DNA from: Methanocella arvoryzae MRE50
GTDB lineage: Archaea > Halobacteriota > Methanocellia > Methanocellales > Methanocellaceae
DNA: 64,000 nt
NCBI RefSeq assembly: GCF_000063445.1
Contig: NC_009464.1
Location: 992,001 to 1,056,000 of the forward strand
Direction of reading: 5' to 3'
Every line of letters begins with the position of its first letter. The stretch's first letter is position 1. Position numbers and translations under genes: made by a program. The notes beneath the pieces were generated by a model. The model was given only the letters and a program-made list of their open reading frames with translations. It was not told the DNA's origin and did not search any database. This document shows positions 1-64,000 of this stretch, piece after piece.

Positions 1-557
1 TCGGTTCTGTACTGGCTTTCCAGCATTTCCATGACGGTGTTCCGGTTGGCGCCGATGGAGACAGCCTTGTACTCGTACAGAGCACCCGACGGGTCAGTCT
101 CAAACAGGCGCTGGCCGGTTTCGTCCACGCCGGCGATTAGGAGGGCACTACCGTACGGCCTCATGCCGCCGTACTGGGTGAGCTGCTGGATGTGATCGGA
201 GATCTTCTTCGCTAATATGCCTATGCTGATCGGCTCGTCGTAGGTGATGTGGTTGATCTGGGCTTCTACCCTTGCCCGGTCGACCAGCGCCCGGCCGTCG
301 GCCACCAGACCGGAGGCGACCGCTCCGATGTGATCGTCGATCTTGAAGATCTTCTCGATTGATTCTGCCTCGAGCAGCTTGGTGGAGATCCTCTTGTCCA
401 CCAGCAGTGCGATGCCATCTTTCGATTTCAGGCCCATGACGGTCGCTCCCCTGCGGACCGCCTCCTGTGCGTAATGAACCTGGAACAGCCGGCCGTCGGG
501 GCTGAACACGGTGATAGCCCGGTCGTAGCCCATCATCTGTGGTGTCATCTGCTGCAT
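1..557 (-). CDS. psmA: Proteasome alpha subunit (C-terminus beyond window)
   Basis: This gene encodes the alpha subunit of the archaeal 20S proteasome, the outer ring that gates substrate entry and docks PAN-type ATPases. The visible N-terminal 185 residues read [20 protein letters not shown] and continue with the alpha signature [13 protein letters not shown], the G-LKSKDG-ALLVDKR strand, and [16 protein letters not shown]. Only the alpha subunit has the [12 protein letters not shown] extension, so this is not beta. The ATG at 557 follows a GGAGTG ribosome site at a good distance. It is the last visible gene of the rpl15e-rnp3-rnp2 operon, 8 bp after rnp2. The 3' end lies outside the window. 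Confidence 0.96.
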
Positions 558-565
558 CTTGTCTT

Positions 566-1087
566 TCACTCCTGTTGATTAGTTACTGTATCAGAAGAGG
601 TTAGGCTGAGATAGCGGGTGTTCCCGCGTTTCAGTACCTCCCGTTCATCCGGAACAATGTCAATTTCATCTCCCTTCTCTCTCACCGCAGTTCCGGACAT
701 GCGCCCATGGCGAATTTGTATAGAAAGGATATTAGTGGAAGCTATGTTTTCTGGAACAATATATTTTTCTGTTGCAGCCCGTATCGTACCCGATACTCCT
801 GAGATAAAGATGTGAGCGCGGGTGCCTTTGATGACGTAGACAGTGGCGATCGCTGCCCGGGCAAGCTCCACGGCACCGTGGTTCACCCGCAGGATGCCCC
901 GGAAGCCATCGAAGTCCATGAGCCGGTAGCCGATCTCGCTGCTGCCGGTATCCCCGAGAAGGGTCTGAGTGGCGAAGTATATCTCGTCCAGCAGCACCTT
1001 CCGGTCTACAGGATCGCCGCTCTCGGTGACGACCTTGAAGGCGATGTACCGCTTCTTTTCCCGCAGGGAAGATGGCAGGATTTTCAT
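566..1087 (-). CDS. rnp2: RNase P protein component 2 (Pop5 family)
   Basis: This is a protein cofactor of archaeal RNase P, the RNA enzyme that matures tRNA 5' ends; it pairs with the Rpp30-type subunit. The 173 residues open with [19 protein letters not shown] and contain the family core ([23 protein letters not shown]), a strand-rich region for the Rpp30 and RNA contact. The C-terminal 50 or so residues form a charged extension beyond the usual length of 110-130 residues. The start overlaps the rnp3 stop by 4 bp, so translation is probably coupled. It could only be confused with another small RNA-binding protein; position next to rnp3 and psmA supports the call. Confidence 0.9.
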
Positions 1088-1806
1088 TCGTCGCCCCCTC
1101 CCGCCCCGACGATCTCGACGCCGTCCATGACGTAGCTGGCCGAGGACCGGCGGATGATCTGCTCCGGATAATAGGTGAGGCCCTTGATCGCCTCGGCCTC
1201 GTTCAGGCCGAACAGTCTGGCTATCGCGATCATGCAGCGCGGGTCCCGCAAATCGTAGTGGGACATGGCCCCTGAAGTGATCACGTAGGGAGCCCCGTAT
1301 TTTCTGACGAGGGCAAAGTTAGCCCTGTAGCTGGACAGGGTGCGGACTCTGGTCCCGCCCCGGTTGTGGATGATGGGAAAAAGGCTGAACTCGATGGCCA
1401 CCTGCTTATCGGCGGCCAGCTTTGCGATGATGTGGTTGATGCCGCTGGTCTTGCCCCCGTCGTGCGGGTGGGTGAGCACGTCGGCTCTGCCGTCCTCGCA
1501 GGCAGCCCGGTTGATCGCCTCGTCGCCGCCGTGAACAGCTAGCACCTGGACCCGGCTGCGGTACTTTTCCACCAGCCGGCGCAGCTCGTTGGCGTTCGCC
1601 GGCGAGACTTCGACACCCCGGAGCACTTTGAAGTTCTGCGGTAGTGGCTCCTTTCCGGCGAAAAAGTCGTGGTGTGGCGAAGCGCATATCCCCGACAGGC
1701 CCAGTCTTCCGGCCTCCAGCGCCATTCTCGAGACGGAACTCGAGCCCTCCGGGTAGGGGTGAATGTTCATGTCATAGTAGTGTAGCTCTTGCTCACTCGC
1801 CGGCAT
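1084..1806 (-). CDS. rnp3: RNase P protein component 3 (Rpp30 family)
   Basis: This is the TIM-barrel protein subunit of archaeal RNase P. The sequence has the PHP/Rpp30-like layout: YYDMNIHPYPEGSSSV at the N-terminus, GICASPHHD, RGVEVSPANANELR, VLAVHGGDE, VLTHPHDGGKTSGINH, and a conserved IEFSLFPIIHNRGG-R segment. I chose the ATG at 1806 ([12 protein letters not shown]). The open frame extends 12 codons further upstream, but a start there would overlap the preceding gene by about 50 bp. It overlaps the upstream RNA-binding protein gene by 14 bp and rnp2 by 4 bp. It probably acts in a complex with the Pop5-type subunit encoded next door. Confidence 0.92.
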   Translation of the reverse strand: MPASEQELHYYDMNIHPYPEGSSSVSRMALEAGRLGLSGICASPHHDFFAGKEPLPQNFKVLRGVEVSPANANELRRLVEKYRSRVQVLAVHGGDEAINRAACEDGRADVLTHPHDGGKTSGINHIIAKLAADKQVAIEFSLFPIIHNRGGTRVRTLSSYRANFALVRKYGAPYVITSGAMSHYDLRDPRCMIAIARLFGLNEAEAIKGLTYYPEQIIRRSSASYVMDGVEIVGAGGGDE

Positions 1807-2224
1807 GGAAATAGTCCTGGAGTATCTTGAGCCCCAGCTCATATTTGGCGGGGTACGCGGCCACCTTGGCCTTTAGTGCTATGGCGTCCTCAGCGTACGT
1901 GATCCTCACGTCGCCGAGATAGGCATCCTGCTTGGACAGGCGGAGGAAGAATGTGCAATCTTCGCTGACCCGCTCCGGAAGCTCCGAGATCAGTGCCCTG
2001 AGATCCTCTTCCGGCAGCTTGTCACGTAGAAATTTCATGTACTGCGTCGCAGCCTTCTTTTCCAGCCGGGCAGTAAAAATAGTGATAGGGTTGCCGAAGT
2101 AGCCTTCGGTCTCGAGGGCTTCGATCGGAGTATCCTGGGGAAGAACGTTCTCGAGGGCCTGTCTGACCCTCGAGGGTTCCTCTGTCGAGTGTGCCTGCGT
2201 TCTGAACAGGATATAGTGGATCAT
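1793..2224 (-). CDS. Archaeal RNA-binding protein (COG1325-type, exosome-associated locus)
   Basis: This 143-residue protein matches the small archaeal family often annotated as an RNA-binding protein or exosome subunit that sits between rpl15e and rnp3. It begins [18 protein letters not shown] and has the pattern [17 protein letters not shown], followed by a helix-rich C-terminal half ([27 protein letters not shown]). There is no catalytic motif. The start overlaps the rpl15e stop by 4 bp, and the 3' end overlaps rnp3. A role in RNA binding is inferred from family and operon context; the molecular target is not evident from the sequence. Confidence 0.75.
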
Positions 2225-2811
2225 TTGCCCCTGCGGTCGTGAGCCTGGACAGACGGGTAGTTCTTCTCGGTGCCCTTGCCCTTCCGCCTCTGGCCTCTGC
2301 CCTTCTTGCCGGCGCTGGTCAGGCCTCTCTCGGCCCTTCCCCGGTGGGTGCCCTTAGTAATCCAGCTCAGGTTCTTGTCGCTGGCGATACTCGGGTGGTG
2401 GGGGTCGACGAGGATAATCTCATACCACTTGTGCTTGCCGTCCTGGCCAACCCAGTAGGAGTTCAGAACTTCCATGTTGGGGAACTTGCGGCTTGCCCTG
2501 ACCTCTGCCATCCTCTGGATGCTGGTGCGCCTGGTCAGAGTCCTCAGACCCATGTGCTTGGACTTCCTGCCTCTGGAGTACCTGGACTTGCGGCGGCCGC
2601 CGCGGCGGACGTGCGCGCGTGCGACGATGATGCCCTGCTTGGCCTTGTAGCCAAGTGCTCGCGCCCTGTCGAGCCTTGTGGGCCTGTCGATCTTGACGAC
2701 TGTGGGCTCCTTCCTCCATTCCTGGAGGCGTTCCCAGAAGAGTTCGCCGACATACGTCTTGCTGGGGTTCTTCCAGGCATCGCGTATGTAGCTGTATGCG
2801 GATTTTACCAT
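2221..2811 (-). CDS. rpl15e: 50S ribosomal protein L15e
   Basis: This is the archaeal/eukaryotic large-subunit ribosomal protein L15e. From the ATG at 2811 ([16 protein letters not shown]) it is 196 residues, the usual family length; the frame is open for 13 more codons upstream, but an AAAGGAGA ribosome site fits 2811. Typical L15e motifs are visible: [71 protein letters not shown] and a basic C-terminus ([11 protein letters not shown]). It is the first gene of the operon that runs through the RNase P proteins to psmA. Confidence 0.97.
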
Positions 2812-2850
2812 TAGTTTCGTGTCTCCTTTGAATAGTGTTTCCTGGTTCAA

Positions 2851-2953
2851 CCTATCCTGTCATGATGAATATGGATAGGCCACATCCCGGCGGGAACGTA
2901 TCCCGCGACTGAAACCGTTGGAACAATAAACAGGTCCTATAATATAAATATTT
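2851..2953 (-). promoter_or_regulatory. Promoter and structured 5' leader of the rpl15e operon
   Basis: On the minus strand an AAATATTTATATT TATA element lies at 2953-2941, predicting a start near 2918 and a leader of roughly 107 nt. The leader holds two hairpins: arms 2906-2901/2895-2890 (6 bp, GCGGGA with a 5-nt loop) and arms 2879-2873/2857-2851 (7 bp, CCTATCC). Both are perfect. Transcription start is inferred, not observed. Confidence 0.5.
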
Positions 2954-3030
2954 CGTATTGTCCGGGCGCTAAAGCAGCCTGCTGGCACATGGCCAGAGAA
3001 GGCGTCAGCAGGACGGAGAAAGAGTTTAAG

Positions 3031-3056
3031 TAAAAAGAGAAGGGCCTTACGGCCGC
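3031..3056 (-). terminator. Probable terminator after the hypB / Cys-rich peptide unit
   Basis: Read on the minus strand, a short GGCC-GTAA-GGCC hairpin is followed by CTTCTCTTTTTA. It sits 50 bp past the stop of the small Cys-rich peptide gene and before the rpl15e promoter. The stem is only 4-5 bp, so the T-run may matter more than the hairpin. Confidence 0.5.
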
Positions 3057-3106
3057 ATTCAATGATTGTAACAGTAAACAGGTCCCGGGACTCTTAAAGA
3101 TAAGCC

Positions 3107-3184
3107 TTACGCCTTCTTCTTCGAGTCCTTAGCCTTCTCGTCCTTCTTAGGCTTGCTGCCGCAGCCGCATCCACATCCTGCCAT
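3107..3184 (-). CDS. 25-residue Cys-rich, Lys-rich peptide downstream of hypB
   Basis: A very short gene encodes MAGCGCGCGSKPKK followed by a charged DEKAKDSKKKA tail. It has a clear ribosome site (GAGGTGA) 5-8 bases before the ATG at 3184 and ends with TAA. Three cysteines alternate with glycine within seven residues (C4, C6, C8), a thiol cluster suited to soft-metal binding; the rest is a Lys/Asp/Glu tail. It lies 59 bp downstream of hypB, with a possible terminator after it, so it is probably cotranscribed with hypB. I do not recognise a named family. A role in nickel handling is only an inference from context. Confidence 0.6.
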   Translation of the reverse strand: MAGCGCGCGSKPKKDEKAKDSKKKA

Positions 3185-3243
3185 CAGTAGTCACCTCTTT
3201 GAAGGTTTATCTATGCTGGATAATCGCTCAAGGTACAAATACT

Positions 3244-3891
3244 TTATTTTGTTATGAGGTCGGCCAGTTCCTCGACTCCGGCACCAGTCTTCAGGTTGGT
3301 CTTCAGGATCTGGATGTTCGAGTTGTGGCGCTTCATGTCCTTTTCCATGCGCTCGATGCTGGCTCCGACGGCCCCGGCAAGGTCTACCTTGTTGATGATG
3401 CCGATCTGGCATTCCCGGAACATGGCCGGGTGCTTGTTGACCACGTCGTCGCCTTCGGTGACGGAGACGATGACCACCCGCTTGTGGCTGCCCACGGGGA
3501 AGTCGGTGGGGCAGACCATGTTGCCGACGTTCTCGATCAGCAGCAGGTCGATGTCGTCCAGGGGCAGATGATGCAGCGCGTGGTGCACCATGTGTGCGTC
3601 GAGATGGCATTCCGTGCCGGTGTTGAGGTTCTCCGTCGGGATGTTCAGGGCGTGGATGCGCTGATAGTCGTCGTCGCCGTAGCAGTCGCCGACAATGGCG
3701 CCTACCTTGAAGCCTCTGTTCCGCAGGACAGGGGTAAGCTTCTCGACCAGCATAGTCTTGCCGGAGCCCACTGCTCCGAGAATGTCGATCGCCTTGATGC
3801 CGTGTTCCTCGAGGTGTTCCCGGTTCTCTTCTGCCTGCCTCTTGTTGGCCTCTGTGACGCTGGCACCTACGTTAACCTGAATTTTATGCAA
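3244..3891 (-). CDS. hypB: Hydrogenase nickel incorporation GTPase HypB
   Basis: HypB is the SIMIBI-class GTPase that works with HypA to load nickel into [NiFe] hydrogenases. In 215 residues the P-loop GAVGSGKT (39-46), the switch/metal segment NTGTECHLDAHMVHHAL with the paired Cys-His of the G-domain metal site, LLIENVGNMVCP, and the guanine-specificity motif NKVDLAG are all present. There is no His-rich nickel-storage N-terminus, as is common in archaeal HypB. No hypA is seen in the window. A Cys-rich peptide gene follows downstream and may belong to the same transcript. Confidence 0.95.
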   Translation of the reverse strand: MHKIQVNVGASVTEANKRQAEENREHLEEHGIKAIDILGAVGSGKTMLVEKLTPVLRNRGFKVGAIVGDCYGDDDYQRIHALNIPTENLNTGTECHLDAHMVHHALHHLPLDDIDLLLIENVGNMVCPTDFPVGSHKRVVIVSVTEGDDVVNKHPAMFRECQIGIINKVDLAGAVGASIERMEKDMKRHNSNIQILKTNLKTGAGVEELADLITK

Positions 3892-4013
3892 GATATCACC
3901 GTGAAGATTTTAGATCAATCATGGCATCATCAATGAAATATTTGTCGCCGCCGGCGTATCTGCACCGGCGCAAGTGCACGACCTTCGAAGCATAAAGTTA
4001 AAGATTGGTAGAA

Positions 4014-4024
4014 GAAGTATATAA
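4014..4024 (+). promoter_or_regulatory. TATA box of the multi-PAS regulator
   Basis: AGTATATAACG lies between the divergent hypB and regulator genes. It would start a transcript near 4045 with a leader of about 58 nt. Confidence 0.45.
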
Positions 4025-4102
4025 CGGAAAAAGAAGATAATGGCACAATGCTTGGAATCATCAGGCATATGCTGCAGCTGTTGATGTCGAGTGGGATGGA
4101 AG

Positions 4103-6610
4103 ATGGTTAATGCACGCTTGTTAGTGGTCGAGGATGAGAGCATTGTCGCCAAGGACATTCAGCACCGGCTGAGAAACCTCGGTTACGAAGTGCCGGCGGT
4201 AGTCGCCTACGGTGAGAAGGCCATCGAGAAAGCGGGAGAATTACAGCCAGACCTGGTGCTGATGGACATCTTCCTGAAGGGGGAGATGGACGGTATCCAG
4301 GCTGCGGAAGAGATCAAGCGCCAGTACGACATTCCGGTCATTTTCCTCACCGCTTTCGCTGATCCGAACACGCTGCAGCGGGCGAAGATCACAGAGCCGT
4401 TCGGCTATATCCTGAAGCCGTTCGAGGAGAGAGAGCTGCTCACTGCCATCGAGATGGCCCTGTACAAGCACAAGATGGAGAGACGGCTCAAGGAAAGCGA
4501 GCGGTGGCTGTCAGTCACGCTCAAGAGCATAGGGGACGCGATCATCACCACGGACATGGCGGGCAAGATCACGTTCATGAACCACGTTGCCGAAAACCTG
4601 ACCGGCTGGAAGCAGGAGGAAGCGCACAGGCGGGATCTGTTCGGCATCTTCAACCTCATAGACGAGGCGGGCAGGACGCTGGAGAGCCCGGTCAGCAGAG
4701 TCATCAAAGAAGGCGCTGCCGTCATTCAGCAGAACGACGTCATCCTCATCGCCCGGAACGGGAACGAGATCGCCATAGACAGCAGCGCAGCGCCCATAAG
4801 GGATGACAAGAACAACACTATCGGCGCCGTGCTGGTCTTCCGGGACATCACCGAGCGGAAGCAGACGGAGGAGGCGCTGCAGTTCACCCAGTTCTCGGTC
4901 GACCACGCCGCAGACGCCGCCTTCTGGGTCCGGGACGACGGACACTTCTTCTACGTGAACGAGGCCGCCTGCCAGTCGCTCGGCTACCGCCGGGACGAGC
5001 TGCTCAGGATGAGCATAGCGGACATCAGCGAGGATATCACGGAGCAAGAGTGGCCGGACCACATGAATCGGCTCAAGGAGCACGGCAGGTGGACCTTCGA
5101 ATCGAAGCACAGGAAAAAGGACGGCAAGGTCTTCCCGGTAGAGGTCACCACCAACGTCCTCAAGTTCAACGGACGGGAGTACATCTGCACCTTCGCCCGG
5201 GACATCACCGAGCGTAAGCAGGCCGAGCAGACCTTGATGGAAAACAACCGCCACCTCGAGATCATCAGCTCGATCACCTCCACGATCAACAAGTCGGACA
5301 ACACCAGAGACATGCTGGACCACGTGCTCCGGGACATCCTGAACCTCCTCGAGATCGATTCGGGCGCCATATACCTGTTCGACTCGGAGGATGCTTCTGA
5401 GATGAAGCTCAGGGCTGCGGTCACCCGCTTAGAGAGAGGCAGGGTAGTCAGGTACAAGCAGACGGTGCCGGGGATCACCATTGTAGACCAGGGAAGCATC
5501 TTCTACAGCGACAGCACCCAGTACCTGTACGAGAGCGACGGCGCCAGCGCAGTCACAAACGTGCCGATATCCGTCAAGGACAAGGTGGTAGGTATCATGA
5601 CCCTGTCACCCGGGAGGAGCCTCGATGCCAGCGATACCAGAGAGCTGCTCAGCATCAGCTCCCAGCTGGGCATCGCAGTGGACAACCACCGGCTCTTCAA
5701 GAAGATCCAGGATACGAGCAACTACCTGGCCAGCATCATCAACGAGTCCCCCGACCCCATGCTGACCACCGATGCCTCTGGCCTCATCGTCTCGTTCAAC
5801 CGTAGTGCGTCGAGGCTGCTCTCCTACGCACAGGACGAAGTCGTCGGCCGGCCGGTCAACTCGCTGCTGCCCCCCGGAACGACGCTCGACCTCGGAGACA
5901 GCAAGAGCTATGTCAGAGAGTTCAAGTGCAAAGACGGCTCGGTGATCAAGCTCACCACCTCGACGGCCAGGCTATACAAGGACGGCATCAAGAGCGGCTT
6001 CATTATCACCCTGAAGGATCTCTCCGAGATCAGTGGCCTGAGGGTCGTGCCGGTCACAGAAAACACGGCAGCCCCCGAAACTTCGTCCGCATACAGATTC
6101 GATCCCGGGGTCATCTACCTGTTCGACAAAAAGAAGCGGCAGGACCACATGGAAGTATTCGCAGACCAGGTCAAGCACAACATCCAGGGTTTATGTATAA
6201 CAAGGCAGAACCCGAAGAAGATCAGGGAGAAGTACGGCCTGGAAAAGACTCCCATCATCTGGCTCAACAGCGGCGAAGGAGTCGCCGGCGAGAGCGTCAT
6301 CAAGCCCGACAACATGACCAGCCTGGGCGCCACGATATACAAGTTCATGTCAGAGGCTAAGGACGGCTTAATTCTGCTCGACGGCATGGAGTACCTGATG
6401 ATGCGCAGCAGCTACGAAACCCTGCTCAAGTTCATCCACTACCTCAACGACCGGATCATGATGAGCAACAGCAGAGTCGTCTTCTGCATAGACACCAGAA
6501 CCATCGACGAGCGGCAGCTCCACATCCTCATGAGCGAGATGATGGACTTTGATAAGGTTGCTGTCGCAAACGACTCCATGCAGATCGCGCCGAAGTTGAA
6601 GGTGGAGTAG
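4103..6610 (+). CDS. Multi-PAS response regulator with C-terminal DUF835
   Basis: This is a cytoplasmic signalling protein of about 835 residues. Order: a receiver domain (about 1-125; VVEDES acidic pocket, phospho-acceptor Asp in LVLMDIFL, Lys in ILKPFEE), PAS 1 (about 130-250, ending FRDITERK), PAS 2 (about 255-370, ending FARDITERK), a GAF domain (about 385-535), PAS 3 (about 540-645, MLTTDASGLIVSFN), and a DUF835 domain (about 675-830, GVIYLFD to DFDKVAVA). No histidine kinase DHp or HATPase domain is present, so it probably receives a phosphate from another kinase. I prefer the ATG at 4103 (MVNARLLVVEDES); a GTG at 4091 in the same frame is possible. It has no membrane segment. Confidence 0.88.
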   Translation: MVNARLLVVEDESIVAKDIQHRLRNLGYEVPAVVAYGEKAIEKAGELQPDLVLMDIFLKGEMDGIQAAEEIKRQYDIPVIFLTAFADPNTLQRAKITEPFGYILKPFEERELLTAIEMALYKHKMERRLKESERWLSVTLKSIGDAIITTDMAGKITFMNHVAENLTGWKQEEAHRRDLFGIFNLIDEAGRTLESPVSRVIKEGAAVIQQNDVILIARNGNEIAIDSSAAPIRDDKNNTIGAVLVFRDITERKQTEEALQFTQFSVDHAADAAFWVRDDGHFFYVNEAACQSLGYRRDELLRMSIADISEDITEQEWPDHMNRLKEHGRWTFESKHRKKDGKVFPVEVTTNVLKFNGREYICTFARDITERKQAEQTLMENNRHLEIISSITSTINKSDNTRDMLDHVLRDILNLLEIDSGAIYLFDSEDASEMKLRAAVTRLERGRVVRYKQTVPGITIVDQGSIFYSDSTQYLYESDGASAVTNVPISVKDKVVGIMTLSPGRSLDASDTRELLSISSQLGIAVDNHRLFKKIQDTSNYLASIINESPDPMLTTDASGLIVSFNRSASRLLSYAQDEVVGRPVNSLLPPGTTLDLGDSKSYVREFKCKDGSVIKLTTSTARLYKDGIKSGFIITLKDLSEISGLRVVPVTENTAAPETSSAYRFDPGVIYLFDKKKRQDHMEVFADQVKHNIQGLCITRQNPKKIREKYGLEKTPIIWLNSGEGVAGESVIKPDNMTSLGATIYKFMSEAKDGLILLDGMEYLMMRSSYETLLKFIHYLNDRIMMSNSRVVFCIDTRTIDERQLHILMSEMMDFDKVAVANDSMQIAPKLKVE

Positions 6611-7111
6611 TAAAAGACGCATTTTTATTTTCCCCTCGCTAATGCGAGGACAGGCCCGAAAAACCTCCGTCGACCGCATACCGACAATACTTGTTGTGTA
6701 ACCCTATCAATGCAACCTGAATGGTTTAGCGGTCGGCGAGGCGTTTCGGGCTTGTCCTGCCCGTCAGGGCAGGATACGGAGATGACGGGGCAATGAACGC
6801 CAACCGAAGGTGGCGTTGCTTAGCGCTTGCGAAGGAGGTTCGACTGGCGCAGCCGAAGGCGCAGCCAGGTCGTCCGACGAGGGTGCGAGCGCGGCCCCGG
6901 CATCGGAGTACCCGAAACGACGAGTAGCCCGCCATCAGGCGGGCGTCGACCCGCGATTATTGTTACCTATAACTGCCAAAACAAGCGTAACTGATAGAAC
7001 GGGCGTCGACCCGCTATGTGCGATCATAAATACGGCTATAACGTGAGTCGAACAACATCCTGTCTTTTCAACCCGAAAGTCATATAGAGGATAAGGAGTA
7101 AGTTTAGAAAG
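6611..7111. other. Gene-poor spacer with a GC-rich hairpin cluster
   Basis: No convincing gene lies here. From about 6735 to 6945 the DNA is GC-rich and folds into consecutive perfect hairpins: CCTGCCC/GGGCAGG near 6757-6774, CGCCA/TGGCG near 6798-6815, CTGGC/GCCAG near 6843-6867, and GCCCGCC/GGCGGGC at 6927-6944. A 14-bp direct repeat GGGCGTCGACCCGC occurs at 6941 and again at 7001. A 44-codon frame (6793-6927) is Arg-rich, lacks a ribosome site and is probably not real. It may be a structured RNA or a decayed repeat element. Confidence 0.4.
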
Positions 7112-7420
7112 ATGCAGCGCGAAGAGATGAAGGAAAAACACCAGATAGTAATTTGGCCCGTATACCTGGACGCGAACAAGGCCCGGAACGAAGGCAGGTT
7201 GACGCCCATGTCCTGCTCGGTCAAGACACCGAGAGTGATGGAGATATTCAAGGCTGCAGAAAAGCTGGGCCTGCACCCCGAGCATGTGACCGGCAAAGCT
7301 CACCCGGCAGCGTGGGCGGACAAGAGCGGCTACGTCCTCGTCGACAACATCGGGCCTAAAACGGATCTGCTGCGCAGGATAGGCACAGAGATTATCCGCA
7401 TGCGTGGCGGTAAGCAGTAA
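7112..7420 (+). CDS. srp19: Signal recognition particle protein SRP19
   Basis: SRP19 binds the tips of helices 6 and 8 of 7S RNA and promotes SRP54 loading. The 102-residue protein has the family landmarks: VIWPVYLDANKARNEGRLTP, PRVMEIFKAAEKLGL, and a C-terminal Gly/Arg end (IRMRGGKQ). The ATG at 7112 follows an AAGGAG about 15 bases upstream; a second in-frame ATG at 7127 is also possible. A T-rich run (TCTTTTTTCTTG) follows the stop. The PHP-domain gene begins 65 bp later on the same strand. Confidence 0.95.
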   Translation: MQREEMKEKHQIVIWPVYLDANKARNEGRLTPMSCSVKTPRVMEIFKAAEKLGLHPEHVTGKAHPAAWADKSGYVLVDNIGPKTDLLRRIGTEIIRMRGGKQ

Positions 7421-7485
7421 TCTTTTTTCTTGACTTTTCTGCCCCTGGAAAAGAATTAATATTCAATCAGAGCTTACTTTCATTC

Positions 7486-8142
7486 ATGATCGATCTCCAC
7501 ACCCACTCTCTTTTAAGCGACGGCGAACTCCTGCCCAGCGAGCTGGTGCGCCGGGCGAAGGTGATCGGCTACGAGGCTATCGCCATCACCGATCACGCCG
7601 ACTACACGAACCTCGAGAGGCTGATCGACGCCTCGAAGAAGGCGAGGGTGCTGGAGGAGAGCTATGGCATTGTCGTCATATCTGGCGTGGAGCTGACTCA
7701 CCTGCCGCCGGAGCACATCGCACCGCTGGCGAAGAGGGCGAAAGAGCTGGGCGCTGAAATCGTCGTGGTGCACGGGGAGACGCCTGCGGAGCCTGTAGCT
7801 CCGGGCACGAATAAAGCGGCGGTTAGCTGTAAAGACGTGGACGTGCTGGCGCACCCGGGCTTTCTGACGCTGGAGGAGGCCAGGCTTGCCGCATCTAACG
7901 GCATCCTGCTGGAGATCACGTCGAGGGGCGGCCACAACATGACGAATGGCTACGTAGCCAACACAGCCCGGGAAGCGGGTGCAATGATGGTAGTGGACAC
8001 GGACTCGCACGCGCCGGGCGACCTCATCACGGGCGCCCGAGCCCTCGCGGTAGCAAGAGGCGCAGGCCTGAGCGAGCAAGAGGCGGCCCTGACGCGAGAA
8101 AACGCCGTACGTAAGCTGAATTTAATAGTAGGCCGCAGGTGA
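7486..8142 (+). CDS. PHP-domain metal-dependent phosphoesterase
   Basis: This 218-residue protein belongs to the PHP family of trinuclear metal phosphoesterases (histidinol phosphatase/polymerase PHP fold). Metal-ligand motifs are in order: MIDLHTHSLLSDG (His-x-His) at the N-terminus, AITDHADY, GVELTHLP, IVVVHGET, VLAHPGF, EITSRGGHN and DTDSHAPGD. It is a single-domain protein with no attached polymerase or hydrolase. The substrate cannot be read from the sequence. It follows srp19 in the same direction. It differs from the second PHP protein at 16.6 kb in length and motif spacing. Confidence 0.85.
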   Translation: MIDLHTHSLLSDGELLPSELVRRAKVIGYEAIAITDHADYTNLERLIDASKKARVLEESYGIVVISGVELTHLPPEHIAPLAKRAKELGAEIVVVHGETPAEPVAPGTNKAAVSCKDVDVLAHPGFLTLEEARLAASNGILLEITSRGGHNMTNGYVANTAREAGAMMVVDTDSHAPGDLITGARALAVARGAGLSEQEAALTRENAVRKLNLIVGRR

Positions 8143-8269
8143 TCCGGCAGAGGCCGTATAACAGGTAATAGTCTTACTATACAGGCAATTTAGAAAGTTT
8201 TAATATCCACTGGCTACATAGTAATAAATTAACGCACTAATTCATGAAAATGCGCAGATAGCGCCGGTA

Positions 8270-8357
8270 TATTCTAATATAGCATAGCATATTAAGTATT
8301 GCGTAAAGTTTTTATACTATCGCATAAGACTATATATAGTTTTGGAAGTGACGTTTT
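8270..8357 (+). promoter_or_regulatory. Promoter of the gar1-tfb operon
   Basis: The 215-bp spacer is AT-rich. A strong TATA stretch (ACTATATATAG, about 8329-8339) lies about 28 bp before the proposed TTG start of gar1, so the transcript may be leaderless or nearly so. A second AT element (TTTTTATACTAT) lies about 20 bp further upstream. Confidence 0.5.
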
Positions 8358-8597
8358 TTGAAACGACTTGGCAGAGTTTTGCATTTATCCCCGCATGGCC
8401 ACCTGATTATCAGACTGGAAGAAACGTCGCTGCCGAAGATGAACGCGAAGGTTGTAACGAAAAAGATGGACAGGGTTGGCACTGTTTACGATATTTTCGG
8501 GCCTGAAAAAGCCCCTTACGTCTCCGTGAAAGTAGATAGAAAGTTACCGAAAGCCAGCGTGCAGGCGCTGGTGAACGAGCGAGTATTCGTCGCGTAG
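8358..8597 (+). CDS. gar1: H/ACA RNP component Gar1
   Basis: Gar1 is the small beta-barrel protein of archaeal H/ACA guide RNPs, which make pseudouridine in rRNA with Cbf5, Nop10 and L7Ae. The 79 residues show the Gar1 core: [47 protein letters not shown]. The start is TTG at 8358 (TTG AAA CGA); a weak GGAAGTGA precedes it. It lies 13 bp before tfb, the usual archaeal gar1-tfb gene pair. Confidence 0.93.
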
Positions 8598-8610
8598 AAG
8601 GTGTATTACC

Positions 8611-9624
8611 GTGGCAGAAATTGAAAAAATAAGAGAGATAGAGAAGCGAGAGGTTTCCAGAGAGAAGTCCCTCGAAAGAGTAAAGAAGGAGACCGAGAAG
8701 ACCGGTGAAAGCGAAGAGCGCATCATGGAGTGCCCGGAATGCGGCTCTCGCCAGCTTGTACACGACTATGAGAGAGCGGAGCTCGTGTGCAACGAATGCG
8801 GCCTCGTAGTCGACGAGGACTTTATCGATATGGGCCCTGAGTGGAGGGCTTTCGATCACGATCAGCGCATGAAGCGGTCCCGTGTGGGCGCCCCCATGAC
8901 ATTCACCATTCACGACAAAGGCCTGTCGACTATGATCGACTGGAGAAACAGAGACTCTTATGGCAAGTCCATCTCTTCCAAGAACAGGGCACAGCTGTAC
9001 AGGCTCAGGAAATGGCAGAGGCGTATCAGGGTATCGAACGCAACAGAGCGTAACCTCGCATTCGCCCTGTCGGAACTGGACAGGATGGCCTCTGCGCTGG
9101 GCCTGCCCAGGAACATCAGGGAGACATCCGCCGTCGTATACAGGAAAGCAGTCTCCAAGAACCTGATCCGTGGCAGAAGCATCGAAGGCGTCGCTGCCGC
9201 AGCACTTTATGCGGCCTGCAGGCAGAACGGCGTTCCCAGGACGCTCGACGAGATCGCAGAGGTGTCGAGAGTCAGCAGGAAGGAAATCGGCAGGACTTAC
9301 CGGTTCATATCCAGGGAACTCGGCCTCAAGCTCATGCCTACGTCGCCCATCGACTACGTCCCGAGGTTCTGCTCGGGCTTATCGTTAAAAGGTGAGGTGC
9401 AGAGCAAGGCAGTGGAGATCCTGAGACAGGCGGCCGAGAAGGAGCTGACCAGCGGCAGAGGCCCGACGGGCGTCGCAGCGGCGGCAATCTACATCTCGTC
9501 CATCCTGTGCGGCGAGCGCAGGACGCAGCGCGAGGTCGCCAACGTGGCGGGCGTGACGGAAGTCACCATCCGTAACAGGTACAAGGAACTTGCAGAAGAG
9601 CTGGACATAGAGATTATTCTCTAA
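8611..9624 (+). CDS. tfb: Transcription initiation factor IIB (TFB)
   Basis: TFB bridges TBP-bound promoter DNA and RNA polymerase. The 337-residue protein has a charged N-terminal stretch of about 35 residues, a zinc ribbon ([27 protein letters not shown]), the B-reader/linker ([16 protein letters not shown]), and two cyclin-like repeats (about 140-235 and 240-335). Each repeat holds the family pattern: [17 protein letters not shown] in the first and [15 protein letters not shown] in the second, followed by a recognition helix ([12 protein letters not shown]). The start is GTG at 8611. Only one tfb is seen in this window. Confidence 0.97.
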
Positions 9625-9714
9625 GCCAGAGCTTCTACTTTTCTCACTTTTAAGCTTGCCCGGAAACGGGCAAAGCATTTTTCATATTCAAATCTGATAT
9701 CATAACCGTTTAAA

Positions 9715-10506
9715 ATGCTATCCGCCGTCAGCATCATACTGTTTTTGATCACTGGTCTGATAGCCGGCGCTTTCGGTGGCCTGCTCGGCCTGGGGGGAGC
9801 GGTGATCCTCGTACCGGTGCTGACGCTGGGCTTCGGCCTGCCGATACACCTGGCCATACCTGTCTCGCTGATCTCCAACATCTTCGTCTCGCTGACGTCG
9901 GTGATGAGCTACAGGCGCCGGGGATTACTGCACAGGAGAACGATCTGGATCATGAACGTGTGGTCTGTGACCGGCATCATCCTGGGCACTCTGGTCGCAG
10001 CCTGGAGCCCGGATACACGTATCAAGCTCCTGTTCGGCATTTTCCTTCTGTTCATGATAGCAGAGGCGGTACTGGTCAAGAGAGAAATAGATCTGGGCGA
10101 GGCGCAAGAGCCGGAGAAGCTCAACGTGCCGGCGTTCTCAGCACTGGGATTTTGCATGGGGCTGCTGGGAGCGCTGCTCGGCATAGGAGGCGGAACACTG
10201 GCGGTGCCGGTGCAGAACTCGCTCTTGAAAGTCCCGCTCAGAAACGCGATCGCCAACTCTCTCGCCACGATCGTCGTCTCGGCATCCGTCGGGGCCGTCA
10301 CATACTTCATCGTGGGCTCGGGGACACTCTTCTCCGCTACTGAAGCCCTGGTCATCGCTGCGGCGATTGTGCCCGGGTCAGTCATCGGGGCAAAGCTTGC
10401 TACAATGTTCTCGGACAGGCTGCCCGTCAGGTACATAAGGTATATTTTTTACCTCGTGTTACTCTATATCTCGTATAACATGATAAGAAGCGGCATGGGC
10501 TGGTAA
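9715..10506 (+). CDS. TauE/SafE-family membrane transporter
   Basis: This 263-residue integral membrane protein belongs to the TauE/SafE family of anion (sulfite, sulfonate, sulfoacetate) exporters. Two homologous halves are visible, each opening with a glycine-rich helix: AGAFGGLLGLGGAVILVPVL near residue 20 and MGLLGALLGIGGGTLAVPV near residue 145. About eight hydrophobic segments can be counted. The substrate cannot be told. The next gene, a probable MfnE kinase, starts 2 bp after the stop, so they are cotranscribed; no functional link is obvious. Confidence 0.85.
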   Translation: MLSAVSIILFLITGLIAGAFGGLLGLGGAVILVPVLTLGFGLPIHLAIPVSLISNIFVSLTSVMSYRRRGLLHRRTIWIMNVWSVTGIILGTLVAAWSPDTRIKLLFGIFLLFMIAEAVLVKREIDLGEAQEPEKLNVPAFSALGFCMGLLGALLGIGGGTLAVPVQNSLLKVPLRNAIANSLATIVVSASVGAVTYFIVGSGTLFSATEALVIAAAIVPGSVIGAKLATMFSDRLPVRYIRYIFYLVLLYISYNMIRSGMGW

Positions 10507-10508
10507 CT

Positions 10509-11117
10509 TTGATCGTGCTGAAGATAGGCGGCAGCCTCTTTGATCACTCCCGGGCGCTGGTAAAGCGGATAGCTGAGGAAGAGTTAGCCGCAGACATCCT
10601 CATCGTTCCCGGGGGAGGCGACTTTGCCGACACGATTAGGAAAGTCTACCGGGAGAAGCAATTATCCGACGATGCCGCCCACTGGATGGCGGTCCTCGCC
10701 ATGAATCAATATGCGTATTATCTGGCCGACGGCACGGGCATACCGCTGGCGGATTCGCTGAAAGGCACAGGCATCAGAATCGCCCTGCCGTACGAGATCC
10801 TGCGGAAAGATGATGCATTGCCGCACAGCTGGGACGTGACCTCGGACACCATCGCCGCATGGATGGCCCTGAAGACCGGAGGCAGGCTGATCAAAGCCAC
10901 GGACGTGGACGGCATTTTCGCCGACGGCAAACTTTTGGAGACCGTAGAAGCTTCCAGACTCTGCGGCACCGGCGAAACCTGCATCGACAGCGCGCTTCCC
11001 GAATTTTTATTAAATAACAGGCTGGACGCATTCGTCGTAAACGGCCTCGATACTGCCCGCGTCTCTAAAGCCGTCAGAGAAGAAAAGACGATGGGTACGC
11101 GTATACTGGGAAGATAG
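10509..11117 (+). CDS. mfnE: Amino-acid-kinase-fold kinase, probable MfnE (methanofuran pathway)
   Basis: The 202-residue protein belongs to the amino acid kinase superfamily: IVLKIGGSLFDHSR at the N-terminus, LIVPGGGDFAD, a middle helix (AAHWMAVLAMNQYAYYLAD), and the nucleotide-side motif ATDVDGIFADGKLLETV. The short length and this middle region match the methanogen group that includes MfnE, which phosphorylates 5-(aminomethyl)-3-furanmethanol phosphate during methanofuran synthesis. The symbol is by family resemblance. The start is TTG at 10509, two bases after the upstream stop; a GTG six bases later is the alternative. Other amino-acid-kinase-fold enzymes such as fosfomycin kinase-like proteins are less likely in a methanogen. 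Confidence 0.7.
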   Translation: MIVLKIGGSLFDHSRALVKRIAEEELAADILIVPGGGDFADTIRKVYREKQLSDDAAHWMAVLAMNQYAYYLADGTGIPLADSLKGTGIRIALPYEILRKDDALPHSWDVTSDTIAAWMALKTGGRLIKATDVDGIFADGKLLETVEASRLCGTGETCIDSALPEFLLNNRLDAFVVNGLDTARVSKAVREEKTMGTRILGR

Positions 11118-11174
11118 CGTTTGTCAGGCAGTACGCATTGAATATCTTAAAAAACAGGAAGGAGCGTTTTTTGC

Positions 11175-11768
11175 TCACTCTTCGTCGTCAGCTTCATCTG
11201 TGTAGTCGATGCCGCCTGCGAGCACGGCTGCGATAGAGTCAAGGCCGTCGATGCCTTCGGCGACCAGGCTGTCGGGGGCGACCTTGTCCAGCGCTTTCTC
11301 GCTGTCGAACGACTTGCCTGCCAGTACCAGTGCGCCGGCTTTGCTGACCAGTTCGAAGGTCTTGTCCATGTCTTCGGCTTCCTCAGCCTTGAAAGCATCG
11401 ATGATGAGCTTTGTCGGATCCGCTTTAGGGTCGAAGTCGCCGGCTACGAAGTATTCGGCTGCGCCGAAAACCGCCACGAGCGCCCGCTGCACCGATTCAA
11501 TCATCTCGTCCTTGTCGGGGTCTATGGGCTCCACGGGAGAGAGGATAATCCGTTTCATGTTCTCCAGGTTAGCTGCCGCATCCTCTTTAGTGATGTACTT
11601 GTTCTGGAGCTTGCCCGTGATTTTGCAGATCGCCAGGATGACGTCCTCTTCCATGTCCAGGAAGACGATGCCTTCCCTGCCGAGGCCTTCTGCGCTCGGG
11701 TCAAACTTGAACTTGCTCTCTTTGACCTGGTTGATCCAGTTGTTCCATCTTTCCTCGGAATAAAACAT
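11175..11768 (-). CDS. DUF2150 archaeal protein
   Basis: This 197-residue acidic protein has the conserved N-terminus of the archaeal family DUF2150 (MFYSEERWNNWINQVKES, then GIVFLDMEEDVILAICKI). The middle is helical and acidic (IDPDKDEMIESVQRALVAVFGAAEYF), and the C-terminus ends in an Asp/Glu run (TDEADDEE). There is no transmembrane segment or catalytic motif. The function is unknown. I chose the second ATG (11768); the upstream ATG (11774) adds only two residues. It is convergent with the MfnE-like gene, and the RecJ-like gene upstream is in the same direction but 92 bp away. Confidence 0.7.
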   Translation of the reverse strand: MFYSEERWNNWINQVKESKFKFDPSAEGLGREGIVFLDMEEDVILAICKITGKLQNKYITKEDAAANLENMKRIILSPVEPIDPDKDEMIESVQRALVAVFGAAEYFVAGDFDPKADPTKLIIDAFKAEEAEDMDKTFELVSKAGALVLAGKSFDSEKALDKVAPDSLVAEGIDGLDSIAAVLAGGIDYTDEADDEE

Positions 11769-11859
11769 GAGCATTGATTATCTCCTTCCGTCTAAATCCA
11801 TACATGAACCGGCTGCATATAAATGTTTTCGCTGCGAGGGATATCCGACAGGGGCGCAT

Positions 11860-13245
11860 TTATAGCTTGCTCTTTATCTGTTCCCCGATTTTTTGGTCCA
11901 GCAGAGCCATGAACTCTACCTCTTTACCTGCGGGGATCGTAGCTCCGGCGGCGATGTCGTGGCCTCCCCCGGCGCCGCCTACGGCGGCTGCAGCTTCGGA
12001 TATGGCCCGGGCCAGGTTGAGGCCGCGCATAATCAAATCATGGTTGCCCCTCGCCGAAACCTTGATCCCCTCGGTCGACGTGGCCAGCCCGACGATGGGC
12101 ATCCCCCGGCTGACGCAGTCCAGGCTGCTGCTCATGCCGGCGATGATGCCTACGATCGTTTCTCTGATCTCGCTCCTGGCGTCGAAGTACTGGACGTTAT
12201 TCAGCCGGGTGACGCCATGGTCGCTGACATAGTTCAGGCCGTTGACCAGGTTGCGGCGGTGCTGCTCGAGCAGGTCCCGGGCGTAGTGGAAAGCCTCGCC
12301 CCGGTCGCCCGTACAGATGGCCAGGCCGGTTTCGGCGTACTCGTACCGGGCGGTAGCGTTCAGCAGCGTAGAGAACTCGGATGCGTCCCGCATTTCAGTG
12401 CCTGGCTCTTCCTTGCACAGGGTATATACCTCGCCCACCAGCCGCTGGATTTTATGGGAGGGCATACCGCAGGCCATGCAGTGCTGGAACAGGCTGGAGA
12501 TGACCCGGGTCTTCTCGTCCCGGCTCAGGTCGATCCACCGCCTCCAAGACTCCGCCTTGACCGGGATACCCGCGTTCTCCAGGAAGGTGACGCAGGCCTC
12601 TTCACACCCGCTCAACCCGGGCATGTACGGGTCCGAGCAATACTGGAGAAGCTTATAGACAGGGCGGGTCTGCCGGCCGAAGAGCTTGATGTCTTTCTCG
12701 AACGACAGGTAGCCGCCCGATACCCCAAGTGTCAGGATCTGCCGGTTCACCCCGACCAGCGCGTTCGTGCGCATGTCCTGCAGATCGCCGACGGCCCCGA
12801 CGATGGCCAGCGAAGAAAGGTCCTCGTTGGGGCCGAGCTTGAGCGCCAGCAGGAACGTTACTCCTGAGCCGCTGATATCGGTAGCCCCGTTCAGCCCGAC
12901 GAGGTGCGGGTTCAGATGGTACGGGTAGTCGGACGGCTTCGGCTGGTGGTGATCGGCGATCACCGCTGTCAGCCCCAGCTCATTGATCTGGTCGATCGCC
13001 CCGCTCCCGAGGTCGGTGAAGATCACAGTACGCTTCCCGGCGATGGCCGCTATCTGCTTCAGCGCCTCCGCGTCCAGCTTCTTTACGAACCGGGTATCGT
13101 AGCCCTTGCCGAGCCTCTGCAGCGCAGTACAGATGATACCCGCTGAGGTCAGCCCGTCCGCGTCAATGTGAGAGACAACGAGCAGCTCGTCGCTCTTTTT
13201 AATCAGATCCGCACACCGCTCCGCTGCCTGGCTAAATCGTTCCAT
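11860..13245 (-). CDS. RecJ-like DHH/DHHA1 single-strand exonuclease
   Basis: This 461-residue protein is a DHH-family phosphoesterase of the archaeal RecJ group. Metal-binding motifs are intact: VVSHIDADGLTSAG (motif I), VIFTDLGSG (motif II), VIADHHQP (motif III, the DHH box), and GSGVTFLLAL near motif IV. The C-terminal DHHA1 substrate domain carries GGAGGGHDIAAGATIP. Archaeal members act in DNA repair or as GINS-associated nucleases; which of these applies here cannot be decided from sequence. The ATG at 13245 gives a natural N-terminus (MERFSQAAERCADLI). It is a stand-alone gene next to a repeat-rich spacer. Confidence 0.9.
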   Translation of the reverse strand: MERFSQAAERCADLIKKSDELLVVSHIDADGLTSAGIICTALQRLGKGYDTRFVKKLDAEALKQIAAIAGKRTVIFTDLGSGAIDQINELGLTAVIADHHQPKPSDYPYHLNPHLVGLNGATDISGSGVTFLLALKLGPNEDLSSLAIVGAVGDLQDMRTNALVGVNRQILTLGVSGGYLSFEKDIKLFGRQTRPVYKLLQYCSDPYMPGLSGCEEACVTFLENAGIPVKAESWRRWIDLSRDEKTRVISSLFQHCMACGMPSHKIQRLVGEVYTLCKEEPGTEMRDASEFSTLLNATARYEYAETGLAICTGDRGEAFHYARDLLEQHRRNLVNGLNYVSDHGVTRLNNVQYFDARSEIRETIVGIIAGMSSSLDCVSRGMPIVGLATSTEGIKVSARGNHDLIMRGLNLARAISEAAAAVGGAGGGHDIAAGATIPAGKEVEFMALLDQKIGEQIKSKL

Positions 13246-13344
13246 CGATAGGACATGAGTGTTGTGGGTTTATACTGTTTACGCTAAAGGGGAGTGAAAG
13301 TATTATTTTCATGTTATGGAAAATAAGTGCCCCAATTCGAATAT

Positions 13345-13547
13345 AACCACAGAGACACAGAGGTGCACAGAGACTCACAGAGCGATTGTTTCACCACAGA
13401 GACGCACAGAGACGCACAGAGATTTCCACATTAAATGATTGCTCCTACATTATCCATAAAAATAGCTGTGTGTCTGTGTCTCTGTGTTTCTCTGTGCCTC
13501 TGTGGTAAACCGTTCTCTGTGCGTCTCTGTGCACTCTGTGGTGAATG
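13345..13547. repeat. CACAGAG-type short-period inverted repeat
   Basis: The left arm (13345-13425) is a run of CACAGAGAC/CACAGAGGTG words repeating about every 8-10 nt. The right arm (13467-13547) is the reverse complement (CTCTGTGTC, CTCTGTGCC, CTCTGTGGT). The 40-nt centre is AT-rich and unique. The transcript of either strand could form a long imperfect stem. No protein gene is credible here. Confidence 0.85.
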
Positions 13548-13577
13548 GTTATCTTTGCCCCAGTGGTTAAAAAGCCC

Positions 13578-14177
13578 TCACAGCCCGGCGAGGGCAGGCA
13601 CGAGGAACACGACGAGGATTGACAGTACTACCCCGCTGATGAAGGCGACGATGCTCATCTCGCTCCCGGCATACTTGACCACGAAGGGCAGGGTGGTGTC
13701 CATAGTAGTGGCGCCGCCGGGGGCTACCGAGGCGATTTTGCCGAAGTACTTGACTACCAGCGGGAGCATCATGATCGACAGGATCTCCCGGAAGACGTTG
13801 GAGAGAAGTGCCATCGTGCCGATGTCTGCTCCGACCATGGTGGTGAGCATGATGCCGGAGAGGCTGTACCAGCCGAAGCCCGCGCCGATGGCCATGCCGT
13901 AAGCGGGAGTGATGCCGACCACGAAGCTGGCTGCCAGTCCACCGGCGATGCTGCCGCAGGCGATGAACAGGGGAAGCAGCAGTATCTTCACGCCCAGCCG
14001 CCGGATCTCCGTTATTACGGTCCGGTTCTGGCTCAGGTCCAGGCCGATGAAGAAGAGAAGCAGGCACAGCATGGCGGTGAGGATCGTGTCGAGGCTGGCT
14101 GAGACTGCGTCAGGGATCAGCCCGAAAACCGCAAGGGTAATGCCTAGCGCCAGTGCTGCTATAATCTGCCAGATCAC
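13578..14177 (-). CDS. lysO: LysO-type exporter, C-terminal part (DUF340)
   Basis: This 199-residue membrane protein matches the C-terminal part of the lysine exporter LysO (DUF340). Six or seven hydrophobic helices are visible, with conserved segments FFIGLDLSQNR, GAGFGWYSLSGIMLTT, ALLSNVFREILSIMMLP and APGGATTMDTTLP, typical of the family. Bacterial LysO is one polypeptide of about 300 residues; here the N-terminal part is a separate gene overlapping by 4 bp upstream. The substrate lysine is an inference from the family. Confidence 0.8.
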   Translation of the reverse strand: MIWQIIAALALGITLAVFGLIPDAVSASLDTILTAMLCLLLFFIGLDLSQNRTVITEIRRLGVKILLLPLFIACGSIAGGLAASFVVGITPAYGMAIGAGFGWYSLSGIMLTTMVGADIGTMALLSNVFREILSIMMLPLVVKYFGKIASVAPGGATTMDTTLPFVVKYAGSEMSIVAFISGVVLSILVVFLVPALAGL

Positions 14178-14479
14178 TTCGACCCGCTCCTGAGCACGAG
14201 CTTATCGAACAGCACGGCGAAGAGAATGCTGCCCGCTATGGCCGCGAGCGTGATCAGCAGAGCCTTGAGCCCGAAGATTCCCAGGCCTTCCATAACTGAC
14301 TTATTAAGCCCGGTTTTGACGCCCATGAGGAAGATGAGGATGAAGACCATTCCGGTCATGGCCATGGAAATCAGCTTTTTCTCCCTGTCGCTGAACTGCT
14401 TTCGAATCAAGCCTACAAGGACGCCGGCGATCAGGGAGGCGATGATCAGCCCGATGGATAGTAGCATCTGGTCGAACAT
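14174..14479 (-). CDS. LysO-type exporter, N-terminal part
   Basis: This 101-residue membrane protein has three hydrophobic helices (LLSIGLIIASLIAGVLVGLI, LISMAMTGMVFILIFLMGVKTG, LKALLITLAAIAGSILFAVL). The MGVKTG segment is the one found near the N-terminus of LysO-type transporters. It overlaps the C-terminal partner by 4 bp (ATGA), so the two halves are made together and probably assemble into one transporter. It could be an ancestral split or a secondary fission. Confidence 0.72.
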   Translation of the reverse strand: MFDQMLLSIGLIIASLIAGVLVGLIRKQFSDREKKLISMAMTGMVFILIFLMGVKTGLNKSVMEGLGIFGLKALLITLAAIAGSILFAVLFDKLVLRSGSK

Positions 14480-14636
14480 GGTGGTGGGTATGGTCTGCGG
14501 TTGTATTATTTATACTTAGCTTCCGGCATCGCTTAAAGGCAACCGCATCTACGGTAGACGATACCCCCGGGGCGGCCACCAGGCCGCCTCCAAGATAGGC
14601 ACCACAGCATGGCGATTCTTCGTATCATTGGCGGTA

Positions 14637-14648
14637 AATTATTTATAG
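14637..14648 (+). promoter_or_regulatory. Thermosome promoter
   Basis: AATTATTTATAG is a good TATA element 54 bp before the TTG start, preceded by the purine-rich GCGGTA that could serve as a BRE. The predicted start near 14670 gives a leader of about 30 nt with a strong GGAGGT site. Confidence 0.55.
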
Positions 14649-14701
14649 AAGTACAATCCTAATTATGCACCATAATCAGGCATATTTCTGGAGGTATGAT
14701 T

Positions 14702-16384
14702 TTGGCCAACGAAGGTGCTGGCGGTCAGCCAGTATACATACTCAGGGAAGGAAGCACCCAGTCCAAGGGACGGGATGCCCAGCAATTCAATATCATGGCA
14801 GCGGTAGCAGTGGCTGAGGCAGTCAAGTCGACTCTCGGCCCCAAGGGCATGGACAAGATGCTTGTCGACCCTACGGGCAACGTCACTGTGACCAACGATG
14901 GAGCCACCATCCTCAGGGAAGTCCAGATCGATCACCCTGCCGCACAGATGATCGTGGAAGTCGCCAGGGCCCAGGATGATGAGGTAGGCGACGGCACGAC
15001 GACCGCAGTGGTGCTCGCGGGCGAGCTGTTGAGGAAGGCCTCGGATCTCATGGACAGGCAGATCCACCCGACGGTCATCGCTACCGGCTACAGGATGGCT
15101 GCGGACAAGGCTAAGGAGCTGCTGCAGACGATCGCTGTCCCGGTTGAGAAGACAGACAGGGAGCTGCTCGAGAAGATCGCCTTCACCGCCATGACCGGCA
15201 AAGGCGCGGAAGCAGAGGGTGCCATGCTCTCGAAGCTGGCAGTGGACGCAGTCCTGGCAGTGGAAGATGCCGGCAAGGTGGACACCGACAACGTCAAGGT
15301 CGAGAAGATGGTCGGCCCCGGCGCCATGGCCTCACAGCTCATCAAGGGCATCGCCCTGGGCAAGACCAGGGTTGTCGAGAACATGCCGAAGGCTGTCTCG
15401 AAAGCTAAGATTCTGCTGCTCAACGCGTCGATGGAGATCAAAAAGACACAGGTCGACGCATCTATCAAGATCAAGAGCCCGCAGCAGATGAAGACCTTCC
15501 TGGAGCAGGAAGAGGCCATGCTTCTGAAGAACGTGGAGGCAATAAGCAAGAGCGGTGCCAACGTGCTCTTCTGCCAGAAGGGAATGGACGACCTGGTAGC
15601 CAGCCACCTGGGCAAGAAAGGCATCTTCGCCATCAAGAGCGTCTCCGAGTCGGACATGAAAAAGCTATCCAGGGCTACGGGCGCCAGGATCGTGACCAAG
15701 ATCGAGGAGATCGACCCGAAGGACCTCGGCTACGCAGGCATCGTCGAAGAGCGCAAGGTGAGCGGCGACGAATCGCTGACCTTCGTCGAGGAGTGCAAGA
15801 ACCCGAAGGCCGTCACTCTGTTCGTCCGTGCCGGCACGGCCACCGTGATGGACGAGCTGGAGCGGGCATTACATGACGCCATCAGGGTAGTAAGTGTCGT
15901 AGTGGAGGACGGAAAGGTCGTCCCCGCCGGCGGGGCACCTGAGATAGAGCTCAGCCTCCGGCTGAAGCAGTATGCGTCCACAATCGGCGGCAGAGAGCAG
16001 CTGGCCATCGAGTCGTTTGCGAACGCCATGGAGATCATCCCCAGGACGCTTGCCGAGAACGCCGGTCTCGACCCCATCGACATGCTCGTCAGCCTGCGCA
16101 GCAAGCACGAGGCTAAGAATGGCAAGAATTTCGGCCTGAACGTCTACGAGGGCAAGCCGATCGACATGCTCGCAGCCGGCATCATCGAGCCGCTCAGGGT
16201 CAAGACCCAGGCAGTGGGCTCCGCAGCCGAAGCCGCTGTCATGATCCTGCGCATTGACGATGTAATCGCCTCGGGAGGTCCGAGCGAGCAGACGATCTCC
16301 GAAGCAAAGCAGCAGGCAAAGAGGCAGCTTGCAGCCGGCCGCATGGGCGGCGGCATGCCACCCGGAATGGGCGGCTTCATGTGA
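14702..16384 (+). CDS. thsA: Thermosome (group II chaperonin) subunit
   Basis: This is a subunit of the archaeal ATP-dependent chaperonin. All three chaperonin regions are present: the equatorial ATP-site motifs LGPKGMDKM and [23 protein letters not shown] with the catalytic Asp, the apical domain in the middle, and [12 protein letters not shown] near the C-terminus. It ends with a Gly/Met-rich tail ([12 protein letters not shown]). The start is set by the ribosome site: GGAGGT ends at 14695, directly against an ATG at 14696, leaving no spacer, but 6 bases before the TTG at 14702 ([12 protein letters not shown]). A clear terminator follows the stop. Numbering of the subunit (alpha, beta) is arbitrary. 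Confidence 0.97.
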
Positions 16385-16412
16385 GGGGCCTGATGGCCCC
16401 TCTTAGTTTTTT
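16383..16412 (+). terminator. Thermosome terminator
   Basis: A perfect 8-bp stem (GAGGGGCC / GGCCCCTC, loop TGAT) begins within the thermosome stop codon and is followed by TTAGTTTTTTAG. Confidence 0.8.
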
Positions 16413-16558
16413 AGTTCGTAGTTTTTGTTAACTTTTAAAGGTACAGGCAGACCGGCAGAATGCCGCTTTTATCGTGTCAGCGCTCTTCGGGGCCATCAGG
16501 CCACCCGGAAAGATATTTAGTCGATCAGCAGACAGGTGTATTAAAAGAAGGGCAAATC

Positions 16559-17218
16559 ATGCTGAAGTACGACCTGCACTCTCATTCCCGGTACTCCAAA
16601 GACGGGATCATGGACGTCAGGGACCTCCTTAAGATAGCGAAAAAACGAGGCCTGGACGGGATTGCCATCACCGATCATGACACCATCAGGGGAGGTATGG
16701 AGGCTGTCAAGCTGAAGCCCGAAGGCATCGACGTCATCTGCGGGTGCGAGGTAAAAACGGACAGGGGCGATGTGATCGGGCTGTTTCTCACAGAGGATAT
16801 CAAAGCCCGGGAGCACACTGCCGTGATCGAGGAGATCAAGGCGCAGGGAGGAGTTGCCATAGTGCCCCACCCGTTCGACAGCATGCGGAGCTCTGCCTTC
16901 TGGCTCAGGGAAAACGATGCGCCGCTCATTGACGGGGTAGAGGTGATCAACGCCCGGTGCGTCTTCAACAGATATAACGATGCCGCCGACGCGTATTCGA
17001 ACAACTACGGCAAGGCTAAGACTGGCGGCAGCGACGCCCACTTCGGAGCGGAGATCGGCAACGCCTACACGCTTCTCGAAGAGGGGTCGGACCTGCGGGA
17101 AGCGATCCTGAAGAGACAGACCGTCGCCTTCGGCCGGTGCTCCTCTCCCGTATTCCACGTACGTACGACTGCCCTGCTGGTCAAGCGAAAGATCAGCCAG
17201 CGCCGGATCAAACAGTAG
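16559..17218 (+). CDS. PHP-domain phosphoesterase
   Basis: This 219-residue protein belongs to the PHP family, close to the RNase AM/TrpH-like 3',5'-nucleotide phosphatases. Metal-site motifs: YDLHSHSRYSKDG, GIAITDHDTI, CGCEVKTDRG, GVAIVPHPFD, and GGSDAHFGAEIG near the C-terminus. The N-terminus chosen is the ATG at 16559; the frame is open 33 codons further upstream but that part is not family-like. It is a single-gene unit after the thermosome terminator. Specific substrate is unknown. Confidence 0.85.
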   Translation: MLKYDLHSHSRYSKDGIMDVRDLLKIAKKRGLDGIAITDHDTIRGGMEAVKLKPEGIDVICGCEVKTDRGDVIGLFLTEDIKAREHTAVIEEIKAQGGVAIVPHPFDSMRSSAFWLRENDAPLIDGVEVINARCVFNRYNDAADAYSNNYGKAKTGGSDAHFGAEIGNAYTLLEEGSDLREAILKRQTVAFGRCSSPVFHVRTTALLVKRKISQRRIKQ

Positions 17219-17288
17219 CGAGGCGTTTCCCGCATCTGACGCGTCTGTCGTGCCAAACATTTTTCCCCGGAGCACTGGATAGGTCTCT

Positions 17289-17873
17289 ATGCTTCGGGAG
17301 GACGCGAACGGTGATTACATCGGGAGTTTCGCCTTCGAGGGCCGGCGCTGCGAGTACAGGGTCAGGGGCTATGGGAAGCCTCTGCTGATCACCGCCGGCA
17401 TCTCGCCGATATATGGCTCTTACGCTTGGCGGTATCTTTTCGAGTGCCTTGCGGGCACCAGTTTCGTATATTCTCTGGATATCGAGAGTATGATGAAGTC
17501 TGACGAAACCCGGGACCATGCGTACCACTCGAAGCTCATCGAGTATTTTCTCAGGGAGGTCATCGGGATACGGACGGCCATACTGGCGGGTGACCAGGAA
17601 TATGCCGCTGTGACCGCTGCGGCTATAGAAGCCAGAGCTCTCGTGGACAAAGTGATATTCCTGTGCCCCGACAGGGCCGGCAGATTCAGGCTCAGGATCG
17701 CGATCGTCGCGGGTAAAGGGACTGAAAAGGGGGTCGCCCCCCTGCTCGACAGGCTACATCGAATATCTGCAGGCACCGCTGTCTGCACGAGATCGCGGGC
17801 CCGAAGAGGCGTCACATCAGGGAGCAAAAGTCCGGCAAGGATATGCGAGGATATCATGAGACTGCTGAGATAG
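17289..17873 (+). CDS. Alpha/beta-hydrolase-like protein with degenerate active site
   Basis: This 194-residue protein reads like the first two-thirds of an alpha/beta hydrolase: YRVRGYGKPLLITAGISPIYGSYAWRY resembles the oxyanion-hole region, FVYSLDI strand 4, IRTAILAGDQEY the nucleophile elbow, and VDKVIFLCPDRAG strand 6. The usual G-x-S-x-G is replaced by G-D-Q-E-Y, so the serine nucleophile is absent. The C-terminal 40 residues are basic and low in similarity to the fold, so the gene may be truncated or drifting. Function unknown. A tRNA gene follows 125 bp downstream. Confidence 0.5.
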   Translation: MLREDANGDYIGSFAFEGRRCEYRVRGYGKPLLITAGISPIYGSYAWRYLFECLAGTSFVYSLDIESMMKSDETRDHAYHSKLIEYFLREVIGIRTAILAGDQEYAAVTAAAIEARALVDKVIFLCPDRAGRFRLRIAIVAGKGTEKGVAPLLDRLHRISAGTAVCTRSRARRGVTSGSKSPARICEDIMRLLR

Positions 17874-17965
17874 TCCGGCAGTATACCGGTTATGCTGCGG
17901 TAAACTCAGGAATACCTGCATCGTACATGCCCGTTATTCCAAAAGATACATATAGAAAAAACGCG

Positions 17966-17974
17966 TTTAAATCA
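17966..17974 (+). promoter_or_regulatory. tRNA-Gly box A
   Basis: GTTTAAATC, about 30 bp upstream of the mature tRNA 5' end, is a suitable archaeal TATA box. Confidence 0.5.
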
Positions 17975-17998
17975 TCTGCCAGTCTGGCTTTTTCATGC

Positions 17999-18070
17999 GC
18001 GGCTATGGTCTAGTGGCTATGACATGAGCTTCCCAAGCTCGAAGTCCGGGTTCAATTCCCGGTAGCCGCA
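17999..18070 (+). tRNA. tRNA-Gly (CCC)
   Basis: A complete cloverleaf is visible. Acceptor arms GCGGCTA and TAGCCGC pair over 7 bp; the D stem is GTC/GAC; the anticodon stem TGAGC/GCTCG encloses TTCCCAA with anticodon CCC; the T arm is CCGGG-TTCAATT-CCCGG. The discriminator is A. CCA is not encoded. No intron. Confidence 0.96.
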
Positions 18071-18274
18071 TCGCATATTTTATTATCGCTGTCGAAAATT
18101 TTAAGCCTGCGATAAAAAAATTTTTAGAATTGCGTCCGATAAATCGGGCAGTTTCTGGCACGTCTAAATCTATAGACTTTTAATATATTCTATAGTTGAT
18201 TAATTGCTTGTTAAGAAAGAGTTAAATATGACCATGTGATAAATGATCATTAGGGTATATTGGTAGGGATAGAA

Positions 18275-18595
18275 ATGGATTTTATCGTTAATGAGATCAC
18301 TAAGCGTCTGGATGAGTATCTCAAGTCAGATGTGAGCGGCATTCGCAGGACCGTGTTGCACGCATTCGTCAAGCTCAAGAAGCTGACTGCTGACACGCTC
18401 CACCGGATCCTGATCGAGCGCAACTTCGCGATCACGCTGAAGCAGGTTACCGCAATGCTTGGCGTCATTCACTCCAAGCTGGGCATTCTCCACGCCCACA
18501 AGAACTCGTATGATGCAAAGTACGAGTACAGCCTGAAGGAGAAGTACGCGGGCATCGTCGAGTGGACGCTGGCTAACACCAAAGTCCCCTTCTAA
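18275..18595 (+). CDS. DUF2551 archaeal protein (winged-helix-like)
   Basis: This 106-residue protein matches DUF2551: a helix ITKRLDEYLKSD, then GIRRTVLHAFVKLKKLTADTLH, ITLKQVTAMLGVIHSKLGIL, and a Tyr/Lys-rich end (YEYSLKEKYAGIVEW). The helix-turn-helix spacing suggests a winged-helix DNA-binding fold, which is an inference. I chose the ATG at 18275 because TAGGGAT precedes it by a few bases; an alternative start 15 bases upstream lacks a site. It is followed 32 bp later by a Nudix gene in the same direction. Confidence 0.8.
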   Translation: MDFIVNEITKRLDEYLKSDVSGIRRTVLHAFVKLKKLTADTLHRILIERNFAITLKQVTAMLGVIHSKLGILHAHKNSYDAKYEYSLKEKYAGIVEWTLANTKVPF

Positions 18596-18627
18596 ATTTT
18601 ACGCTTATACTGGAAGGCAGCAGATAG

Positions 18628-18993
18628 ATGGTAGTTAGCTATGTCTATGTCATCGCGTTCTCGGGCGAACAGTTTCTGATGGTCCGGCACGCCCGCCGTG
18701 CCTGGGAAATGCCCGGCGGCAAGCTGGAGCCGGGGGAAGCACCAGAGCTGGGAGCCGCCAGGGAGTTCCGGGAAGAGACCGGGTACGAGGTGCACGACCT
18801 CAGAGTCCTCGAGCACGAGGAAGACGGGCTGGTCTACCTCGGCGACCTCGGGCCCAAAACCGAGACCGTCCCCAACGCGAAAGAGATCGCCGAAGTACGC
18901 CTTTTCGACGAGCTGCCTGCAGATCTGTCATTCCCCCTCGTCGAATACCAGCGCATGCTGGCCGCTGCGCGGAAAATGAGATTGTCTTCCTGA
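18628..18993 (+). CDS. Nudix hydrolase
   Basis: This 121-residue single-domain Nudix protein carries the full Nudix box: GKLEPGEAPELGAAREFREETGY (G-x5-E-x7-R-E-x2-E-E-x-G). The upstream strand is FSGEQFLMVRHARRAWEMPGG. It hydrolyses a nucleoside diphosphate linked to some moiety; the substrate cannot be told. The N-terminus MVVSYVYVIAFSG fits the first strand of the fold. A two-hairpin terminator follows. Confidence 0.9.
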   Translation: MVVSYVYVIAFSGEQFLMVRHARRAWEMPGGKLEPGEAPELGAAREFREETGYEVHDLRVLEHEEDGLVYLGDLGPKTETVPNAKEIAEVRLFDELPADLSFPLVEYQRMLAAARKMRLSS

Positions 18994-19013
18994 TAGATCG
19001 CTTACGCTTTTTA

Positions 19014-19047
19014 GGCCTGCGAAGCAGGCCGATTTCGGCCGTTTTTT
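19014..19047 (+). terminator. Terminator after the Nudix gene
   Basis: GGCCTGC-GAA-GCAGGCC (7-bp stem) overlaps a second possible stem GGCCGA/TCGGCC and is followed by GTTTTTTACC. Confidence 0.75.
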
Positions 19048-19112
19048 ACCCGCCTAACGTATTTGTTGTGCCGAATCCAACCTGAACGTAGAATTCGGAG
19101 GCATTTTACGTC

Positions 19113-20006
19113 ATGTATCATCCCAGGGGAGTCTATGGGGCCATGCCTACGCCATTCAAGCGTAACGGAGACCTGGATGGCGGCCTGCTGAGCGAGCTGG
19201 TCACCCATTTCGAGGAGTCGGGAATCAACGGCCTGCTGGTCATGGGTACGGCGGGAGAGTTCGCCCTCATGAACGAGGCGGAGCGCAGGGCGGTCGTCGA
19301 TATAGTAGTCGGCGCGGCGAAAAAGATTGAGCTTATCATCAACGCCGGCTCGGCGTCTACGAGGGAGACGATCCAGCTGGCAAAGTATGTCAGGGACGCG
19401 GGGGCCGATGCGGTTGTCGCAGTAGAGCCGTACTTTTTCCACCCGTCCCAGGAAGGTATCGCCCGGCATTATCTTTCCATCGCAGAAGCCGTCGACTTTC
19501 CCGTCATCGCCTATAATATACCTTCTTTTGCGGGTAACAGGATGTCGCCGGACATTCTCGATGAGTTCGCCCGGGACGACAGGATCGTGGGGCTCAAGGA
19601 TAGCGAGGGGGATGCAGCGAAGCTCTCCGAGTTTATCCTGAGATCGCCTAAGAACTTCTCAGTGCTGGTGGGCATGGACAGCCTGGTCAGCTCAGGCATT
19701 GCGCTAGGGGCTAAAGGTATGGCTATAGGCAGCGCATGCATAGCTCCCCACATCTGTGCCGAGATGTACCGGGCGCTGACTAACAAGAAGTACGACAGGG
19801 CGTTCGAGCTGCAGAAGTCGCTGGATCACGCGATCCGGGCGATGCAGGTCGGCACCTTCCCGGCTGCGATTAAGTATGCGCTGACGCTACAGGGATTCCC
19901 CGCAGGCCATGTCAGGGCTCCACTGCAGGAGCTGACGGATGCCGAGCGGATAGTCGTGGAGGATCACCTGAGGAATGCCGGCATTGGCGAGGAGCTGTTC
20001 GCATGA
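19113..20006 (+). CDS. DapA/KDG-aldolase family class I aldolase
   Basis: This 297-residue (beta/alpha)8 protein belongs to the dihydrodipicolinate synthase / N-acetylneuraminate lyase family. The pyruvate-binding GTAGE (45-49, replacing the usual GTTGE), the proton-relay Tyr134 in VIAYNIPSFAG, and the Schiff-base Lys162 in GLKDSEGD are present. The stop overlaps the start of a tungsten aldehyde oxidoreductase (ATGA), so this is a coupled pair. That makes a lyase releasing or using an aldehyde, such as a 2-keto-3-deoxy sugar acid aldolase, at least as likely as lysine-pathway DapA. The call between these is inference. Confidence 0.85.
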   Translation: MYHPRGVYGAMPTPFKRNGDLDGGLLSELVTHFEESGINGLLVMGTAGEFALMNEAERRAVVDIVVGAAKKIELIINAGSASTRETIQLAKYVRDAGADAVVAVEPYFFHPSQEGIARHYLSIAEAVDFPVIAYNIPSFAGNRMSPDILDEFARDDRIVGLKDSEGDAAKLSEFILRSPKNFSVLVGMDSLVSSGIALGAKGMAIGSACIAPHICAEMYRALTNKKYDRAFELQKSLDHAIRAMQVGTFPAAIKYALTLQGFPAGHVRAPLQELTDAERIVVEDHLRNAGIGEELFA

Positions 20007-21895
20007 AAGGGCTCTGGGGTAAATTACTGCGGGTTAACCTGACAGATCATACCTACGCTGTGGAAGACGTTGCGGAAGACGTGGCCAGAGCCACCCTGGG
20101 AGGTAAAGCGCTTGCTGCACACTACGCGATCAGGGAGATCAAGAGGAATACAGATCCGCTGTCGCCTGAGAACATCCTGTACCTGTTTACGGGCGTACTG
20201 ACCGGAACGCCGGCGCCGACCGGAAACCGGTTTGTCGCTGCCACTAAGTCGCCGCTGACAGGCTCGTTTACCGACTCTTACGGCGGCGGGTTCTGGGGGC
20301 CGGAGCTTCGCTTCGCCGGCTACGACGGCATCATCCTCGAAGGGAAGTCGAAGGCCCCGGTCCGCATGCATATTACAGACGACAAAGTAGAGTTCCTGGA
20401 TGCTGCTGAGCTGTGGGGGATGGACACGTGGGAGACCACTGAGCGGATAAAGGAGCTGCAGGGAAAGACCCCCAGGCCGATCAAAGTGCTCAGTATCGGC
20501 CAGGCCGGAGAACGAATGGCCCTGCTGGCGGCAATCATTGCGGACGCACGCGCTGCTGCTCGAGGCGGGGTAGGCGCAGTCATGGGCTCCAAGAACCTGA
20601 AAGCGATCTCCGTCCTCGGCAGCAAGAGACCGCAGCTTGCCATGCAGAAGGAGTTCATGACCCTGGTAAAAGAGCAGAACATGCGGCTCAATAAGAACCC
20701 GGTTACCTCCGATGCCCTCAGGTACAGGGGAACGCCCAACATCCTTCTTGGCGTAAATGCCGCGGGAGGGCTGCCGACCAGGAACTTCCAGACGGGACAG
20801 TTCGAGGAAGCCGAGAAGATCGACGGCGAAGCCATGCGAAAAGAGCTGTGGAACGACGGCAGGAACTGGCATCCGTGCTGGAATTGTACCATCAAGTGTA
20901 CCCACTTCCACGTGCTTGACGCTCCCGGGTATGAAGGTAAGATCGATGACGGCCCGGAGTATGAGACAACCGCCCTGCTGGGATCCAACTGCGGCATCAG
21001 CGATATCAAGGCGATATCTCTCGCAGACTACATCATCGACGGCTACGGGATGGACACGATTTCGCTGGGAAACACGATAGCGTTCCTCATGGAGTGCTAT
21101 GAAAAGGGCCTCATCGGCAAGGACATGACCAACGGGCTCGACCTCCGGTTCGGCAACAAGGAGGCGTGGATGGCTGCAATACATGCTGCGGGCAAGGGGG
21201 AGGGAGAGCTGGGCAGGCTGGCGTCCAACGGCGTCAGGCGAGCCGCCGAAGAGATCGGCCAGGGCAGCGCCGACTTTGCCGCCCACACCAAAGGCCAGGA
21301 AATGCCCGCTTACGACCCGAGAAGCGGCCAGGGTACCGCTCTGTCGTACGCCCGGGGAATACGAGGCGCCGATCACCTGAAGCCGTGGGTGTTTAACAAA
21401 GAGTGGCTCACCTCGGGGGAGCGTACCGACCCGTTCAGTACGGAGGACAAGCCCGCTCTCATCAAGCGAGACGATGCTGACTCGGCGATCCTTGACTGCA
21501 TCTGTGTCTGCAGATTCGTCGCTAACGAACTGAACCTGGAAAACGATTTCCTGATGCTGGTCAACGCTGCAACCGGTTTCGGCTACGACCTGCAGGAGTT
21601 CCTGGATATAGGCGAGCGTGCCATCAATCTGGCCAGGGCGTTCTACTCGAGGGAGGGCTTCGGGCGCAGGGAAGACGTGCTGCCGAAGCGGTTTAACACC
21701 GAGCCGCTGAAAGATGGCCTCGCAAAGGGCAATGTAGCGAAGATCGAGGAGATGATCGGCAGGTACTATGAGCTCTGCGGCTGGGACGATAACGGCGTGC
21801 CCACGAAAGAAAAGCTCCGCTCGCTCGGCCTCGATTTCGTGATCGACATCCTGTACGGAGAGGGAGGCCCGGTTGAGACTGCAAGAGCAGCTTAG
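20003..21895 (+). CDS. Tungsten-containing aldehyde:ferredoxin oxidoreductase family protein
   Basis: AOR-family enzymes oxidise aldehydes to acids with ferredoxin, using a bis-tungstopterin and one [4Fe-4S] cluster. The 630-residue protein has the N-terminal domain (KLLRVNLTDHTYAVE, GGKALAAHYAIREI, SPLTGSFTDSYGGGFWGPELRFAGYDGIILEGK), the pterin region RAAARGGVGAVMGSKNLKAI, the cluster motif CWNCTIKC, and the distal cysteines in DCICVCRF. It is translationally coupled to the upstream aldolase and overlaps the downstream MoaD-like gene by 23 bp. The substrate is not evident; the context suggests the aldolase product. Confidence 0.92.
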   Translation: MKGLWGKLLRVNLTDHTYAVEDVAEDVARATLGGKALAAHYAIREIKRNTDPLSPENILYLFTGVLTGTPAPTGNRFVAATKSPLTGSFTDSYGGGFWGPELRFAGYDGIILEGKSKAPVRMHITDDKVEFLDAAELWGMDTWETTERIKELQGKTPRPIKVLSIGQAGERMALLAAIIADARAAARGGVGAVMGSKNLKAISVLGSKRPQLAMQKEFMTLVKEQNMRLNKNPVTSDALRYRGTPNILLGVNAAGGLPTRNFQTGQFEEAEKIDGEAMRKELWNDGRNWHPCWNCTIKCTHFHVLDAPGYEGKIDDGPEYETTALLGSNCGISDIKAISLADYIIDGYGMDTISLGNTIAFLMECYEKGLIGKDMTNGLDLRFGNKEAWMAAIHAAGKGEGELGRLASNGVRRAAEEIGQGSADFAAHTKGQEMPAYDPRSGQGTALSYARGIRGADHLKPWVFNKEWLTSGERTDPFSTEDKPALIKRDDADSAILDCICVCRFVANELNLENDFLMLVNAATGFGYDLQEFLDIGERAINLARAFYSREGFGRREDVLPKRFNTEPLKDGLAKGNVAKIEEMIGRYYELCGWDDNGVPTKEKLRSLGLDFVIDILYGEGGPVETARAA

Positions 21896-22199
21896 CCCGG
21901 AGGTTGTCCGGGTCATAATCGTAGGTTACTCATCAGACGTGCTCGATCGCAAGTCCCTGGAGTTCCAGTTTCGCCCGGGCATGACGATGAGGGACCTGTT
22001 CGCAGAGCTGTCACAGTTCGGCAGGCAGGGGTTTGAGAAGGCGATCTACGACCCCAGGACCGGCCGGATGAACGAGTATCTGGCAGTCTTTGTCAACAGC
22101 CGGGAAATACGCTCGCTGGACGGGCTGGATACCCGGCTTACCGGAGGTGACACGGTCACGATTATGCCCCCTATGGCAGGAGGCTCGGCCATCGGTTAA
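21873..22199 (+). CDS. MoaD/ThiS-like beta-grasp sulfur-carrier protein
   Basis: This 108-residue protein has a ubiquitin-like beta-grasp pattern: VRVIIVGYSSDVLD, MTMRDLFAELSQFG, EYLAVFVNSREIRSLDGLDTRL, GDTVTIMPPMAGG. The Gly-Gly that normally forms the C-terminus is followed by SAIG here, so it would need trimming or is used differently. A TTG start at 21873 sits 8-9 bases after GGAGG and overlaps the end of the AOR gene. Such MoaD-like proteins often accompany AORs and probably serve tungstopterin synthesis. Confidence 0.82.
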   Translation: MRLQEQLSPEVVRVIIVGYSSDVLDRKSLEFQFRPGMTMRDLFAELSQFGRQGFEKAIYDPRTGRMNEYLAVFVNSREIRSLDGLDTRLTGGDTVTIMPPMAGGSAIG

Positions 22200-22307
22200 G
22201 CTACTCCAGGAGGGCAGTGTTAAAAAGGTGGGCGCCCGTAACTAATGCTGTTTTTAATAGAGATTAGATTTAAAAAACTTAAAATATAATTTGGTTTGGT
22301 CGATATC

Positions 22308-23585
22308 ATGAAAATTAGCGTTATGCACTGGGCATTCCCCCCTGTAGTAGGGGGTGTCGAGTCCCATCTTGTTTACCTTTATGAGGAACTGGCGAGGCGA
22401 GGGCACGAGATATCGCTACTGACCGCACCCCATCCCGAGAGAGACGATTCATCCTACGACTGGATCAGAATCACGTCAGATGAGTACATGAGCCTGGAAT
22501 ACCTCCAGAAGAAAGCCCCGGTCTCCGGCCGGTACGAGAAAGTGTACGATATGATGGAGCGGTTTATCCTCAAGGAAAACCCCGAGGTCATCCACGCTCA
22601 CAATTTCCACTACTTCATACCTGATCACGCCGAATGCCTCGACGAGCTGGCGAAGAAGTACGGCATACCGATAGTGCTGACCATCCACAATTACTGGGAA
22701 GATGACCTCTGCAAGCATTTGATGCGGGATATTAAGTGGGATAAGATCGTGGCAGTCAGCTACTTTATGAAGAGCCCGTGTATTTTCCACTCGATGCTGC
22801 CTCAGGACAAAGTCGAGGTCCACTACCATGGTGTCGACCTTAACAAGTACTGCGTACCTACAGACAAGGATGCAGCTAAAGCCAGGTTCGGACTTGCCGG
22901 GCGGAAGGTGATTTTCCACCCTGCCAGAGCCTGCAAATCAAAGGGAACGCTGCACAGCATCGAAGCCGTGTCCCGACTGATAGAGAAGTACCCGGACATA
23001 TGCCTAATTGTCAGCGGTAACGGTGACTCGGTGGACTTCGAGAACGAGAGGCCCGCCTTCCGGACCTGTATCAATTCTATGATCAGCGACCTGAAGGTAG
23101 GCGATAACATGCTTTTCGTGGCGGCCAGCGGCGAAGAGATGCCACTGTACATGCAGGCTGCCGACGTCATCCTCTACCCGACGATCACACCCCAGGGCGA
23201 GGCGTTCGGCATTGCGCCAGTAGAGGGCATGGCCTGTGGCAAGCCAGTCATAGTTACCCGAAGCGGCGGCCTGGTCGAGAGCACGCAGCACAGCATCAAT
23301 GGCATCGTGCTAGACGTCAGCGAATCACTCAGTGAGGAACTGGCCCGGCATATCGACCACCTCCTCAGTAACCCTGACCATGCTGAATACCTCGGTAATA
23401 ACGGCAGAGAACTTGCGCTGGAGAGGTTTGACTCTAAAAAGATGGCCTTGAAGATGGAAGACCTGTACAACCGGCTGGTCAACGCCAGCATCGTAGAGAA
23501 GGTCGACCGTATGGACACGGTGATTAAGCCGGGCGCAGGCAACAAGGGCCTCGGCACGGATTTCGCTGGCCAGTCCAGGATTTAG
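22308..23585 (+). CDS. Family 4 glycosyltransferase (GT-B fold)
   Basis: This 425-residue protein is a retaining GT4-type glycosyltransferase. The acceptor-side N-terminus (MKISVMHWAFPPVVGGVESHL) has the GGVE motif, the middle contains VIHAHNFHYF and KVIFHPARACKSKG, and the donor side has the E-x7-E region YPTITPQGEAFGIAPVEGMACGKPVI. I chose the ATG at 22308; a TATA-like AAATATAATT ends about 17 bp upstream, so the transcript may be leaderless. A debranching-type glycosidase follows 23 bp downstream in the same unit, pointing to synthesis or turnover of a glucan or compatible solute. Confidence 0.88.
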   Translation: MKISVMHWAFPPVVGGVESHLVYLYEELARRGHEISLLTAPHPERDDSSYDWIRITSDEYMSLEYLQKKAPVSGRYEKVYDMMERFILKENPEVIHAHNFHYFIPDHAECLDELAKKYGIPIVLTIHNYWEDDLCKHLMRDIKWDKIVAVSYFMKSPCIFHSMLPQDKVEVHYHGVDLNKYCVPTDKDAAKARFGLAGRKVIFHPARACKSKGTLHSIEAVSRLIEKYPDICLIVSGNGDSVDFENERPAFRTCINSMISDLKVGDNMLFVAASGEEMPLYMQAADVILYPTITPQGEAFGIAPVEGMACGKPVIVTRSGGLVESTQHSINGIVLDVSESLSEELARHIDHLLSNPDHAEYLGNNGRELALERFDSKKMALKMEDLYNRLVNASIVEKVDRMDTVIKPGAGNKGLGTDFAGQSRI

Positions 23586-23608
23586 CGAAACAGTAACGGG
23601 TCCCACTT

Positions 23609-25687
23609 ATGAACGATACGATCGTCATCAACGAAGGCACGACCTTTATGGTCACCGATAACGTGGGTAATGTGCCGAGAGGCACCCCGCTAGGCCTGTT
23701 CCGCTCTGACACCAGGTACCTGAACAAGTATATCCTGAAAGTCAACGACAGGGACCTGGTGCCGCTGAGCTTCACCCGCCGGGGGTATATCGCCAACATA
23801 TCGTTGACCAACCCGGAGCTGAAGGGCACGGACGGGAACGTCGTGCCGGAGGGCACACTCCACATTCTCCGGACCATGTTCATAAGCACGAACTTCTACG
23901 AGAAGCTGTTCGTGAAAAATACCAACAGCTTCCCTGTGAAGCTTAGCCTTGAGCTATCGTACGACACGGACTTCAGAGACATCTTCGAAGTCAAAGGCAT
24001 AAACCCCATGCGACGGGGTCTCCGGGCGCTAATCGAGGGCGATGAGGGAAAGAACATCATCCTGCGCTACGAGGGCCTGGACAACGTCATCCGTCGCACT
24101 GAATTCTACTTTAAGCCTGCTCCTGAGATCTACTGGGACACCGCCATCTTCAACGTCGACGTCGAACCCTACGAGACGAGGGAGATCGACATCGAAGTGG
24201 TCATGACGCTGGGCGGCGTTCCGGTGATGAGGCAGGAATACGGCGTGGCCAAGAAAGAGATCGAGGAATCGTACGGCCAGTGGCAAAAGCAGCTGACCCA
24301 GATCTCCACCGACAGCGACGTGATGAACAGCGTCATCGAGACGTGCATCCTGGACCTGCGATCGCTGATCATCAACACCAAGAAAGGCCTGCTCGTGCCG
24401 GCCGCCGGCATACCATGGTACGACACCATCTTCGGCAGGGACAGCATCATCACGAGCCTGCAGACGCTGATGCTCAACCCGACGCTCGCCCAGTCCACGC
24501 TCCAGTTCCTGACGATCTACCAGGGGAACAAGGTCGATACGTGGACGGACGAGCAGCCCGGGAAGATACTGCACGAGATCCGGGAAGGGGAGCTGGCCAA
24601 CCTGCACCACATCCCGCATACGCCTTACTATGGTACCATCGACGCGACGCTGCTATACCTGATCCTGCTCTCGGAATCCAACCGCTGGATGGGGGACCAG
24701 ACGCTGGTATCCGATCTCAGGGGCGGGGCAGAGCAGGCTGCGCTCTGGATCGATAACTATGGAGACCTGGACAAGGACGGCTACGTCGAGTACATAAGGA
24801 TGTCTGAAAAGCTGGGCCTGGTCAACCAGGGCTGGAAGGACTCCCACGACTCCATCGTATTCAGCGACGGCCGGCTGGCAGATGCGCCTATCGCCCTCTC
24901 GGAGGTGCAGGGGTACACGTATGACGCCCGGCTCAGGTTTGCCGAACTGTACCCGGACAGCGACCTGGCAAGGCTGATGAAAAGCAAGGCTTCCGAGCTC
25001 AAGGCGAAGTTCAACGACCAGTTCTGGATGGCCGACAAAGGCTTCTTCGCCGAGGCGATGGACAAGGATAAGAGGCTTGTCGACTCGATCACCACCAACC
25101 CGGGCCACTGCCTGTGGTCAGGGCTCATAGAGGGGAATAAGGCAGAAGCCATGGCAAAGCGGTTCATGCAGGAGGACATGTACTCCGGGTGGGGCTTACG
25201 CACTCTGGCCTCCAGCGAAAAAGCCTACGATCCCCAGAGCTATCATGACGGATCCATCTGGCCGCACGACAATTCTCTGGTCGCCTGGGGCCTCAAGAAC
25301 TACGGTTTTGCCGACGAGGCGAACATGATCATCACCAGCCTGATAGAGGCCAGCAAGCACTTCGACTACAGGTTGCCAGAGCTCTTCTGCGGCTACAAGC
25401 GAGAGGAGGGCAAGGCTCCGATCATTTACCACTCCACATGCAGCCCGCAGGCCTGGGCTTCAGGCAGCATCATCCTCTTCATTCAGACCATGCTCGGGCT
25501 ATACCCGGACGCTCCCAACGGGGTATTATACGTGAAACCTACGCTCCCCCACTGGCTCAAGTACGTCACCGTGAAAAACCTGCGCATGGGTAAAGAAAGC
25601 CTGAACCTGGAGTTCAGGAGAGTCAACGACAGGACCACCTTCGACGTGATCGGAAGCTCCGGGAAGATCAAGGTCGAAGGCTTATAG
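23609..25687 (+). CDS. Amylo-alpha-1,6-glucosidase-type (glycogen-debranching-like) enzyme
   Basis: The 692-residue protein has an N-terminal beta-domain of the debranching-enzyme type (about 1-215: FMVTDNVGNVPRGTPLGLFRSDTRYLN) and a C-terminal (alpha/alpha)6 domain (about 240-690). In the latter are AAGIPWYDTIFGRDSIIT, NQGWKDSHDS (a likely acid residue), ALSEVQGYTYDA, and YHDGSIWPHDNSLVAWGL, as in GH63/GH133-related enzymes. No signal peptide, so it is cytoplasmic. It is cotranscribed with the GT4 gene. The substrate may be glycogen, sucrose-like or a mannosyl/glucosyl solute. Confidence 0.85.
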   Translation: MNDTIVINEGTTFMVTDNVGNVPRGTPLGLFRSDTRYLNKYILKVNDRDLVPLSFTRRGYIANISLTNPELKGTDGNVVPEGTLHILRTMFISTNFYEKLFVKNTNSFPVKLSLELSYDTDFRDIFEVKGINPMRRGLRALIEGDEGKNIILRYEGLDNVIRRTEFYFKPAPEIYWDTAIFNVDVEPYETREIDIEVVMTLGGVPVMRQEYGVAKKEIEESYGQWQKQLTQISTDSDVMNSVIETCILDLRSLIINTKKGLLVPAAGIPWYDTIFGRDSIITSLQTLMLNPTLAQSTLQFLTIYQGNKVDTWTDEQPGKILHEIREGELANLHHIPHTPYYGTIDATLLYLILLSESNRWMGDQTLVSDLRGGAEQAALWIDNYGDLDKDGYVEYIRMSEKLGLVNQGWKDSHDSIVFSDGRLADAPIALSEVQGYTYDARLRFAELYPDSDLARLMKSKASELKAKFNDQFWMADKGFFAEAMDKDKRLVDSITTNPGHCLWSGLIEGNKAEAMAKRFMQEDMYSGWGLRTLASSEKAYDPQSYHDGSIWPHDNSLVAWGLKNYGFADEANMIITSLIEASKHFDYRLPELFCGYKREEGKAPIIYHSTCSPQAWASGSIILFIQTMLGLYPDAPNGVLYVKPTLPHWLKYVTVKNLRMGKESLNLEFRRVNDRTTFDVIGSSGKIKVEGL

Positions 25688-25773
25688 AACCGGACAACGA
25701 TCAGATCGGCTCGCCCCTTTTTCGGTAAACTGTTTTAACCCCGCGTGTCGAAGACGATAAAGGGTAGTTAGAG

Positions 25774-25833
25774 GACGTGATTACACGTCATAAGACGCGA
25801 TCACACGTCCTGAGACGTTATCACACGTCTCTA
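25774..25833. promoter_or_regulatory. Three tandem 20-bp dyads upstream of a secreted protein gene
   Basis: Three consecutive 20-bp units begin at 25774, 25794 and 25814: GACGTGATTACACGTC, GACGCGATCACACGTC and GACGTTATCACACGTC, each followed by four bases. Unit 1 is a perfect 6-bp dyad (GACGTG/CACGTC) around four bases; units 2 and 3 have one mismatch each. They end 17 bp before the ATG of the next gene. Spacing of 20 bp is close to two helical turns. Confidence 0.8.
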
Positions 25834-25850
25834 TATCAGGAGGGTATCAG

Positions 25851-26225
25851 ATGAGGGTGAAGTGTGCGAGTTATTTTATGCCGGTGCTGGTGATAGGAGT
25901 GCTGGCGATGATTCTTGTGCCGGTATCGGCATCACTGTTCAGCATGCCGAAGTTTGACCTGGACGCGTTTTCGTTCGGGGACCGCTACGATCAGCCCGGG
26001 ACGACGACGAAGATAGAGAAGACGATTTCGCCCCTCAGCGATCTGTCGCTGTCGTCGGGGATAGGCCTGCCGTTCGGAGGATTCGGGCTCTTCCGCAGCC
26101 CGGTCACATCGCAGAGGTCCTATACGAAGACAGTGATGACGCCTGAAGGTCCCAGGACGCAGATGGTATACCAGAGCTACGATGGCATGACGGGCGAACG
26201 CGCTACTACAGTAACAAATTCCTGA
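25851..26225 (+). CDS. Secreted or membrane-anchored hypothetical protein
   Basis: A 124-residue protein I do not recognise. Residues 1-28 (MRVKCASYFMPVLVIGVLAM and ILVPVSAS) form a signal peptide or single anchor. The exported part is rich in Ser, Gly, Phe and Thr (FGGFGLFRSP, SYTKTVMTPEGP) without cysteine, and probably poorly folded or surface-associated. GGAGG at a good distance supports the ATG at 25851. It stands alone, with three tandem dyads upstream and a terminator downstream, so it is probably individually regulated. Confidence 0.65.
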   Translation: MRVKCASYFMPVLVIGVLAMILVPVSASLFSMPKFDLDAFSFGDRYDQPGTTTKIEKTISPLSDLSLSSGIGLPFGGFGLFRSPVTSQRSYTKTVMTPEGPRTQMVYQSYDGMTGERATTVTNS

Positions 26226-26249
26226 ACAGCACAGCGGGCTCAGCCTAAT

Positions 26250-26283
26250 CCGGGCTGGCAGCGCCCGGGGCTTTTCTTTTTAC
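26250..26283 (+). terminator. Terminator of the secreted-protein gene
   Basis: A CCGGGC/GCCCGG stem with a 7-nt loop is followed by GGCTTTTCTTTTTACC. Confidence 0.65.
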
Positions 26284-26390
26284 CCTGCCAACACCAGCAA
26301 CTCAAGCTTACGTTTTTAGCTTGCTTAGGATAGCAGTGCGTCTGCCATTTTATCTTGCGGACGTAACTGTCATCATACCGCTGGCACGCC

Positions 26391-26510
26391 AGCACATGTC
26401 TTGAAAAATCATATCATAGCCATATATGTCTCGAAAATTCATATTTCAGGAGCACACGTTTCGATAAAATATATCCTGACGGCACAGATTTTAAGGAAAA
26501 AGTGTATCGG
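26391..26510. repeat. Four decayed 30-bp tandem repeats
   Basis: Units start at 26391, 26421, 26451 and 26481. The shared core is (A/G)CACATGTCTTGAAAAAT in unit 1, CATATATGTCTCGAAAATT in unit 2 and AGCACACGTTTCGATAAAA in unit 3; unit 4 is strongly diverged. There are no clear spacers, so this is not a CRISPR array. Confidence 0.5.
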
Positions 26511-26576
26511 GCAGCGCAGGCATAGTTTCGAAAGATTGGCGCCGCCATGGAAAGATAAACTTTTAATCCGCAGGTA

Positions 26577-26995
26577 AATTATAAAAACGCTCCCGAGAAT
26601 GTTCTTTTTGCAGGGATGGGATTGGTACGGTAGATGGAGCCTTCGGCTCGATTTACCCGGCGCATAAGATCAGATATGCCAGACAACAATGCCTGGCGAC
26701 CCGGAACGTGCGTCGAGTACATAACATCTACCGTGACGTAACCCTCACCTTATCCATTACCCTCCCCATCACCCGGGTGGTGATGGCTATTGATGCGGCG
26801 GCATACCCTCCGCCGCACTACCCTCAAAAAAAGAATTGAGTACTACCCTCAAAATAAGAATTGAGTACTACCCTCAAAATAAGCAAATGGATAAGTAAAG
26901 TACTACCCTCAAAAAATAAGTACTACCCTCAAATATACCCTCAAAGCAAGTAAAAACGTCAACCCTCTTCAACTAAAAACGTTTTTCCTTTTATT
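26577..26995 (+). ncRNA. Candidate structured RNA followed by an ACCCTC word array
   Basis: A TATA-like AAATTATAAAAAC ends near 26587. Downstream, a 10-bp perfect stem (ACGGTAGATG at 26627 with CATCTACCGT at 26725) encloses two hairpins (GAGCC/GGCTC, 26637-26649; GCCAG/CTGGC, 26678-26697), a three-way-junction layout. Two more hairpins follow (CATCACC/GGTGATG near 26767-26785; GCGGCGG/CCGCCGC near 26796-26817). From 26740 to 26970 the word ACCCTC occurs about ten times, mostly as CTACCCTCAAAA. A hairpin/T-rich AAAAACGTTTTTCCTTTT closes the segment. I know no matching RNA family. Confidence 0.35.
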
Positions 26996-27113
26996 GATCT
27001 TTTACACATGGCGCCTAGCAAGATAATAGTCCGATGAAAAATGTGGATGTCGTCGGCGCCGGGCCGCCTTGTATTTAGTTCGCAATATGCAAGGATTCGA
27101 CCCTTCGGTCGCG

Positions 27114-27187
27114 TCGGCGCAACGACGCAACGACGCAAAGTCTAATCAGAAAACCTTTGCGCCCTTGCGCCCCTGCACCTTTGCGAA
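27114..27187. repeat. GACGCAA-type short-period inverted repeat
   Basis: The left arm GCGCAACGACGCAACGACGCAAAG (27117-27140, word CGACGCAA every 8 nt) faces a right arm CCTTTGCGCCCTTGCGCCCC...CCTTTGCG (27154-27185). The two are complementary in words rather than base by base. Confidence 0.6.
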
Positions 27188-27289
27188 TTAAAACCGAGGA
27201 CTCCAGTGGCCGAGCCAGTTCAATTTTTCGTATCCCCTGCTTGAAAACCCACTTTTCATAAGCGAGTTATTCTTAAAACTTTTAGGACA

Positions 27290-27345
27290 GTCAGGTACCG
27301 TTTACACAAAGTACACAAGGTACACAAAGTACACGAAGTTTTACG
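27290..27345. repeat. Short-period GTACACAAA repeat
   Basis: The words TACACAAAG, TACACAAGG, TACACAAAG, TACACGAAG repeat every 9-10 nt. A complete partner arm is not seen nearby; only CTTCGTGTA at about 27801 is complementary. Confidence 0.6.
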
Positions 27346-27511
27346 ATAAGATCATTTTCTAGCATGCCGTTATTATCGAACTTTGAGTGATTCGAGTACT
27401 TCGGGTATGGTCTTTCCTGTAACTTTTTGGACAGTTCATTTGCCGGATATTCGCCTTGAGAACGCCTGCATTCGCAGGCGTTCAACAGGCGATTTCTGAT
27501 AGCCGATTTTT

Positions 27512-27760
27512 CCTCTCCAATCCTCCGGCCCCTCACCTTCCTCCTCTCAGACCTCCTGACCTCTCTGACCTCCCAGTTTGAAAAAAAGTCTCCCGGACCT
27601 CCGGGCACTCCCCAACCTCACATTTTCCATGGTACGGATACGCAAGCCGGGCAACAGTGAGGTTTCGGAGGCCCCGGAGATCAGAGAGAACGATCTCGGG
27701 GAGAGGTCAGAGGTCAGGAGATCAGAGAGGAGTATAGTGAGGAACCGGAGGCCAGAGAGG
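27512..27760. repeat. Long inverted repeat of GGTCAGAGAGG words
   Basis: The left arm (27512-27574) and right arm (27698-27760) are reverse complements over about 63 bp with few mismatches and one 3-base gap. Shared blocks include GAGGTCAGAG, GTCAGGAG, GAGAGGAG, GTGAGG and CCGGAGG. Each arm is built of 8-11 nt words. The 120-bp centre contains further short hairpins. No gene is credible. Confidence 0.8.
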
Positions 27761-28046
27761 ATTTAAATGACGAATGTCCAAAACGTTTCAGTAACGACTA
27801 TACTTCGTGTAAATGGTACGGGTACACGTATAAAACGATTCAGTAAGGACGATAGATAAATAATATGTACGTAACACGCTTAGATAGGAGTAGCATAAAA
27901 ACTCGCGGCCGGGCCCCAAATTTGCTGAATATTCAGTATCGACCACCATTACGTCCAGACGATCGATCCTGATCTGCAGCAAAAGGAGGACATCCCCGGC
28001 CCGTGGAATTATATCCACACAATATACTCACACCAAAGGTAAACTC

Positions 28047-28391
28047 ATGTCCAGAGAACTCACAGACCTCGACTGGCAGATTCTGCAAAAGCTCGCCCCC
28101 GAGCTTTGCGATAACGGTATCTGCGCCGGCTCGGGTAGAAGATACAGGTCTATCCTGCCGCCCATTTCTATGCACTATGCTAAGTCCAGAGAAGACTTTC
28201 GGCAGAGAATCGAGCGCCTGACGGACGAAGAACTTGACTATCTCCTCTGCCTGGCGGAGAACGGCGAAGAGAGCATGACCTGCCTTCGGCCTGAACACAA
28301 GGAAGAGTTCCTCGAGATGGTGGGCCGCAGAACATCGGAGGAGCGGGCGAAGAAGCTGAGAATGTTCGTCGAATTTTTGGAATCAATGTGA
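28047..28391 (+). CDS. Hypothetical protein
   Basis: A 114-residue protein I do not recognise. It is charged and mostly helical: LTDLDWQILQKLAPELCDN at the N-terminus, FRQRIERLTDEELDYLLCLAENGEES, and a C-terminal helix EERAKKLRMFVEFLESM. There is no membrane segment; three cysteines are scattered and do not form a metal motif. The start ATG at 28047 lacks a strong ribosome site, so a leaderless transcript is possible. Isolated between repeat-rich DNA and a small membrane protein gene. Length and codon pattern suggest it is real, but no function can be given. Confidence 0.55.
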   Translation: MSRELTDLDWQILQKLAPELCDNGICAGSGRRYRSILPPISMHYAKSREDFRQRIERLTDEELDYLLCLAENGEESMTCLRPEHKEEFLEMVGRRTSEERAKKLRMFVEFLESM

Positions 28392-28528
28392 GTCTGCGCT
28401 GCAGCTTATTTATTTCTAATTATTATAAACAACATAAATGTTAAATAATACGAATTAATAATTAGCTATCAGTCGGCAGCCCAGTTTGGGGGTAAGCAGT
28501 GATCCGTTGCCGGCCAGGGGGTTAAGGT

Positions 28529-28762
28529 ATGATAAAAAGGTTCATTCCTGCAGGCATCACTACACTGATGATTATGTTGATTCTGGGGCTGGCAGTGCCG
28601 TCGATCGGAGTAGCCAGCGGTCATGCGGCAGCAACGCCTCCGACAGAGCCGACCACCCTGGGAGAGGTAACAGTCAAGACCAGCCCGACAATCTACTTCA
28701 TGCTGATCGGAGCCTGCATTCTCGGATGCGGGGGCTTACTGATCTTCCTGCGCTACCGATAG
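28529..28762 (+). CDS. Small two-helix membrane protein
   Basis: A 77-residue protein with an N-terminal hydrophobic segment (ITTLMIMLILGLAVPSIGVA, signal or anchor), a Thr/Pro/Ala-rich extracellular linker (AAATPPTEPTTLGEVTVKT) and a C-terminal helix (IYFMLIGACILGCGGLLIFL) ending in RYR. The layout resembles surface proteins with a short exposed Thr/Pro stalk. Function unknown. It faces the TfuA gene tail-to-tail. Confidence 0.55.
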   Translation: MIKRFIPAGITTLMIMLILGLAVPSIGVASGHAAATPPTEPTTLGEVTVKTSPTIYFMLIGACILGCGGLLIFLRYR

Positions 28763-28831
28763 GGCGCTAATACATGAGCGAATTTTACCAGTAACCAGCG
28801 CCTGCCAGAAAGCGACGCATACAAATAAGCG

Positions 28832-29479
28832 TTAGAGACAGGAGAGCGACCTTATCTTTTCCAGTAATAAGACGGCGTCTTCCGCTTTCAGGTTCAGCGG
28901 GCTTTCGTGCACGAACTCGAGCAGCCGATCTCCTTTTGCCCGGGAGATGGCTCCCGCCTCGATCGACTTAGCCAGGATATTTTCGTAAGTCCGCTGCGGA
29001 TAAAAGATCCGGCCGGTCATCTCTACGATTGCCCGGCGCTCTTCTGGATCAATAATGCCGGCATGTTCGGCGGCCTTGAGCTGGTACCGGACGTTGACCA
29101 TGGGCTCGGACATCTGTTCCCCCGTCACGGGGTTGAAGGTGACGGCGACTTCGTCGTCGTTGGTGATCCGCCCCGACCTGTAGCACTCGAAAATTCTGCC
29201 GACGCCGATCATCCCGAAGTCCGCAAGCTCCGCCGCCCGCAAGGCACCCATGCTCGAGCTTCCCACGACTGTGACGCCCTTCTTCATGACCTCGATGATC
29301 TCTTTGTGGGCGACGGCGGAATCGCTGTAAAATACGCCATCGATGATGCCGACTATCTTCGTCTTCCGTGGCAGCTTACTCAGGTCACCCCGGACAATGG
29401 GTGGACGGTAGTTCGCCCCATCCAGGACCGCCCGGGCTTTTTCCACGGGCAGGGTAGGGCCCGTATATATAACGATCAT
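28832..29479 (-). CDS. tfuA: TfuA-like protein, partner of YcaO
   Basis: This 215-residue protein matches the TfuA core domain: MIVIYTGPTLP at the start, IVGIIDGVFYSDSAVAHKEI, VVGSSSMGALRAAEL, and YPQRTYENIL. TfuA is thought to deliver sulfur to YcaO; in methanogens the pair is needed to make thioglycine in McrA (established for Methanosarcina). The ATG at 29479 overlaps the ycaO stop by 4 bp, so I prefer it to an upstream start inside ycaO. Its closeness to the mcr operon fits this role. Confidence 0.88.
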   Translation of the reverse strand: MIVIYTGPTLPVEKARAVLDGANYRPPIVRGDLSKLPRKTKIVGIIDGVFYSDSAVAHKEIIEVMKKGVTVVGSSSMGALRAAELADFGMIGVGRIFECYRSGRITNDDEVAVTFNPVTGEQMSEPMVNVRYQLKAAEHAGIIDPEERRAIVEMTGRIFYPQRTYENILAKSIEAGAISRAKGDRLLEFVHESPLNLKAEDAVLLLEKIRSLSCL

Positions 29480-30723
29480 GGCCTGACCTTTCTCACGGCC
29501 GGCGCAGCCGCTGCAGCCCGCGCTACAGAGGCTTTCTTGCACCGGTCTCCGATGCGTTCCTTGTCGATGGCGAACATCTCGAGGCCGGGAACTGTGACTC
29601 TGACCACAGGCACTCCTATGGACCGGGTGAGGTCGGTGACGATCACGCCCTGAGCGATGCCCTTCAGCTGCCTGATAGACTTCTCTATGTCGCCTTTGTG
29701 AGAGGTGGTCGAGAGGTCGGGCAGGCTTTTAAGCGATACTGTTTCCGCTGCTTCGGCATACCAGTGCTTGTTCAGGCGCTTCATGCGCTCGTAGCCGATG
29801 GACCGGGTGATTCTTTCCCGGTCCGTATCTTCCCTGCCGCCGTGAATCTGGGTGGCCCGGCTCTGTGCGACTTCAGTCAGCGCCCGTAATGTGGCGATCC
29901 GCGCATCGAGATGAGTGCCAACGCCCATGACCAGCAGCGCGGGATCCAGTAGCTCTTTGTCGTCGGCAGCCGCCAGCACAGTGGGAATGCCCGTATCGGT
30001 GGGCAGGTACCAGAGCTTCACGTCGATGTTGGCCTTGCCGAATTTAGCGTAGAGATCGTAAGCAATACCGTCGTCCTCATCGATAGAGATCGCCTGGCCA
30101 GTGTTCCGGGTTGCTTCCGCCAGCGACAGGGCGTCCCGCTCAACGACTTCCATGAGCGCGTGGAAGATCGCCTCCTCCATGGTATTGCCCGATGCCAGGC
30201 CGTTAGTATTGCTCCTGAACAGGCGGACTGCGGCAGAGGTATAAGGGTGGAAGACAGCGTTACAGGGCAGCTTCACATCCTTCTTGCCAATCAAATCGTA
30301 GCCATCGAACCATTCCAGCTTAGTCCCGGGCAGCAGCCGGCCGGGCAGGATCAGGCTCTGCGGGTCCACCGCGGCGTGCTTCTCAGAGACTTCCTCGTAG
30401 GTGCCCACCAGCACCTTTTTCTTGTCCTGCTTATGCATCTCGGACGAGTACCGCTCGATGGACTCCATGATCACCGAGACCTTCGCCTCGACGGGAGTGG
30501 CGCCCTTACCGGCATAGACTGAGATAGCACCCTTCTCCGAGCCAGGCCGGATGGCGGAGTACACAGGTATGCCAATCCGGTCCAGGCCCGAGATCTCTGC
30601 CACACGAGTAACCCCGATGTCAGGCAAGAGCTTCTCGACCCGGTTTAAAGTCTCTTCCGGAGGAACGACCCGGTGGGTGTCCTTCGTGTATCCTTTTGGC
30701 GTCGCTTTCAGCGTAATCTTCAT
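29476..30723 (-). CDS. ycaO: YcaO-domain protein, probable McrA thioglycine synthase
   Basis: YcaO enzymes use ATP to activate a peptide amide; with TfuA, methanogen members convert a McrA glycine to thioglycine. The 415 residues show the YcaO features: a family N-terminus (HRVVPPEETLNRVEKLLPDIGVTRVAEI), the ATP-site acidic motif EAKVSVIMESIERYSSE, NTNGLASGNTMEEAIFHALMEVVERDALSL, and a Pro-poor C-terminus. It is a stand-alone YcaO, translationally coupled with tfuA. No peptide natural-product genes are nearby, which favours McrA as substrate. The first visible gene upstream is divergent. Confidence 0.88.
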   Translation of the reverse strand: MKITLKATPKGYTKDTHRVVPPEETLNRVEKLLPDIGVTRVAEISGLDRIGIPVYSAIRPGSEKGAISVYAGKGATPVEAKVSVIMESIERYSSEMHKQDKKKVLVGTYEEVSEKHAAVDPQSLILPGRLLPGTKLEWFDGYDLIGKKDVKLPCNAVFHPYTSAAVRLFRSNTNGLASGNTMEEAIFHALMEVVERDALSLAEATRNTGQAISIDEDDGIAYDLYAKFGKANIDVKLWYLPTDTGIPTVLAAADDKELLDPALLVMGVGTHLDARIATLRALTEVAQSRATQIHGGREDTDRERITRSIGYERMKRLNKHWYAEAAETVSLKSLPDLSTTSHKGDIEKSIRQLKGIAQGVIVTDLTRSIGVPVVRVTVPGLEMFAIDKERIGDRCKKASVARAAAAAPAVRKVRP

Positions 30724-30875
30724 CCGGTCACCTGCCCTGTAAACTAAAAGCGTATAGGCTGTCGAGTGTCATAAAAGTTTTTGGGCACAGGCATAAGAAT
30801 GGTACGAGTTAGAAAGTAAAAGTGAAAGAATAGACAATGGATTATTTGTACTAAGTATCACGCTACATGTGCTCT

Positions 30876-30898
30876 TATATACCTAATTGAGGTATATA
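30876..30898 (+). promoter_or_regulatory. 9-bp dyad overlapping the TATA box of the next gene
   Basis: TATATACCT-AATTG-AGGTATATA is a perfect 9-bp dyad; its right arm runs into the TATA element GGTATATAAATAA. The start of transcription would be near 30922, just before AAGGTG and the ATG at 30934. The dyad is placed for a repressor or is simply a symmetric promoter. Confidence 0.5.
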
Positions 30899-30933
30899 AA
30901 TAATTGAATGTCTCGAACATGTAAGGTGTTAAC

Positions 30934-31383
30934 ATGGATAGGCTTTGCATCTGGTCTTTTGCCGGTATTATAGTACTGACTCTATCATTAGCAACGATGG
31001 TACCGGTTATGGATGTGTTAACTAATGCAGGATATTCGGAAGAAGATGCGATCGAGGTAGCCAGGGCGTTTATCATACACTACGAGACTTACGAATCCAT
31101 TGGCGTAGAAGAGACATTACGTGTATATATCGACAACAGTACTCCACAGGTACCAGGCCGCTATAATGTAACTGTAGAATTTGTTTGTAGATATACGGGC
31201 TATGGCCACAGGAATGGCGGAGTGGCTTCATTCGAGGCTCATAAGGGGTACGTGATTGTCTCAGGAGATAAGGTAATAGATGCCCGCCTGGATGATTATT
31301 GGGACATGATCAAAGAAGAACGGGTTGAAGGAAAATTATATCCTGTAAACCGATACAGGGTATTCGTTAACATTTCAGCTTAG
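30934..31383 (+). CDS. Hypothetical exported protein
   Basis: A 149-residue protein with an N-terminal hydrophobic segment (IWSFAGIIVLTLSLATMVPV), then a helix with acidic residues (AGYSEEDAIEVARAFIIHYETYESI) and a beta-rich part (RYNVTVEFVCRYTGYG, KGYVIVSGDKVIDARLDDYW). The second half resembles small PepSY-like or cystatin-like folds, but I cannot support a family. AAGGTG precedes the ATG. It is lower in GC than its neighbours, which may indicate recent arrival. Function unknown. Confidence 0.55.
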   Translation: MDRLCIWSFAGIIVLTLSLATMVPVMDVLTNAGYSEEDAIEVARAFIIHYETYESIGVEETLRVYIDNSTPQVPGRYNVTVEFVCRYTGYGHRNGGVASFEAHKGYVIVSGDKVIDARLDDYWDMIKEERVEGKLYPVNRYRVFVNISA

Positions 31384-31950
31384 AGAAGACACCAGTAGTA
31401 TAGTCCTATGAAATTATGGTCTACTGTTGCTATGATCTTATGTTTGTAGGCCGCCAAGCACTCGCCTTATGAAAAATGCGGTATTCAGGTAGAGGCTATG
31501 AATAATTAATAGTTGGCCCTGTGTGAGTCGAAAATACCGCCAGGCCCGCCAAGGTGCCAAGCTCGCCAAGAGCTAATTTTCATGGAACGCCAAGGAGCCA
31601 AGCACGCCAGGCCCAGATAGATCGACCTCAGAGTTCCATGAAAAACGTTTTTCTTGGCGGGCTTGGCCCCTTGGCGGGCCTGGCGGCATTTTCGACCAAT
31701 AGCATGATAACAGCCAGCTTTTCATCTTCTCAACTTGAAAACTTTCAAGACCAAATAGATACAGTTCCTTTGTGAATTGCCTTCGTGAACTCTTACGGAC
31801 ACAGGCGTTCAAAAGGCGAACGCTCATACAGAGGAACCGTTTAAAATTTTAATAATGACAATAATTTCTAATCGGAGATGGAAAGTATGTGCATATACTG
31901 TGGCAGTAAGTTTATTTATATCAAAACTAGATTATTCTCCGGAGGATAGC
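31384..31950. other. Gene-free spacer with a nested inverted repeat
   Basis: No gene is credible in this 567-bp stretch. Most of it is taken by the CGCCAAG inverted repeat described separately. The last 110 bases are AT-rich and contain the promoter and a GGAGG site of the DUF2098 gene. Confidence 0.6.
31529..31694. repeat. CGCCAAG-type nested inverted repeat
   Basis: The left arm (31529-31572) and right arm (31651-31694) are reverse complements with about four mismatches in 44 bp, built of CGCCAGGCC, CGCCAAGG, GCCAAGC and CGCCAAGA words. Inside them is a perfect 11-bp stem (TTTCATGGAAC at 31578, GTTCCATGAAA at 31633). A further partial word set (CGCCAAGGAGCCAAGCACGCC) lies at 31588-31608. 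Confidence 0.85.
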
Positions 31951-32280
31951 ATGGAGGCAAGCGAAACGATCACGGCGACGGACCTGTACGGCAAGCCCAT
32001 CAAGATCGGCACAATGGTCCGCTACATCACCACGAGGACGCTGGGCAAGGTTATCGACCTGAAGAAGGAGGAAGACAGGACCTTTGCGCAGATCGACACC
32101 TCGAAGCTCTATTATGATACGCATTACCTGACCGTGACAGACGAGCAGGGAGCGGCCGAGGAAGACGAGGATACAGTTAAGATAGACCTCGCCGAAGTGG
32201 AGAGAAAGATCAAGGACATGGAAGAGGCCCTGAAGATCAAGGATGTTTACACTGACAACAGCTGCGAAGGCGGGGGCTAA
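31951..32280 (+). CDS. DUF2098 methanogen protein
   Basis: A 109-residue protein matching the archaeal DUF2098 family: an SH3-like strand set LYGKPIKIGTMVRYITTRTLGKVIDLKKEED, RTFAQIDTSKLYYDTHYLTV, then an acidic linker and a C-terminal helix EVERKIKDMEEALKI. GGAGGATAGC precedes the ATG at 31951, which I prefer to the open frame extending further upstream. The family is largely methanogen-specific, and this copy lies next to methanogenesis marker genes. The function is unknown. Confidence 0.85.
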   Translation: MEASETITATDLYGKPIKIGTMVRYITTRTLGKVIDLKKEEDRTFAQIDTSKLYYDTHYLTVTDEQGAAEEDEDTVKIDLAEVERKIKDMEEALKIKDVYTDNSCEGGG

Positions 32281-32343
32281 ATTAGATTATACAATTAAAA
32301 AGGCTACAGGGAACCGATCAGGTTCCCCATCATTAAAAATTTT

Positions 32344-33126
32344 TTAAGCACTGGCTTTCGAAGCCTTCTTCGCTGCAGGCTTCTTTACGGCCTTGCTCGC
32401 CTTCATGCGCTCGTCGTAGCTGGCGTTAGGGCCGGTAGTGTCCGCAGCGATCTCTGCGAGCTTCTCCAGAACGATCTTCTCGAACTTCTTGATCGTCTTC
32501 TTGTCACCCCTGATGGCCAGCAGCTCCCTCTGGATGTCGCTAATGCCGATAGGTACGTAGATATCGGTCCTGGTGACCAGCTCGACGTCGAACTCCTTCG
32601 CGAGGGTAAGAATCAGCTTTCGGGGCGTACCGGGCGGGAGGATGAGGTCGAACTTGCCGGGGATGATCGGCTTATTGCGGGTGTCTTCGAACTTCTTGAT
32701 GCCCAGCAGCTCATCCATAGACTTGACTTCCATGGGCCTCGGGGTGATCAGGTCGTTGACCGTCTTGCCTTCGGACTTCGCGGCCTTAGCTTTTGGGGCT
32801 GTTTTTTTAGCTGCCGGAGATTTCGCCGCAGCCTTAACAGGGGCCTTTTTAACGGCGGGTGCCCTGGCCGGCGCTTTTGCCGGCGCCTTTTTAGCGGCAG
32901 GTGCCTTAGGAGCGGCTTTAGCGGGAGCCTTAACGGGAGCCTTCTTAGCAACGGCCTTTTTCGATACGGTAGCCTTTGACGGTGCCTTAATCGCAGCAGC
33001 CTTCTTCGAGGCAGCAGCCCTCTTAACAGGCTTGCTGGCGACTTTCTCAGGTGCAGCCTTTTTAGGCGCTGTACCAGTAGCGGCCGAAGATTTCTTTACA
33101 GCAGGAATAGTAACACATCCTATCAA
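32344..33126 (-). CDS. Lys/Ala/Pro-rich tail fused to a methanogen-type globular domain
   Basis: This 260-residue protein is bipartite. Residues about 10-118 are almost wholly Lys, Ala and Pro (KKAPAKAPARAP, KKAPVKAAAK), like histone H1 tails or bacterial AlgP/Hc1 proteins. Residues about 119-235 form a globular domain (MEVKSMDELLGIKKFED, PGKFDLILPPGTPRKLILTLAKEFDVELV, TRTDIYVPIGISDIQRELLAIRGD), and a Lys/Ala tail follows. I do not recognise the globular domain. It is the last gene of the marker-14 cluster. The start is uncertain: TTG at 33126 is the first in frame; no good ribosome site is visible. A nucleic-acid-binding role for the tail is an inference. Confidence 0.7.
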   Translation of the reverse strand: MIGCVTIPAVKKSSAATGTAPKKAAPEKVASKPVKRAAASKKAAAIKAPSKATVSKKAVAKKAPVKAPAKAAPKAPAAKKAPAKAPARAPAVKKAPVKAAAKSPAAKKTAPKAKAAKSEGKTVNDLITPRPMEVKSMDELLGIKKFEDTRNKPIIPGKFDLILPPGTPRKLILTLAKEFDVELVTRTDIYVPIGISDIQRELLAIRGDKKTIKKFEKIVLEKLAEIAADTTGPNASYDERMKASKAVKKPAAKKASKASA

Positions 33127-33136
33127 TTGATGAAAG

Positions 33137-33820
33137 TTATGAAGTCTCTTTCCACTTCTTCAGCGTCAGGTCCTTCGAGTAGTTCTCCCGGACCCGCTTT
33201 ACTTCCGAGGGCACACCGTTGATCCTGATGACCAGCGGTCCCATCGTAGAGTCGTGGAAGGGGAAGATGAGGTTATTTTCATCCTTGTCGTCAATAGCCA
33301 CTGGTATATAATCTTTACCCAGCGGCCGCAGGCCAAGCACCCGGAATTCCGGGGGGAAGTAGTAGGTTTCCCAGTATTTCGACCGGATGAACTTTTCGCA
33401 CTCCCGGAAGGTCTTGAAGTGGGACAGGATGTCGTAGTTGAAGTTCCTGAGAGAGACGTCTAGAGGACATGTAATAGCTTCTGCCCGGGCAGTCTTGCCG
33501 GACGAGCCTGTCCATCGGTCCAGGGTGAGCGATTTGGTATAGCCGGTCCGGACTCTCTTCACCTCATCTGGAACTCCCGGAATGCGGAGGACGAAGGTGC
33601 CCATGCACGGCTTGGTATACGTGAAGATGATGGTATCGTCCGTGTTATCCTCGATGGCTACCGGGATCGCGCCCTCTCCAAGGGTACGAAGGCCGAGCAC
33701 CTGAAAGCCCGGCTCGAAGTAGTAGGTTTCCCAGTATTTCGACCGGATGAACTCCTCGCCCTGGCGGAGGGTGCAGTGGGAAAGCAGGATTTCGTAGTTG
33801 TAATCGTTGAGACAGGCCAT
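33137..33820 (-). CDS. Tandem-duplicated methanogen protein (possibly DUF1894-type)
   Basis: The 227 residues consist of two homologous units of about 105 residues (1-108 and 118-227). Each contains YEILLSH/YDILSHF, then an identical FIRSKYWETYYF, a VLGLR motif, a PVAI-D segment, and a C-terminal VIRINGVPSEVKRVREN-like part. It tentatively resembles methanogen family DUF1894, but single-unit members are shorter. No catalytic motif is evident. It lies 10 bp after marker 14 and 10 bp before the Lys/Ala/Pro protein, in one transcription unit. The role is unknown, presumably connected with methanogenesis. Confidence 0.65.
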   Translation of the reverse strand: MACLNDYNYEILLSHCTLRQGEEFIRSKYWETYYFEPGFQVLGLRTLGEGAIPVAIEDNTDDTIIFTYTKPCMGTFVLRIPGVPDEVKRVRTGYTKSLTLDRWTGSSGKTARAEAITCPLDVSLRNFNYDILSHFKTFRECEKFIRSKYWETYYFPPEFRVLGLRPLGKDYIPVAIDDKDENNLIFPFHDSTMGPLVIRINGVPSEVKRVRENYSKDLTLKKWKETS

Positions 33821-33830
33821 AGGTACACCG

Positions 33831-35327
33831 TTATTTCTTATTCTGAAGCTTCATACGTTCTGCCAGGATGCACTTACCGCCTCTCCTGCCGCCCATCGGG
33901 TGCTTTGGGGTGCCGAAGGAGTTCATGCAACGGGCCATTACGGCTGCGCCTCTGGCCAGGCCGTCGTCGCAGAAGACTATGTTATCGTTGGGGTTGTCGT
34001 AGATGCCAAGCGAGCCGATCTTCTCGACGATCAGGTACGGCTTGTTGCCCGTAATGCCAGCCCTGCCAGTGATACCGATCGCAGTCTTGCCGGTGATCAG
34101 CTTGTTGTCGAGGGCGGTCTTGACCAGCCGGTAGGCAATCATGGCGCTGGTCAGGTCGAGGGTGGCCAGCAGGGTCTGGATACCATGCTTTTTGTAGACC
34201 TCTTCGCCCACAGCATTCAGCTTAGGCAGATCTTTGCCATTCTCGCCCACTTCACAGCCTATCAGGACGACGCCATTGGTCTTCGCTGCTTTCGGGTTGA
34301 CCGGGACGCTGCCGTACCATTTGCGGCCTTCAGGCACGACCTCGATCTGAACCATTTCGTGGGCCATCTTAGCGTAGTCCTCGATAACCTTATCCTTAAG
34401 CACTTCAGTAATCACGCCGGGCTTGTACTTGCCGGTCACGTCCAGCACGTTGCCGTACTTCTTGTCTACGAGGCCGGTGCCGCGCACGATGGCATCAGGA
34501 ATCGCGCCTGCAAGGCCGCAGAAGCTGCCGACAGTCTTAGCGTAAGGCATCTGGTCGTTAGTGACCCTGCCTTTGAGCGTGGTGCCGAAGTCAATGCTGC
34601 AGCAGGGGTTTCTGAAATCCACATCAGCCCACTTCGCAGCCTCTTTGATACCGGCGGTGGCAAGTTCGCCTTCCATCTCGTTAGCCACGATCTCCACGCC
34701 CGAGCTGCCCACTGGAGGCAGAGTACTGGCAACCGCGCCATCGAAGAAGACTTTGTCGAGGAATGAGTAGGGACGAAGCCTGGCGATAATGTTATCCTTG
34801 TTCATCGCCGGGCACATGTTCTTGGGCGGGACTTTAGCCTGGATGCAGCCATCGGCCAGGGCCAGAATGAACTCGCCCACGTCGTCGGGGCTGTCGAATC
34901 CCGCCACGACGCCAGTGCTGCGCACCACGAAGTTCAGATCGTTCTCGACTGACAGGTTAACCGCTTTGAGAGATTCCAGCAGATTATCCCTGACCATCTC
35001 GCCCACAGAATTTCTGGTGAGCCTGCGACCGTCGAGGGTCTTGCCGAACACCTCTTCCCCGGGCTTCGGATCCCTGACATCACGCGACATCTTCACGGTC
35101 TTGTTGAGCAGGTAAGTCTTGCCCGTTTCAAGGTTGGTGGCCGTGAGAATGCACTTGGTGGTAGTGTTACCCATTTCGACGGATGCAACAACGTAATAGT
35201 TGGTCTTGGCTATGTCGACTTTGAAGTTCATGCCTGGAGACGAAGTCTGGGACACGAGAGACAGATACGGGCTCTCAGCAATGTGCGGCTTCGGGCCGAG
35301 CTTTCTGAGTAATGGTTTTAGTTGCAT
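33831..35327 (-). CDS. mmp14: Methanogenesis marker protein 14
   Basis: A protein of about 498 residues matching methanogenesis marker 14, found essentially only in methanogens. It has actin/hexokinase-like ATPase features: SVEMGNTTTKCILTATN (phosphate 1-like), SIDFGTTLKGRV, TGRAGITGNKP, and FCDDGLARGAA. Related ASKHA proteins reactivate corrinoid proteins; a similar role here is only an inference. The ATG at 35327 follows GGTGATC. It has its own promoter region (AAAATATATGATA, about 35372-35384) and follows mtrH and its terminator. Confidence 0.9.
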   Translation of the reverse strand: MQLKPLLRKLGPKPHIAESPYLSLVSQTSSPGMNFKVDIAKTNYYVVASVEMGNTTTKCILTATNLETGKTYLLNKTVKMSRDVRDPKPGEEVFGKTLDGRRLTRNSVGEMVRDNLLESLKAVNLSVENDLNFVVRSTGVVAGFDSPDDVGEFILALADGCIQAKVPPKNMCPAMNKDNIIARLRPYSFLDKVFFDGAVASTLPPVGSSGVEIVANEMEGELATAGIKEAAKWADVDFRNPCCSIDFGTTLKGRVTNDQMPYAKTVGSFCGLAGAIPDAIVRGTGLVDKKYGNVLDVTGKYKPGVITEVLKDKVIEDYAKMAHEMVQIEVVPEGRKWYGSVPVNPKAAKTNGVVLIGCEVGENGKDLPKLNAVGEEVYKKHGIQTLLATLDLTSAMIAYRLVKTALDNKLITGKTAIGITGRAGITGNKPYLIVEKIGSLGIYDNPNDNIVFCDDGLARGAAVMARCMNSFGTPKHPMGGRRGGKCILAERMKLQNKK

Positions 35328-35451
35328 CCTGATCACCGTGGAATAATTATCGATGGTTTTTACGCTGATATCATATATTTTGTGCTTTAATGAGGCATAA
35401 AGGATACGGCGATTTATGTAAAATGGTAAACAAGCGAGCCGATAATATTTT

Positions 35452-35488
35452 TAAAAAAAAGAAAGGATAACTGGCAGTCTCCTGCCAG
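35452..35488 (-). terminator. mtr operon terminator
   Basis: Read on the minus strand, CTGGCAG-GAGA-CTGCCAG (7-bp stem, GNRA-type loop) is followed by TTATCCTTTCTTTTTTTT. It begins about 10 bp after the mtrH stop. Confidence 0.85.
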
Positions 35489-35498
35489 CCATTTATAC

Positions 35499-36437
35499 TT
35501 ATACCAGCTTCTTGAGCGGGTGCTCGTCGACGGTCACAGTGCCCAGGTCCTTGGCAGCCTCTGCGACGATGATGTCGTTCATGGCGACTGCGGGGAAGAC
35601 CTCGACGGAGTGCTCGATCGGACCGTACAGGCAGAAGTCGCAGCCGAGGGTGATGGCAACGAGGTTGCTGCCAATGTCGGAGGGCATGTATGCGCCTTCC
35701 TTGCCGGGCTGCTTCTTGAACTTCTTCAGCCACGCCCATGCGGACGGGATGTTGTGGTAGCCGCCGCCCACAGGCTCTCCGAGCTGGGACTTGACAGCGA
35801 AGATGGACCTGTAGGTCGCACCGGAGCCGCTGCCGAGCGGGGTTGCTGCTACGTCGAGGAGGGGCCTGGTGATGCCCTTCTCGGTGGCGAGGGTGAGCAT
35901 GCCCTTCGGCTGGCCTGCGCCGCCCTTGGTGAACATTTCCATCCTGCCCTTGACCGACATGTCCATGGCGTTGAAGCCGAGGACGATGGCGGAGGTGAAC
36001 TTCAGGGGCTGCAGTGCCTCGATTTCGGCTGCCTGTGCGGCGGCGTTGATCGAGTTGTAGATGACCCTGTCGCTCAGGCCGATTTCGTCAGCCTTCTTGG
36101 CGCCGGCGACCCTCGCGTCTGCGACGGTGGAGTCGATGAGGAATGCGTCCTTGCCGATGTCTGCGTACCAGGTGATGTACTTGCCCATGGCCTCGCCATA
36201 GTCTGCGACAATCTGGAGCCAGATCGGGTTCCCGGTGATGTCGCTCATCTCTTCCTGCTGCCTGACAAGCTTCTCTGCAACTTCCTTGTCGAACGCACCG
36301 GTCTTGGTGTCGGTGACGATCTTGTGCTTGCCGTAGAAGATAGAACCTGCCAGTACGGTGGGGTACTCGCCCGGCTGGCCGCCTACCTTAGCTCTACCAA
36401 CCTCGTAGACTTTCTGTTGATTTGCATACTTGAACAT
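35499..36437 (-). CDS. mtrH: Tetrahydromethanopterin S-methyltransferase subunit H
   Basis: MtrH transfers the methyl group from methyl-H4MPT (or H4SPT) to the cobalt of the MtrA corrinoid; it is the cytoplasmic catalytic subunit. The 312-residue TIM barrel opens with MFKYANQQKVYEVGRAKVGG and carries YPTVLAGSIFYGKHKIV, FLIDSTVADARV, AIVLGFNAMDMSVKGR and TLGCDFCLYGPIEHS. GGGAGGT precedes the ATG at 36437. It is the last gene of mtrEDCBAFGH, 13 bp after mtrG. Confidence 0.97.
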   Translation of the reverse strand: MFKYANQQKVYEVGRAKVGGQPGEYPTVLAGSIFYGKHKIVTDTKTGAFDKEVAEKLVRQQEEMSDITGNPIWLQIVADYGEAMGKYITWYADIGKDAFLIDSTVADARVAGAKKADEIGLSDRVIYNSINAAAQAAEIEALQPLKFTSAIVLGFNAMDMSVKGRMEMFTKGGAGQPKGMLTLATEKGITRPLLDVAATPLGSGSGATYRSIFAVKSQLGEPVGGGYHNIPSAWAWLKKFKKQPGKEGAYMPSDIGSNLVAITLGCDFCLYGPIEHSVEVFPAVAMNDIIVAEAAKDLGTVTVDEHPLKKLV

Positions 36438-36450
36438 TGGTAAACCTCCC

Positions 36451-36651
36451 TTAAATCAGTCCTAACTGGATAAATATGCTGTACGCGATGTAGATTAATG
36501 CTCCGAACAGGAACCCGTACAGTATTCCGACTTCTCTGCCTAACCTCTTTCCTTCGGTCTGCTGGATCTCGGCGAAGGTGAACTCCACCTTCTCCTCGAT
36601 GCCGTCGACCTTCTTGATCGCTGCTGCGTAGTCCTTGGGGTCTACGTACAT
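36451..36651 (-). CDS. mtrG: Methyltransferase subunit G
   Basis: This 66-residue Mtr subunit has a soluble amphipathic N-terminal part (VDPKDYAAAIKKVDGIEEKVEFTFAEI) and one C-terminal membrane helix (VGILYGFLFGALIYIAYSIFI). Length and layout are typical of MtrG, which forms part of the central stalk of the Mtr complex. It lies between mtrF and mtrH with 1 and 13 bp spacings. Confidence 0.92.
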   Translation of the reverse strand: MYVDPKDYAAAIKKVDGIEEKVEFTFAEIQQTEGKRLGREVGILYGFLFGALIYIAYSIFIQLGLI

Positions 36652-36652
36652 A

Positions 36653-37399
36653 TTAGATACCTCCCATCAGCCACACGGGGATCAGTACGAACGCAATCAC
36701 GAAGACTGCGCCCAGGACGAACCCGAGGACTTTCGTTGCGCCTACAGCAGAAGTCAGCTTCTGGTTTCTTGCACAGAGCTGTGCACGGTAGCAGACGTCG
36801 TCTACCAGAGGCGGAATTTCCTTGTCCGGCTTGGCAGCTGCAACGGTGGTTGCGACTTCGCCGCCGGCTTCTTCCTCTTCCTCGCCGATCTTGGTTTCCT
36901 TGATCTCGAGCAGCATCGGCTCACCGGCAAACGCACCGGGATCCTTAGCGATACAGTCCTTGATGGCAGCCGTAATCTTCTGCTCATCCTCTACATCAAT
37001 CATGTAGACAGTCTGGACCTGCTCCTGGAACCTCTTGACAGCCTTGTCATCAAGGTTCTCAATAAAGGGAATAGCACCCTTAGCACCGACAATCCTGCCG
37101 CCCTTAAGACCATTCTTGTGCAGACACTCCAGAGCATCGCCCGAAATGTGGCCCTTAACCTCAGCACCGGTAATAATGATAAACCGGATGTTCGGATTCG
37201 AGATAACGTTAGCCACAATCTTCTCGATACCCAGGTTCTCAGTGTGGAACGGACCCGAAATGGCAGCACCAGCCTTAATCGGCCACTGGCCGAAGTGGGA
37301 ACCCGCAGTCGCTACTGCAACACAGCTCTTCGGGTCACCAACATCGAACTCGCCCTTAATAACCGGCCATCCCTTTGCTGGCTCTTTCTTTTCAACCAT
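36653..37399 (-). CDS. mtrF: MtrF fused to a second MtrA corrinoid domain
   Basis: This 248-residue protein sits in the mtrF position but is over three times the usual MtrF length. Residues 1-182 are identical to MtrA encoded next upstream, including His84 in VKGHISG, the lower ligand to cobalt in MtrA. Residues 183-248 replace the MtrA tail with an MtrF one: VDDVCYRAQLCARNQKLTSAV and a single membrane helix (VLGFVLGAVFVIAFVLIPVWL), as in stand-alone MtrF. A short linker (ATTVAAAKPDKEIPPL) joins them. Automatic annotation would probably call this a second MtrA and report mtrF as missing. If made as one chain, each Mtr protomer would have two corrinoid domains. Confidence 0.85.
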   Translation of the reverse strand: MVEKKEPAKGWPVIKGEFDVGDPKSCVAVATAGSHFGQWPIKAGAAISGPFHTENLGIEKIVANVISNPNIRFIIITGAEVKGHISGDALECLHKNGLKGGRIVGAKGAIPFIENLDDKAVKRFQEQVQTVYMIDVEDEQKITAAIKDCIAKDPGAFAGEPMLLEIKETKIGEEEEEAGGEVATTVAAAKPDKEIPPLVDDVCYRAQLCARNQKLTSAVGATKVLGFVLGAVFVIAFVLIPVWLMGGI

Positions 37400-38210
37400 A
37401 TTAGATCACCTACTTAATCCTCAATGTCGATAGGTCCACTCCCTGCGGGAACAGCAGAGCGAGCAATAGCAGGGACAGAACGAGGCCGATCATGACGCCT
37501 TCCATCTTGCCTGCGTACCAGCCCATGGCGAACTTGTTCAGGTAGCCGATGCCCTTGACATCCTGCTTGATGAGCCTGATCCTGCTCTGGATCATCATGA
37601 TCTCAGAGGCCATGCCGCTGACGACACCGCCTGCGGGGACTGCGCCTGCGACAACTTCGCCGCCGGCTTCTTCCTCTTCCTCGCCGATCTTGGTTTCCTT
37701 GATCTCGAGCAGCATCGGCTCACCGGCAAACGCACCGGGATCCTTAGCGATACAGTCCTTGATGGCAGCCGTAATCTTCTGCTCATCCTCTACATCAATC
37801 ATGTAGACAGTCTGGACCTGCTCCTGGAACCTCTTGACAGCCTTGTCATCAAGGTTCTCAATAAAGGGAATAGCACCCTTAGCACCGACAATCCTGCCGC
37901 CCTTAAGACCATTCTTGTGCAGACACTCCAGAGCATCGCCCGAAATGTGGCCCTTAACCTCAGCACCGGTAATAATGATAAACCGGATGTTCGGATTCGA
38001 GATAACGTTAGCCACAATCTTCTCGATACCCAGGTTCTCAGTGTGGAACGGACCCGAAATGGCAGCACCAGCCTTAATCGGCCACTGGCCGAAGTGGGAA
38101 CCCGCAGTCGCTACTGCAACACAGCTCTTCGGGTCACCAACATCGAACTCGCCCTTAATAACCGGCCATCCCTTTGCTGGCTCTTTCTTTTCAACCATAT
38201 TAGATCACCT
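36856..38210. repeat. Two copies of a 555-bp direct repeat in mtrA and mtrF
   Basis: About 36856-37411 and 37655-38210 (offset 799 bp) appear identical base for base, including the AGGTGATCTAAT ribosome site before both ATGs. I found no mismatch by eye. The repeat covers the full MtrA catalytic domain and stops where the tails diverge. Such identity means a very recent duplication or continuing gene conversion. Confidence 0.9.
37410..38198 (-). CDS. mtrA: Methyltransferase subunit A (corrinoid protein)
   Basis: MtrA carries the 5-hydroxybenzimidazolyl cobamide that receives the methyl group from MtrH and passes it to coenzyme M. The 262 residues have the soluble N-terminal domain (WPVIKGEFDVGDP, CVAVATAGSH, VKGHISGDALECL with His84) and the usual MtrA C-terminus: an amphipathic section (MMIQSRIRLIKQDVKGI) and one membrane helix (GVMIGLVLSLLLLALLF). 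The acidic linker GEEEEEAGGEV separates them. It follows mtrB by one base. The N-terminal 182 residues are duplicated in the next gene. Confidence 0.95.
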   Translation of the reverse strand: MVEKKEPAKGWPVIKGEFDVGDPKSCVAVATAGSHFGQWPIKAGAAISGPFHTENLGIEKIVANVISNPNIRFIIITGAEVKGHISGDALECLHKNGLKGGRIVGAKGAIPFIENLDDKAVKRFQEQVQTVYMIDVEDEQKITAAIKDCIAKDPGAFAGEPMLLEIKETKIGEEEEEAGGEVVAGAVPAGGVVSGMASEIMMIQSRIRLIKQDVKGIGYLNKFAMGWYAGKMEGVMIGLVLSLLLLALLFPQGVDLSTLRIK

Positions 38211-38514
38211 TCGCGAGTATCAGCATTACTAATACGAACGCTGCTATGCCACCAAAGATGAAGCCGTAGAACAGGTTGGTCCCGATGCTGGCGTAGTACA
38301 GAGACTTTTCCCTGCCGGGGTATGTCTCCAGGAATGGGCCAGTGGGGGTCAGCGAGTTCATCAGGTCATCTGCGTACTTGTCGAGCTTGTCGAGGTTCTC
38401 GTTGATAGGCTTGAAGTTGTACTTTACGACGCCTCCTGCCTCGGGCTCGACTTTACCCGTCTTGTAGTTGTACGAGAGCTTGTACTCTGGTAGTAACTTT
38501 ACGTAGTCCGTCAT
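38200..38514 (-). CDS. mtrB: Methyltransferase subunit B
   Basis: A 104-residue Mtr subunit with a soluble N-terminal region (VKLLPEYKLSYNYKTGKV), a helical middle (NLDKLDKYADDLMNSLTPTG) and one C-terminal membrane helix (FGGIAAFVLVMLILAKVI). It is part of the stalk holding MtrA. It begins at the base following the mtrC stop region and ends a base before mtrA. Confidence 0.93.
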   Translation of the reverse strand: MTDYVKLLPEYKLSYNYKTGKVEPEAGGVVKYNFKPINENLDKLDKYADDLMNSLTPTGPFLETYPGREKSLYYASIGTNLFYGFIFGGIAAFVLVMLILAKVI

Positions 38515-39429
38515 TTACTGCTCCTCCTTCTTGGGTAAGAGACCAGTGGCGAGTACAGGTACTCCGCTTTCCTTGACCTTGCCGAAGTATGCCAGGTATG
38601 CGATGAACCAGGCGATCAGGCCCAGCGCGATGGTGATAACGCTGGAGATCATGGTCTGCATGGTGATCAGCTTGGTGTCGACAATCGCTTTGCCAGTCGC
38701 TGCGTCAACGGTGAATGCCGGAGCGGCGAAGGACAGAATGCCGAAGATAACCATGCTCATGGTGGCAGCCTCGACGGCCAGAGTGAGCGTCCTCTTCTGG
38801 AACTCATCCGGACCCATGCAAGCGTTGAACGCGTGCAGCATCGGGAGAGCGCCTACGATGAAGAGCGGGGCGATGAAGCCGGTGTCGACGACCTTGGTCA
38901 TCACAGAGCCGAAGTCGAATGCTCCGCCAGTGATGGCGACCGAGTAGCCGAGGTAAATCATGGATGCGGCACCCGCAATCATGGTCATGCCGACCTGCAT
39001 GGTCGGGATCTTCATCTTGATGATGTTCTGTGCAATGAAGCCGATGATGGCACCCTGGATCAGGGAGAAGATCAGTGCGGCTACAGGAGCGACTAACAGT
39101 GCGACGGAGATGCCCGAGACGACCATGGACAGGCCGTGGGTTGCGAGGTAGTCTCCGAGGGCGAGGCCGAGCAGAGTCGTGGCCAGACCCATACCGAAAG
39201 CGAGCATGCCGATGGACGGCACACCGGTACCGATACCGAACTTACAGATCCTTCTGACTGCGTCTGCACCCCAGACGGTGGCCAGAATTGCGCCTACTGC
39301 ACCCAGGAAAGCAAAGTAGCTTACACCGAGGACAGTGTTCAGGGCATATGCAGCGTAGATACAGATCAGGCCGCCAATGATTCCTATGCCGGCGAGAGTG
39401 TACCAGTCAATATCCTTGTGTTCTGACAT
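38515..39429 (-). CDS. mtrC: Methyltransferase subunit C
   Basis: MtrC is one of three large membrane subunits (C, D, E) that couple methyl transfer to sodium export. The 304-residue protein has about seven or eight hydrophobic helices and conserved segments such as FGIGTGVPSIGMLAFGMG, NACMGPDEFQKRTLTLAVE, and a positively charged C-terminal loop (YFGKVKESGVPVLATG). Its length is somewhat above the common 265-270 residues. It is located between mtrD and mtrB. Confidence 0.94.
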   Translation of the reverse strand: MSEHKDIDWYTLAGIGIIGGLICIYAAYALNTVLGVSYFAFLGAVGAILATVWGADAVRRICKFGIGTGVPSIGMLAFGMGLATTLLGLALGDYLATHGLSMVVSGISVALLVAPVAALIFSLIQGAIIGFIAQNIIKMKIPTMQVGMTMIAGAASMIYLGYSVAITGGAFDFGSVMTKVVDTGFIAPLFIVGALPMLHAFNACMGPDEFQKRTLTLAVEAATMSMVIFGILSFAAPAFTVDAATGKAIVDTKLITMQTMISSVITIALGLIAWFIAYLAYFGKVKESGVPVLATGLLPKKEEQ

Positions 39430-39432
39430 TGT

Positions 39433-40212
39433 TTAAGCCCCCATCAGGAACATGATTGCAGCTGCCCAGATGCCCAGGACAACCGATGCGATGAGACATC
39501 CGATGAATGCCCTCGGCCACCTCTTGAACTTGGGGTCGTGGAAGCCTTCGATGGTACCAGCGATGTTGTACGAGGCCAGCACGGAGTTCACGAAGAAGAT
39601 GCCGATTGCGACGAATGCTGCTGCTGCGATAGAGAACCCGCCAGCCAGGAGTGCCAGGTAGGTCAGAGCGCCGCCGATGCCTGCGAGGAAGCCGCCGATG
39701 AGGGAGCTTACTACAGCTACGGTCGGAGTGCCGTGGCCTTCTGTACCCTTGGTGACGTAGATGTCCTGCCTGTCGCCGGTTACGGGGTCAAACTTGACCT
39801 TGGCCGATGCGAGGGGGACACCGAGTCCGAAGATGTACAGTACGTTGGGTACTACGCAGAGGATTGCGATCATCAGCATGGCGCCGATGATACCGGCGAC
39901 GATGATGATGGCGATGGCACCGATGTTAGCGGTGATGCCGGCGATGCTGAAGAGCGTGCCGTTAGCCAGTGCTTCTGCAAATCCGGGGTACTGGATCTTG
40001 TTGATGAGTATTTCTTCAGTTACCAGTCCTGCGCTGATCAGGCCGAGGAAACCAGACGATGCGGCCAGCATGGTGGTGCCAGTACCGATACCGGTTGCCT
40101 GCGCCATTGCGGCAGGTGCGCCGCCGACAGGCACGAAGTGGACACCAAGACCGACGAGAAGTCCGCCGAGGCCGATGCATGCGACTATAATTACGAGAGT
40201 TAACGGATCCAT
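39433..40212 (-). CDS. mtrD: Methyltransferase subunit D
   Basis: A 259-residue membrane subunit of the sodium-pumping Mtr complex. It opens MDPLTLVIIVACIGLGGLLVG and carries the MtrD segment HFVPVGGAPAAMAQATGIGTGT, with around six to seven hydrophobic helices and a cytoplasmic loop GLGVPLASAKVKFDPVTGDRQDIYVTKG. It is spaced 3 bp from mtrE and mtrC. Confidence 0.95.
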   Translation of the reverse strand: MDPLTLVIIVACIGLGGLLVGLGVHFVPVGGAPAAMAQATGIGTGTTMLAASSGFLGLISAGLVTEEILINKIQYPGFAEALANGTLFSIAGITANIGAIAIIIVAGIIGAMLMIAILCVVPNVLYIFGLGVPLASAKVKFDPVTGDRQDIYVTKGTEGHGTPTVAVVSSLIGGFLAGIGGALTYLALLAGGFSIAAAAFVAIGIFFVNSVLASYNIAGTIEGFHDPKFKRWPRAFIGCLIASVVLGIWAAAIMFLMGA

Positions 40213-40215
40213 GTT

Positions 40216-41109
40216 TTAGTCCTCCGCTTCCCTGTACGGGCCGTAGTTCTTCCTCGCCCACAGCTCGATGATCCTGTTGAAGGCGACGATAATCAGAACG
40301 ATGATCAGGCCAGCGATCATGGCGCCCCAGCCGTTCGCGAACTCGATGAAGATGATGTGTCTCCACAGGTCCACGAAGACAGTCAGGCCGAGACCGAGAC
40401 CGGTCAGCGGACCGCCGTGCTTTACGCAGAAACCGGCGATGTCAGTGCTGCTTCTGAGGCCAGCCTCGCCCTTCTGGATGATCTTGCCCGAGCTGGCGAT
40501 CGGAAGGCCCATACCGAACGGCTTTGCCTGGTACTGCCTCTCGGCACCGTAGTGTACGTCACCGACTGCAGAGCCCATACCGCCAGTCATGATACCCCAG
40601 AGAAGAGCCAGAATCGGGAACGGGAAGGGTTGTCCAATGATAACATTCAAAAGGTACGAGAAAGTTGCGATTGCCATCGTTGCAATAAATGCATGTGCAA
40701 TAATCGAAGGTGTAGTTACCAGCAATACATCGAGATACACGGGCTGGCCGAACCTCATCTGGCCGGTGATCCTGCCCATATATGCCGTTGTAGCATATAC
40801 ACCGTACATCAGCGCTGCGACGGTAGCGCCGAGAGCTAACGATATTACTATGTTGAGGCTAAATGCCGTGGCCAGGGCCAGAGCAATAGCAGCTCCAGTA
40901 GCGGCTAAAAGCCCATAGGCAACAGGCTCACCGCAAACCGCTTTGTTGTATATACGGTGAAGATAGCCTACCTGTGGAGCCAGCTGCACTTGCGAGTTTG
41001 CGTTGGACTGTGAACCGAAGTCGGATTCAAGGTCCTCGGCTGCACCCGCGATGGTTGCGCAAGCGCCCATCAGTGCGAGGGTTCCAAGGCTAACTGCCAA
41101 TTCATCCAT
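40216..41109 (-). CDS. mtrE: Methyltransferase subunit E
   Basis: The first gene of the mtr operon encodes a 297-residue membrane subunit. Diagnostic features are LGTLALMGACATIAGAAEDLESDFGSQSNANSQVQLAPQ near the N-terminus (an MtrE signature), MGGMGSAVGDVHYGAE, and DIAGFCVKHGGPLTGLG. About seven hydrophobic helices are visible. AAAGGAGGATAAC precedes the ATG at 41109. A promoter region with an 11-bp dyad lies directly upstream. Confidence 0.96.
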   Translation of the reverse strand: MDELAVSLGTLALMGACATIAGAAEDLESDFGSQSNANSQVQLAPQVGYLHRIYNKAVCGEPVAYGLLAATGAAIALALATAFSLNIVISLALGATVAALMYGVYATTAYMGRITGQMRFGQPVYLDVLLVTTPSIIAHAFIATMAIATFSYLLNVIIGQPFPFPILALLWGIMTGGMGSAVGDVHYGAERQYQAKPFGMGLPIASSGKIIQKGEAGLRSSTDIAGFCVKHGGPLTGLGLGLTVFVDLWRHIIFIEFANGWGAMIAGLIIVLIIVAFNRIIELWARKNYGPYREAED

Positions 41110-41131
41110 GTGTTATCCTCCTTTAATTTTA

Positions 41132-41169
41132 TAATTATGGATCGGTATTGGGACAAACATCCATAATTA
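41132..41169 (-). promoter_or_regulatory. 11-bp dyad in the mtr leader
   Basis: TAATTATGGAT (41132-41142) and ATCCATAATTA (41159-41169) are perfect inverted repeats, 16 bases apart, and lie 9-10 bases upstream of the mtrE ribosome site. Depending on the transcription start, they would act as a DNA operator or as a leader hairpin. The arms contain an AT-rich TATA-like core. Confidence 0.65.
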
Positions 41170-41237
41170 GCGCTAAACTATCAGTTAATCAAAGGCTTGC
41201 TGAGTAATAAAACTTTCGAGACAATAATTTAAAAAAT

Positions 41238-41262
41238 GGCATAGAGAAGTGCCATTTAGTAA
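41238..41262 (-). terminator. Possible second hairpin terminator between mcrA and mtrE
   Basis: On the minus strand AATGGCA-8 nt-TGCCATT is followed by TTTTTAAATT. It would back up the stronger mcrA terminator. Confidence 0.5.
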
Positions 41263-41299
41263 TATAAAAATGTTATAATATCAGACAATTAACGAAACT

Positions 41300-41333
41300 A
41301 AAAAAGAAAAGTGTTGGAGCCTTACGGCTCCAA
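41300..41333 (-). terminator. mcr operon terminator
   Basis: On the minus strand TTGGAGCC-GTAA-GGCTCCAA (8-bp perfect stem) is followed by CACTTTTCTTTTTTTAG. It lies 13-46 bp after the mcrA stop. Confidence 0.85.
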
Positions 41334-41345
41334 ATATCTCTGCCC

Positions 41346-43016
41346 TTACTTTGCGGGAATGACGAGAGATCTCTCGCCTGCCGGCATGAACTCGCGGATT
41401 GCGCCGCGGGCAAACTCCTTCCTCGGCTCGGTGAAGTCGAAGGCAAGGCTCTTGTCTGCGAAGGCAATCTTGATGAGCGGGCTTGCGACCCACGCATCGC
41501 CACGGCCGTAGTGGGCTGCGCCGGCGATACCGGTGTAGCCACCCTGGTGGCCTACGTTCATTGCGTAGTTCGGGTAGTTCGGGCCTCTCAGTTCATCGAT
41601 TGCGCCCTCGTCGGACCTGCAGGAGAACACGTTGGTTGCACCGCACTGGTCCTGCAGGTCGTAGCCGAAGAAGCCCAGCCTGCCCCATGCTTCCTTGTGC
41701 AGGTACATGGACAGGTACCAGGCCGACAGGCCTGCGTTGGCGTTGCCGGTCGCGAGAGAGGTGGTGACACCTGCTGCTGCGGACAGGACAGTCGCCCTCT
41801 GCGAGCCACCGAAGTGGTCCTCGAGGGTGGTCGGGTACTTCTCGTACTGCTCGATGCCGTACAGGGTGACTTCAGTGCCGATGTCGTTGACTACGTCCAT
41901 GGTCGGCTTCGCCTTGGCGATGCCGTACTTGCCCTTGATGTAGTCGTAGCCGTAGTAGCAGAAGTCATCGAGGATGTCGTCAGTGTATGCAGCGGTTGCA
42001 TACTGGGTGAAGCCGACACCGCCGGACATGTAGCTGCCGAGCCAGATCTGGTCGTACAGCATGCAGCCGGATGCGACGGTCTCGAGCGAGGACTTCACGG
42101 GGTCGTCCGGGTATTTCCTGTGGGTCTGGACAATGTCTGCCAGGAAGCCGAAGGATACTCCACCGGGCTCGTTGGGGCCACGGGCACGCCTTGCGGGCAG
42201 GAGGTTACCCATCTCGACGACCGATGCGTGCTTGGCGGCGAATGCGAGGTCTGCGACTGCTGCCTCACCGGCGCACATCTTGTATGCGTCGATGAACGAC
42301 ATGCCGATCTGCATTGCGGACCACCTGGAGGTGGTGCCACCGTCGCAAGTCCTGACTACGATGGTCGGGATGTGGACAGCCTGGAACAGCTGCTTGCCGA
42401 TAGCCTTCTTGAGCTGGGCGGCCTGCTCCTTGGGGAATGCCTTGTTGATGTCCAGGACGTACTGCTTGTCGATGGAGTCGGCGAGCTCGTCGTCACCGGT
42501 GAAGACCTTGACGAAGCAGTCGTCGGTGAGGCCCGGGTGGGTCTCGACCATGTGTTCCTGTACGACTGCTGCGCCCGGCATTGCGTGGTTGAGCACTGCC
42601 AGGTAGTTGCTGATCGTTTCAGGGGTGACGGTCTTGCCTAACCTCTTCTCGAGGGTGGCGTGGGCGGTGTCAAGGCCTACGATGACGGTCCTGCGGATCT
42701 CATCCCAGAACTGCTGCATTGCAGCGTTGTTGACGAAGTGCAGGTCGTCGCCTTCAACTGCGATGTCAGTGCCGCTGACTACATAGTTCATCAGCTGCCT
42801 CTGACCGAGGGGGATACCTCCCATGTGCACCATGGGGTTGTACATGGAGATGCCTCTCTTCTTCGCGATTGCGTCGCCGGTCTTCTTGAACTCGACCTTT
42901 CTCTTGGACTGAGTGTAACCTTCGTACTTGAACTTGGTTACCTGGGCGGTCGGCTCTTCGGCGAACTTCTTCTTCATTGCCTTGATGAATCTCTTCTGAG
43001 TTTCCTTAACTGCCAT
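41346..43016 (-). CDS. mcrA: Methyl-coenzyme M reductase alpha subunit
   Basis: McrA holds the nickel F430 active site that releases methane from methyl-CoM and CoB. The 556 residues contain [11 protein letters not shown] (site of the methyl-His), [19 protein letters not shown] (methyl-Arg region), and [16 protein letters not shown], which carries the thioglycine position and the Cys of the S-methylcysteine site. The residue just before the thioglycine is Phe, where some methanogens have Tyr. It ends ERSLVIPAK as usual. It is the last gene of mcrBDCGA. Probable modification enzymes (YcaO-TfuA) are encoded about 11 kb downstream. Confidence 0.98.
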
Positions 43017-43031
43017 TTAGCTCACCTCTCC

Positions 43032-43790
43032 TTACACCTTCGGGTAGAAGCCGCACTTTGTCCTGAGGGTGAAAATCCTCTGGACCCAGCCAACTACCTC
43101 GTCGTCGGACCTGAAGGAAACGCCATCGATCCTGTAGATGGTCGTCCTCTTCTTGAGCTCTGCTTCGGACATGGGCTTGCCGAGGTTGACCTTGCGGTCG
43201 AGCGGGTCGCCGACCTGGTCCTTGACTGCCTTGACGGTGCCGTCCTTGTCCAGGACCTGCCTCTGCAGCATGTCGAACATCATGCCGTTCTCGTTCAGCC
43301 TGAGCGAGTGGCCGTGCACAGTGCAGCCTCTGAGGGATGTCCTGGCGGGGTCGAACATCTCGGTCTCGAAGGTTTCCTTGGTGATCTTCTCAAGGTCTCT
43401 CTCACGAGCTTCGATGATCTGCCTGCCGGAGAGGGTGCCTGGGTCTACTCCCCTGTACCTGGTGACTGCCATCCATGACCTGAGGTAGGGGACCATCGGG
43501 GCGAAGTACATGGAGTCAGCGTACTGGTTGTACCTGATCCTGTCGCCTGCCTTTGCGCCGGGGGTGGGCTCGACCAGCTTGCGGATCGGGCAGTCCGGCT
43601 CGTTGCTCTCGGTTAAGGGCGGGTGGATGGTCTTGTATGCGGAACCCGGAGCGCGGTGTCCCAGCATGATGACGATGTCATCATCGGAGAGGCTCCTGAG
43701 CTTCTCCATCTTGTATGAGGGGTCCATGAACTTCTTACGGTTCTGGGCCACAGAAGTCTTACCTGGGTAGAACTGTGGTTTGTATGCCAT
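43032..43790 (-). CDS. mcrG: Methyl-coenzyme M reductase gamma subunit
   Basis: McrG completes the alpha2-beta2-gamma2 core of MCR. From the ATG at 43790 it reads MAYKPQFYPGKTSVAQNRKK, 252 residues; conserved parts are IVIMLGHRAPGSAYKTIHPPL, YNQYADSMYFAPMVPYLRSW, and LRGCTVHGHSLRLNENGMMFDML. A TTG three codons upstream begins the open frame, but GGAG is better spaced for the ATG. It is 15 bp upstream of mcrA. Confidence 0.97.
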   Translation of the reverse strand: MAYKPQFYPGKTSVAQNRKKFMDPSYKMEKLRSLSDDDIVIMLGHRAPGSAYKTIHPPLTESNEPDCPIRKLVEPTPGAKAGDRIRYNQYADSMYFAPMVPYLRSWMAVTRYRGVDPGTLSGRQIIEARERDLEKITKETFETEMFDPARTSLRGCTVHGHSLRLNENGMMFDMLQRQVLDKDGTVKAVKDQVGDPLDRKVNLGKPMSEAELKKRTTIYRIDGVSFRSDDEVVGWVQRIFTLRTKCGFYPKV

Positions 43791-43802
43791 ATCATTCAAC
43801 TC

Positions 43803-44429
43803 CTACTTTGTAGTGAGCTTTTGCGGGTTTAGTTCAATGATATGCTTCACGATCTCGTTCAGCTTGTCTCTTGCACAAGTCTGACCTCTCGTGATACCGG
43901 TTACGATCTCAACGACTGTTCCCTGTGTTTCGACTTTGTCCTCGGGCGGCTGGACCACGCGGGTCTTGACGCCTATCCGGGCGAAGTCCTCGAAGTCTAC
44001 CGGGGCCTGACAGACGATGATTGCGGGGATGTCGACAAAACGCAGGATGTCCCTGGCTTTGTAGATCACGTGAGATTTCACGTTGCCCAGATGTATCAAT
44101 GCCACTTTGTGCCGGCGTATCTGCTCGATCTCCTTCTCGTTCAAGCCGAACTTAGGCCCGTGGCCGATAGCTGCGTCCTCCGCATCGGAGGGCACGCCAC
44201 CGCCGGAATAGAGCACCAGGACAGATACCTGGATGCCTTCTTTCCTGAGCCCGTGGGTGATCTCGCAAACTGGCTTGGTTATGTGCCGCCTCCCGGGAGT
44301 CATGGCGATGGCGACCACATCGGGTCGGCCCGTTTCTGAAAGGGTGCCTCTCTGGGCGAGGCCTCCTCCCTTATCCAGGCCCATGCTTTCTCTGCAATCC
44401 ACAACCTGTGTCTCACGGTCTATTGGCAT
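43803..44429 (-). CDS. mcrC: Methyl-coenzyme M reductase operon protein C
   Basis: McrC is not part of the mature enzyme; it has been found with the ATP-dependent reductive activation complex of MCR. The 208 residues carry the family patterns VDCRESMGLDKGGGLAQRGTLSE, MTPGRRHITKPVCEITHGLR, SVLVLYSGGGVPSD, and VQPPEDKVETQGTVVEIVTG. It is spaced 12 bp before mcrG and 7 bp after mcrD. Confidence 0.94.
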   Translation of the reverse strand: MPIDRETQVVDCRESMGLDKGGGLAQRGTLSETGRPDVVAIAMTPGRRHITKPVCEITHGLRKEGIQVSVLVLYSGGGVPSDAEDAAIGHGPKFGLNEKEIEQIRRHKVALIHLGNVKSHVIYKARDILRFVDIPAIIVCQAPVDFEDFARIGVKTRVVQPPEDKVETQGTVVEIVTGITRGQTCARDKLNEIVKHIIELNPQKLTTK

Positions 44430-44436
44430 TTTTACT

Positions 44437-44940
44437 TCATCTCCGTTTTTCGTCTCTGTCGTCCGATTTCGGCGGGCAGTACGAGTATTTCTGCATCGCC
44501 CCGGGATCGGACATGCCCACAGATATGTCGTCGACTTTACCGCCTTTTCTCACGTAGTCCGTCAGCGTTTTCTGCGTCCGGATATAGAGACCCTCGTTGA
44601 TCTCGAACGGGAAAGGCAAAGTCTTTCGACACGCTTCGTTGATTTTATCTTTTACTCCAGGGTTCTCGATCTCCACGAAAATCCGCCCCACCTGGACGGT
44701 CAACTCGATTTTTTCACCCATGATGTCGAGAAATTTCTTCTCGCGGGCATCGAACTTTCCATCCAGGAGGTCTTTCGGATCATCCTTCGGGAGACGGGGG
44801 CCGTACACGATCATGCGGGTGATCCCGCCGATCTTGTTCAGCTCGTTGAGCAGAGCCTGGGCAGTCTCGATGTTGAGTAGCCGCTCGGGGAAAATCTCGA
44901 TTTGCATCAGGCGATTTTTCCCGGTAACCGGCGCTACCAT
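44437..44940 (-). CDS. mcrD: Methyl-coenzyme M reductase operon protein D
   Basis: McrD is a small MCR assembly protein that associates with apo-MCR. The 167-residue sequence has the family stretch QIEIFPERLLNIETAQALLNEL, MIVYGPRLPKDDP, KFLDIMGEKIELTVQVGRIFVEIE, and ends with a basic tail (DDRDEKRR). GGAGTTTAAG precedes the ATG at 44940; a second ATG 11 codons in is an alternative. It follows mcrB by 30 bp. Confidence 0.94.
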   Translation of the reverse strand: MVAPVTGKNRLMQIEIFPERLLNIETAQALLNELNKIGGITRMIVYGPRLPKDDPKDLLDGKFDAREKKFLDIMGEKIELTVQVGRIFVEIENPGVKDKINEACRKTLPFPFEINEGLYIRTQKTLTDYVRKGGKVDDISVGMSDPGAMQKYSYCPPKSDDRDEKRR

Positions 44941-44970
44941 TCTTAAACTCCGCTTTGTTCAGTTACCTGT

Positions 44971-46302
44971 CTAAATCTTGTCCTTGATTTCCTTGGCGCC
45001 CTTCGCTACTGCGACGAGCGGCTGGTTGAACTCGGGGATCTCACCGAAGACTTCCATTGCCTTGGAGGTCGACTCGGGCGAGAACATCTGAGTGCCTGCA
45101 TCAAGTGCGCAAGCTGCCGACACGCAAGGTACAGCGAAGCCCTTGGAGTGCCTGGTCACGACGTGGTTACCGTTGAAGATACCCGGTCCGCCGCCACCGT
45201 AGATCGAGTGGCTGAAGAACGAGAAGCCGACAGCGGTACCCTGGACCTTACCGAAGTCCACACCCGGAAGTGCGGTCTCTCTCTCGAGAAGGTCGTTGTA
45301 GTACAGCAGAGTCGAAGACACAGCCTGGGCGCCTCTGAGTGCACCGCAGTTGACCATCGTGGCTGCCATTACACCGGCTGCCGCGTAGGCGTTCCACTTC
45401 GGGATGTCGTCCGTGGTGTACACCTTGTATCCGGACGGAAGTGTCTTCTCGACTTTAATAACTTTGTCCTCGATGGCCTTGCCAACGATGGTGGCAACGA
45501 CGGAACCGACGGTGCCGTTCTTGCCGTTCTCCTTAACAGTGGAGTATACGAGGTTGTTCGCGTTCAGGCCCTGGTATGCGAAGCCCATTAACTGGTACCT
45601 CTCCCACGGACCGATTGCATCGCCCATTTCCCACACGCCTGCCTGCTCGAAGATCGAGTTCAGGGCAGCTGCGTTCATGGCGTTTCTCTTAGAGATGATG
45701 ACGCAGTGGTTGGTCGGAATGTTCCTCAGTGCGTAGCCGACACCTTCGTCCTTCTGGGGGACATCGAGAATCGACTTGACGTTGCCGCCTTCGAGGTCGA
45801 TCGTCTGCGGGTACATACCCCAGACAGCCGCCTTGACGAAGGCACCGTCGAACATGTCAACCTTGTACAGCTCGAGGATGGACTCGACGGTCGCGGTTGC
45901 GGTAGAGCTGATGCCTGCCACGAACTCTGCGCCCGCTTCTATCCTCTGGGTCGGTACCTGCACGAGCAGGCTCTTGCCGCCGCCGAGGACCTTGACGTTG
46001 GTGTCGTCGCCCTTGGTTACGCGGACCAGTTCCTCGATCTTCTTGGCGATCTTGTCTGCGTCCTTGGTCAGGGGTAAGTCCAGGCTCTTGCCCAGTACCT
46101 GCCTGCCCTTGCCGCCTACCTTACCAGTCTTAAGGGCATTCTCGATGCCTTCAAGGCTGACGGAGACGGATCTCTTGGTCAGGTTGACGATCTTGCGGAT
46201 AGCGGGGTTTACAATCGGGCTGACTGCCTCGAGTGGAACGTCCTTCTCCAGAAGCTTTCCCTTGTCATCATACAGGTCTATCTTGTCCTTATATTTTGGC
46301 AT
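44971..46302 (-). CDS. mcrB: Methyl-coenzyme M reductase beta subunit
   Basis: McrB is the second large subunit of MCR and the first gene of the operon. From the ATG at 46302 it reads [20 protein letters not shown] and has 443 residues. Conserved parts include [45 protein letters not shown], and [33 protein letters not shown] long GGGAGGAGGGAG ribosome site fixes this start against the open frame nine codons upstream. A long AT-rich region lies upstream. Confidence 0.98.
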
Positions 46303-46959
46303 TTTCTCCCTCCTCCCGTAGGATTTCAAAACATATCAAGTGGCCGAAGTGGCCGGATAACGGCTGTGGAGAGAAGCCTCGCCGCAAGCCAGGCAGTGTT
46401 TGTTGCCATGCTGCGCCAGGTCATCAATCGCTGAATTCCTAAAACGATCAGTATTGATATTCCTCTCTCTAACCACTTGAACAATAATGATATAGCATTT
46501 CAAAGATATTAAGTTTATGTCTCGTTAATCAATCATTTGAGCTTCAATATAGTTATAAACAAATGGAAAAGAAATAATCCAAATATATTCCTATAATTAC
46601 CTGTCATCCATATTAATCAATTTGTTACAAAACATGATAAATAAACGTAATTAGCTTCTTAATCGATATTATTTTAATATAAAAATAACTTCTAAAAAGG
46701 AGTGAATATCATACATTTGCAAGTGAATCTATAAATAGATTACTATATGTAAAAAAAAGACAAAATTAACAAGAAATAACTTTTTTAGCACATGTATCAG
46801 CATATTATTACAATAATGGTCGGGATAAGCGTACGATCTCAAATTAGAGCTACAATATGCCACCATATAGCATATTTAGCGTGTATTTTCCGATATTTTT
46901 AGGTTACGTTACAATGTAAATAAGCGTGGAATGAGGGGTGATGATCCAGTGATTTGGGG
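46303..46959. promoter_or_regulatory. AT-rich regulatory region upstream of the mcr operon
   Basis: A 657-bp gene-free stretch. Bases 46440-46950 are extremely AT-rich, quite unlike the flanking coding DNA. On the minus strand TATA-like elements lie near 46556-46546 (GTTTATAACTATA) and 46522-46510 (AACTTAATATCT), giving leaders of around 190-230 nt. The 110 bases next to mcrB are GC-richer and could be a leader. I see no long inverted repeat, no tRNA and no credible small gene. Confidence 0.5.
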
Positions 46960-48168
46960 CTATATTCTCCGCCCGATCAGGTAAGTTGTCTTTGCAGCGG
47001 ATATTTCCACGTTCGCCACTGTTCCCAGCGGCAGGTCTTCCTCAATCACCACCATATTATAGGAGGGATCGCGTGCGATAACCGTGCCAGGCTTGCCCTT
47101 TTCTGATACAAGCACGGATCTGCGGCTGCCCACCGCTTCTTTCAGGTCATGAGAGGTGACTTCGTGATGCAGTGCGGTCAGCATACGGGAACGTTCTTTC
47201 TTGGTGCGCTCGAGCACGTCTGGCATCGCTGCCGCAGGGGTGCCCGGCCGGGGGGAGAAGCGGGTGATGTTCACCTTCAGCGGCCGGTTAGTCCGCAGAT
47301 CTTCCAGCGTGAGGCGGAAATCCGCTTCGGTCTCGGTAGGGAAGCCTACGATGTAGTCTGTCGAGAAGGTGATCCCCGGCACCCCGGCTCGAAGCCGTGA
47401 TATGATAGCCGAGTACTCCTGCTCTGTATACGGCCTCTGCATGAGCTTCAGAATTCGATCGGACCCTGACTGCACAGGTATATGGGCAAACCGGTAGACC
47501 TTCGGATGGTTCAGCACATCGACCATATCGGGCAGGATGTCGGCGATCGAGAAGGGGTTCATCATGCCGATGCGCACCTTGAAGTTGCCGGGAAGCGAAG
47601 CAATACTCCGTATGAGTGTGGGTAGCCGCACTCCCGTATCCAGGCCGTAAGCCCCTGAATCCTGAGAGGTGAGGAAGAGCTCCGAGGCGCCTTCTGCGAT
47701 CGCCCGGCGGGCGGCCTCCACGATGTCCGGGGCAGGCGTGCTGCGGATGCGGCCCCTCACGAGCCTCACTATGCAGTATGAGCACTGGCCATTACACCCT
47801 TCGGCAATCTTGATGGTCGCGGTCCTGCCAGTCATCGCAATCGAAAGCCCGGCCTCCGGCCGAAGGCCCAGTGCCCGGACGACCGGCAGCGAGCCGGGCC
47901 CGTCCACGAACTCGTAGCCCTTAAGCCGCCCGGGCTCCGCCACTGCCAGGCACCCGGCCACGAGGACTCTTTTGCCGGGAAAGCGGGAGACTGCCCTCAG
48001 CATGCTATTCGCAGTATGGCCGGTCACGGCGCAGGTGTTTACAACGATGACGTCGGCTTCCTCCGGGCTTGAGGCGATCGCTCCACCCGATGCCAGCACT
48101 GCGTCCCTGATGCCTGCGGAATCCGCTTCGTTGGCGGTGCAGCCGTACGTCTCGATATAGACTCGCAT
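46960..48168 (-). CDS. MiaB-like tRNA methylthiotransferase (archaeal/eukaryotic MtaB type)
   Basis: Such radical-SAM methylthiotransferases add a methylthio group to t6A37 of tRNA (as human CDKAL1 does). The 402-residue protein has the N-terminal UPF0004 domain with three cluster cysteines (MRVYIETYGCTANEAD, VVNTCAVTGHT, VLVAGCLAVAEPG), the radical SAM motif CNGQCSYCIV, and a C-terminal TRAM-like barrel (RRSVLVSEKGKPGTVIARD). The ATG at 48168 is preferred over one two codons upstream. It is monocistronic and divergent from the fumarase genes. Confidence 0.88.
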   Translation of the reverse strand: MRVYIETYGCTANEADSAGIRDAVLASGGAIASSPEEADVIVVNTCAVTGHTANSMLRAVSRFPGKRVLVAGCLAVAEPGRLKGYEFVDGPGSLPVVRALGLRPEAGLSIAMTGRTATIKIAEGCNGQCSYCIVRLVRGRIRSTPAPDIVEAARRAIAEGASELFLTSQDSGAYGLDTGVRLPTLIRSIASLPGNFKVRIGMMNPFSIADILPDMVDVLNHPKVYRFAHIPVQSGSDRILKLMQRPYTEQEYSAIISRLRAGVPGITFSTDYIVGFPTETEADFRLTLEDLRTNRPLKVNITRFSPRPGTPAAAMPDVLERTKKERSRMLTALHHEVTSHDLKEAVGSRRSVLVSEKGKPGTVIARDPSYNMVVIEEDLPLGTVANVEISAAKTTYLIGRRI

Positions 48169-48283
48169 AGTCACACCGGATAATATCGTGCCGGATTAAA
48201 AATCTTCTGAAAACCTCGAAAATTTCTGACAGGCCGGATACTCTTAAGTAATTTTTAAGCCCCATGCGGACTACTTGCTCTTG

Positions 48284-49150
48284 ATGTCGCTGGAGAGGAA
48301 CATCGAGGACGCCGCCGTCGAGCTGATCAGAAGGGCGGTGACCCGGCTGCCGGCCGGAGTGATTGCGGAGCTGGAGAGAGCGGAGAGGACAGAATCGCAG
48401 GATACCCCTAAGCGGGAACTGCGGGCCATGATCGAGAACGTGAGGGAAGCCGGGAGATGCACCCTGCCCATGTGCCAGGACACCGGGATCCCGTTATTCT
48501 TCGTCACTGTAGGGTCGTTCAGGGTGAAGGGGCTGGAAGAAGTCCTTGCCGCAGCCGTAAGAAAGGCTACCACAGAAGTTCCGCTCCGCAAAAACGTCGT
48601 GCATCCGCTGACCAGGGCGAATACTGGAGATAATACGGGCACCGATATGCCACACATAGCTTATTCGTTCCATGATGCCGAATATATGGAGATTTCGTAC
48701 ATGCCTAAAGGGGCCGGCTCGGAGAACATGAGCGCGCTGGCCATGCTGAACCCGTCTCAGGGCGTGCAGGGCATCCGCAAGTTTGTCGTAGAGACTATCG
48801 CTAAGGCAGAGGGCAAGCCCTGTCCGCCCGTGATCATCGGCGTGGGCCTGGGAGGCAGTTCCGACATGTGTATGGCGATGGCTAAAAGAGCCCTGCTGCG
48901 GCCGGTCGGAGAGAAGAATGCCGATCCGGAGATGGCAAAGCTGGAAGCGGAACTGCTGGAGTTGATCAACCGGACGGGAGTGGGCCCGATGGGCCTGGGA
49001 GGCAGGACGACTGCACTGGCAGTACACGTAGAATGGGCAAGCTGTCATACTGCCAGCCTGCCGGTGGGGCTGAATGTACAATGTTATGCTGCGAGAAGGG
49101 CGACGATACGAGTCTACCCGGACGGCCGGACAGAGTTCAGGGGTGACTGA
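48284..49150 (+). CDS. fumA: Class I fumarate hydratase, alpha (N-terminal) subunit
   Basis: This subunit with the beta subunit forms an iron-sulfur fumarase (or tartrate-type dehydratase) used in the partial TCA route of methanogens. The 288-residue protein has the cluster cysteines in TLPMCQDTGIP, IGVGLGGSSDMCMAMAKRALLRP and VEWASCHTASLPVGLNVQCYA, and the NTGDNTGTDMPHIAYSF motif. An in-frame TTG nine bases upstream is an alternative start. The beta subunit starts one base after the stop. Confidence 0.9.
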   Translation: MSLERNIEDAAVELIRRAVTRLPAGVIAELERAERTESQDTPKRELRAMIENVREAGRCTLPMCQDTGIPLFFVTVGSFRVKGLEEVLAAAVRKATTEVPLRKNVVHPLTRANTGDNTGTDMPHIAYSFHDAEYMEISYMPKGAGSENMSALAMLNPSQGVQGIRKFVVETIAKAEGKPCPPVIIGVGLGGSSDMCMAMAKRALLRPVGEKNADPEMAKLEAELLELINRTGVGPMGLGGRTTALAVHVEWASCHTASLPVGLNVQCYAARRATIRVYPDGRTEFRGD

Positions 49151-49151
49151 G

Positions 49152-49736
49152 ATGGAGCACAGGCTGAGGACTCCGGTCAGCGCCGAAACTGCAAGGTCCC
49201 TGCACGCCGGCGATACGGTTTTTTTAACGGGCACGATGATCACTGCCAGGGATAAGGCGCACATCCGGATGGCGGAGTACTTTTCGGGGGAGAAGCCGCT
49301 GCCGTTCTCCCTCGAAGGCGCAGTCATCTTTCATGGCGCACCCATCGTGCGGCAGAAGGCGGATGGATGGGAGATGGTGGCTATCGGGCCGACGACCAGC
49401 GCCAGGATGAACGACCTCGAGCCCCCGGTAATTGCCCATGGAGCCCGGATGATCGTCGGCAAAGGAGGCATGGATAGCCGCACCCTGCATGCGCTGCATG
49501 ATCATGGCAGCGTATACCTGTCAATGACCGGAGGGGCCGCAGTCCTCGGCGCCCGGATGGTGAAGCGGGTAGCCGGGGTCGAGTGGACTGACCTGGGGAT
49601 GGCAGAGGCGGTCTGGGTGCTGGAAGTAGAAGACTTCGGGCCGCTGACCGTAACTATGGATGCACATCTGCACGACCTGTACCAGGACGTGCGCAACAGG
49701 GTTTCGGAAAATATTAAAACCATGGGATTCAAATAA
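49152..49736 (+). CDS. fumB: Class I fumarate hydratase, beta (C-terminal) subunit
   Basis: The 194-residue partner of the alpha subunit. It has the beta-domain pattern: LHAGDTVFLTGTMITARDKAHIRM, GAVIFHGAPIVRQKADGW, GPTTSARMNDLEPPVIAHGARMIVGKGGM, and AVLGARMVKRVAGVEWTDLGMAEAVWVLEVEDFGPLTVTMDAHLHDLY. The start ATG at 49152 follows GGGGTGACTGAG; a longer open frame overlapping the alpha gene is not needed. A small zinc-ribbon gene follows after 23 bp. Confidence 0.9.
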   Translation: MEHRLRTPVSAETARSLHAGDTVFLTGTMITARDKAHIRMAEYFSGEKPLPFSLEGAVIFHGAPIVRQKADGWEMVAIGPTTSARMNDLEPPVIAHGARMIVGKGGMDSRTLHALHDHGSVYLSMTGGAAVLGARMVKRVAGVEWTDLGMAEAVWVLEVEDFGPLTVTMDAHLHDLYQDVRNRVSENIKTMGFK

Positions 49737-49759
49737 GCCATATCGAAAGGAGGTGAGCC

Positions 49760-49918
49760 ATGATGTGTAGCGGCGGAGGCATGGCTATGGACGTCGAGCT
49801 TGACGAGATCAAGTTCAGGAAATACAAGTGCAAGGATTGCGATTCCACATTCAAGGGAGCCGGCAAGAAACCGACTTGCCCGTCCTGCGGGTGCGAAGAC
49901 GTTGAGCTGATCGAGTGA
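49760..49918 (+). CDS. 52-residue zinc-ribbon protein
   Basis: A short gene with a strong AGGAGGTGAG ribosome site. It encodes MMCSGGGMAMDVELDE followed by a rubredoxin-like zinc ribbon: YKCKDCDSTFKGAGKKPTCPSCGCEDVELIE, i.e. two Cys-x2-Cys pairs 13 residues apart. The N-terminal third is Gly/Met-rich. It is in one unit with the fumarase genes (23 bp before) and overlaps the next gene by one base (TGATG). Function unknown; it may be a metal-binding accessory. Confidence 0.8.
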   Translation: MMCSGGGMAMDVELDEIKFRKYKCKDCDSTFKGAGKKPTCPSCGCEDVELIE

Positions 49919-50403
49919 TGCAGGAGTATAAGCTCGGCTTCGGAGAAATATTATTTTTGGGCGATGGCAGCCATACGGTAGGCATCGTCAAAGCGGCGAG
50001 GCTAAGGCACGTTTTCATCGAAACTGAAAAGGAAGAGCTGGTGCAGTTTCTGGGGGAGGACGACCTCATCGCCGCCTCGTGCTTTTCCGGCGGCCCGGGA
50101 GCGAAGGAAGCGATCCAGTGCATGCTGTACCTTGCCAGCATGGGCGGTATGCCGCTGCTGGTGCTGCCGAAGAATCACCCTGCCACAGGGCGCTTACCAG
50201 TAGTATTGTCTGCGGGTGAGCGAATCAGGCTGACATCGTGCATAGTGCCGGGCACTCACCCGGAGCAGGACGTGCTCTGCGGCCGGGGAGGGCTGAACGG
50301 GCTGGTGGTGGCCGGAATTCCGGGGGCGGTGACAGTGACGGGCGATATTTCCGGCATCACTGCAGAAACGGAGCTCAGGCTGTTTTACACCGGATTAAAA
50401 TAA
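49918..50403 (+). CDS. Unrecognised protein coupled to the zinc-ribbon gene
   Basis: A 161-residue protein I cannot place. It has alternating strands and helices (YKLGFGEILFLGDGSHTVGIVKAA, RHVFIETEKEELVQFLGEDDLIAASCF, GGMPLLVLPKNHPATGRLPVVLS) and a glycine-rich end (CGRGGLNGLVVAGIPGAVTVTG). The alternation suggests a Rossmann-like fold. It starts in the TGATG overlap with the zinc-ribbon gene. A GTG one codon upstream is also possible. Its place after fumarase may be functional or accidental. Confidence 0.6.
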   Translation: MQEYKLGFGEILFLGDGSHTVGIVKAARLRHVFIETEKEELVQFLGEDDLIAASCFSGGPGAKEAIQCMLYLASMGGMPLLVLPKNHPATGRLPVVLSAGERIRLTSCIVPGTHPEQDVLCGRGGLNGLVVAGIPGAVTVTGDISGITAETELRLFYTGLK

Positions 50404-50421
50404 AAATTGTATGAAATTTAG

Positions 50422-50784
50422 TTACGGGATGCCGAAGTACTCTTTCAGCTTGGGCTCGTTGAGCCTGAGCCGGATCTTCGGCCTGCCAAACGGCGTTTTC
50501 ACGCTTTCTTCCTGGATGACGCTGAGGTTGACCAGGAAGTCTTTCCTGCGGGAGAACGTAGCCTTGGACGCCACGCTGCTTTCCTCGCCCCACTGAACTA
50601 CATCATAGAATAGTTCGCCGTTTTTAGCAGCCGCTAGCAACGCTATGGAGACTTTATCAATGGCCTTGGTCTTGAGCACCGAGTACCGGGTGTCGTCGAA
50701 GGCTTTGCTGAACATGATAAAGTCCACAATCGTCTGTTCGGTTAGGTATCCCGACATCGAAGCGACTATATCGTTTAATTTCAT
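50422..50784 (-). CDS. Winged-helix-like small protein
   Basis: This 120-residue protein reads like a small transcriptional regulator: MKLNDIVASMSGYLTEQTIVDF, a helical dimer-like part (SKAFDDTRYSVLKTKAIDKVSIALLAAAKNGELFYDVV), then SVASKATFSRRKDFLVNLSVIQEESVKTPFGRPKIRLRL, which looks like a recognition helix followed by a beta wing. No ligand domain is evident. It is monocistronic. A regulatory role is an inference from the predicted secondary structure. Confidence 0.55.
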   Translation of the reverse strand: MKLNDIVASMSGYLTEQTIVDFIMFSKAFDDTRYSVLKTKAIDKVSIALLAAAKNGELFYDVVQWGEESSVASKATFSRRKDFLVNLSVIQEESVKTPFGRPKIRLRLNEPKLKEYFGIP

Positions 50785-50958
50785 AATTTAGATGTTTGCT
50801 TTGCGGGTAATAAAGTTTTTGATACAAAAATGTAACTTAAGCATAAATGAGCGCGTTTGTCAAATAAAGCCGTAATAATGCTAGATATTCCAGCGCCGAC
50901 GATATCTTTTCGAAAAGCGGTAAAATTACAGGTGAAAAAAGAAATAAGCTGCGGGGGT

Positions 50959-52137
50959 TCAGATAAGCCCCACGAGCTCTTTCAGCAAGGCAGGATTCCG
51001 GGTGACGATCTCCTTGACTAATTTGGTGACGGTCACGTTCTCGAAGTCGACGCCCTGGAGTGAGTGAGCTGCCACGTTCATGGTGTTGTCGCTCACCTTG
51101 GTCACTACTTCTTTGATCTTGTAGTTCTTGTCCAGCGACTTGCCCAGCGCTTCCCGGACCTCGGCATCGTACCGGGACAGCGCCTTTGCAGACACGTCGC
51201 CAGCCCTGATGCAGTTCGCTATGATGTTGCCGGCAATCCTGCCGCTGCTCATGGCGTTGATGATGCCGCCGCCGGTGATCGGGTCGGATACGTGGCCTGC
51301 GTCTCCCACGAGCACGAGGCCGCCGGTCGAGAGCTTGGGCAGCATGCCGCTGACGGGCACCGCGCCGACGACGGTCTCGAGGATCTTGCCCTCGGGGAAC
51401 TTGTCCGCGACGAACTCCCGGAGGTACTCGATCGGGTGCTTGCCCTTGTAGTGAGATGCCAGCATGCCGAGGCCTACGTTAGCCTCCCGGTCGCCCTTGG
51501 GGAAGACCCACACGTAGCCACCGGGGGCGTATTTGCTGCCGAGGTAAAAGTCGCAGGAGTTGGGCTTGATGTTGATATCCGTCATCAGGAACTGGGCGCA
51601 GGTCTCGATGTCTTTCATTTTCAGCGTGGTGTTGATGCCCGCCCATCGGCCGACCTTCGACTCGACGCCGTCTGCCGCTACGACTACCTTTGCCCGGGCG
51701 GTGAATTCGTCGCCGTGCCGCTTGCCGGTGATGCCGCAGACCTGGCCGTTCTCGATGATGAGGCCGGTCGCCTGGGTCTTGACCTGGACTTCGGCTCCTG
51801 CCTTGGCTGCCATCTTAGCCAGCTCCCGGTCGAAGATCTTGCGCTCCAGCACGAAGCCTACTTCGTTGCCCGCCATCTTCTCGGAAAGCTCGACCATGGT
51901 GCCGTCCGGGGAAAAGATCCGGGCGCACTTGATGTCCGCGCTGATCCACTTCGGGTCGGGCTCCACGAACTCCTGGAGGCCCGCCTTGCCGACGCCTTCG
52001 GCACACCTGACGGGGTCTCCGATCTCCTGCCGCTTCTCGATCAGGAGCACGTCCAGGCCCTGCTCTGCCGCGGTCTTCGCTGCCAGTGAGCCGCCGGGAC
52101 CGGCGCCCACGACGATGACGTCGTACTCACTCTTCAT
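50959..52137 (-). CDS. Geranylgeranyl reductase (digeranylgeranylglycerophospholipid reductase)
   Basis: This FAD enzyme saturates the isoprenoid chains of archaeal membrane lipids. The 392 residues contain the N-terminal dinucleotide motif VVGAGPGGSLAAKTAAEQG, IEKRQEIGDPVRCAEGV, the mid-protein CDFYLGSKYAPGGYVWVFPKGD (the YxWxFPxx-type motif of GGRs), and GLVLVGDAGHVSDPITGGGI. The cytoplasmic start overlaps the ferredoxin gene by 11 bp, which probably supplies electrons. A GbsR-type regulator heads the operon. Confidence 0.93.
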   Translation of the reverse strand: MKSEYDVIVVGAGPGGSLAAKTAAEQGLDVLLIEKRQEIGDPVRCAEGVGKAGLQEFVEPDPKWISADIKCARIFSPDGTMVELSEKMAGNEVGFVLERKIFDRELAKMAAKAGAEVQVKTQATGLIIENGQVCGITGKRHGDEFTARAKVVVAADGVESKVGRWAGINTTLKMKDIETCAQFLMTDINIKPNSCDFYLGSKYAPGGYVWVFPKGDREANVGLGMLASHYKGKHPIEYLREFVADKFPEGKILETVVGAVPVSGMLPKLSTGGLVLVGDAGHVSDPITGGGIINAMSSGRIAGNIIANCIRAGDVSAKALSRYDAEVREALGKSLDKNYKIKEVVTKVSDNTMNVAAHSLQGVDFENVTVTKLVKEIVTRNPALLKELVGLI

Positions 52138-52306
52138 CCTTCACCAGCTCCAGCGCACCCATCGGGCAGACTTTAGTGCAGATGCCGCACCTGTTGCAGT
52201 TCTTGTCGATCTCGATGAAGGTCTCGACCAGGTCGATAGAGTTTTTGGGGCAGGCGCCCACACAAGCGCCGCAATAGCCGCACCTGTAACGGTTTACTGT
52301 TATCAT
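52127..52306 (-). CDS. 2[4Fe-4S] ferredoxin, probable donor to the reductase
   Basis: A 59-residue bacterial-type ferredoxin: MITVNRYRCGYCGACVGACPKNSI with the first C-x2-C-x2-C-x3-C-P set and CNRCGICTKVCPMGAL with the second. GGAGGAAC precedes the ATG at 52306; it overlaps the regulator stop by one base and the reductase start by 11 bp. Translational coupling with the GGR gene points to lipid reduction as its job. Confidence 0.92.
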   Translation of the reverse strand: MITVNRYRCGYCGACVGACPKNSIDLVETFIEIDKNCNRCGICTKVCPMGALELVKDEE

Positions 52307-52800
52307 TACTGTTCCTCCAGTGGGACTTCCAGCAGTCTCTTCAGGTAGTTCTCCAGGTTCTTCAGCTCCCGCTCATAGTTCTGGATGTTTTCCATGTGCT
52401 CTCTCAACTGCGGGCCGTCGTCAGATCTGGCACCGGCCCTGGCAGCCGAAAGCTGATCCAGTACGACCTGGACGTAGTCGTCGTGGAGCGTCCTGAGCAC
52501 CGTCCTCATGATCTCATCGAGGTCTGCCTTGCTGGAATAATAGTATTTCCGGCTATCCTGTCGCTTGTGCCGGTTTACCAGCCCTACCCTCACCAGCTCA
52601 TCCAGAGCCGAGCTGACTGCAGGCACTGAATAGCCGGTAAACATGCTGATCTCGTCCTGCGTCATCTCGTTGACGGAGAGCAGGATTGCGCCGAATACAC
52701 GGCCATGCAGATCCCCCATGCCCCGGGCTTTGAACAGCGCCTCGAACGTGCCGAGGATCGCTTCCCGTTCCCTGAGGATATCCGAGTAGGACTTGGTCAT
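52306..52800 (-). CDS. GbsR/MarR-family transcriptional regulator
   Basis: A 164-residue winged-helix regulator. The N-terminus (FEALFKARGMGDLHGRVFGAILLS) is characteristic of the GbsR group, followed by the HTH (MTQDEISMFTGYSVPAVSSALDELVRVGLV), wing (RHKRQDSRKYYYSSK) and a long C-terminal dimer helix. It is the first gene of the regulator-ferredoxin-GGR operon, suggesting control of lipid saturation. An 8-bp dyad just upstream of its TATA box is a candidate operator. Confidence 0.87.
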   Translation of the reverse strand: MTKSYSDILREREAILGTFEALFKARGMGDLHGRVFGAILLSVNEMTQDEISMFTGYSVPAVSSALDELVRVGLVNRHKRQDSRKYYYSSKADLDEIMRTVLRTLHDDYVQVVLDQLSAARAGARSDDGPQLREHMENIQNYERELKNLENYLKRLLEVPLEEQ

Positions 52801-52821
52801 CAGGACATGATCTGCAGGGCA

Positions 52822-52850
52822 ACTATTTAAATTTTTTGAAAATTCAAAAA
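52822..52850 (-). promoter_or_regulatory. Promoter and candidate operator of the lipid-reductase operon
   Basis: On the minus strand a TATA box (ATTTAAATAG, about 52832-52823) lies about 26 bp before the ATG at 52800, so the transcript is probably leaderless. Directly upstream is a perfect dyad TTTTTGAA-TT-TTCAAAAA (52850-52833), overlapping the BRE position. This is a suitable place for autorepression by the GbsR-type protein. Confidence 0.65.
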
Positions 52851-52864
52851 TTACAAAAGCTAAG

Positions 52865-53254
52865 TCATCTCAACAGATCATACTGCCGCAGCAGAGCTTC
52901 TGCCTCCCGGCGCACGCCTGCTCTGGAAGGCAGCAGGGCATCCGTAAGAGGCTCGGCATAGTCAGGTTCGGCACAGGGAAGGGCCGGCCGGGGGCTAAAC
53001 CGGCCACTTATCCTGATAATAACGAGGAGGCCCGCATTGCAAGATGCGTAAAAGGTAAAGCCTGCCGCTACGGCGCACATAAGTTCGCCCTCTGGCTGAT
53101 GTGCTCCGAATACCCGACAGTAGAGCGCGCGCAAATGGTGTGCATACTCAGCCTCGAGGCGTTCCAGACAGATGGGCTCGTCCCCCATAAAGATCGCCAG
53201 CCCCGAATACCCCGGGGCAGAGCGGGCCGCATCGACAATTTCCTTAACCGCCAT
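52865..53254 (-). CDS. Unrecognised protein, possibly roadblock-like
   Basis: A 129-residue cytoplasmic protein from the ATG at 53254 (MAVKEIVDAARSAPGYSGLAIFMGD). The helix-strand-helix order with LERLEAEYAHHLRALYCRVF, ELMCAVAAGFTFYASCNAGLLVIIRISG recalls roadblock/LC7 proteins, but similarity is only by pattern. The C-terminal 35 residues are Pro/Arg-rich. It overlaps the upstream membrane-protein gene by 11 bp. It is the last gene of a three-gene unit. Confidence 0.5.
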   Translation of the reverse strand: MAVKEIVDAARSAPGYSGLAIFMGDEPICLERLEAEYAHHLRALYCRVFGAHQPEGELMCAVAAGFTFYASCNAGLLVIIRISGRFSPRPALPCAEPDYAEPLTDALLPSRAGVRREAEALLRQYDLLR

Positions 53255-53540
53255 ACTTCGCCCCCAGCTCAAACCGCTCTCGGAGCCACCGGGACAGAGC
53301 ATATCCTGCAAAGCCTGTGGCCAGCACGCTTAAATCTGCCACTGCGGCGACCTCCAGGCAGAAAGTTGACAGACAGAAAGCCAGCGCAAGCGTGGCCATA
53401 GATCCGAAGGTAACCATCAACCAGAAAGAAAGGCCGGTTCTGAACAGGCGATGCAGTTGTACTGCCAGCACCAGGGAAACGATACTGAGAATCGCAGCCA
53501 CATACCCGGCCATCGAAAGGATGTCAGCCTGTAGCAGCAT
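53244..53540 (-). CDS. Small membrane protein (three helices)
   Basis: A 98-residue protein with three hydrophobic helices (AGYVAAILSIVSLVLAVQLH, LSFWLMVTFGSMATLALAFCL, VADLSVLATGFAGYAL) and a basic C-terminus (SRWLRERFELGAKYGG). Overlaps its neighbours by 17 and 11 bp, so all three are made together. I do not recognise the family. It may be a receptor-like membrane anchor for the soluble partner. Confidence 0.5.
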   Translation of the reverse strand: MLLQADILSMAGYVAAILSIVSLVLAVQLHRLFRTGLSFWLMVTFGSMATLALAFCLSTFCLEVAAVADLSVLATGFAGYALSRWLRERFELGAKYGG

Positions 53541-53901
53541 AGTAAAACCTCAGCCATATGATACAGGTAACGACCGCTATCACCGAGAAGAAAAGCATCG
53601 ACATAGCTGTATTTACGGGGAAGAATGCGGACAGACATACTGCGACCCCCGCCCCGGACATGCCGGCAGCAGTGAAGTAAAGCATTTTAAAGGCTGCATT
53701 GCCCCCGGCCTTAAGCAGAGTATTTTCCAGAGATGCCGCCAGTCCGAGGCCGCTCAGGAAGAGGACTCCCCCGCAGATCACCCTGGCAACTGTCCGGTAC
53801 GCTTCGTCCGGAGACGCTCCCGCAGGCGAAAACGCCAGCGCAGGCACCAGCACTGCCACAAATATGATTAACGCGACAATCCGGAGGACAAACGAAGGCA
53901 C
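53524..53901 (-). CDS. Small membrane protein (four helices)
   Basis: A 125-residue protein with an N-terminal hydrophobic segment or signal (LRIVALIIFVAVLVPALAFS), a short polar loop (PAGASPDEAYRT) and three further helices (VICGGVLFLSGLGLAASL, MLYFTAAGMSGAGVAVCLSAFF, SMLFFSVIAVVTCIIWLRFYY). It is the first gene of a three-gene overlapping unit, divergent from thymidylate kinase. Function unknown. Confidence 0.5.
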   Translation of the reverse strand: MPSFVLRIVALIIFVAVLVPALAFSPAGASPDEAYRTVARVICGGVLFLSGLGLAASLENTLLKAGGNAAFKMLYFTAAGMSGAGVAVCLSAFFPVNTAMSMLFFSVIAVVTCIIWLRFYYAATG

Positions 53902-53996
53902 ACTAGATAATTCTCCTTAAACAGCATATATTTTTTCATTGCATTGAACATAAGTATTCGTCATCTATTTTATCGTTGACCGTCAATGAACTCTGG

Positions 53997-54623
53997 ATGA
54001 GCCACGACAAAAAGGGGTTCCTGATCAGCATCGAGGGCATCGACGGGGCTGGCAAGTCCACCCAGATCAAGATGCTGCAGCGGTGGATGCAGGACAGAAA
54101 AATTGAACACGTGATCCTGAAGGAGCCCACCGCCGGCCAGTACGGCAGGGAGATTGCCAGAAGGGCGATCGCTCACGAAGCGACCAGCACCGAAGAAGAG
54201 CTGTGGCTGTTCATGGAGGATCGAAAGGAGGACGTGGAAAAGAACATCCTCCCGGCGCTGCGTGCAGGCAAAGTCGTGGTCATGGACAGGTATTACCAGT
54301 CCAACATCGCCTACCAGGGAGCCAGAGGCCTGGATACGGAGAAGATCAGGGAAGAGAACGAGCGCTTCTCACCCAGGCCCGACCTCGTCATCGTGCTCGA
54401 CATAGACCCGGCCAGAGGGCTCTCCCGCATCGTCAACCAGCGAAAGAGCCAGCTCGATGCTTTCGAGAAAGAAGAGTACCTGCAGAAGGTTCGAAATATA
54501 TTCCTCGACATAGGAAGGCAGCCGAATGGTGTTATAATTAGCGCAGATCAGAGCCCGGAGAAAGTACACCAGGAGATCGTGAAGGCGATAGAAGAGAGGC
54601 TGCCGGCTGACTTTTTTAAGTAA
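53997..54623 (+). CDS. tmk: Thymidylate kinase
   Basis: dTMP kinase makes dTDP for DNA synthesis. From the ATG at 53997 it has 208 residues: LISIEGIDGAGKSTQ (P-loop), KEPTAGQYGREI, the DR-Y motif VVVMDRYYQSNIAYQGA, and PDLVIVLDIDPARGLSRI. A TATA-like CTATTTTATCG about 30 bp upstream suggests a leaderless transcript; an open frame extends 7 codons further upstream. It is monocistronic. Confidence 0.93.
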   Translation: MSHDKKGFLISIEGIDGAGKSTQIKMLQRWMQDRKIEHVILKEPTAGQYGREIARRAIAHEATSTEEELWLFMEDRKEDVEKNILPALRAGKVVVMDRYYQSNIAYQGARGLDTEKIREENERFSPRPDLVIVLDIDPARGLSRIVNQRKSQLDAFEKEEYLQKVRNIFLDIGRQPNGVIISADQSPEKVHQEIVKAIEERLPADFFK

Positions 54624-54646
54624 ATTCGGACAGCCTGATCTGATGA

Positions 54647-55366
54647 TCACGCCCTAATCAGCCGCACCGCATGCTCCGTGTAGTAGCCGTAGAAAGCAGA
54701 GGCTACAATTGTAATGAGGATAGTGGCGGTAAAGCCGAGCAGGCCCAGTACAAGCACCCCACTCAGTCCCCACGTAGCAGTCGATCTCACATCGACTCCC
54801 GCCTGTACGGCATCGATGACGTACAGCATGACAGCCATGGCGCTGATCAGCGCAGGTATGAACATGGCAAGCACTGCCGTGACGAGAAACATGTCGATGA
54901 TGAGCTTGATCAACATGTAGCCGCCTATTAGACCGGTCTTCCTGCCGAGCAGCGTAAAAAACTCTCCAGCCGCTTTCCTGAACGAGACTTTATCCTCGTA
55001 CCGCAGCGCAAAGATCGGGTCCAGCACGACCTCCAGCACGATGCCGGCCAGAGATAACAGCAACATAGCCACAATGTACCCGGCCAGCAGCACGAAAAAG
55101 CCTTCAAGGCCCACGAATACGACCGTGAACGGCAGGAAGAAGCCCAGCACCACAAAAAGCAATCCTGCCTTCGCCAGCAGGCTCGTCCCCCGGTAATAGT
55201 TCTGAAGACGGCGTAGTTCGACGATCAGCGGATCGGCTTTATTCCCGGTCAGACCGTTCAGCCCCAGATACGCTCCCAGCCACTTCTTAAAGCCGAAGGG
55301 AAACAAAAGCTGGCGGGCCATCTTACCCGCATACCTCAACGAATCGGCGGCCGTTGGCTCTGACAT
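54647..55366 (-). CDS. Polytopic membrane protein
   Basis: A 239-residue protein. The first 65 residues are polar (LLFPFGFKKWLGAYLGLNGLTGNKADPLIVELRRLQNYYRG), then five or six hydrophobic helices follow (AGLLFVVLGFFLPFTVVFVGLEGFF, LAGYIVAMLLLSLAGIVLEVVL, YMLIKLIIDMFLVTAVLAMF, GVLVLGLLGFTATILITIVASAFYG). The layout resembles archaeal DUF4013/DUF7544-like membrane proteins, and weakly the larger protein at 58.3 kb. Function unknown; it is convergent with tmk. Confidence 0.55.
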   Translation of the reverse strand: MSEPTAADSLRYAGKMARQLLFPFGFKKWLGAYLGLNGLTGNKADPLIVELRRLQNYYRGTSLLAKAGLLFVVLGFFLPFTVVFVGLEGFFVLLAGYIVAMLLLSLAGIVLEVVLDPIFALRYEDKVSFRKAAGEFFTLLGRKTGLIGGYMLIKLIIDMFLVTAVLAMFIPALISAMAVMLYVIDAVQAGVDVRSTATWGLSGVLVLGLLGFTATILITIVASAFYGYYTEHAVRLIRA

Positions 55367-55429
55367 ACGCCAAATAATAGACGCTTAGCGATAAATACGT
55401 TCCGATAATTGACATAGAAAACAGTTCAC

Positions 55430-55512
55430 CGCAAAGACTTACTATTCATCGCAGGGGTCCAGTCCACTGTGAGTCCCTGTGGTGAACCAGTCACTCTGTG
55501 AATCTCTGTGGT
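55430..55512. repeat. Decayed CTCTGTGG-type short-period repeat
   Basis: The words CTGTGAGTC, CCTGTGGTGAA, CTCTGTGAATC and CTCTGTGGTAA are related to the right arm of the repeat at 13.5 kb. No intact left arm is seen; ACAGTTCACCGCAAAGAC at 55420-55437 may be its remnant. Confidence 0.6.
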
Positions 55513-55553
55513 AACAAGTAGCTGCCCGGCTGGTAAAGTTAAAAAAGATCGTT

Positions 55554-55841
55554 TTATTTCCCGCACTGGCAGGGGTTTGAGTTACACCGGGTGCACTTTA
55601 AAGGATATTTTGATAAACAGGCATCCTGGACATCTATGTCCAGCATGTTGGCCATGGAGACCATCCAGGCGAAGACGTCGGCCATTTCGTGGGCGATCTC
55701 TTCCTTGTTCTCCTTTCTGAGGGCCTCGGCGAGCTCGCCGGTTTCCTCGTAGAACCACAGGGCGGTCTTCTCGAAGCCCCGGGCCTTGTCGTTTTCGCCG
55801 TACAGCTCTTTCATGAGCCGCTGGAATTCCCGGATTTCCAT
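55554..55841 (-). CDS. MazG-like nucleotide pyrophosphohydrolase
   Basis: A 95-residue single-domain all-alpha NTP pyrophosphatase: MEIREFQRLMKELYGENDKARG, TALWFYEETGELAEALRKENKEEIAHEMADVFAWMVSMANML with the E-x-x-E...E-x-x-D metal site. An extra C-terminal tail with CTRCNSNPCQC carries four cysteines, likely a zinc knuckle found in some archaeal members. It follows hisF by one base. House-cleaning of noncanonical NTPs is the family role. Confidence 0.9.
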   Translation of the reverse strand: MEIREFQRLMKELYGENDKARGFEKTALWFYEETGELAEALRKENKEEIAHEMADVFAWMVSMANMLDIDVQDACLSKYPLKCTRCNSNPCQCGK

Positions 55842-55842
55842 A

Positions 55843-56664
55843 TTATGGCCTCACTGGTATGCCTCTCTGCCGGAGGTAGTCTTTAGCCTGGCCGATGGTG
55901 TACTCGCCGAAGTGGAAGATGCTGGCTGCCAGAGCGGCGTCGGCATTGGCGATCTTGAAGGCGTCGTACATGTGCTCGATGGTGCCGGCTCCGCCGGATG
56001 CGATGACGGGTATGCGGACGGCTTCGCCGATCGCTTTCGTAATATAGAGATCGTAGCCGTCCTTAGTCCCGTCGGCATCCATGCTCGTGAGCATGATTTC
56101 GCCGCTGCCCAGCTCTTCTATCGTTTTGGCCCACTCGATGGCGTCGATCCCGGTGGCCTTGCGGCCGCCATATATTACAACCTCGTACCATGCAGGAGTT
56201 CCGTCTCTGCGGCGAACGATGTTACGGGCGTTAGGGTCATCAATGTTGGTGTTACTTCGGCAATCTATGGCAGTCACGATGCACTGGGAGCCGAAGATGT
56301 CGGAGGCCTTGCGTATGAACTCTGGGTCCTTGACTGCGGTAGTGTTGATCGTGATCTTGTCCGCGCCGGCCCTGAGGAGCGCCCGGATCTCTTCGATGGT
56401 CTTGATGCCGCCACCGACGGTCATGGGGATAAAGACCTCACTGGCCGTGCGCTCGATCACGTCGATCATCGTGGCCCTGCCCTCGTGAGAGGCGGTGATG
56501 TCCAGAAAGACCAGCTCGTCAGCGCCCTGATCATTATAGCGCTTCGCCAGCTCTACGGGGTCCCCAGCGCTCCGCAGGTTCACGAACTCGACTCCCTTGA
56601 CCACGCAGCCCCCGTTAGGGCCGAGAGTGACGTCCAGACAGGGTATAATCCTCCGGGTAAGCAT
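55843..56664 (-). CDS. hisF: Imidazole glycerol phosphate synthase subunit HisF
   Basis: HisF is the cyclase of histidine synthesis; it converts PRFAR and ammonia to IGP and AICAR. The 273-residue (beta/alpha)8 barrel has [14 protein letters not shown] with the catalytic Asp, [43 protein letters not shown], the second Asp in [15 protein letters not shown]-like [10 protein letters not shown], and [14 protein letters not shown]. It is immediately followed by the MazG-like gene; the other his genes are not in the window. Confidence 0.97.
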
Positions 56665-56761
56665 GATATCAGGAGAGAGTATACTGGTATACTTTAAAAA
56701 TATGACTATCCAGAGTCAATTAAAATAAATGAAGCCTGAGGCCTTCGGCCATGGCTCAGGC

Positions 56762-57943
56762 TTACAGATTCTTTCTCAACGCAAGTCCTACTGCAACCGT
56801 ACCCAAAGCCAGCAGCGGCAGCAACGTCGGGATTGGTGCCGGGGCAGGCGCTGGAGCAGTCGAAGTCGGGGTCACTACTGCTGACGTCGGGGCGGGTGTC
56901 GGGGTTGCTGGTACAGGCGTGGGTACCGGTGTGGCAGTCGGAGTAACAGTGGGCACCGGCGTGCCGTCCTCTGCAAGATATATCGGGGTGATGGAGGTCG
57001 GCTTGTGGCCGATCACATAAGTCACAGGCTTATCTGCGCCAGTAACGGGGATGACGCTGATAGTGCCGTTATCCGGGCTGGCCACGAAGATACGGCTGCC
57101 ATAGCTCTCGACTACGACGCTGCGGGCGGCGGGTATCGAGGCGATAGTGATAGCCTCACCCTGAGGGTCTACAGATCTGACCTGTCCGGCTGTGGGGTCG
57201 GTCACGTAGAATACCCCCCGGCTTACATCGTAAGCGATGTCCAGCGGATTTCCGCCTATGCTGGTGGTCTTGACGACCGACCAGCCGTTGGTTTCGATGA
57301 TGGTCAGGGAACCATCGACAAAGCCGGGAACAAAGGCCAGCCGGTTATAAGGATCGATTCCGACGTTCTCAGGCCATGCTCCAACGGAGATCGTTTTGAC
57401 CGGATTACGGCCGGCAGAGTCGATGACCATGACCGCGTTATCGATGGAGTTTCCCACGCATGCAAAACCATCGGTCGTAAAGGCGATCCCTGACGGGCCC
57501 GATCCTACCTGAATGGTCTTTTCTATGCTGCCGCCGGTCGTGTTGATCACGTAGACCCGCTGGTTGTTGAAGCTGGTCACGTAAAGTCTCATCCCGTCCG
57601 GAGAGATGGCCATGTTCGTGGGCTGGTCACCAGAGGGGATTTTCTTCATTACCTCGTCACGGTCGATGCTTATCACCGAGATGGTATTATCCCCTTCGGT
57701 GAGCACATAGGCCACTGTGCCAGTGGGGTCGGTGAGGACTTTGACCGGGTGGCTGCCAACAGAGATGTTTTTTAACAGCTTACCGGTGTCAGGGTCGACA
57801 ACGTATACGATGTTGTCGTCGTAGTCCGCAACGTATAGCTTTGCGGCTGTCGCGCCCGCGGCAGTGCCGGAGAATATGGCGATAGACAGTACCGTAAGGA
57901 TGGCGATAGATAACAGGCTTCTGATGCCGGGTTTGTATCTCAT
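56762..57943 (-). CDS. YVTN beta-propeller surface protein
   Basis: A 393-residue exported protein. A signal peptide (LLSIAILTVLSIAIFSGTAAGA) is followed by seven or so YVTN-type blades: KLYVADYDDNIVYVVDPDTGKLLKNISVG, VAYVLTEGDNTISVISID, RLYVTSFNNQRVYVINTTGG and others up to IFVASPDNGTISVIPVTG. A Pro/Thr/Val-rich stalk (TPTATPVPTPVPATPTPAP) and a C-terminal membrane helix (LLPLLALGTVAVGLAL) end the protein. It is anchored on the cell surface. AGGTGTGA precedes the ATG at 57943; an upstream ATG adds seven residues. Confidence 0.85.
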   Translation of the reverse strand: MRYKPGIRSLLSIAILTVLSIAIFSGTAAGATAAKLYVADYDDNIVYVVDPDTGKLLKNISVGSHPVKVLTDPTGTVAYVLTEGDNTISVISIDRDEVMKKIPSGDQPTNMAISPDGMRLYVTSFNNQRVYVINTTGGSIEKTIQVGSGPSGIAFTTDGFACVGNSIDNAVMVIDSAGRNPVKTISVGAWPENVGIDPYNRLAFVPGFVDGSLTIIETNGWSVVKTTSIGGNPLDIAYDVSRGVFYVTDPTAGQVRSVDPQGEAITIASIPAARSVVVESYGSRIFVASPDNGTISVIPVTGADKPVTYVIGHKPTSITPIYLAEDGTPVPTVTPTATPVPTPVPATPTPAPTSAVVTPTSTAPAPAPAPIPTLLPLLALGTVAVGLALRKNL

Positions 57944-58073
57944 GGTCACACCTGTACCAGTCATTTGTATCCCAGCCGCTCCTATAAAAAGATAATCTGA
58001 TCAAAGGTCATCGATTAGCAGACCGTCATGATTTTAACTGTCGGATGCATAATACAGGTTATCGGTGAATCGC

Positions 58074-58226
58074 ATGTTTGACAGGATATTTGGCTCTAAA
58101 ACGTGCGCAAGCTGCGGAAAACAACTGGCCGGGCATAAAGTAGAGAGATATGCGGGCAAGAGTTTTTGTTCCAAACGCTGTGCTGACATTTATATGCATA
58201 AGGACCTGGGTAAACTGGCAAAATAA
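58074..58226 (+). CDS. 50-residue TRASH-like zinc-finger protein
   Basis: A short gene encoding MFDRIFGSKTCASCGKQLAG, then HKVERYAGKSFCSKRCADIYMHK. The C-x2-C...C-x3-C arrangement with SFCSKRCAD resembles TRASH/YHS-type metal-binding domains. The ribosome site is weak (GGTGAATCGC). It is a single gene between convergent units. A metal-sensing or trafficking role is an inference from the domain. Confidence 0.75.
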   Translation: MFDRIFGSKTCASCGKQLAGHKVERYAGKSFCSKRCADIYMHKDLGKLAK

Positions 58227-58301
58227 TAAAATCGGCTGGTTTTGCAGTTCCGGCACAGGTGATGCCTGATCGATCACCTGCGCCAGCCAGTAAGCTCTTT
58301 T

Positions 58302-59330
58302 TTAGGCGAACCGTCCGGAGTACTGGACGTAGCCGGGGTCGAAGGACTTCAGGAAGTCCAGGGAGAAATACCTGAAGTATACGCCCACGGGCATCGTGAG
58401 GAGCGCCGTGAGGATTATGAGCAGCCCCAGGCCTGCGGCAAACACCAGGATAAACGGGATTACGAGCCACATGGATACCTCTGCTGCTGCGACTGCCAGC
58501 ATGGCGAGGATCAGTCCGACCGCGATGAATACGGCAAAGATGCAAAGGTAGATGATGCCGAAGATGAAGCCTACCACAGCCTCCAGTGCCCATCGGACTG
58601 CGATGTATACGAGGAACTCTACAGGCTCTTTTGCGACGAGAGAGATGACGTGCCTGATAGACTCTATCAATCCCATGTTTTTAAAGCGCATCAGAGGTAC
58701 TGCGAAGTCGTAGAAGAACCCGGTGATCAGGCCAACAACCACTGAGAAGACGATGAACCCCAAAATTGTAAGCAATAGGATGCCTACGGACATCAAAACG
58801 AATCCAGCTCTCGCAGAATCCGGATCGCCCATGCCGATCAGCCAGAAGATGGTCAGCAGCAGCAAAATGATCAGCACCAGGGCTACGGTAATGGACACCA
58901 GCATCATCGCCACGTTAAAGAGGAACACTTTGAAGCCGCGCCCCATGTTTTCCCGGAACTGCCGGATAATGCTGGCCTGACCCGTAGTCAATGCGTCGAT
59001 AAGGACGAAAGAGAACACCCCTCGCAGGTATGAGAAGACAAGCGTCAGGACAAGGACTGCTAAAATCAACAATACGATCAGTATCAAAAGCGTAGTGTCT
59101 GTAAGTATGCTGGATATACCATTGGTAAACAGTTCGCCGGAGAATTCGCCATCGTCTCCAGTCGTATACTGCAAGGCGTTCGTGGGATTGAAAGAACTGC
59201 CTCCGCTACCCACGAAGAACATGATGATGACTAACTTCAACCATAACCATGCATCAAAAGGCTCGAAAAGGAGCTTTTTTGTCCTGTCGAGAGCCGTGCT
59301 CACAGGATGAAACGCCCGCAACTCTGGCAT
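58302..59330 (-). CDS. Polytopic membrane protein (DUF7544-like)
   Basis: A 342-residue protein with an N-terminal polar segment (MPELRAFHPVSTALDRTKKLLFEPFDAWLWLKLVIIMFFVG) and six or seven long hydrophobic helices (LLILIVLLILAVLVLTLVFSYL, AMMLVSITVALVLIILLLLTIFWLIG, GIILLT-like VGILLLTILGFIVFSVVVGLITGF). The arrangement resembles archaeal membrane proteins of the DUF4013/DUF7544 type. The N-terminal FHPVSTALDRTK motif is typical of this group. Function unknown. Confidence 0.65.
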   Translation of the reverse strand: MPELRAFHPVSTALDRTKKLLFEPFDAWLWLKLVIIMFFVGSGGSSFNPTNALQYTTGDDGEFSGELFTNGISSILTDTTLLILIVLLILAVLVLTLVFSYLRGVFSFVLIDALTTGQASIIRQFRENMGRGFKVFLFNVAMMLVSITVALVLIILLLLTIFWLIGMGDPDSARAGFVLMSVGILLLTILGFIVFSVVVGLITGFFYDFAVPLMRFKNMGLIESIRHVISLVAKEPVEFLVYIAVRWALEAVVGFIFGIIYLCIFAVFIAVGLILAMLAVAAAEVSMWLVIPFILVFAAGLGLLIILTALLTMPVGVYFRYFSLDFLKSFDPGYVQYSGRFA

Positions 59331-59434
59331 AGTGCGTTAGTAATCTGTTTAAGTATAAAAAAATACTGGGTACTTGCAGTTATTCCCGAATTACCAGGAT
59401 AAAATAATAAACTGTTAGAGGCATCAGCCTCTAA

Positions 59435-59587
59435 CTAACGAACGAAGAGCAGGTAGGCCATTATCAGGTAGCCGAGGATAATCATGCCAAGCACCAGATA
59501 CTGGCCATAGACCAGTATTTTGGCCTGGTTCTCCGGGTTTTCGAGGACTTTGTCGACAGCCCTCTCGAAGAAGTTTTTATTGGGCAT
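59435..59587 (-). CDS. ahaG: Small membrane protein AhaG of the ATP synthase operon
   Basis: A 50-residue gene begins 3 bp after the atpD stop. It encodes MPNKNFFERAVDKVLENPEN, then one membrane helix (YLVLGMIILGYLIMAYLLFV) and ends in R. Its position after subunit D and its size match ahaG, the last gene of the aha operon described in Methanosarcina. Its role is unknown; it could help assemble or anchor the membrane rotor. It is shorter than most gene finders' limit. Confidence 0.8.
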   Translation of the reverse strand: MPNKNFFERAVDKVLENPENQAKILVYGQYLVLGMIILGYLIMAYLLFVR

Positions 59588-59589
59588 GA

Positions 59590-60210
59590 TTATGCTTTGA
59601 TCTTCTTAAGACGGAAAGTGTTCTCGCGTTCCATCTCTTCCAGCCTGAGCTTGATGAACTTTTCAGCGTCCTTGAGCTCGGGAATTACCTTGAATTCGAG
59701 AGCGTTGACACGGCGCTTGGTCTTCTCGATATCCTCGAGGAGCTTCTTCATGGCGGACTCGATCTCGGCCGAGATGATGATCTGCTCCACGAGCTTCTCG
59801 TAGGCTTCGGCCGCTTCGTCGATCCTGGACGTAGTCCCGATGACACCGTAGCCTCTCTCCTGGAGGGGCTTCTGGATCCCGGAGGACTCTATCTTGGGGA
59901 CGACTACGCCCATCACGTTCTTGCTCTCGAGGTTGATCTCAGGCTGCTCCTTGAGGGAGAAGGCGGCCGATGTAACCGCCATGTTACCCTCTACGGCCCT
60001 GGCAATGGCTATTTTCTGGGTAGCATCCTCGTACGATCTGAGAAGCTCAGCACGGGCGTTCTTAGCCTTGTCCATGATCTCGAAGAATTCCATGATCAGG
60101 CCGTCACGCTTCATTTTCAGGAGCTTGTGGCCGCTCTGCGAGAGAGCGATCTTCTTTTTCAGCTCCAGGAGCTCCGATCGGGTTGGCTTGATGTTATCCT
60201 TAATAGCCAT
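59590..60210 (-). CDS. atpD: A-type ATP synthase subunit D
   Basis: Subunit D is the central stalk coiled-coil that turns inside the A3B3 head. The 206 residues begin MAIKDNIKPTRSELLELKKKIALSQSGHKLLKMKRDGLI (family signature), followed by a globular part and a long C-terminal helix (KTKRRVNALEFKVIPELKDAEKFIKLRLEEMERENTFRLKKIK). It lies 13 bp after atpB. Confidence 0.97.
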   Translation of the reverse strand: MAIKDNIKPTRSELLELKKKIALSQSGHKLLKMKRDGLIMEFFEIMDKAKNARAELLRSYEDATQKIAIARAVEGNMAVTSAAFSLKEQPEINLESKNVMGVVVPKIESSGIQKPLQERGYGVIGTTSRIDEAAEAYEKLVEQIIISAEIESAMKKLLEDIEKTKRRVNALEFKVIPELKDAEKFIKLRLEEMERENTFRLKKIKA

Positions 60211-60223
60211 TGGCTCACCTACC

Positions 60224-61600
60224 TTACTTCTTCCTCTTGCTCGGGTGGTACTTCTCGATGTACTTGTTGTCGATCTTGTTCAGGGCGTTGATCGGCAGCA
60301 TGGAGAGGAGTTCCCACGCGAGGTCCAGAGTCTGCTCGATGGACCGGTCTTCTTCCCGGCCCTGGCGGACGAACTTGTCTTCGAAGGCGTCGGCGAATTC
60401 CAGGAATTGCCTGTCCCTCTCGGAGAGAGCGTCCTTACCGACGATGGCTACGAGACCGCGGAGGTCCTTACCTTCTGCATACGCAGAGTAGCACTGGTCG
60501 GATACGGCCTTGTGGTCTTCCCTGGTCTTGCCTGCGCCGATACCCAGGCTCATAAGCCTGGACAGCGAGGGCGAGACGTTGATGGGCGGATAGATGTTCT
60601 TCCTGTGCAGGTCTCTAGCGACCACGATCTGGCCTTCGGTGATGTAGCCGGTCAGGTCAGGGATCGGGTGGGTAATGTCGTCACCGGGCATCGTCAGGAT
60701 GGGCACCTGGGTGATGGAACCCTTCTTGCCCTCGATGATGCCTGCGCGCTCGTATAACTGCGCCAGGTCAGTGTACATGTAACCGGGGTAGCCACGCCTG
60801 CCGGGCACTTCTTCACGAGCGGCGCCGATCTGTCTCAGCGCTTCGCAGTAGTTGGTCATGTCGGTGTAGATGACCAGCACATGCATGTCGTGTTCGAATG
60901 CGAGGTACTCTGCGGTGGTGAGCGCCAGTCTCGGGGTGATAATCCTCTCGATGGCGGGGTCGTCCGCAAGGTTCAGGAAGACTACTGCTCTCTCCAGAGC
61001 ACCGGTCCTCTCGAAGTCCTTCATGAAGGTCTGAGCTTCTTCAGCGGTGATACCCATGGCGCAGAAGACTACTGCGAAAGGTTCAGTCGAGCCTACTACT
61101 TTTGCCTGCCTGGCGATCTGCAGAGCGATCTCGTTGTGGGGCAGACCGGAACCCGAGAAAATCGGGAGCTTCTGACCACGAACCAGCGTATTCATGCCGT
61201 CGATGGTCGAGATGCCGGTCTGGATGAAGTCCTTAGGCTGCCTTCTCGAGTACGGGTTGATGGCTGCGCCTACGATCTCCAGCCTCTTCTCGGGGATGAT
61301 AGCCGGCCCGCCGTCGAGCGGCTCGCCTGATCCCGAGAGGATACGGCCGAGCATGTCCTTGGACACGGGCATCTTGATGGTCTCGCCCAGGAACTTAACG
61401 CTGCTGTCCCTGCTGATACCGGAGGTGCCCTCGAAAACCTGGACTGCCACGACATCGTTGGAGGAGTCCAGCACCTGGCCCCTCTTAACCGTGCCGTCGC
61501 TCAGGACGATGTTGACCAGTTCCTGGTAGCCCACAGGCTCGGTTTTCCTCACGAATAAGAGCGGCCCTGCGATTTCACTGATTGTCTTGTATTCCTTCAT
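60224..61600 (-). CDS. atpB: A-type ATP synthase subunit B
   Basis: Subunit B is the non-catalytic nucleotide-binding subunit of the A3B3 head. The 458-residue protein has [39 protein letters not shown] (no P-loop, as expected for B), [22 protein letters not shown], and [22 protein letters not shown]. The ATG at 61600 is one base past the atpA stop. Confidence 0.98.
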
Positions 61601-61601
61601 G

Positions 61602-63341
61602 TTAAGCCGCCTCCAGGCTCTTGAACTCTTTCTTCATATCGTCGTTGACCTTGGTCAGGTAAGCGTCGTAGTTCGCCTCGAACTTGACCTTGGCAAGGTC
61701 GTTCTTGGAGTTCAGGTTCAGGATCTTGCTCATCGGGACGCCCGATGCGAGGGCGGTCCTTGCGTAGGCGCCGAACTGCATGATCGACTTCAGCATCTTG
61801 AGCTGCTTGTCGAGGCTGCAGTAGGTGTCTACCTCGTGGTAGGCGTTCTGCTGCAGGAAGATCTCACGGATCATACGGGCGATCTCGATGGTCAGCTGCT
61901 GGTCTTCGGGCAGCGCGTCGGAACCGACGAGCTGGACGATTTCCTGAAGCTCGGACTCCCTCTGGAGCAGTTCCATGGACTCTGCCTTAAGCTGGTTCCA
62001 CTCGGGAGAGATGTTCTTGTCGTACCAGTCTTTCAGACTGTCCTGGTACAGCGAGTACGAGTTAAGCCAGTTGATCGACGGGAAGTGTCTTCTCTGCGCC
62101 AGCTTGGCGTCGAGTGCCCAGAAGACCTTGACGATACGCAGGGTGTTCTGCGTGACAGGCTCAGAAATGTCTCCGCCTGCGGGGCTGACTGCGCCGATGA
62201 CGGTGACGCTGCCTTCCTTGCCGATCGGGGTGATGACACGGCCTGCCCTCTCGTAGAACTCGGAAAGCCTGGCTGCGAGGTACGCGGGGTAGCCTTCTTC
62301 ACCGGGCATCTCTTCGAGACGGGACGAGATTTCTCTCATGGCTTCTGCCCACCTGGAGGTGGAGTCTGCCATCAGGGAGACACCGTAGCCCATGTCTCTG
62401 TAGTATTCCGCGATGGTGATACCAGTGTAGCAGGATGCTTCTCTTGCTGCCACAGGCATGTTGGACGTGTTAGCGATAAGGACAGTCCTGTCCATGAGCG
62501 GGTTGCCGGTCTTCGGGTCGGTGAGGTGCGGGAATTCGGCCAGCACTTCAGTCATCTCGTTGCCACGTTCGCCGCAGCCGATGTAGACGACGATCTCTGC
62601 GTCAGACCACTTTGCCAGCTGCTGCTGAGTCACAGTCTTGCCGCTGCCGAAGGGGCCGGGGATAGCCGCTGTGCCGCCCTTGGCGATCGGGAACAGGCCG
62701 TCGAGCACTCTCTGACCGGTAATAAGGGGGATGTCCGGCCTGAGCTTCTCGACGTAGGGCCTCGGTACACGGACGGGCCACTTGTGCATGAGCTTGAGCT
62801 CGGTGCCGTTCTCGAGGTGTCCGATGACGTCCTCAACGGTGAACTCGCCCTCTTTGATGTCCTTGATGGTTGTTTCACCCACGTTGGGGGGTACCATGAT
62901 CTTGTGAACGATAGTCTTGGTCTCCTGGACAGTACCGATGACGATGCCGCCCTTGACCTTGTCGCCAGCCTTGACGACCGGTACGAACTTCCACTTCTTG
63001 GTCCTGGAAAGGCCGGGAGCTGAAACTCCTCTCGTGATGAAGTTGCCCATCTTTTCCTTGAGGACCTCGAGGGGCCTCTGGATACCATCATAGATCGAGG
63101 TCAGCAGACCCGGACCCAGCTCTACGGATAAGGGCATGCCAGTGTTCTCCACAGGCTCGCCGGGCCTGACACCGGATGTATCCTCGTACACCTGGATGAT
63201 GGCCTTATCGTTGTCGATTTCGATGACCTCGCCCATCAGGCCCTCGTTGCCGACCTTCACCACGTCGTACATACGGGCGTTAAGGCCGACTGCGGTCACC
63301 ACCGGACCGGCAACCCGGTAAATTGTTCCTTGTTGGCTCAC
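61602..63341 (-). CDS. atpA: A-type ATP synthase catalytic subunit A
   Basis: The catalytic subunit of the sodium- or proton-driven ATP synthase. It shows the Walker [18 protein letters not shown], the catalytic Glu region [12 protein letters not shown]-like [15 protein letters not shown], the A-specific 90-residue non-homologous insert, and [34 protein letters not shown]. The start GTG at 63341 ([14 protein letters not shown]) is preferred because AAAGGTG lies 6 bases before it; a GTG at 63350 also opens the frame. Confidence 0.97.
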
Positions 63342-63390
63342 AGTTAACACCTTTGTTTAACAGATTACATTCAACTGCAGGTTTGATCGC

Positions 63391-63690
63391 TTACTTCCAC
63401 AGGTCTACACCGATGGCGCGCTTGATCTTGTCCCTCAACCCTGCATCTTCTTTACTTCCGATCGCGATGAACGTCGGCTCTACAGATTCGTCGATGACCT
63501 TCTGGAGACCCGGAGAGATATGTTTGAGGTCGTCCGAGTGCAAGACGATGATACCCAGGTTCCTGTCAGTCAGGCACTCCCGGATTTTGCTCTCGAGATC
63601 CTTGTCATTTTTGACTTCGTAGGTCTTGTGGATTCCGGCCAGCCTGAAACCGACCACGAATTCACTTTTCCCAACAACTGCGATTTCCAT
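63391..63690 (-). CDS. atpF: A-type ATP synthase subunit F
   Basis: A 99-residue central-stalk subunit: MEIAVVGKSEFVVGFRLAGI, then NLGIIVLHSDDLKHISPGLQKVIDESVEPTFIAIG. The CheY-like fold of subunit F is matched. The start ATG overlaps the last base of the atpC stop. It is 41 bp before the GTG of atpA. Confidence 0.94.
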   Translation of the reverse strand: MEIAVVGKSEFVVGFRLAGIHKTYEVKNDKDLESKIRECLTDRNLGIIVLHSDDLKHISPGLQKVIDESVEPTFIAIGSKEDAGLRDKIKRAIGVDLWK

Positions 63691-64000
63691 CAGATCACCA
63701 GCTGGTTTCTAATGACCTCATTGCTGAGGTTCACTTCCTTGCCACGGGCAATAGTGCGGATGTTGTTGACCTCGACCTGCTTTCTGACAGTGTATCCCAG
63801 AATCGGCAAAATCGACAGGGGATATGCGTGCGAAATTTTATCCGCATAGCTGATGTCAGCCCGGGTGAGGGCCACTTCGATAGCGTTCAGAGACCCGGTC
63901 GCACGGTAGTTTTCGACAGCCTCGGCCAGGTCAGGCCAGTAGGGAGTATCCTTGACCAGGTTCACGAACTCGTCGAAGCTCGGCGCCTGGGCAAGCTTTC
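63690..64000 (-). CDS. atpC: A-type ATP synthase subunit C (partial, N-terminus beyond window)
   Basis: The C-terminal 103 residues of subunit C, the connector between central stalk and membrane ring. The visible part reads KLAQAPSFDEFVNLVKDTPYWP, then YRATGSLNAIEVALTRADISYADKISHAYPLSILPILGYTVRKQVEVNNIRTIARGKE, the family's C-terminal signature. The reading frame stays open to the right edge, so the start is outside. Confidence 0.94.
   Translation of the reverse strand, partial: KLAQAPSFDEFVNLVKDTPYWPDLAEAVENYRATGSLNAIEVALTRADISYADKISHAYPLSILPILGYTVRKQVEVNNIRTIARGKEVNLSNEVIRNQLVI

Follow-up and report, generated by a model that had tools for sequence, protein, structure and literature searches.

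An old mtrA–mtrF fusion in the mtr operon of Methanocella arvoryzae, probably kept identical to mtrA by gene conversion, that would double the corrinoid shuttle domain of Mtr

Mtr, the Na+-pumping methyltransferase, carries out the energy-conserving step of methanogenesis, and how many corrinoids each complex holds is relevant to its turnover and Na+ coupling. Both of the solved Mtr structures are of the single-corrinoid type. The mtr operon of Methanocella arvoryzae MRE50 raises the question of whether a complex may carry two corrinoid domains per protomer, as the usual mtrF slot, between mtrA-1 and mtrG, is occupied by a gene in which a second MtrA domain precedes MtrF, with the DNA of the two MtrA domains identical. 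The stretch analysed here, referred to as the window, spans 64,000 nucleotides (NC_009464.1, positions 992,001 to 1,056,000). Its minus strand contains, between 41109 and 35499, a complete mtr operon with the gene order E D C B A (AF) G H, and directly upstream on the same strand (41346–46329, minus) lies what we take to be an ordinary mcr operon, for methyl-CoM reductase. The mtr genes are as follows.

40216..41109, minus strand: mtrE, an open reading frame with orthologues in relatives
39433..40212, minus strand: mtrD, an open reading frame with orthologues in relatives
38515..39429, minus strand: mtrC, an open reading frame with an orthologue at the equal operon position in three relatives, named from operon order and homology
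38200..38514, minus strand: mtrB (PF05440)
37410..38198, minus strand: canonical mtrA (mtrA-1), an open reading frame of 262 aa whose C-terminus bears a stalk/membrane helix of its own (PF04208; TIGR01111)
36653..37399, minus strand: the mtrA–mtrF fusion (mtrA-2a in Wang et al., 2015), an open reading frame of 248 aa (PF04208 and PF09472; TIGR01111 and TIGR02507 above cut-off)
36451..36651, minus strand: mtrG (PF04210)
35499..36437, minus strand: mtrH (PF02007)

Elsewhere in the window, a 227-aa open reading frame (33137–33820, minus) appears to contain the same domain twice in tandem (...EEFIRSKYWETYYF... / ...EKFIRSKYWETYYF...).

The fusion protein consists of a corrinoid domain (residues 1–173), an acidic linker and the MtrF stalk/membrane helix (residues 187–244). 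A reading made from the sequence alone had proposed an MtrA–MtrF fusion at this position, and both Pfam domains are indeed present in one frame: PF04208 (MtrA) matches residues 4–173 (E 1.5e-82; 275.9 bits against a cut-off of 25) and PF09472 (MtrF) matches residues 187–244 (E 4.1e-22; 77.8 bits against a cut-off of 22), the latter over profile positions 4–62 of 62, so that the MtrF part is nearly full-length. The NCBIfam models TIGR01111 (272.3 against 249.15) and TIGR02507 (47.2 against 25) are also passed, and the protein scores below the cut-off of NF009776, the model for stand-alone MtrF (51.1 against 64). The tail of the fusion scores 81.4 bits with a profile of MtrF and 8.4 with a profile of MtrA tails. 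The MtrA domain thus stands without its own transmembrane tail and is joined in frame to MtrF, which is the anatomy of mtrA-2a genes.

The corrinoid domain aligns along its full length with MtrA of the two solved complexes (8Q3V, 9QTQ). His84, the cobalt ligand, Glu54 and the GAIPF elements of MtrA have been named previously (PMC4915002); in the fusions of this genome and of its relatives E54, H84 and G108-A109-I110-P111-F112 are invariant. An AlphaFold2 model of the fusion, made from a three-sequence alignment, reached a pLDDT of 38 and was discarded; solved structures of close relatives already give the fold. MtrA domains occur at two places in the whole genome (one contig of 3,179,916 bp), mtrA and the fusion, and a search of the same genome found no mtrF besides the fusion, from which we infer that the fusion protein takes the place of MtrF in the stalk.

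At the DNA level the two genes share an exact repeat.

36855..37411, minus strand: 557-bp repeat, fusion copy, an exact match at offset 799
37654..38210, minus strand: 557-bp repeat, mtrA copy, an exact match at offset 799

The copies show zero mismatches over 557 bp at an offset of 799 bp, and each comprises 12 bp upstream of the ATG and 545 bp of coding sequence. The sequence-only reading had described an identical repeat of 555 bp; the identity is real, but the length was 2 bp short. It had also claimed that the first 182 residues equal those of MtrA and include His84, which holds: residues 1–182 of the two proteins are identical with His84 intact, after which they diverge abruptly, the tails being only 19% identical. 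Its suggestion that two corrinoid domains per protomer are possible agrees with the operon, which encodes two intact corrinoid domains, one on the MtrA stalk helix and one on that of MtrF.

Related genomes were examined to place the fusion in time. Within Methanocellaceae we compared the window genome, Methanocella sp. PtaU1.Bin125 (G029; loci L011/L015), G019 (L010) and G009, of which the first three carry the fusion and the last has a plain mtrF; the arrangement is the same in both G029 and G019. All three fusions have the domain order and a 12-residue linker, AAAKPDKEIPPL, in common, so that they descend from one fusion. Domains were compared by counts of fourfold-degenerate sites, the paralogues forming identical rows in the DNA tree. 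The DNA identity of the two corrinoid domains inside a genome is 100% in the window genome and in G029 and 99.6% in G019, with 0/75, 0/76 and 0/70 fourfold sites changed, whereas between genomes 32/68, 33/57 and 34–35/58–59 of these sites differ (47–59%), a divergence similar to that of mtrD and mtrE. The same contrast appears in total nucleotide identity, the window fusion domain being 100% identical to its own mtrA-1 versus 77–84% to the fusion orthologues. The MtrF tails of the fusions differ between genomes at 59–80% of fourfold sites, so the fusions are old. Pairs identical within genomes, with about half of the silent sites changed between them, are a pattern that a young duplication cannot produce and that repeated conversion of the domain can. 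On these comparisons the fusion was in place before at least three Methanocellaceae lineages diverged, and the two domains have been homogenised inside each genome by gene conversion that spared the tails.

The edges of the repeat are consistent with this reading. The only two bases that differ between the G019 copies, nt 478 and 493, lie close to the edge of the repeat, as would be expected of a conversion tract, and upstream of the ATG the copies share 12 bp in the window, 2 bp in G019 and 0 bp in G029, from which it follows that the ends of the tracts vary. A concatenated mtrEDCBGH protein tree, which groups M. arvoryzae with PtaU1.Bin125 but does not fix their order with G019 and G009, is compatible both with gain of the fusion after G009 branched off and with its loss in G009. 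As G009 lives without it, the fusion is not essential to Methanocellaceae.

How, then, might the identical pair have arisen? Perfect identity over 557 bp is something that assemblers can produce by error or by collapse or expansion of a repeat, but the chance of this here is negligible, since two separately assembled relatives carry the equal gene order, the tails are unique, in frame and conserved, the G019 copies differ at two bases and hence are distinct sequences, and the fusion was published independently from the same species (PMC4632066); the mtrA–mtrF fusion is real. The sequence-only reading had left recent duplication and gene conversion side by side, and Wang et al. (2015; PMC4632066) likewise left the choice undecided for M. 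arvoryzae. A recent duplication of mtrA in the M. arvoryzae lineage alone, followed by fusion to mtrF, with identity reflecting youth (their figure S6A), would account for the 100% identity and the tandem position. Yet this fusion, with the same linker, recurs in two further genomes in which 47–59% of fourfold sites have changed and in each of which the two copies are near-identical to one another, and recent duplication would require three independent fusions at one point with one 12-residue linker, so that this scenario is largely refuted by the comparison and we regard it as very improbable. Conversion of an old fusion is the part of the earlier claim that survives, on the evidence of the fourfold sites and the shared linker, and the explanation moves accordingly from duplication or conversion to an old fusion with conversion.

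The origin preferred by Wang et al. (their figure S6B) is that a group III mtrA came to lie beside mtrF and fused with it, after which conversion replaced its sequence by that of mtrA. This is compatible with conversion, and it could draw on the window genome and G019 being without a group III mtrA and on G009 having one and no fusion. Free 191-aa MtrA-like proteins are encoded in G029 (L013:2392-2967) and G009 (L014:3449-4024) and are not found in the window genome or G019; they probably correspond to what Wang et al. called group III mtrA. The G029 gene lies on contig C55, whose neighbouring genes have close relatives in M. arvoryzae and G019 (64–67% identity), which indicates that the contig is genuine. 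G029 thus carries both the fusion and a free group III-like mtrA, so that loss of group III and presence of the fusion are uncoupled and this origin is deprived of its main argument, the lack of group III in M. arvoryzae. We consider it distinctly unlikely, although an earlier extra group III copy is conceivable, for which conversion would have erased the evidence; a direct duplication of mtrA now explains more simply how the old, converted fusion began.

A corrinoid domain on an MtrF tether is also encountered outside Methanocellaceae. In seven ANME-1/Methanophagales loci (L050–L053, L055–L057), the sole corrinoid domain in the operon has an MtrF-type tail. With profiles of MtrA tails and of MtrF built from other loci, for which leave-group-out controls gave a clean separation (48–82 bits for the own class and 3–19 for the other), this tail scores 47–51 bits as MtrF and 3–9 as an MtrA tail in all seven. 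Mei et al. (2023; PMC9982363) called the gene following [AF] a duplicate mtrF; the next open reading frame in these loci, of 68–69 aa, however, scores 39–42 bits as an MtrA tail versus 15–20 as MtrF, and the arrangement is better written as [A domain–F] + [A stalk helix] than as [AF]F. A corrinoid domain on MtrF can evidently serve, judging from these operons, as the only one. As the MtrF tether would there be sufficient alone, a function for the Methanocella fusion is supported by analogy.

The structures suggest how such a domain might work. Each protomer of M. mazei Mtr has one MtrH dimer and four stalk helices, one each from MtrA, B, F and G; MtrB, F and G contribute their N-termini to one extended sheet, and the MtrH dimer is bound to MtrB, three dimers giving six MtrH (PMC12774963). 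In M. marburgensis a flexible linker, disordered and rich in Glu and Gly, ties the corrinoid domain to the MtrA helix, and both MtrH and MtrCDE have to be within reach of the domain (PMC10998594). The linker of the fusion is acidic, like MtrA's own tether. If both proteins are incorporated in the stalk, a trimer would carry as many as six corrinoid domains rather than three, and since the N-termini of MtrB, F and G carry the MtrH dimer, a domain hung on MtrF would stand beside MtrH. It would take the methyl group from methyl-H4MPT on MtrH and pass it to CoM at MtrCDE, like the MtrA-borne domain. The most likely gain would be a higher occupancy of the shuttle and possibly the use of the second, distal MtrH active site, which the authors of the M. 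mazei structure considered hard for MtrA to reach (PMC12774963). Homogenisation could be kept up by recombination between the tandem 0.5-kb repeats, and selection may tolerate or favour it, MtrH and MtrCDE being partners that each of the two domains has to fit. The six-domain assembly, the cobamide on the MtrF-borne domain and the use of the distal MtrH are all predictions from the gene arrangement; a literature search for expression, protein or cobamide data on M. arvoryzae, proteome data included, found nothing relevant.

It might instead be supposed that MtrF carries its domain as a passive passenger, or as an apo or regulatory copy, with catalysis left to the MtrA-borne domain alone. Conversion by itself would preserve active-site residues by copying them, so an intact His84 cannot be counted as separate evidence that the domain is used in Methanocella. 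We nevertheless think a passenger unlikely, as the in-frame fusion has been kept in three lineages, the ANME-1 operons have no corrinoid domain other than the MtrF-tailed one, and in Methanococcales and Methanomicrobiales this domain has been fused to stalk subunits independently (PMC4632066). Taking the evidence together, we consider it likely that M. arvoryzae has a real mtrA–mtrF fusion, old and homogenised, which doubles the shuttle domain of Mtr and allows up to six corrinoid domains per trimer. A more ambitious form, which we put forward as speculative and rather doubtful, is that each MtrH would have its own shuttle, the MtrA-borne domain serving the membrane-proximal and the MtrF-borne domain the distal MtrH. 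The distal MtrH, seemingly idle in single-corrinoid complexes, would then be put to use, and the corrinoid domain would be a mobile cargo that can ride on the MtrA, MtrF or MtrG stalk helix, having passed wholly from MtrA to MtrF in ANME-1.

The operon of PtaU1.Bin125 has a further peculiarity, an extra gene of 106 aa between mtrG and mtrH (L015:5996-6316, plus strand; equal to L011:2598-2918, minus strand), which was not seen in the window. The N-terminal arm of the protein (MVTHIKLLPEFKLSY...) resembles MtrB, with 64% identity over 25 residues but only a weak Pfam MtrB match (E 0.42), and is joined to a second MtrG, 88% identical to the adjacent one. In M. mazei Mtr the MtrB arm holds the MtrH dimer (PMC12774963), and in PtaU1.Bin125 the docking sites for MtrH may therefore have been doubled along with the corrinoid domains.

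The fusion marks organisms in which a two-corrinoid complex should exist and from which it could be purified. For evolutionary studies, it offers a clear example of a half-kilobase tandem repeat whose identity is kept by conversion across species with about half of their silent sites changed, with adjoining tails left free to evolve.

Considering the known systems, the fusion in M. arvoryzae is neither new nor unprecedented. Wang et al. (2015; PMC4632066) devoted a section to M. arvoryzae, describing an mtrA-F fusion downstream of mtrA-1 with two highly similar copies; they reported that mtr operons of Methanococcales (mtrA-F) and Methanomicrobiales (mtrA-G) have two mtrA copies as standard, that the MtrA domains are under concerted evolution by gene conversion, and took M. 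arvoryzae as the sole fusion case in its order. A later survey by Wang et al. listed mtrA again (PMC6053082). The mtrA-2a genes of M. arvoryzae and Methanococcales, the latter resting here on PMC4632066, are the same gene as the window fusion, in the same operon place, with the same domain order and near-identical corrinoid domains. The anatomy given here is no different from their account; what is added is the fusion in two more Methanocellaceae genomes, and the comparison of the three settles most of the choice between recent duplication and an old fusion with conversion. The mtrA-2b genes of Methanomicrobiales (mtrA-G) likewise place a second corrinoid domain on a stalk helix, near-identical to mtrA, as also seen in L026, L029, L047 and L048, but the partner is MtrG and the gene follows mtrF rather than replacing it. 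Matches in Methanoperedens were rejected as fusions, mtrA and mtrF being separate genes there. The EDCB[AF]FGH operons of TACK archaea, Methanoliparia and ANME-1 (Mei et al., 2023; PMC9982363) have a corrinoid domain with an MtrF-type tail, as in the window fusion, although [AF] is their only in-operon corrinoid domain and the window operon has two. All eight subunits of the M. marburgensis (8Q3V) and M. mazei (9QTQ) complexes have counterparts in the window; both complexes have one corrinoid domain per protomer and a free, unfused MtrF of about 7 kDa, whereas MtrF in the window is fused. The earlier statement of a single corrinoid subunit per protomer in known Mtr complexes is therefore correct for these two solved complexes, but not for mtr operons in general.
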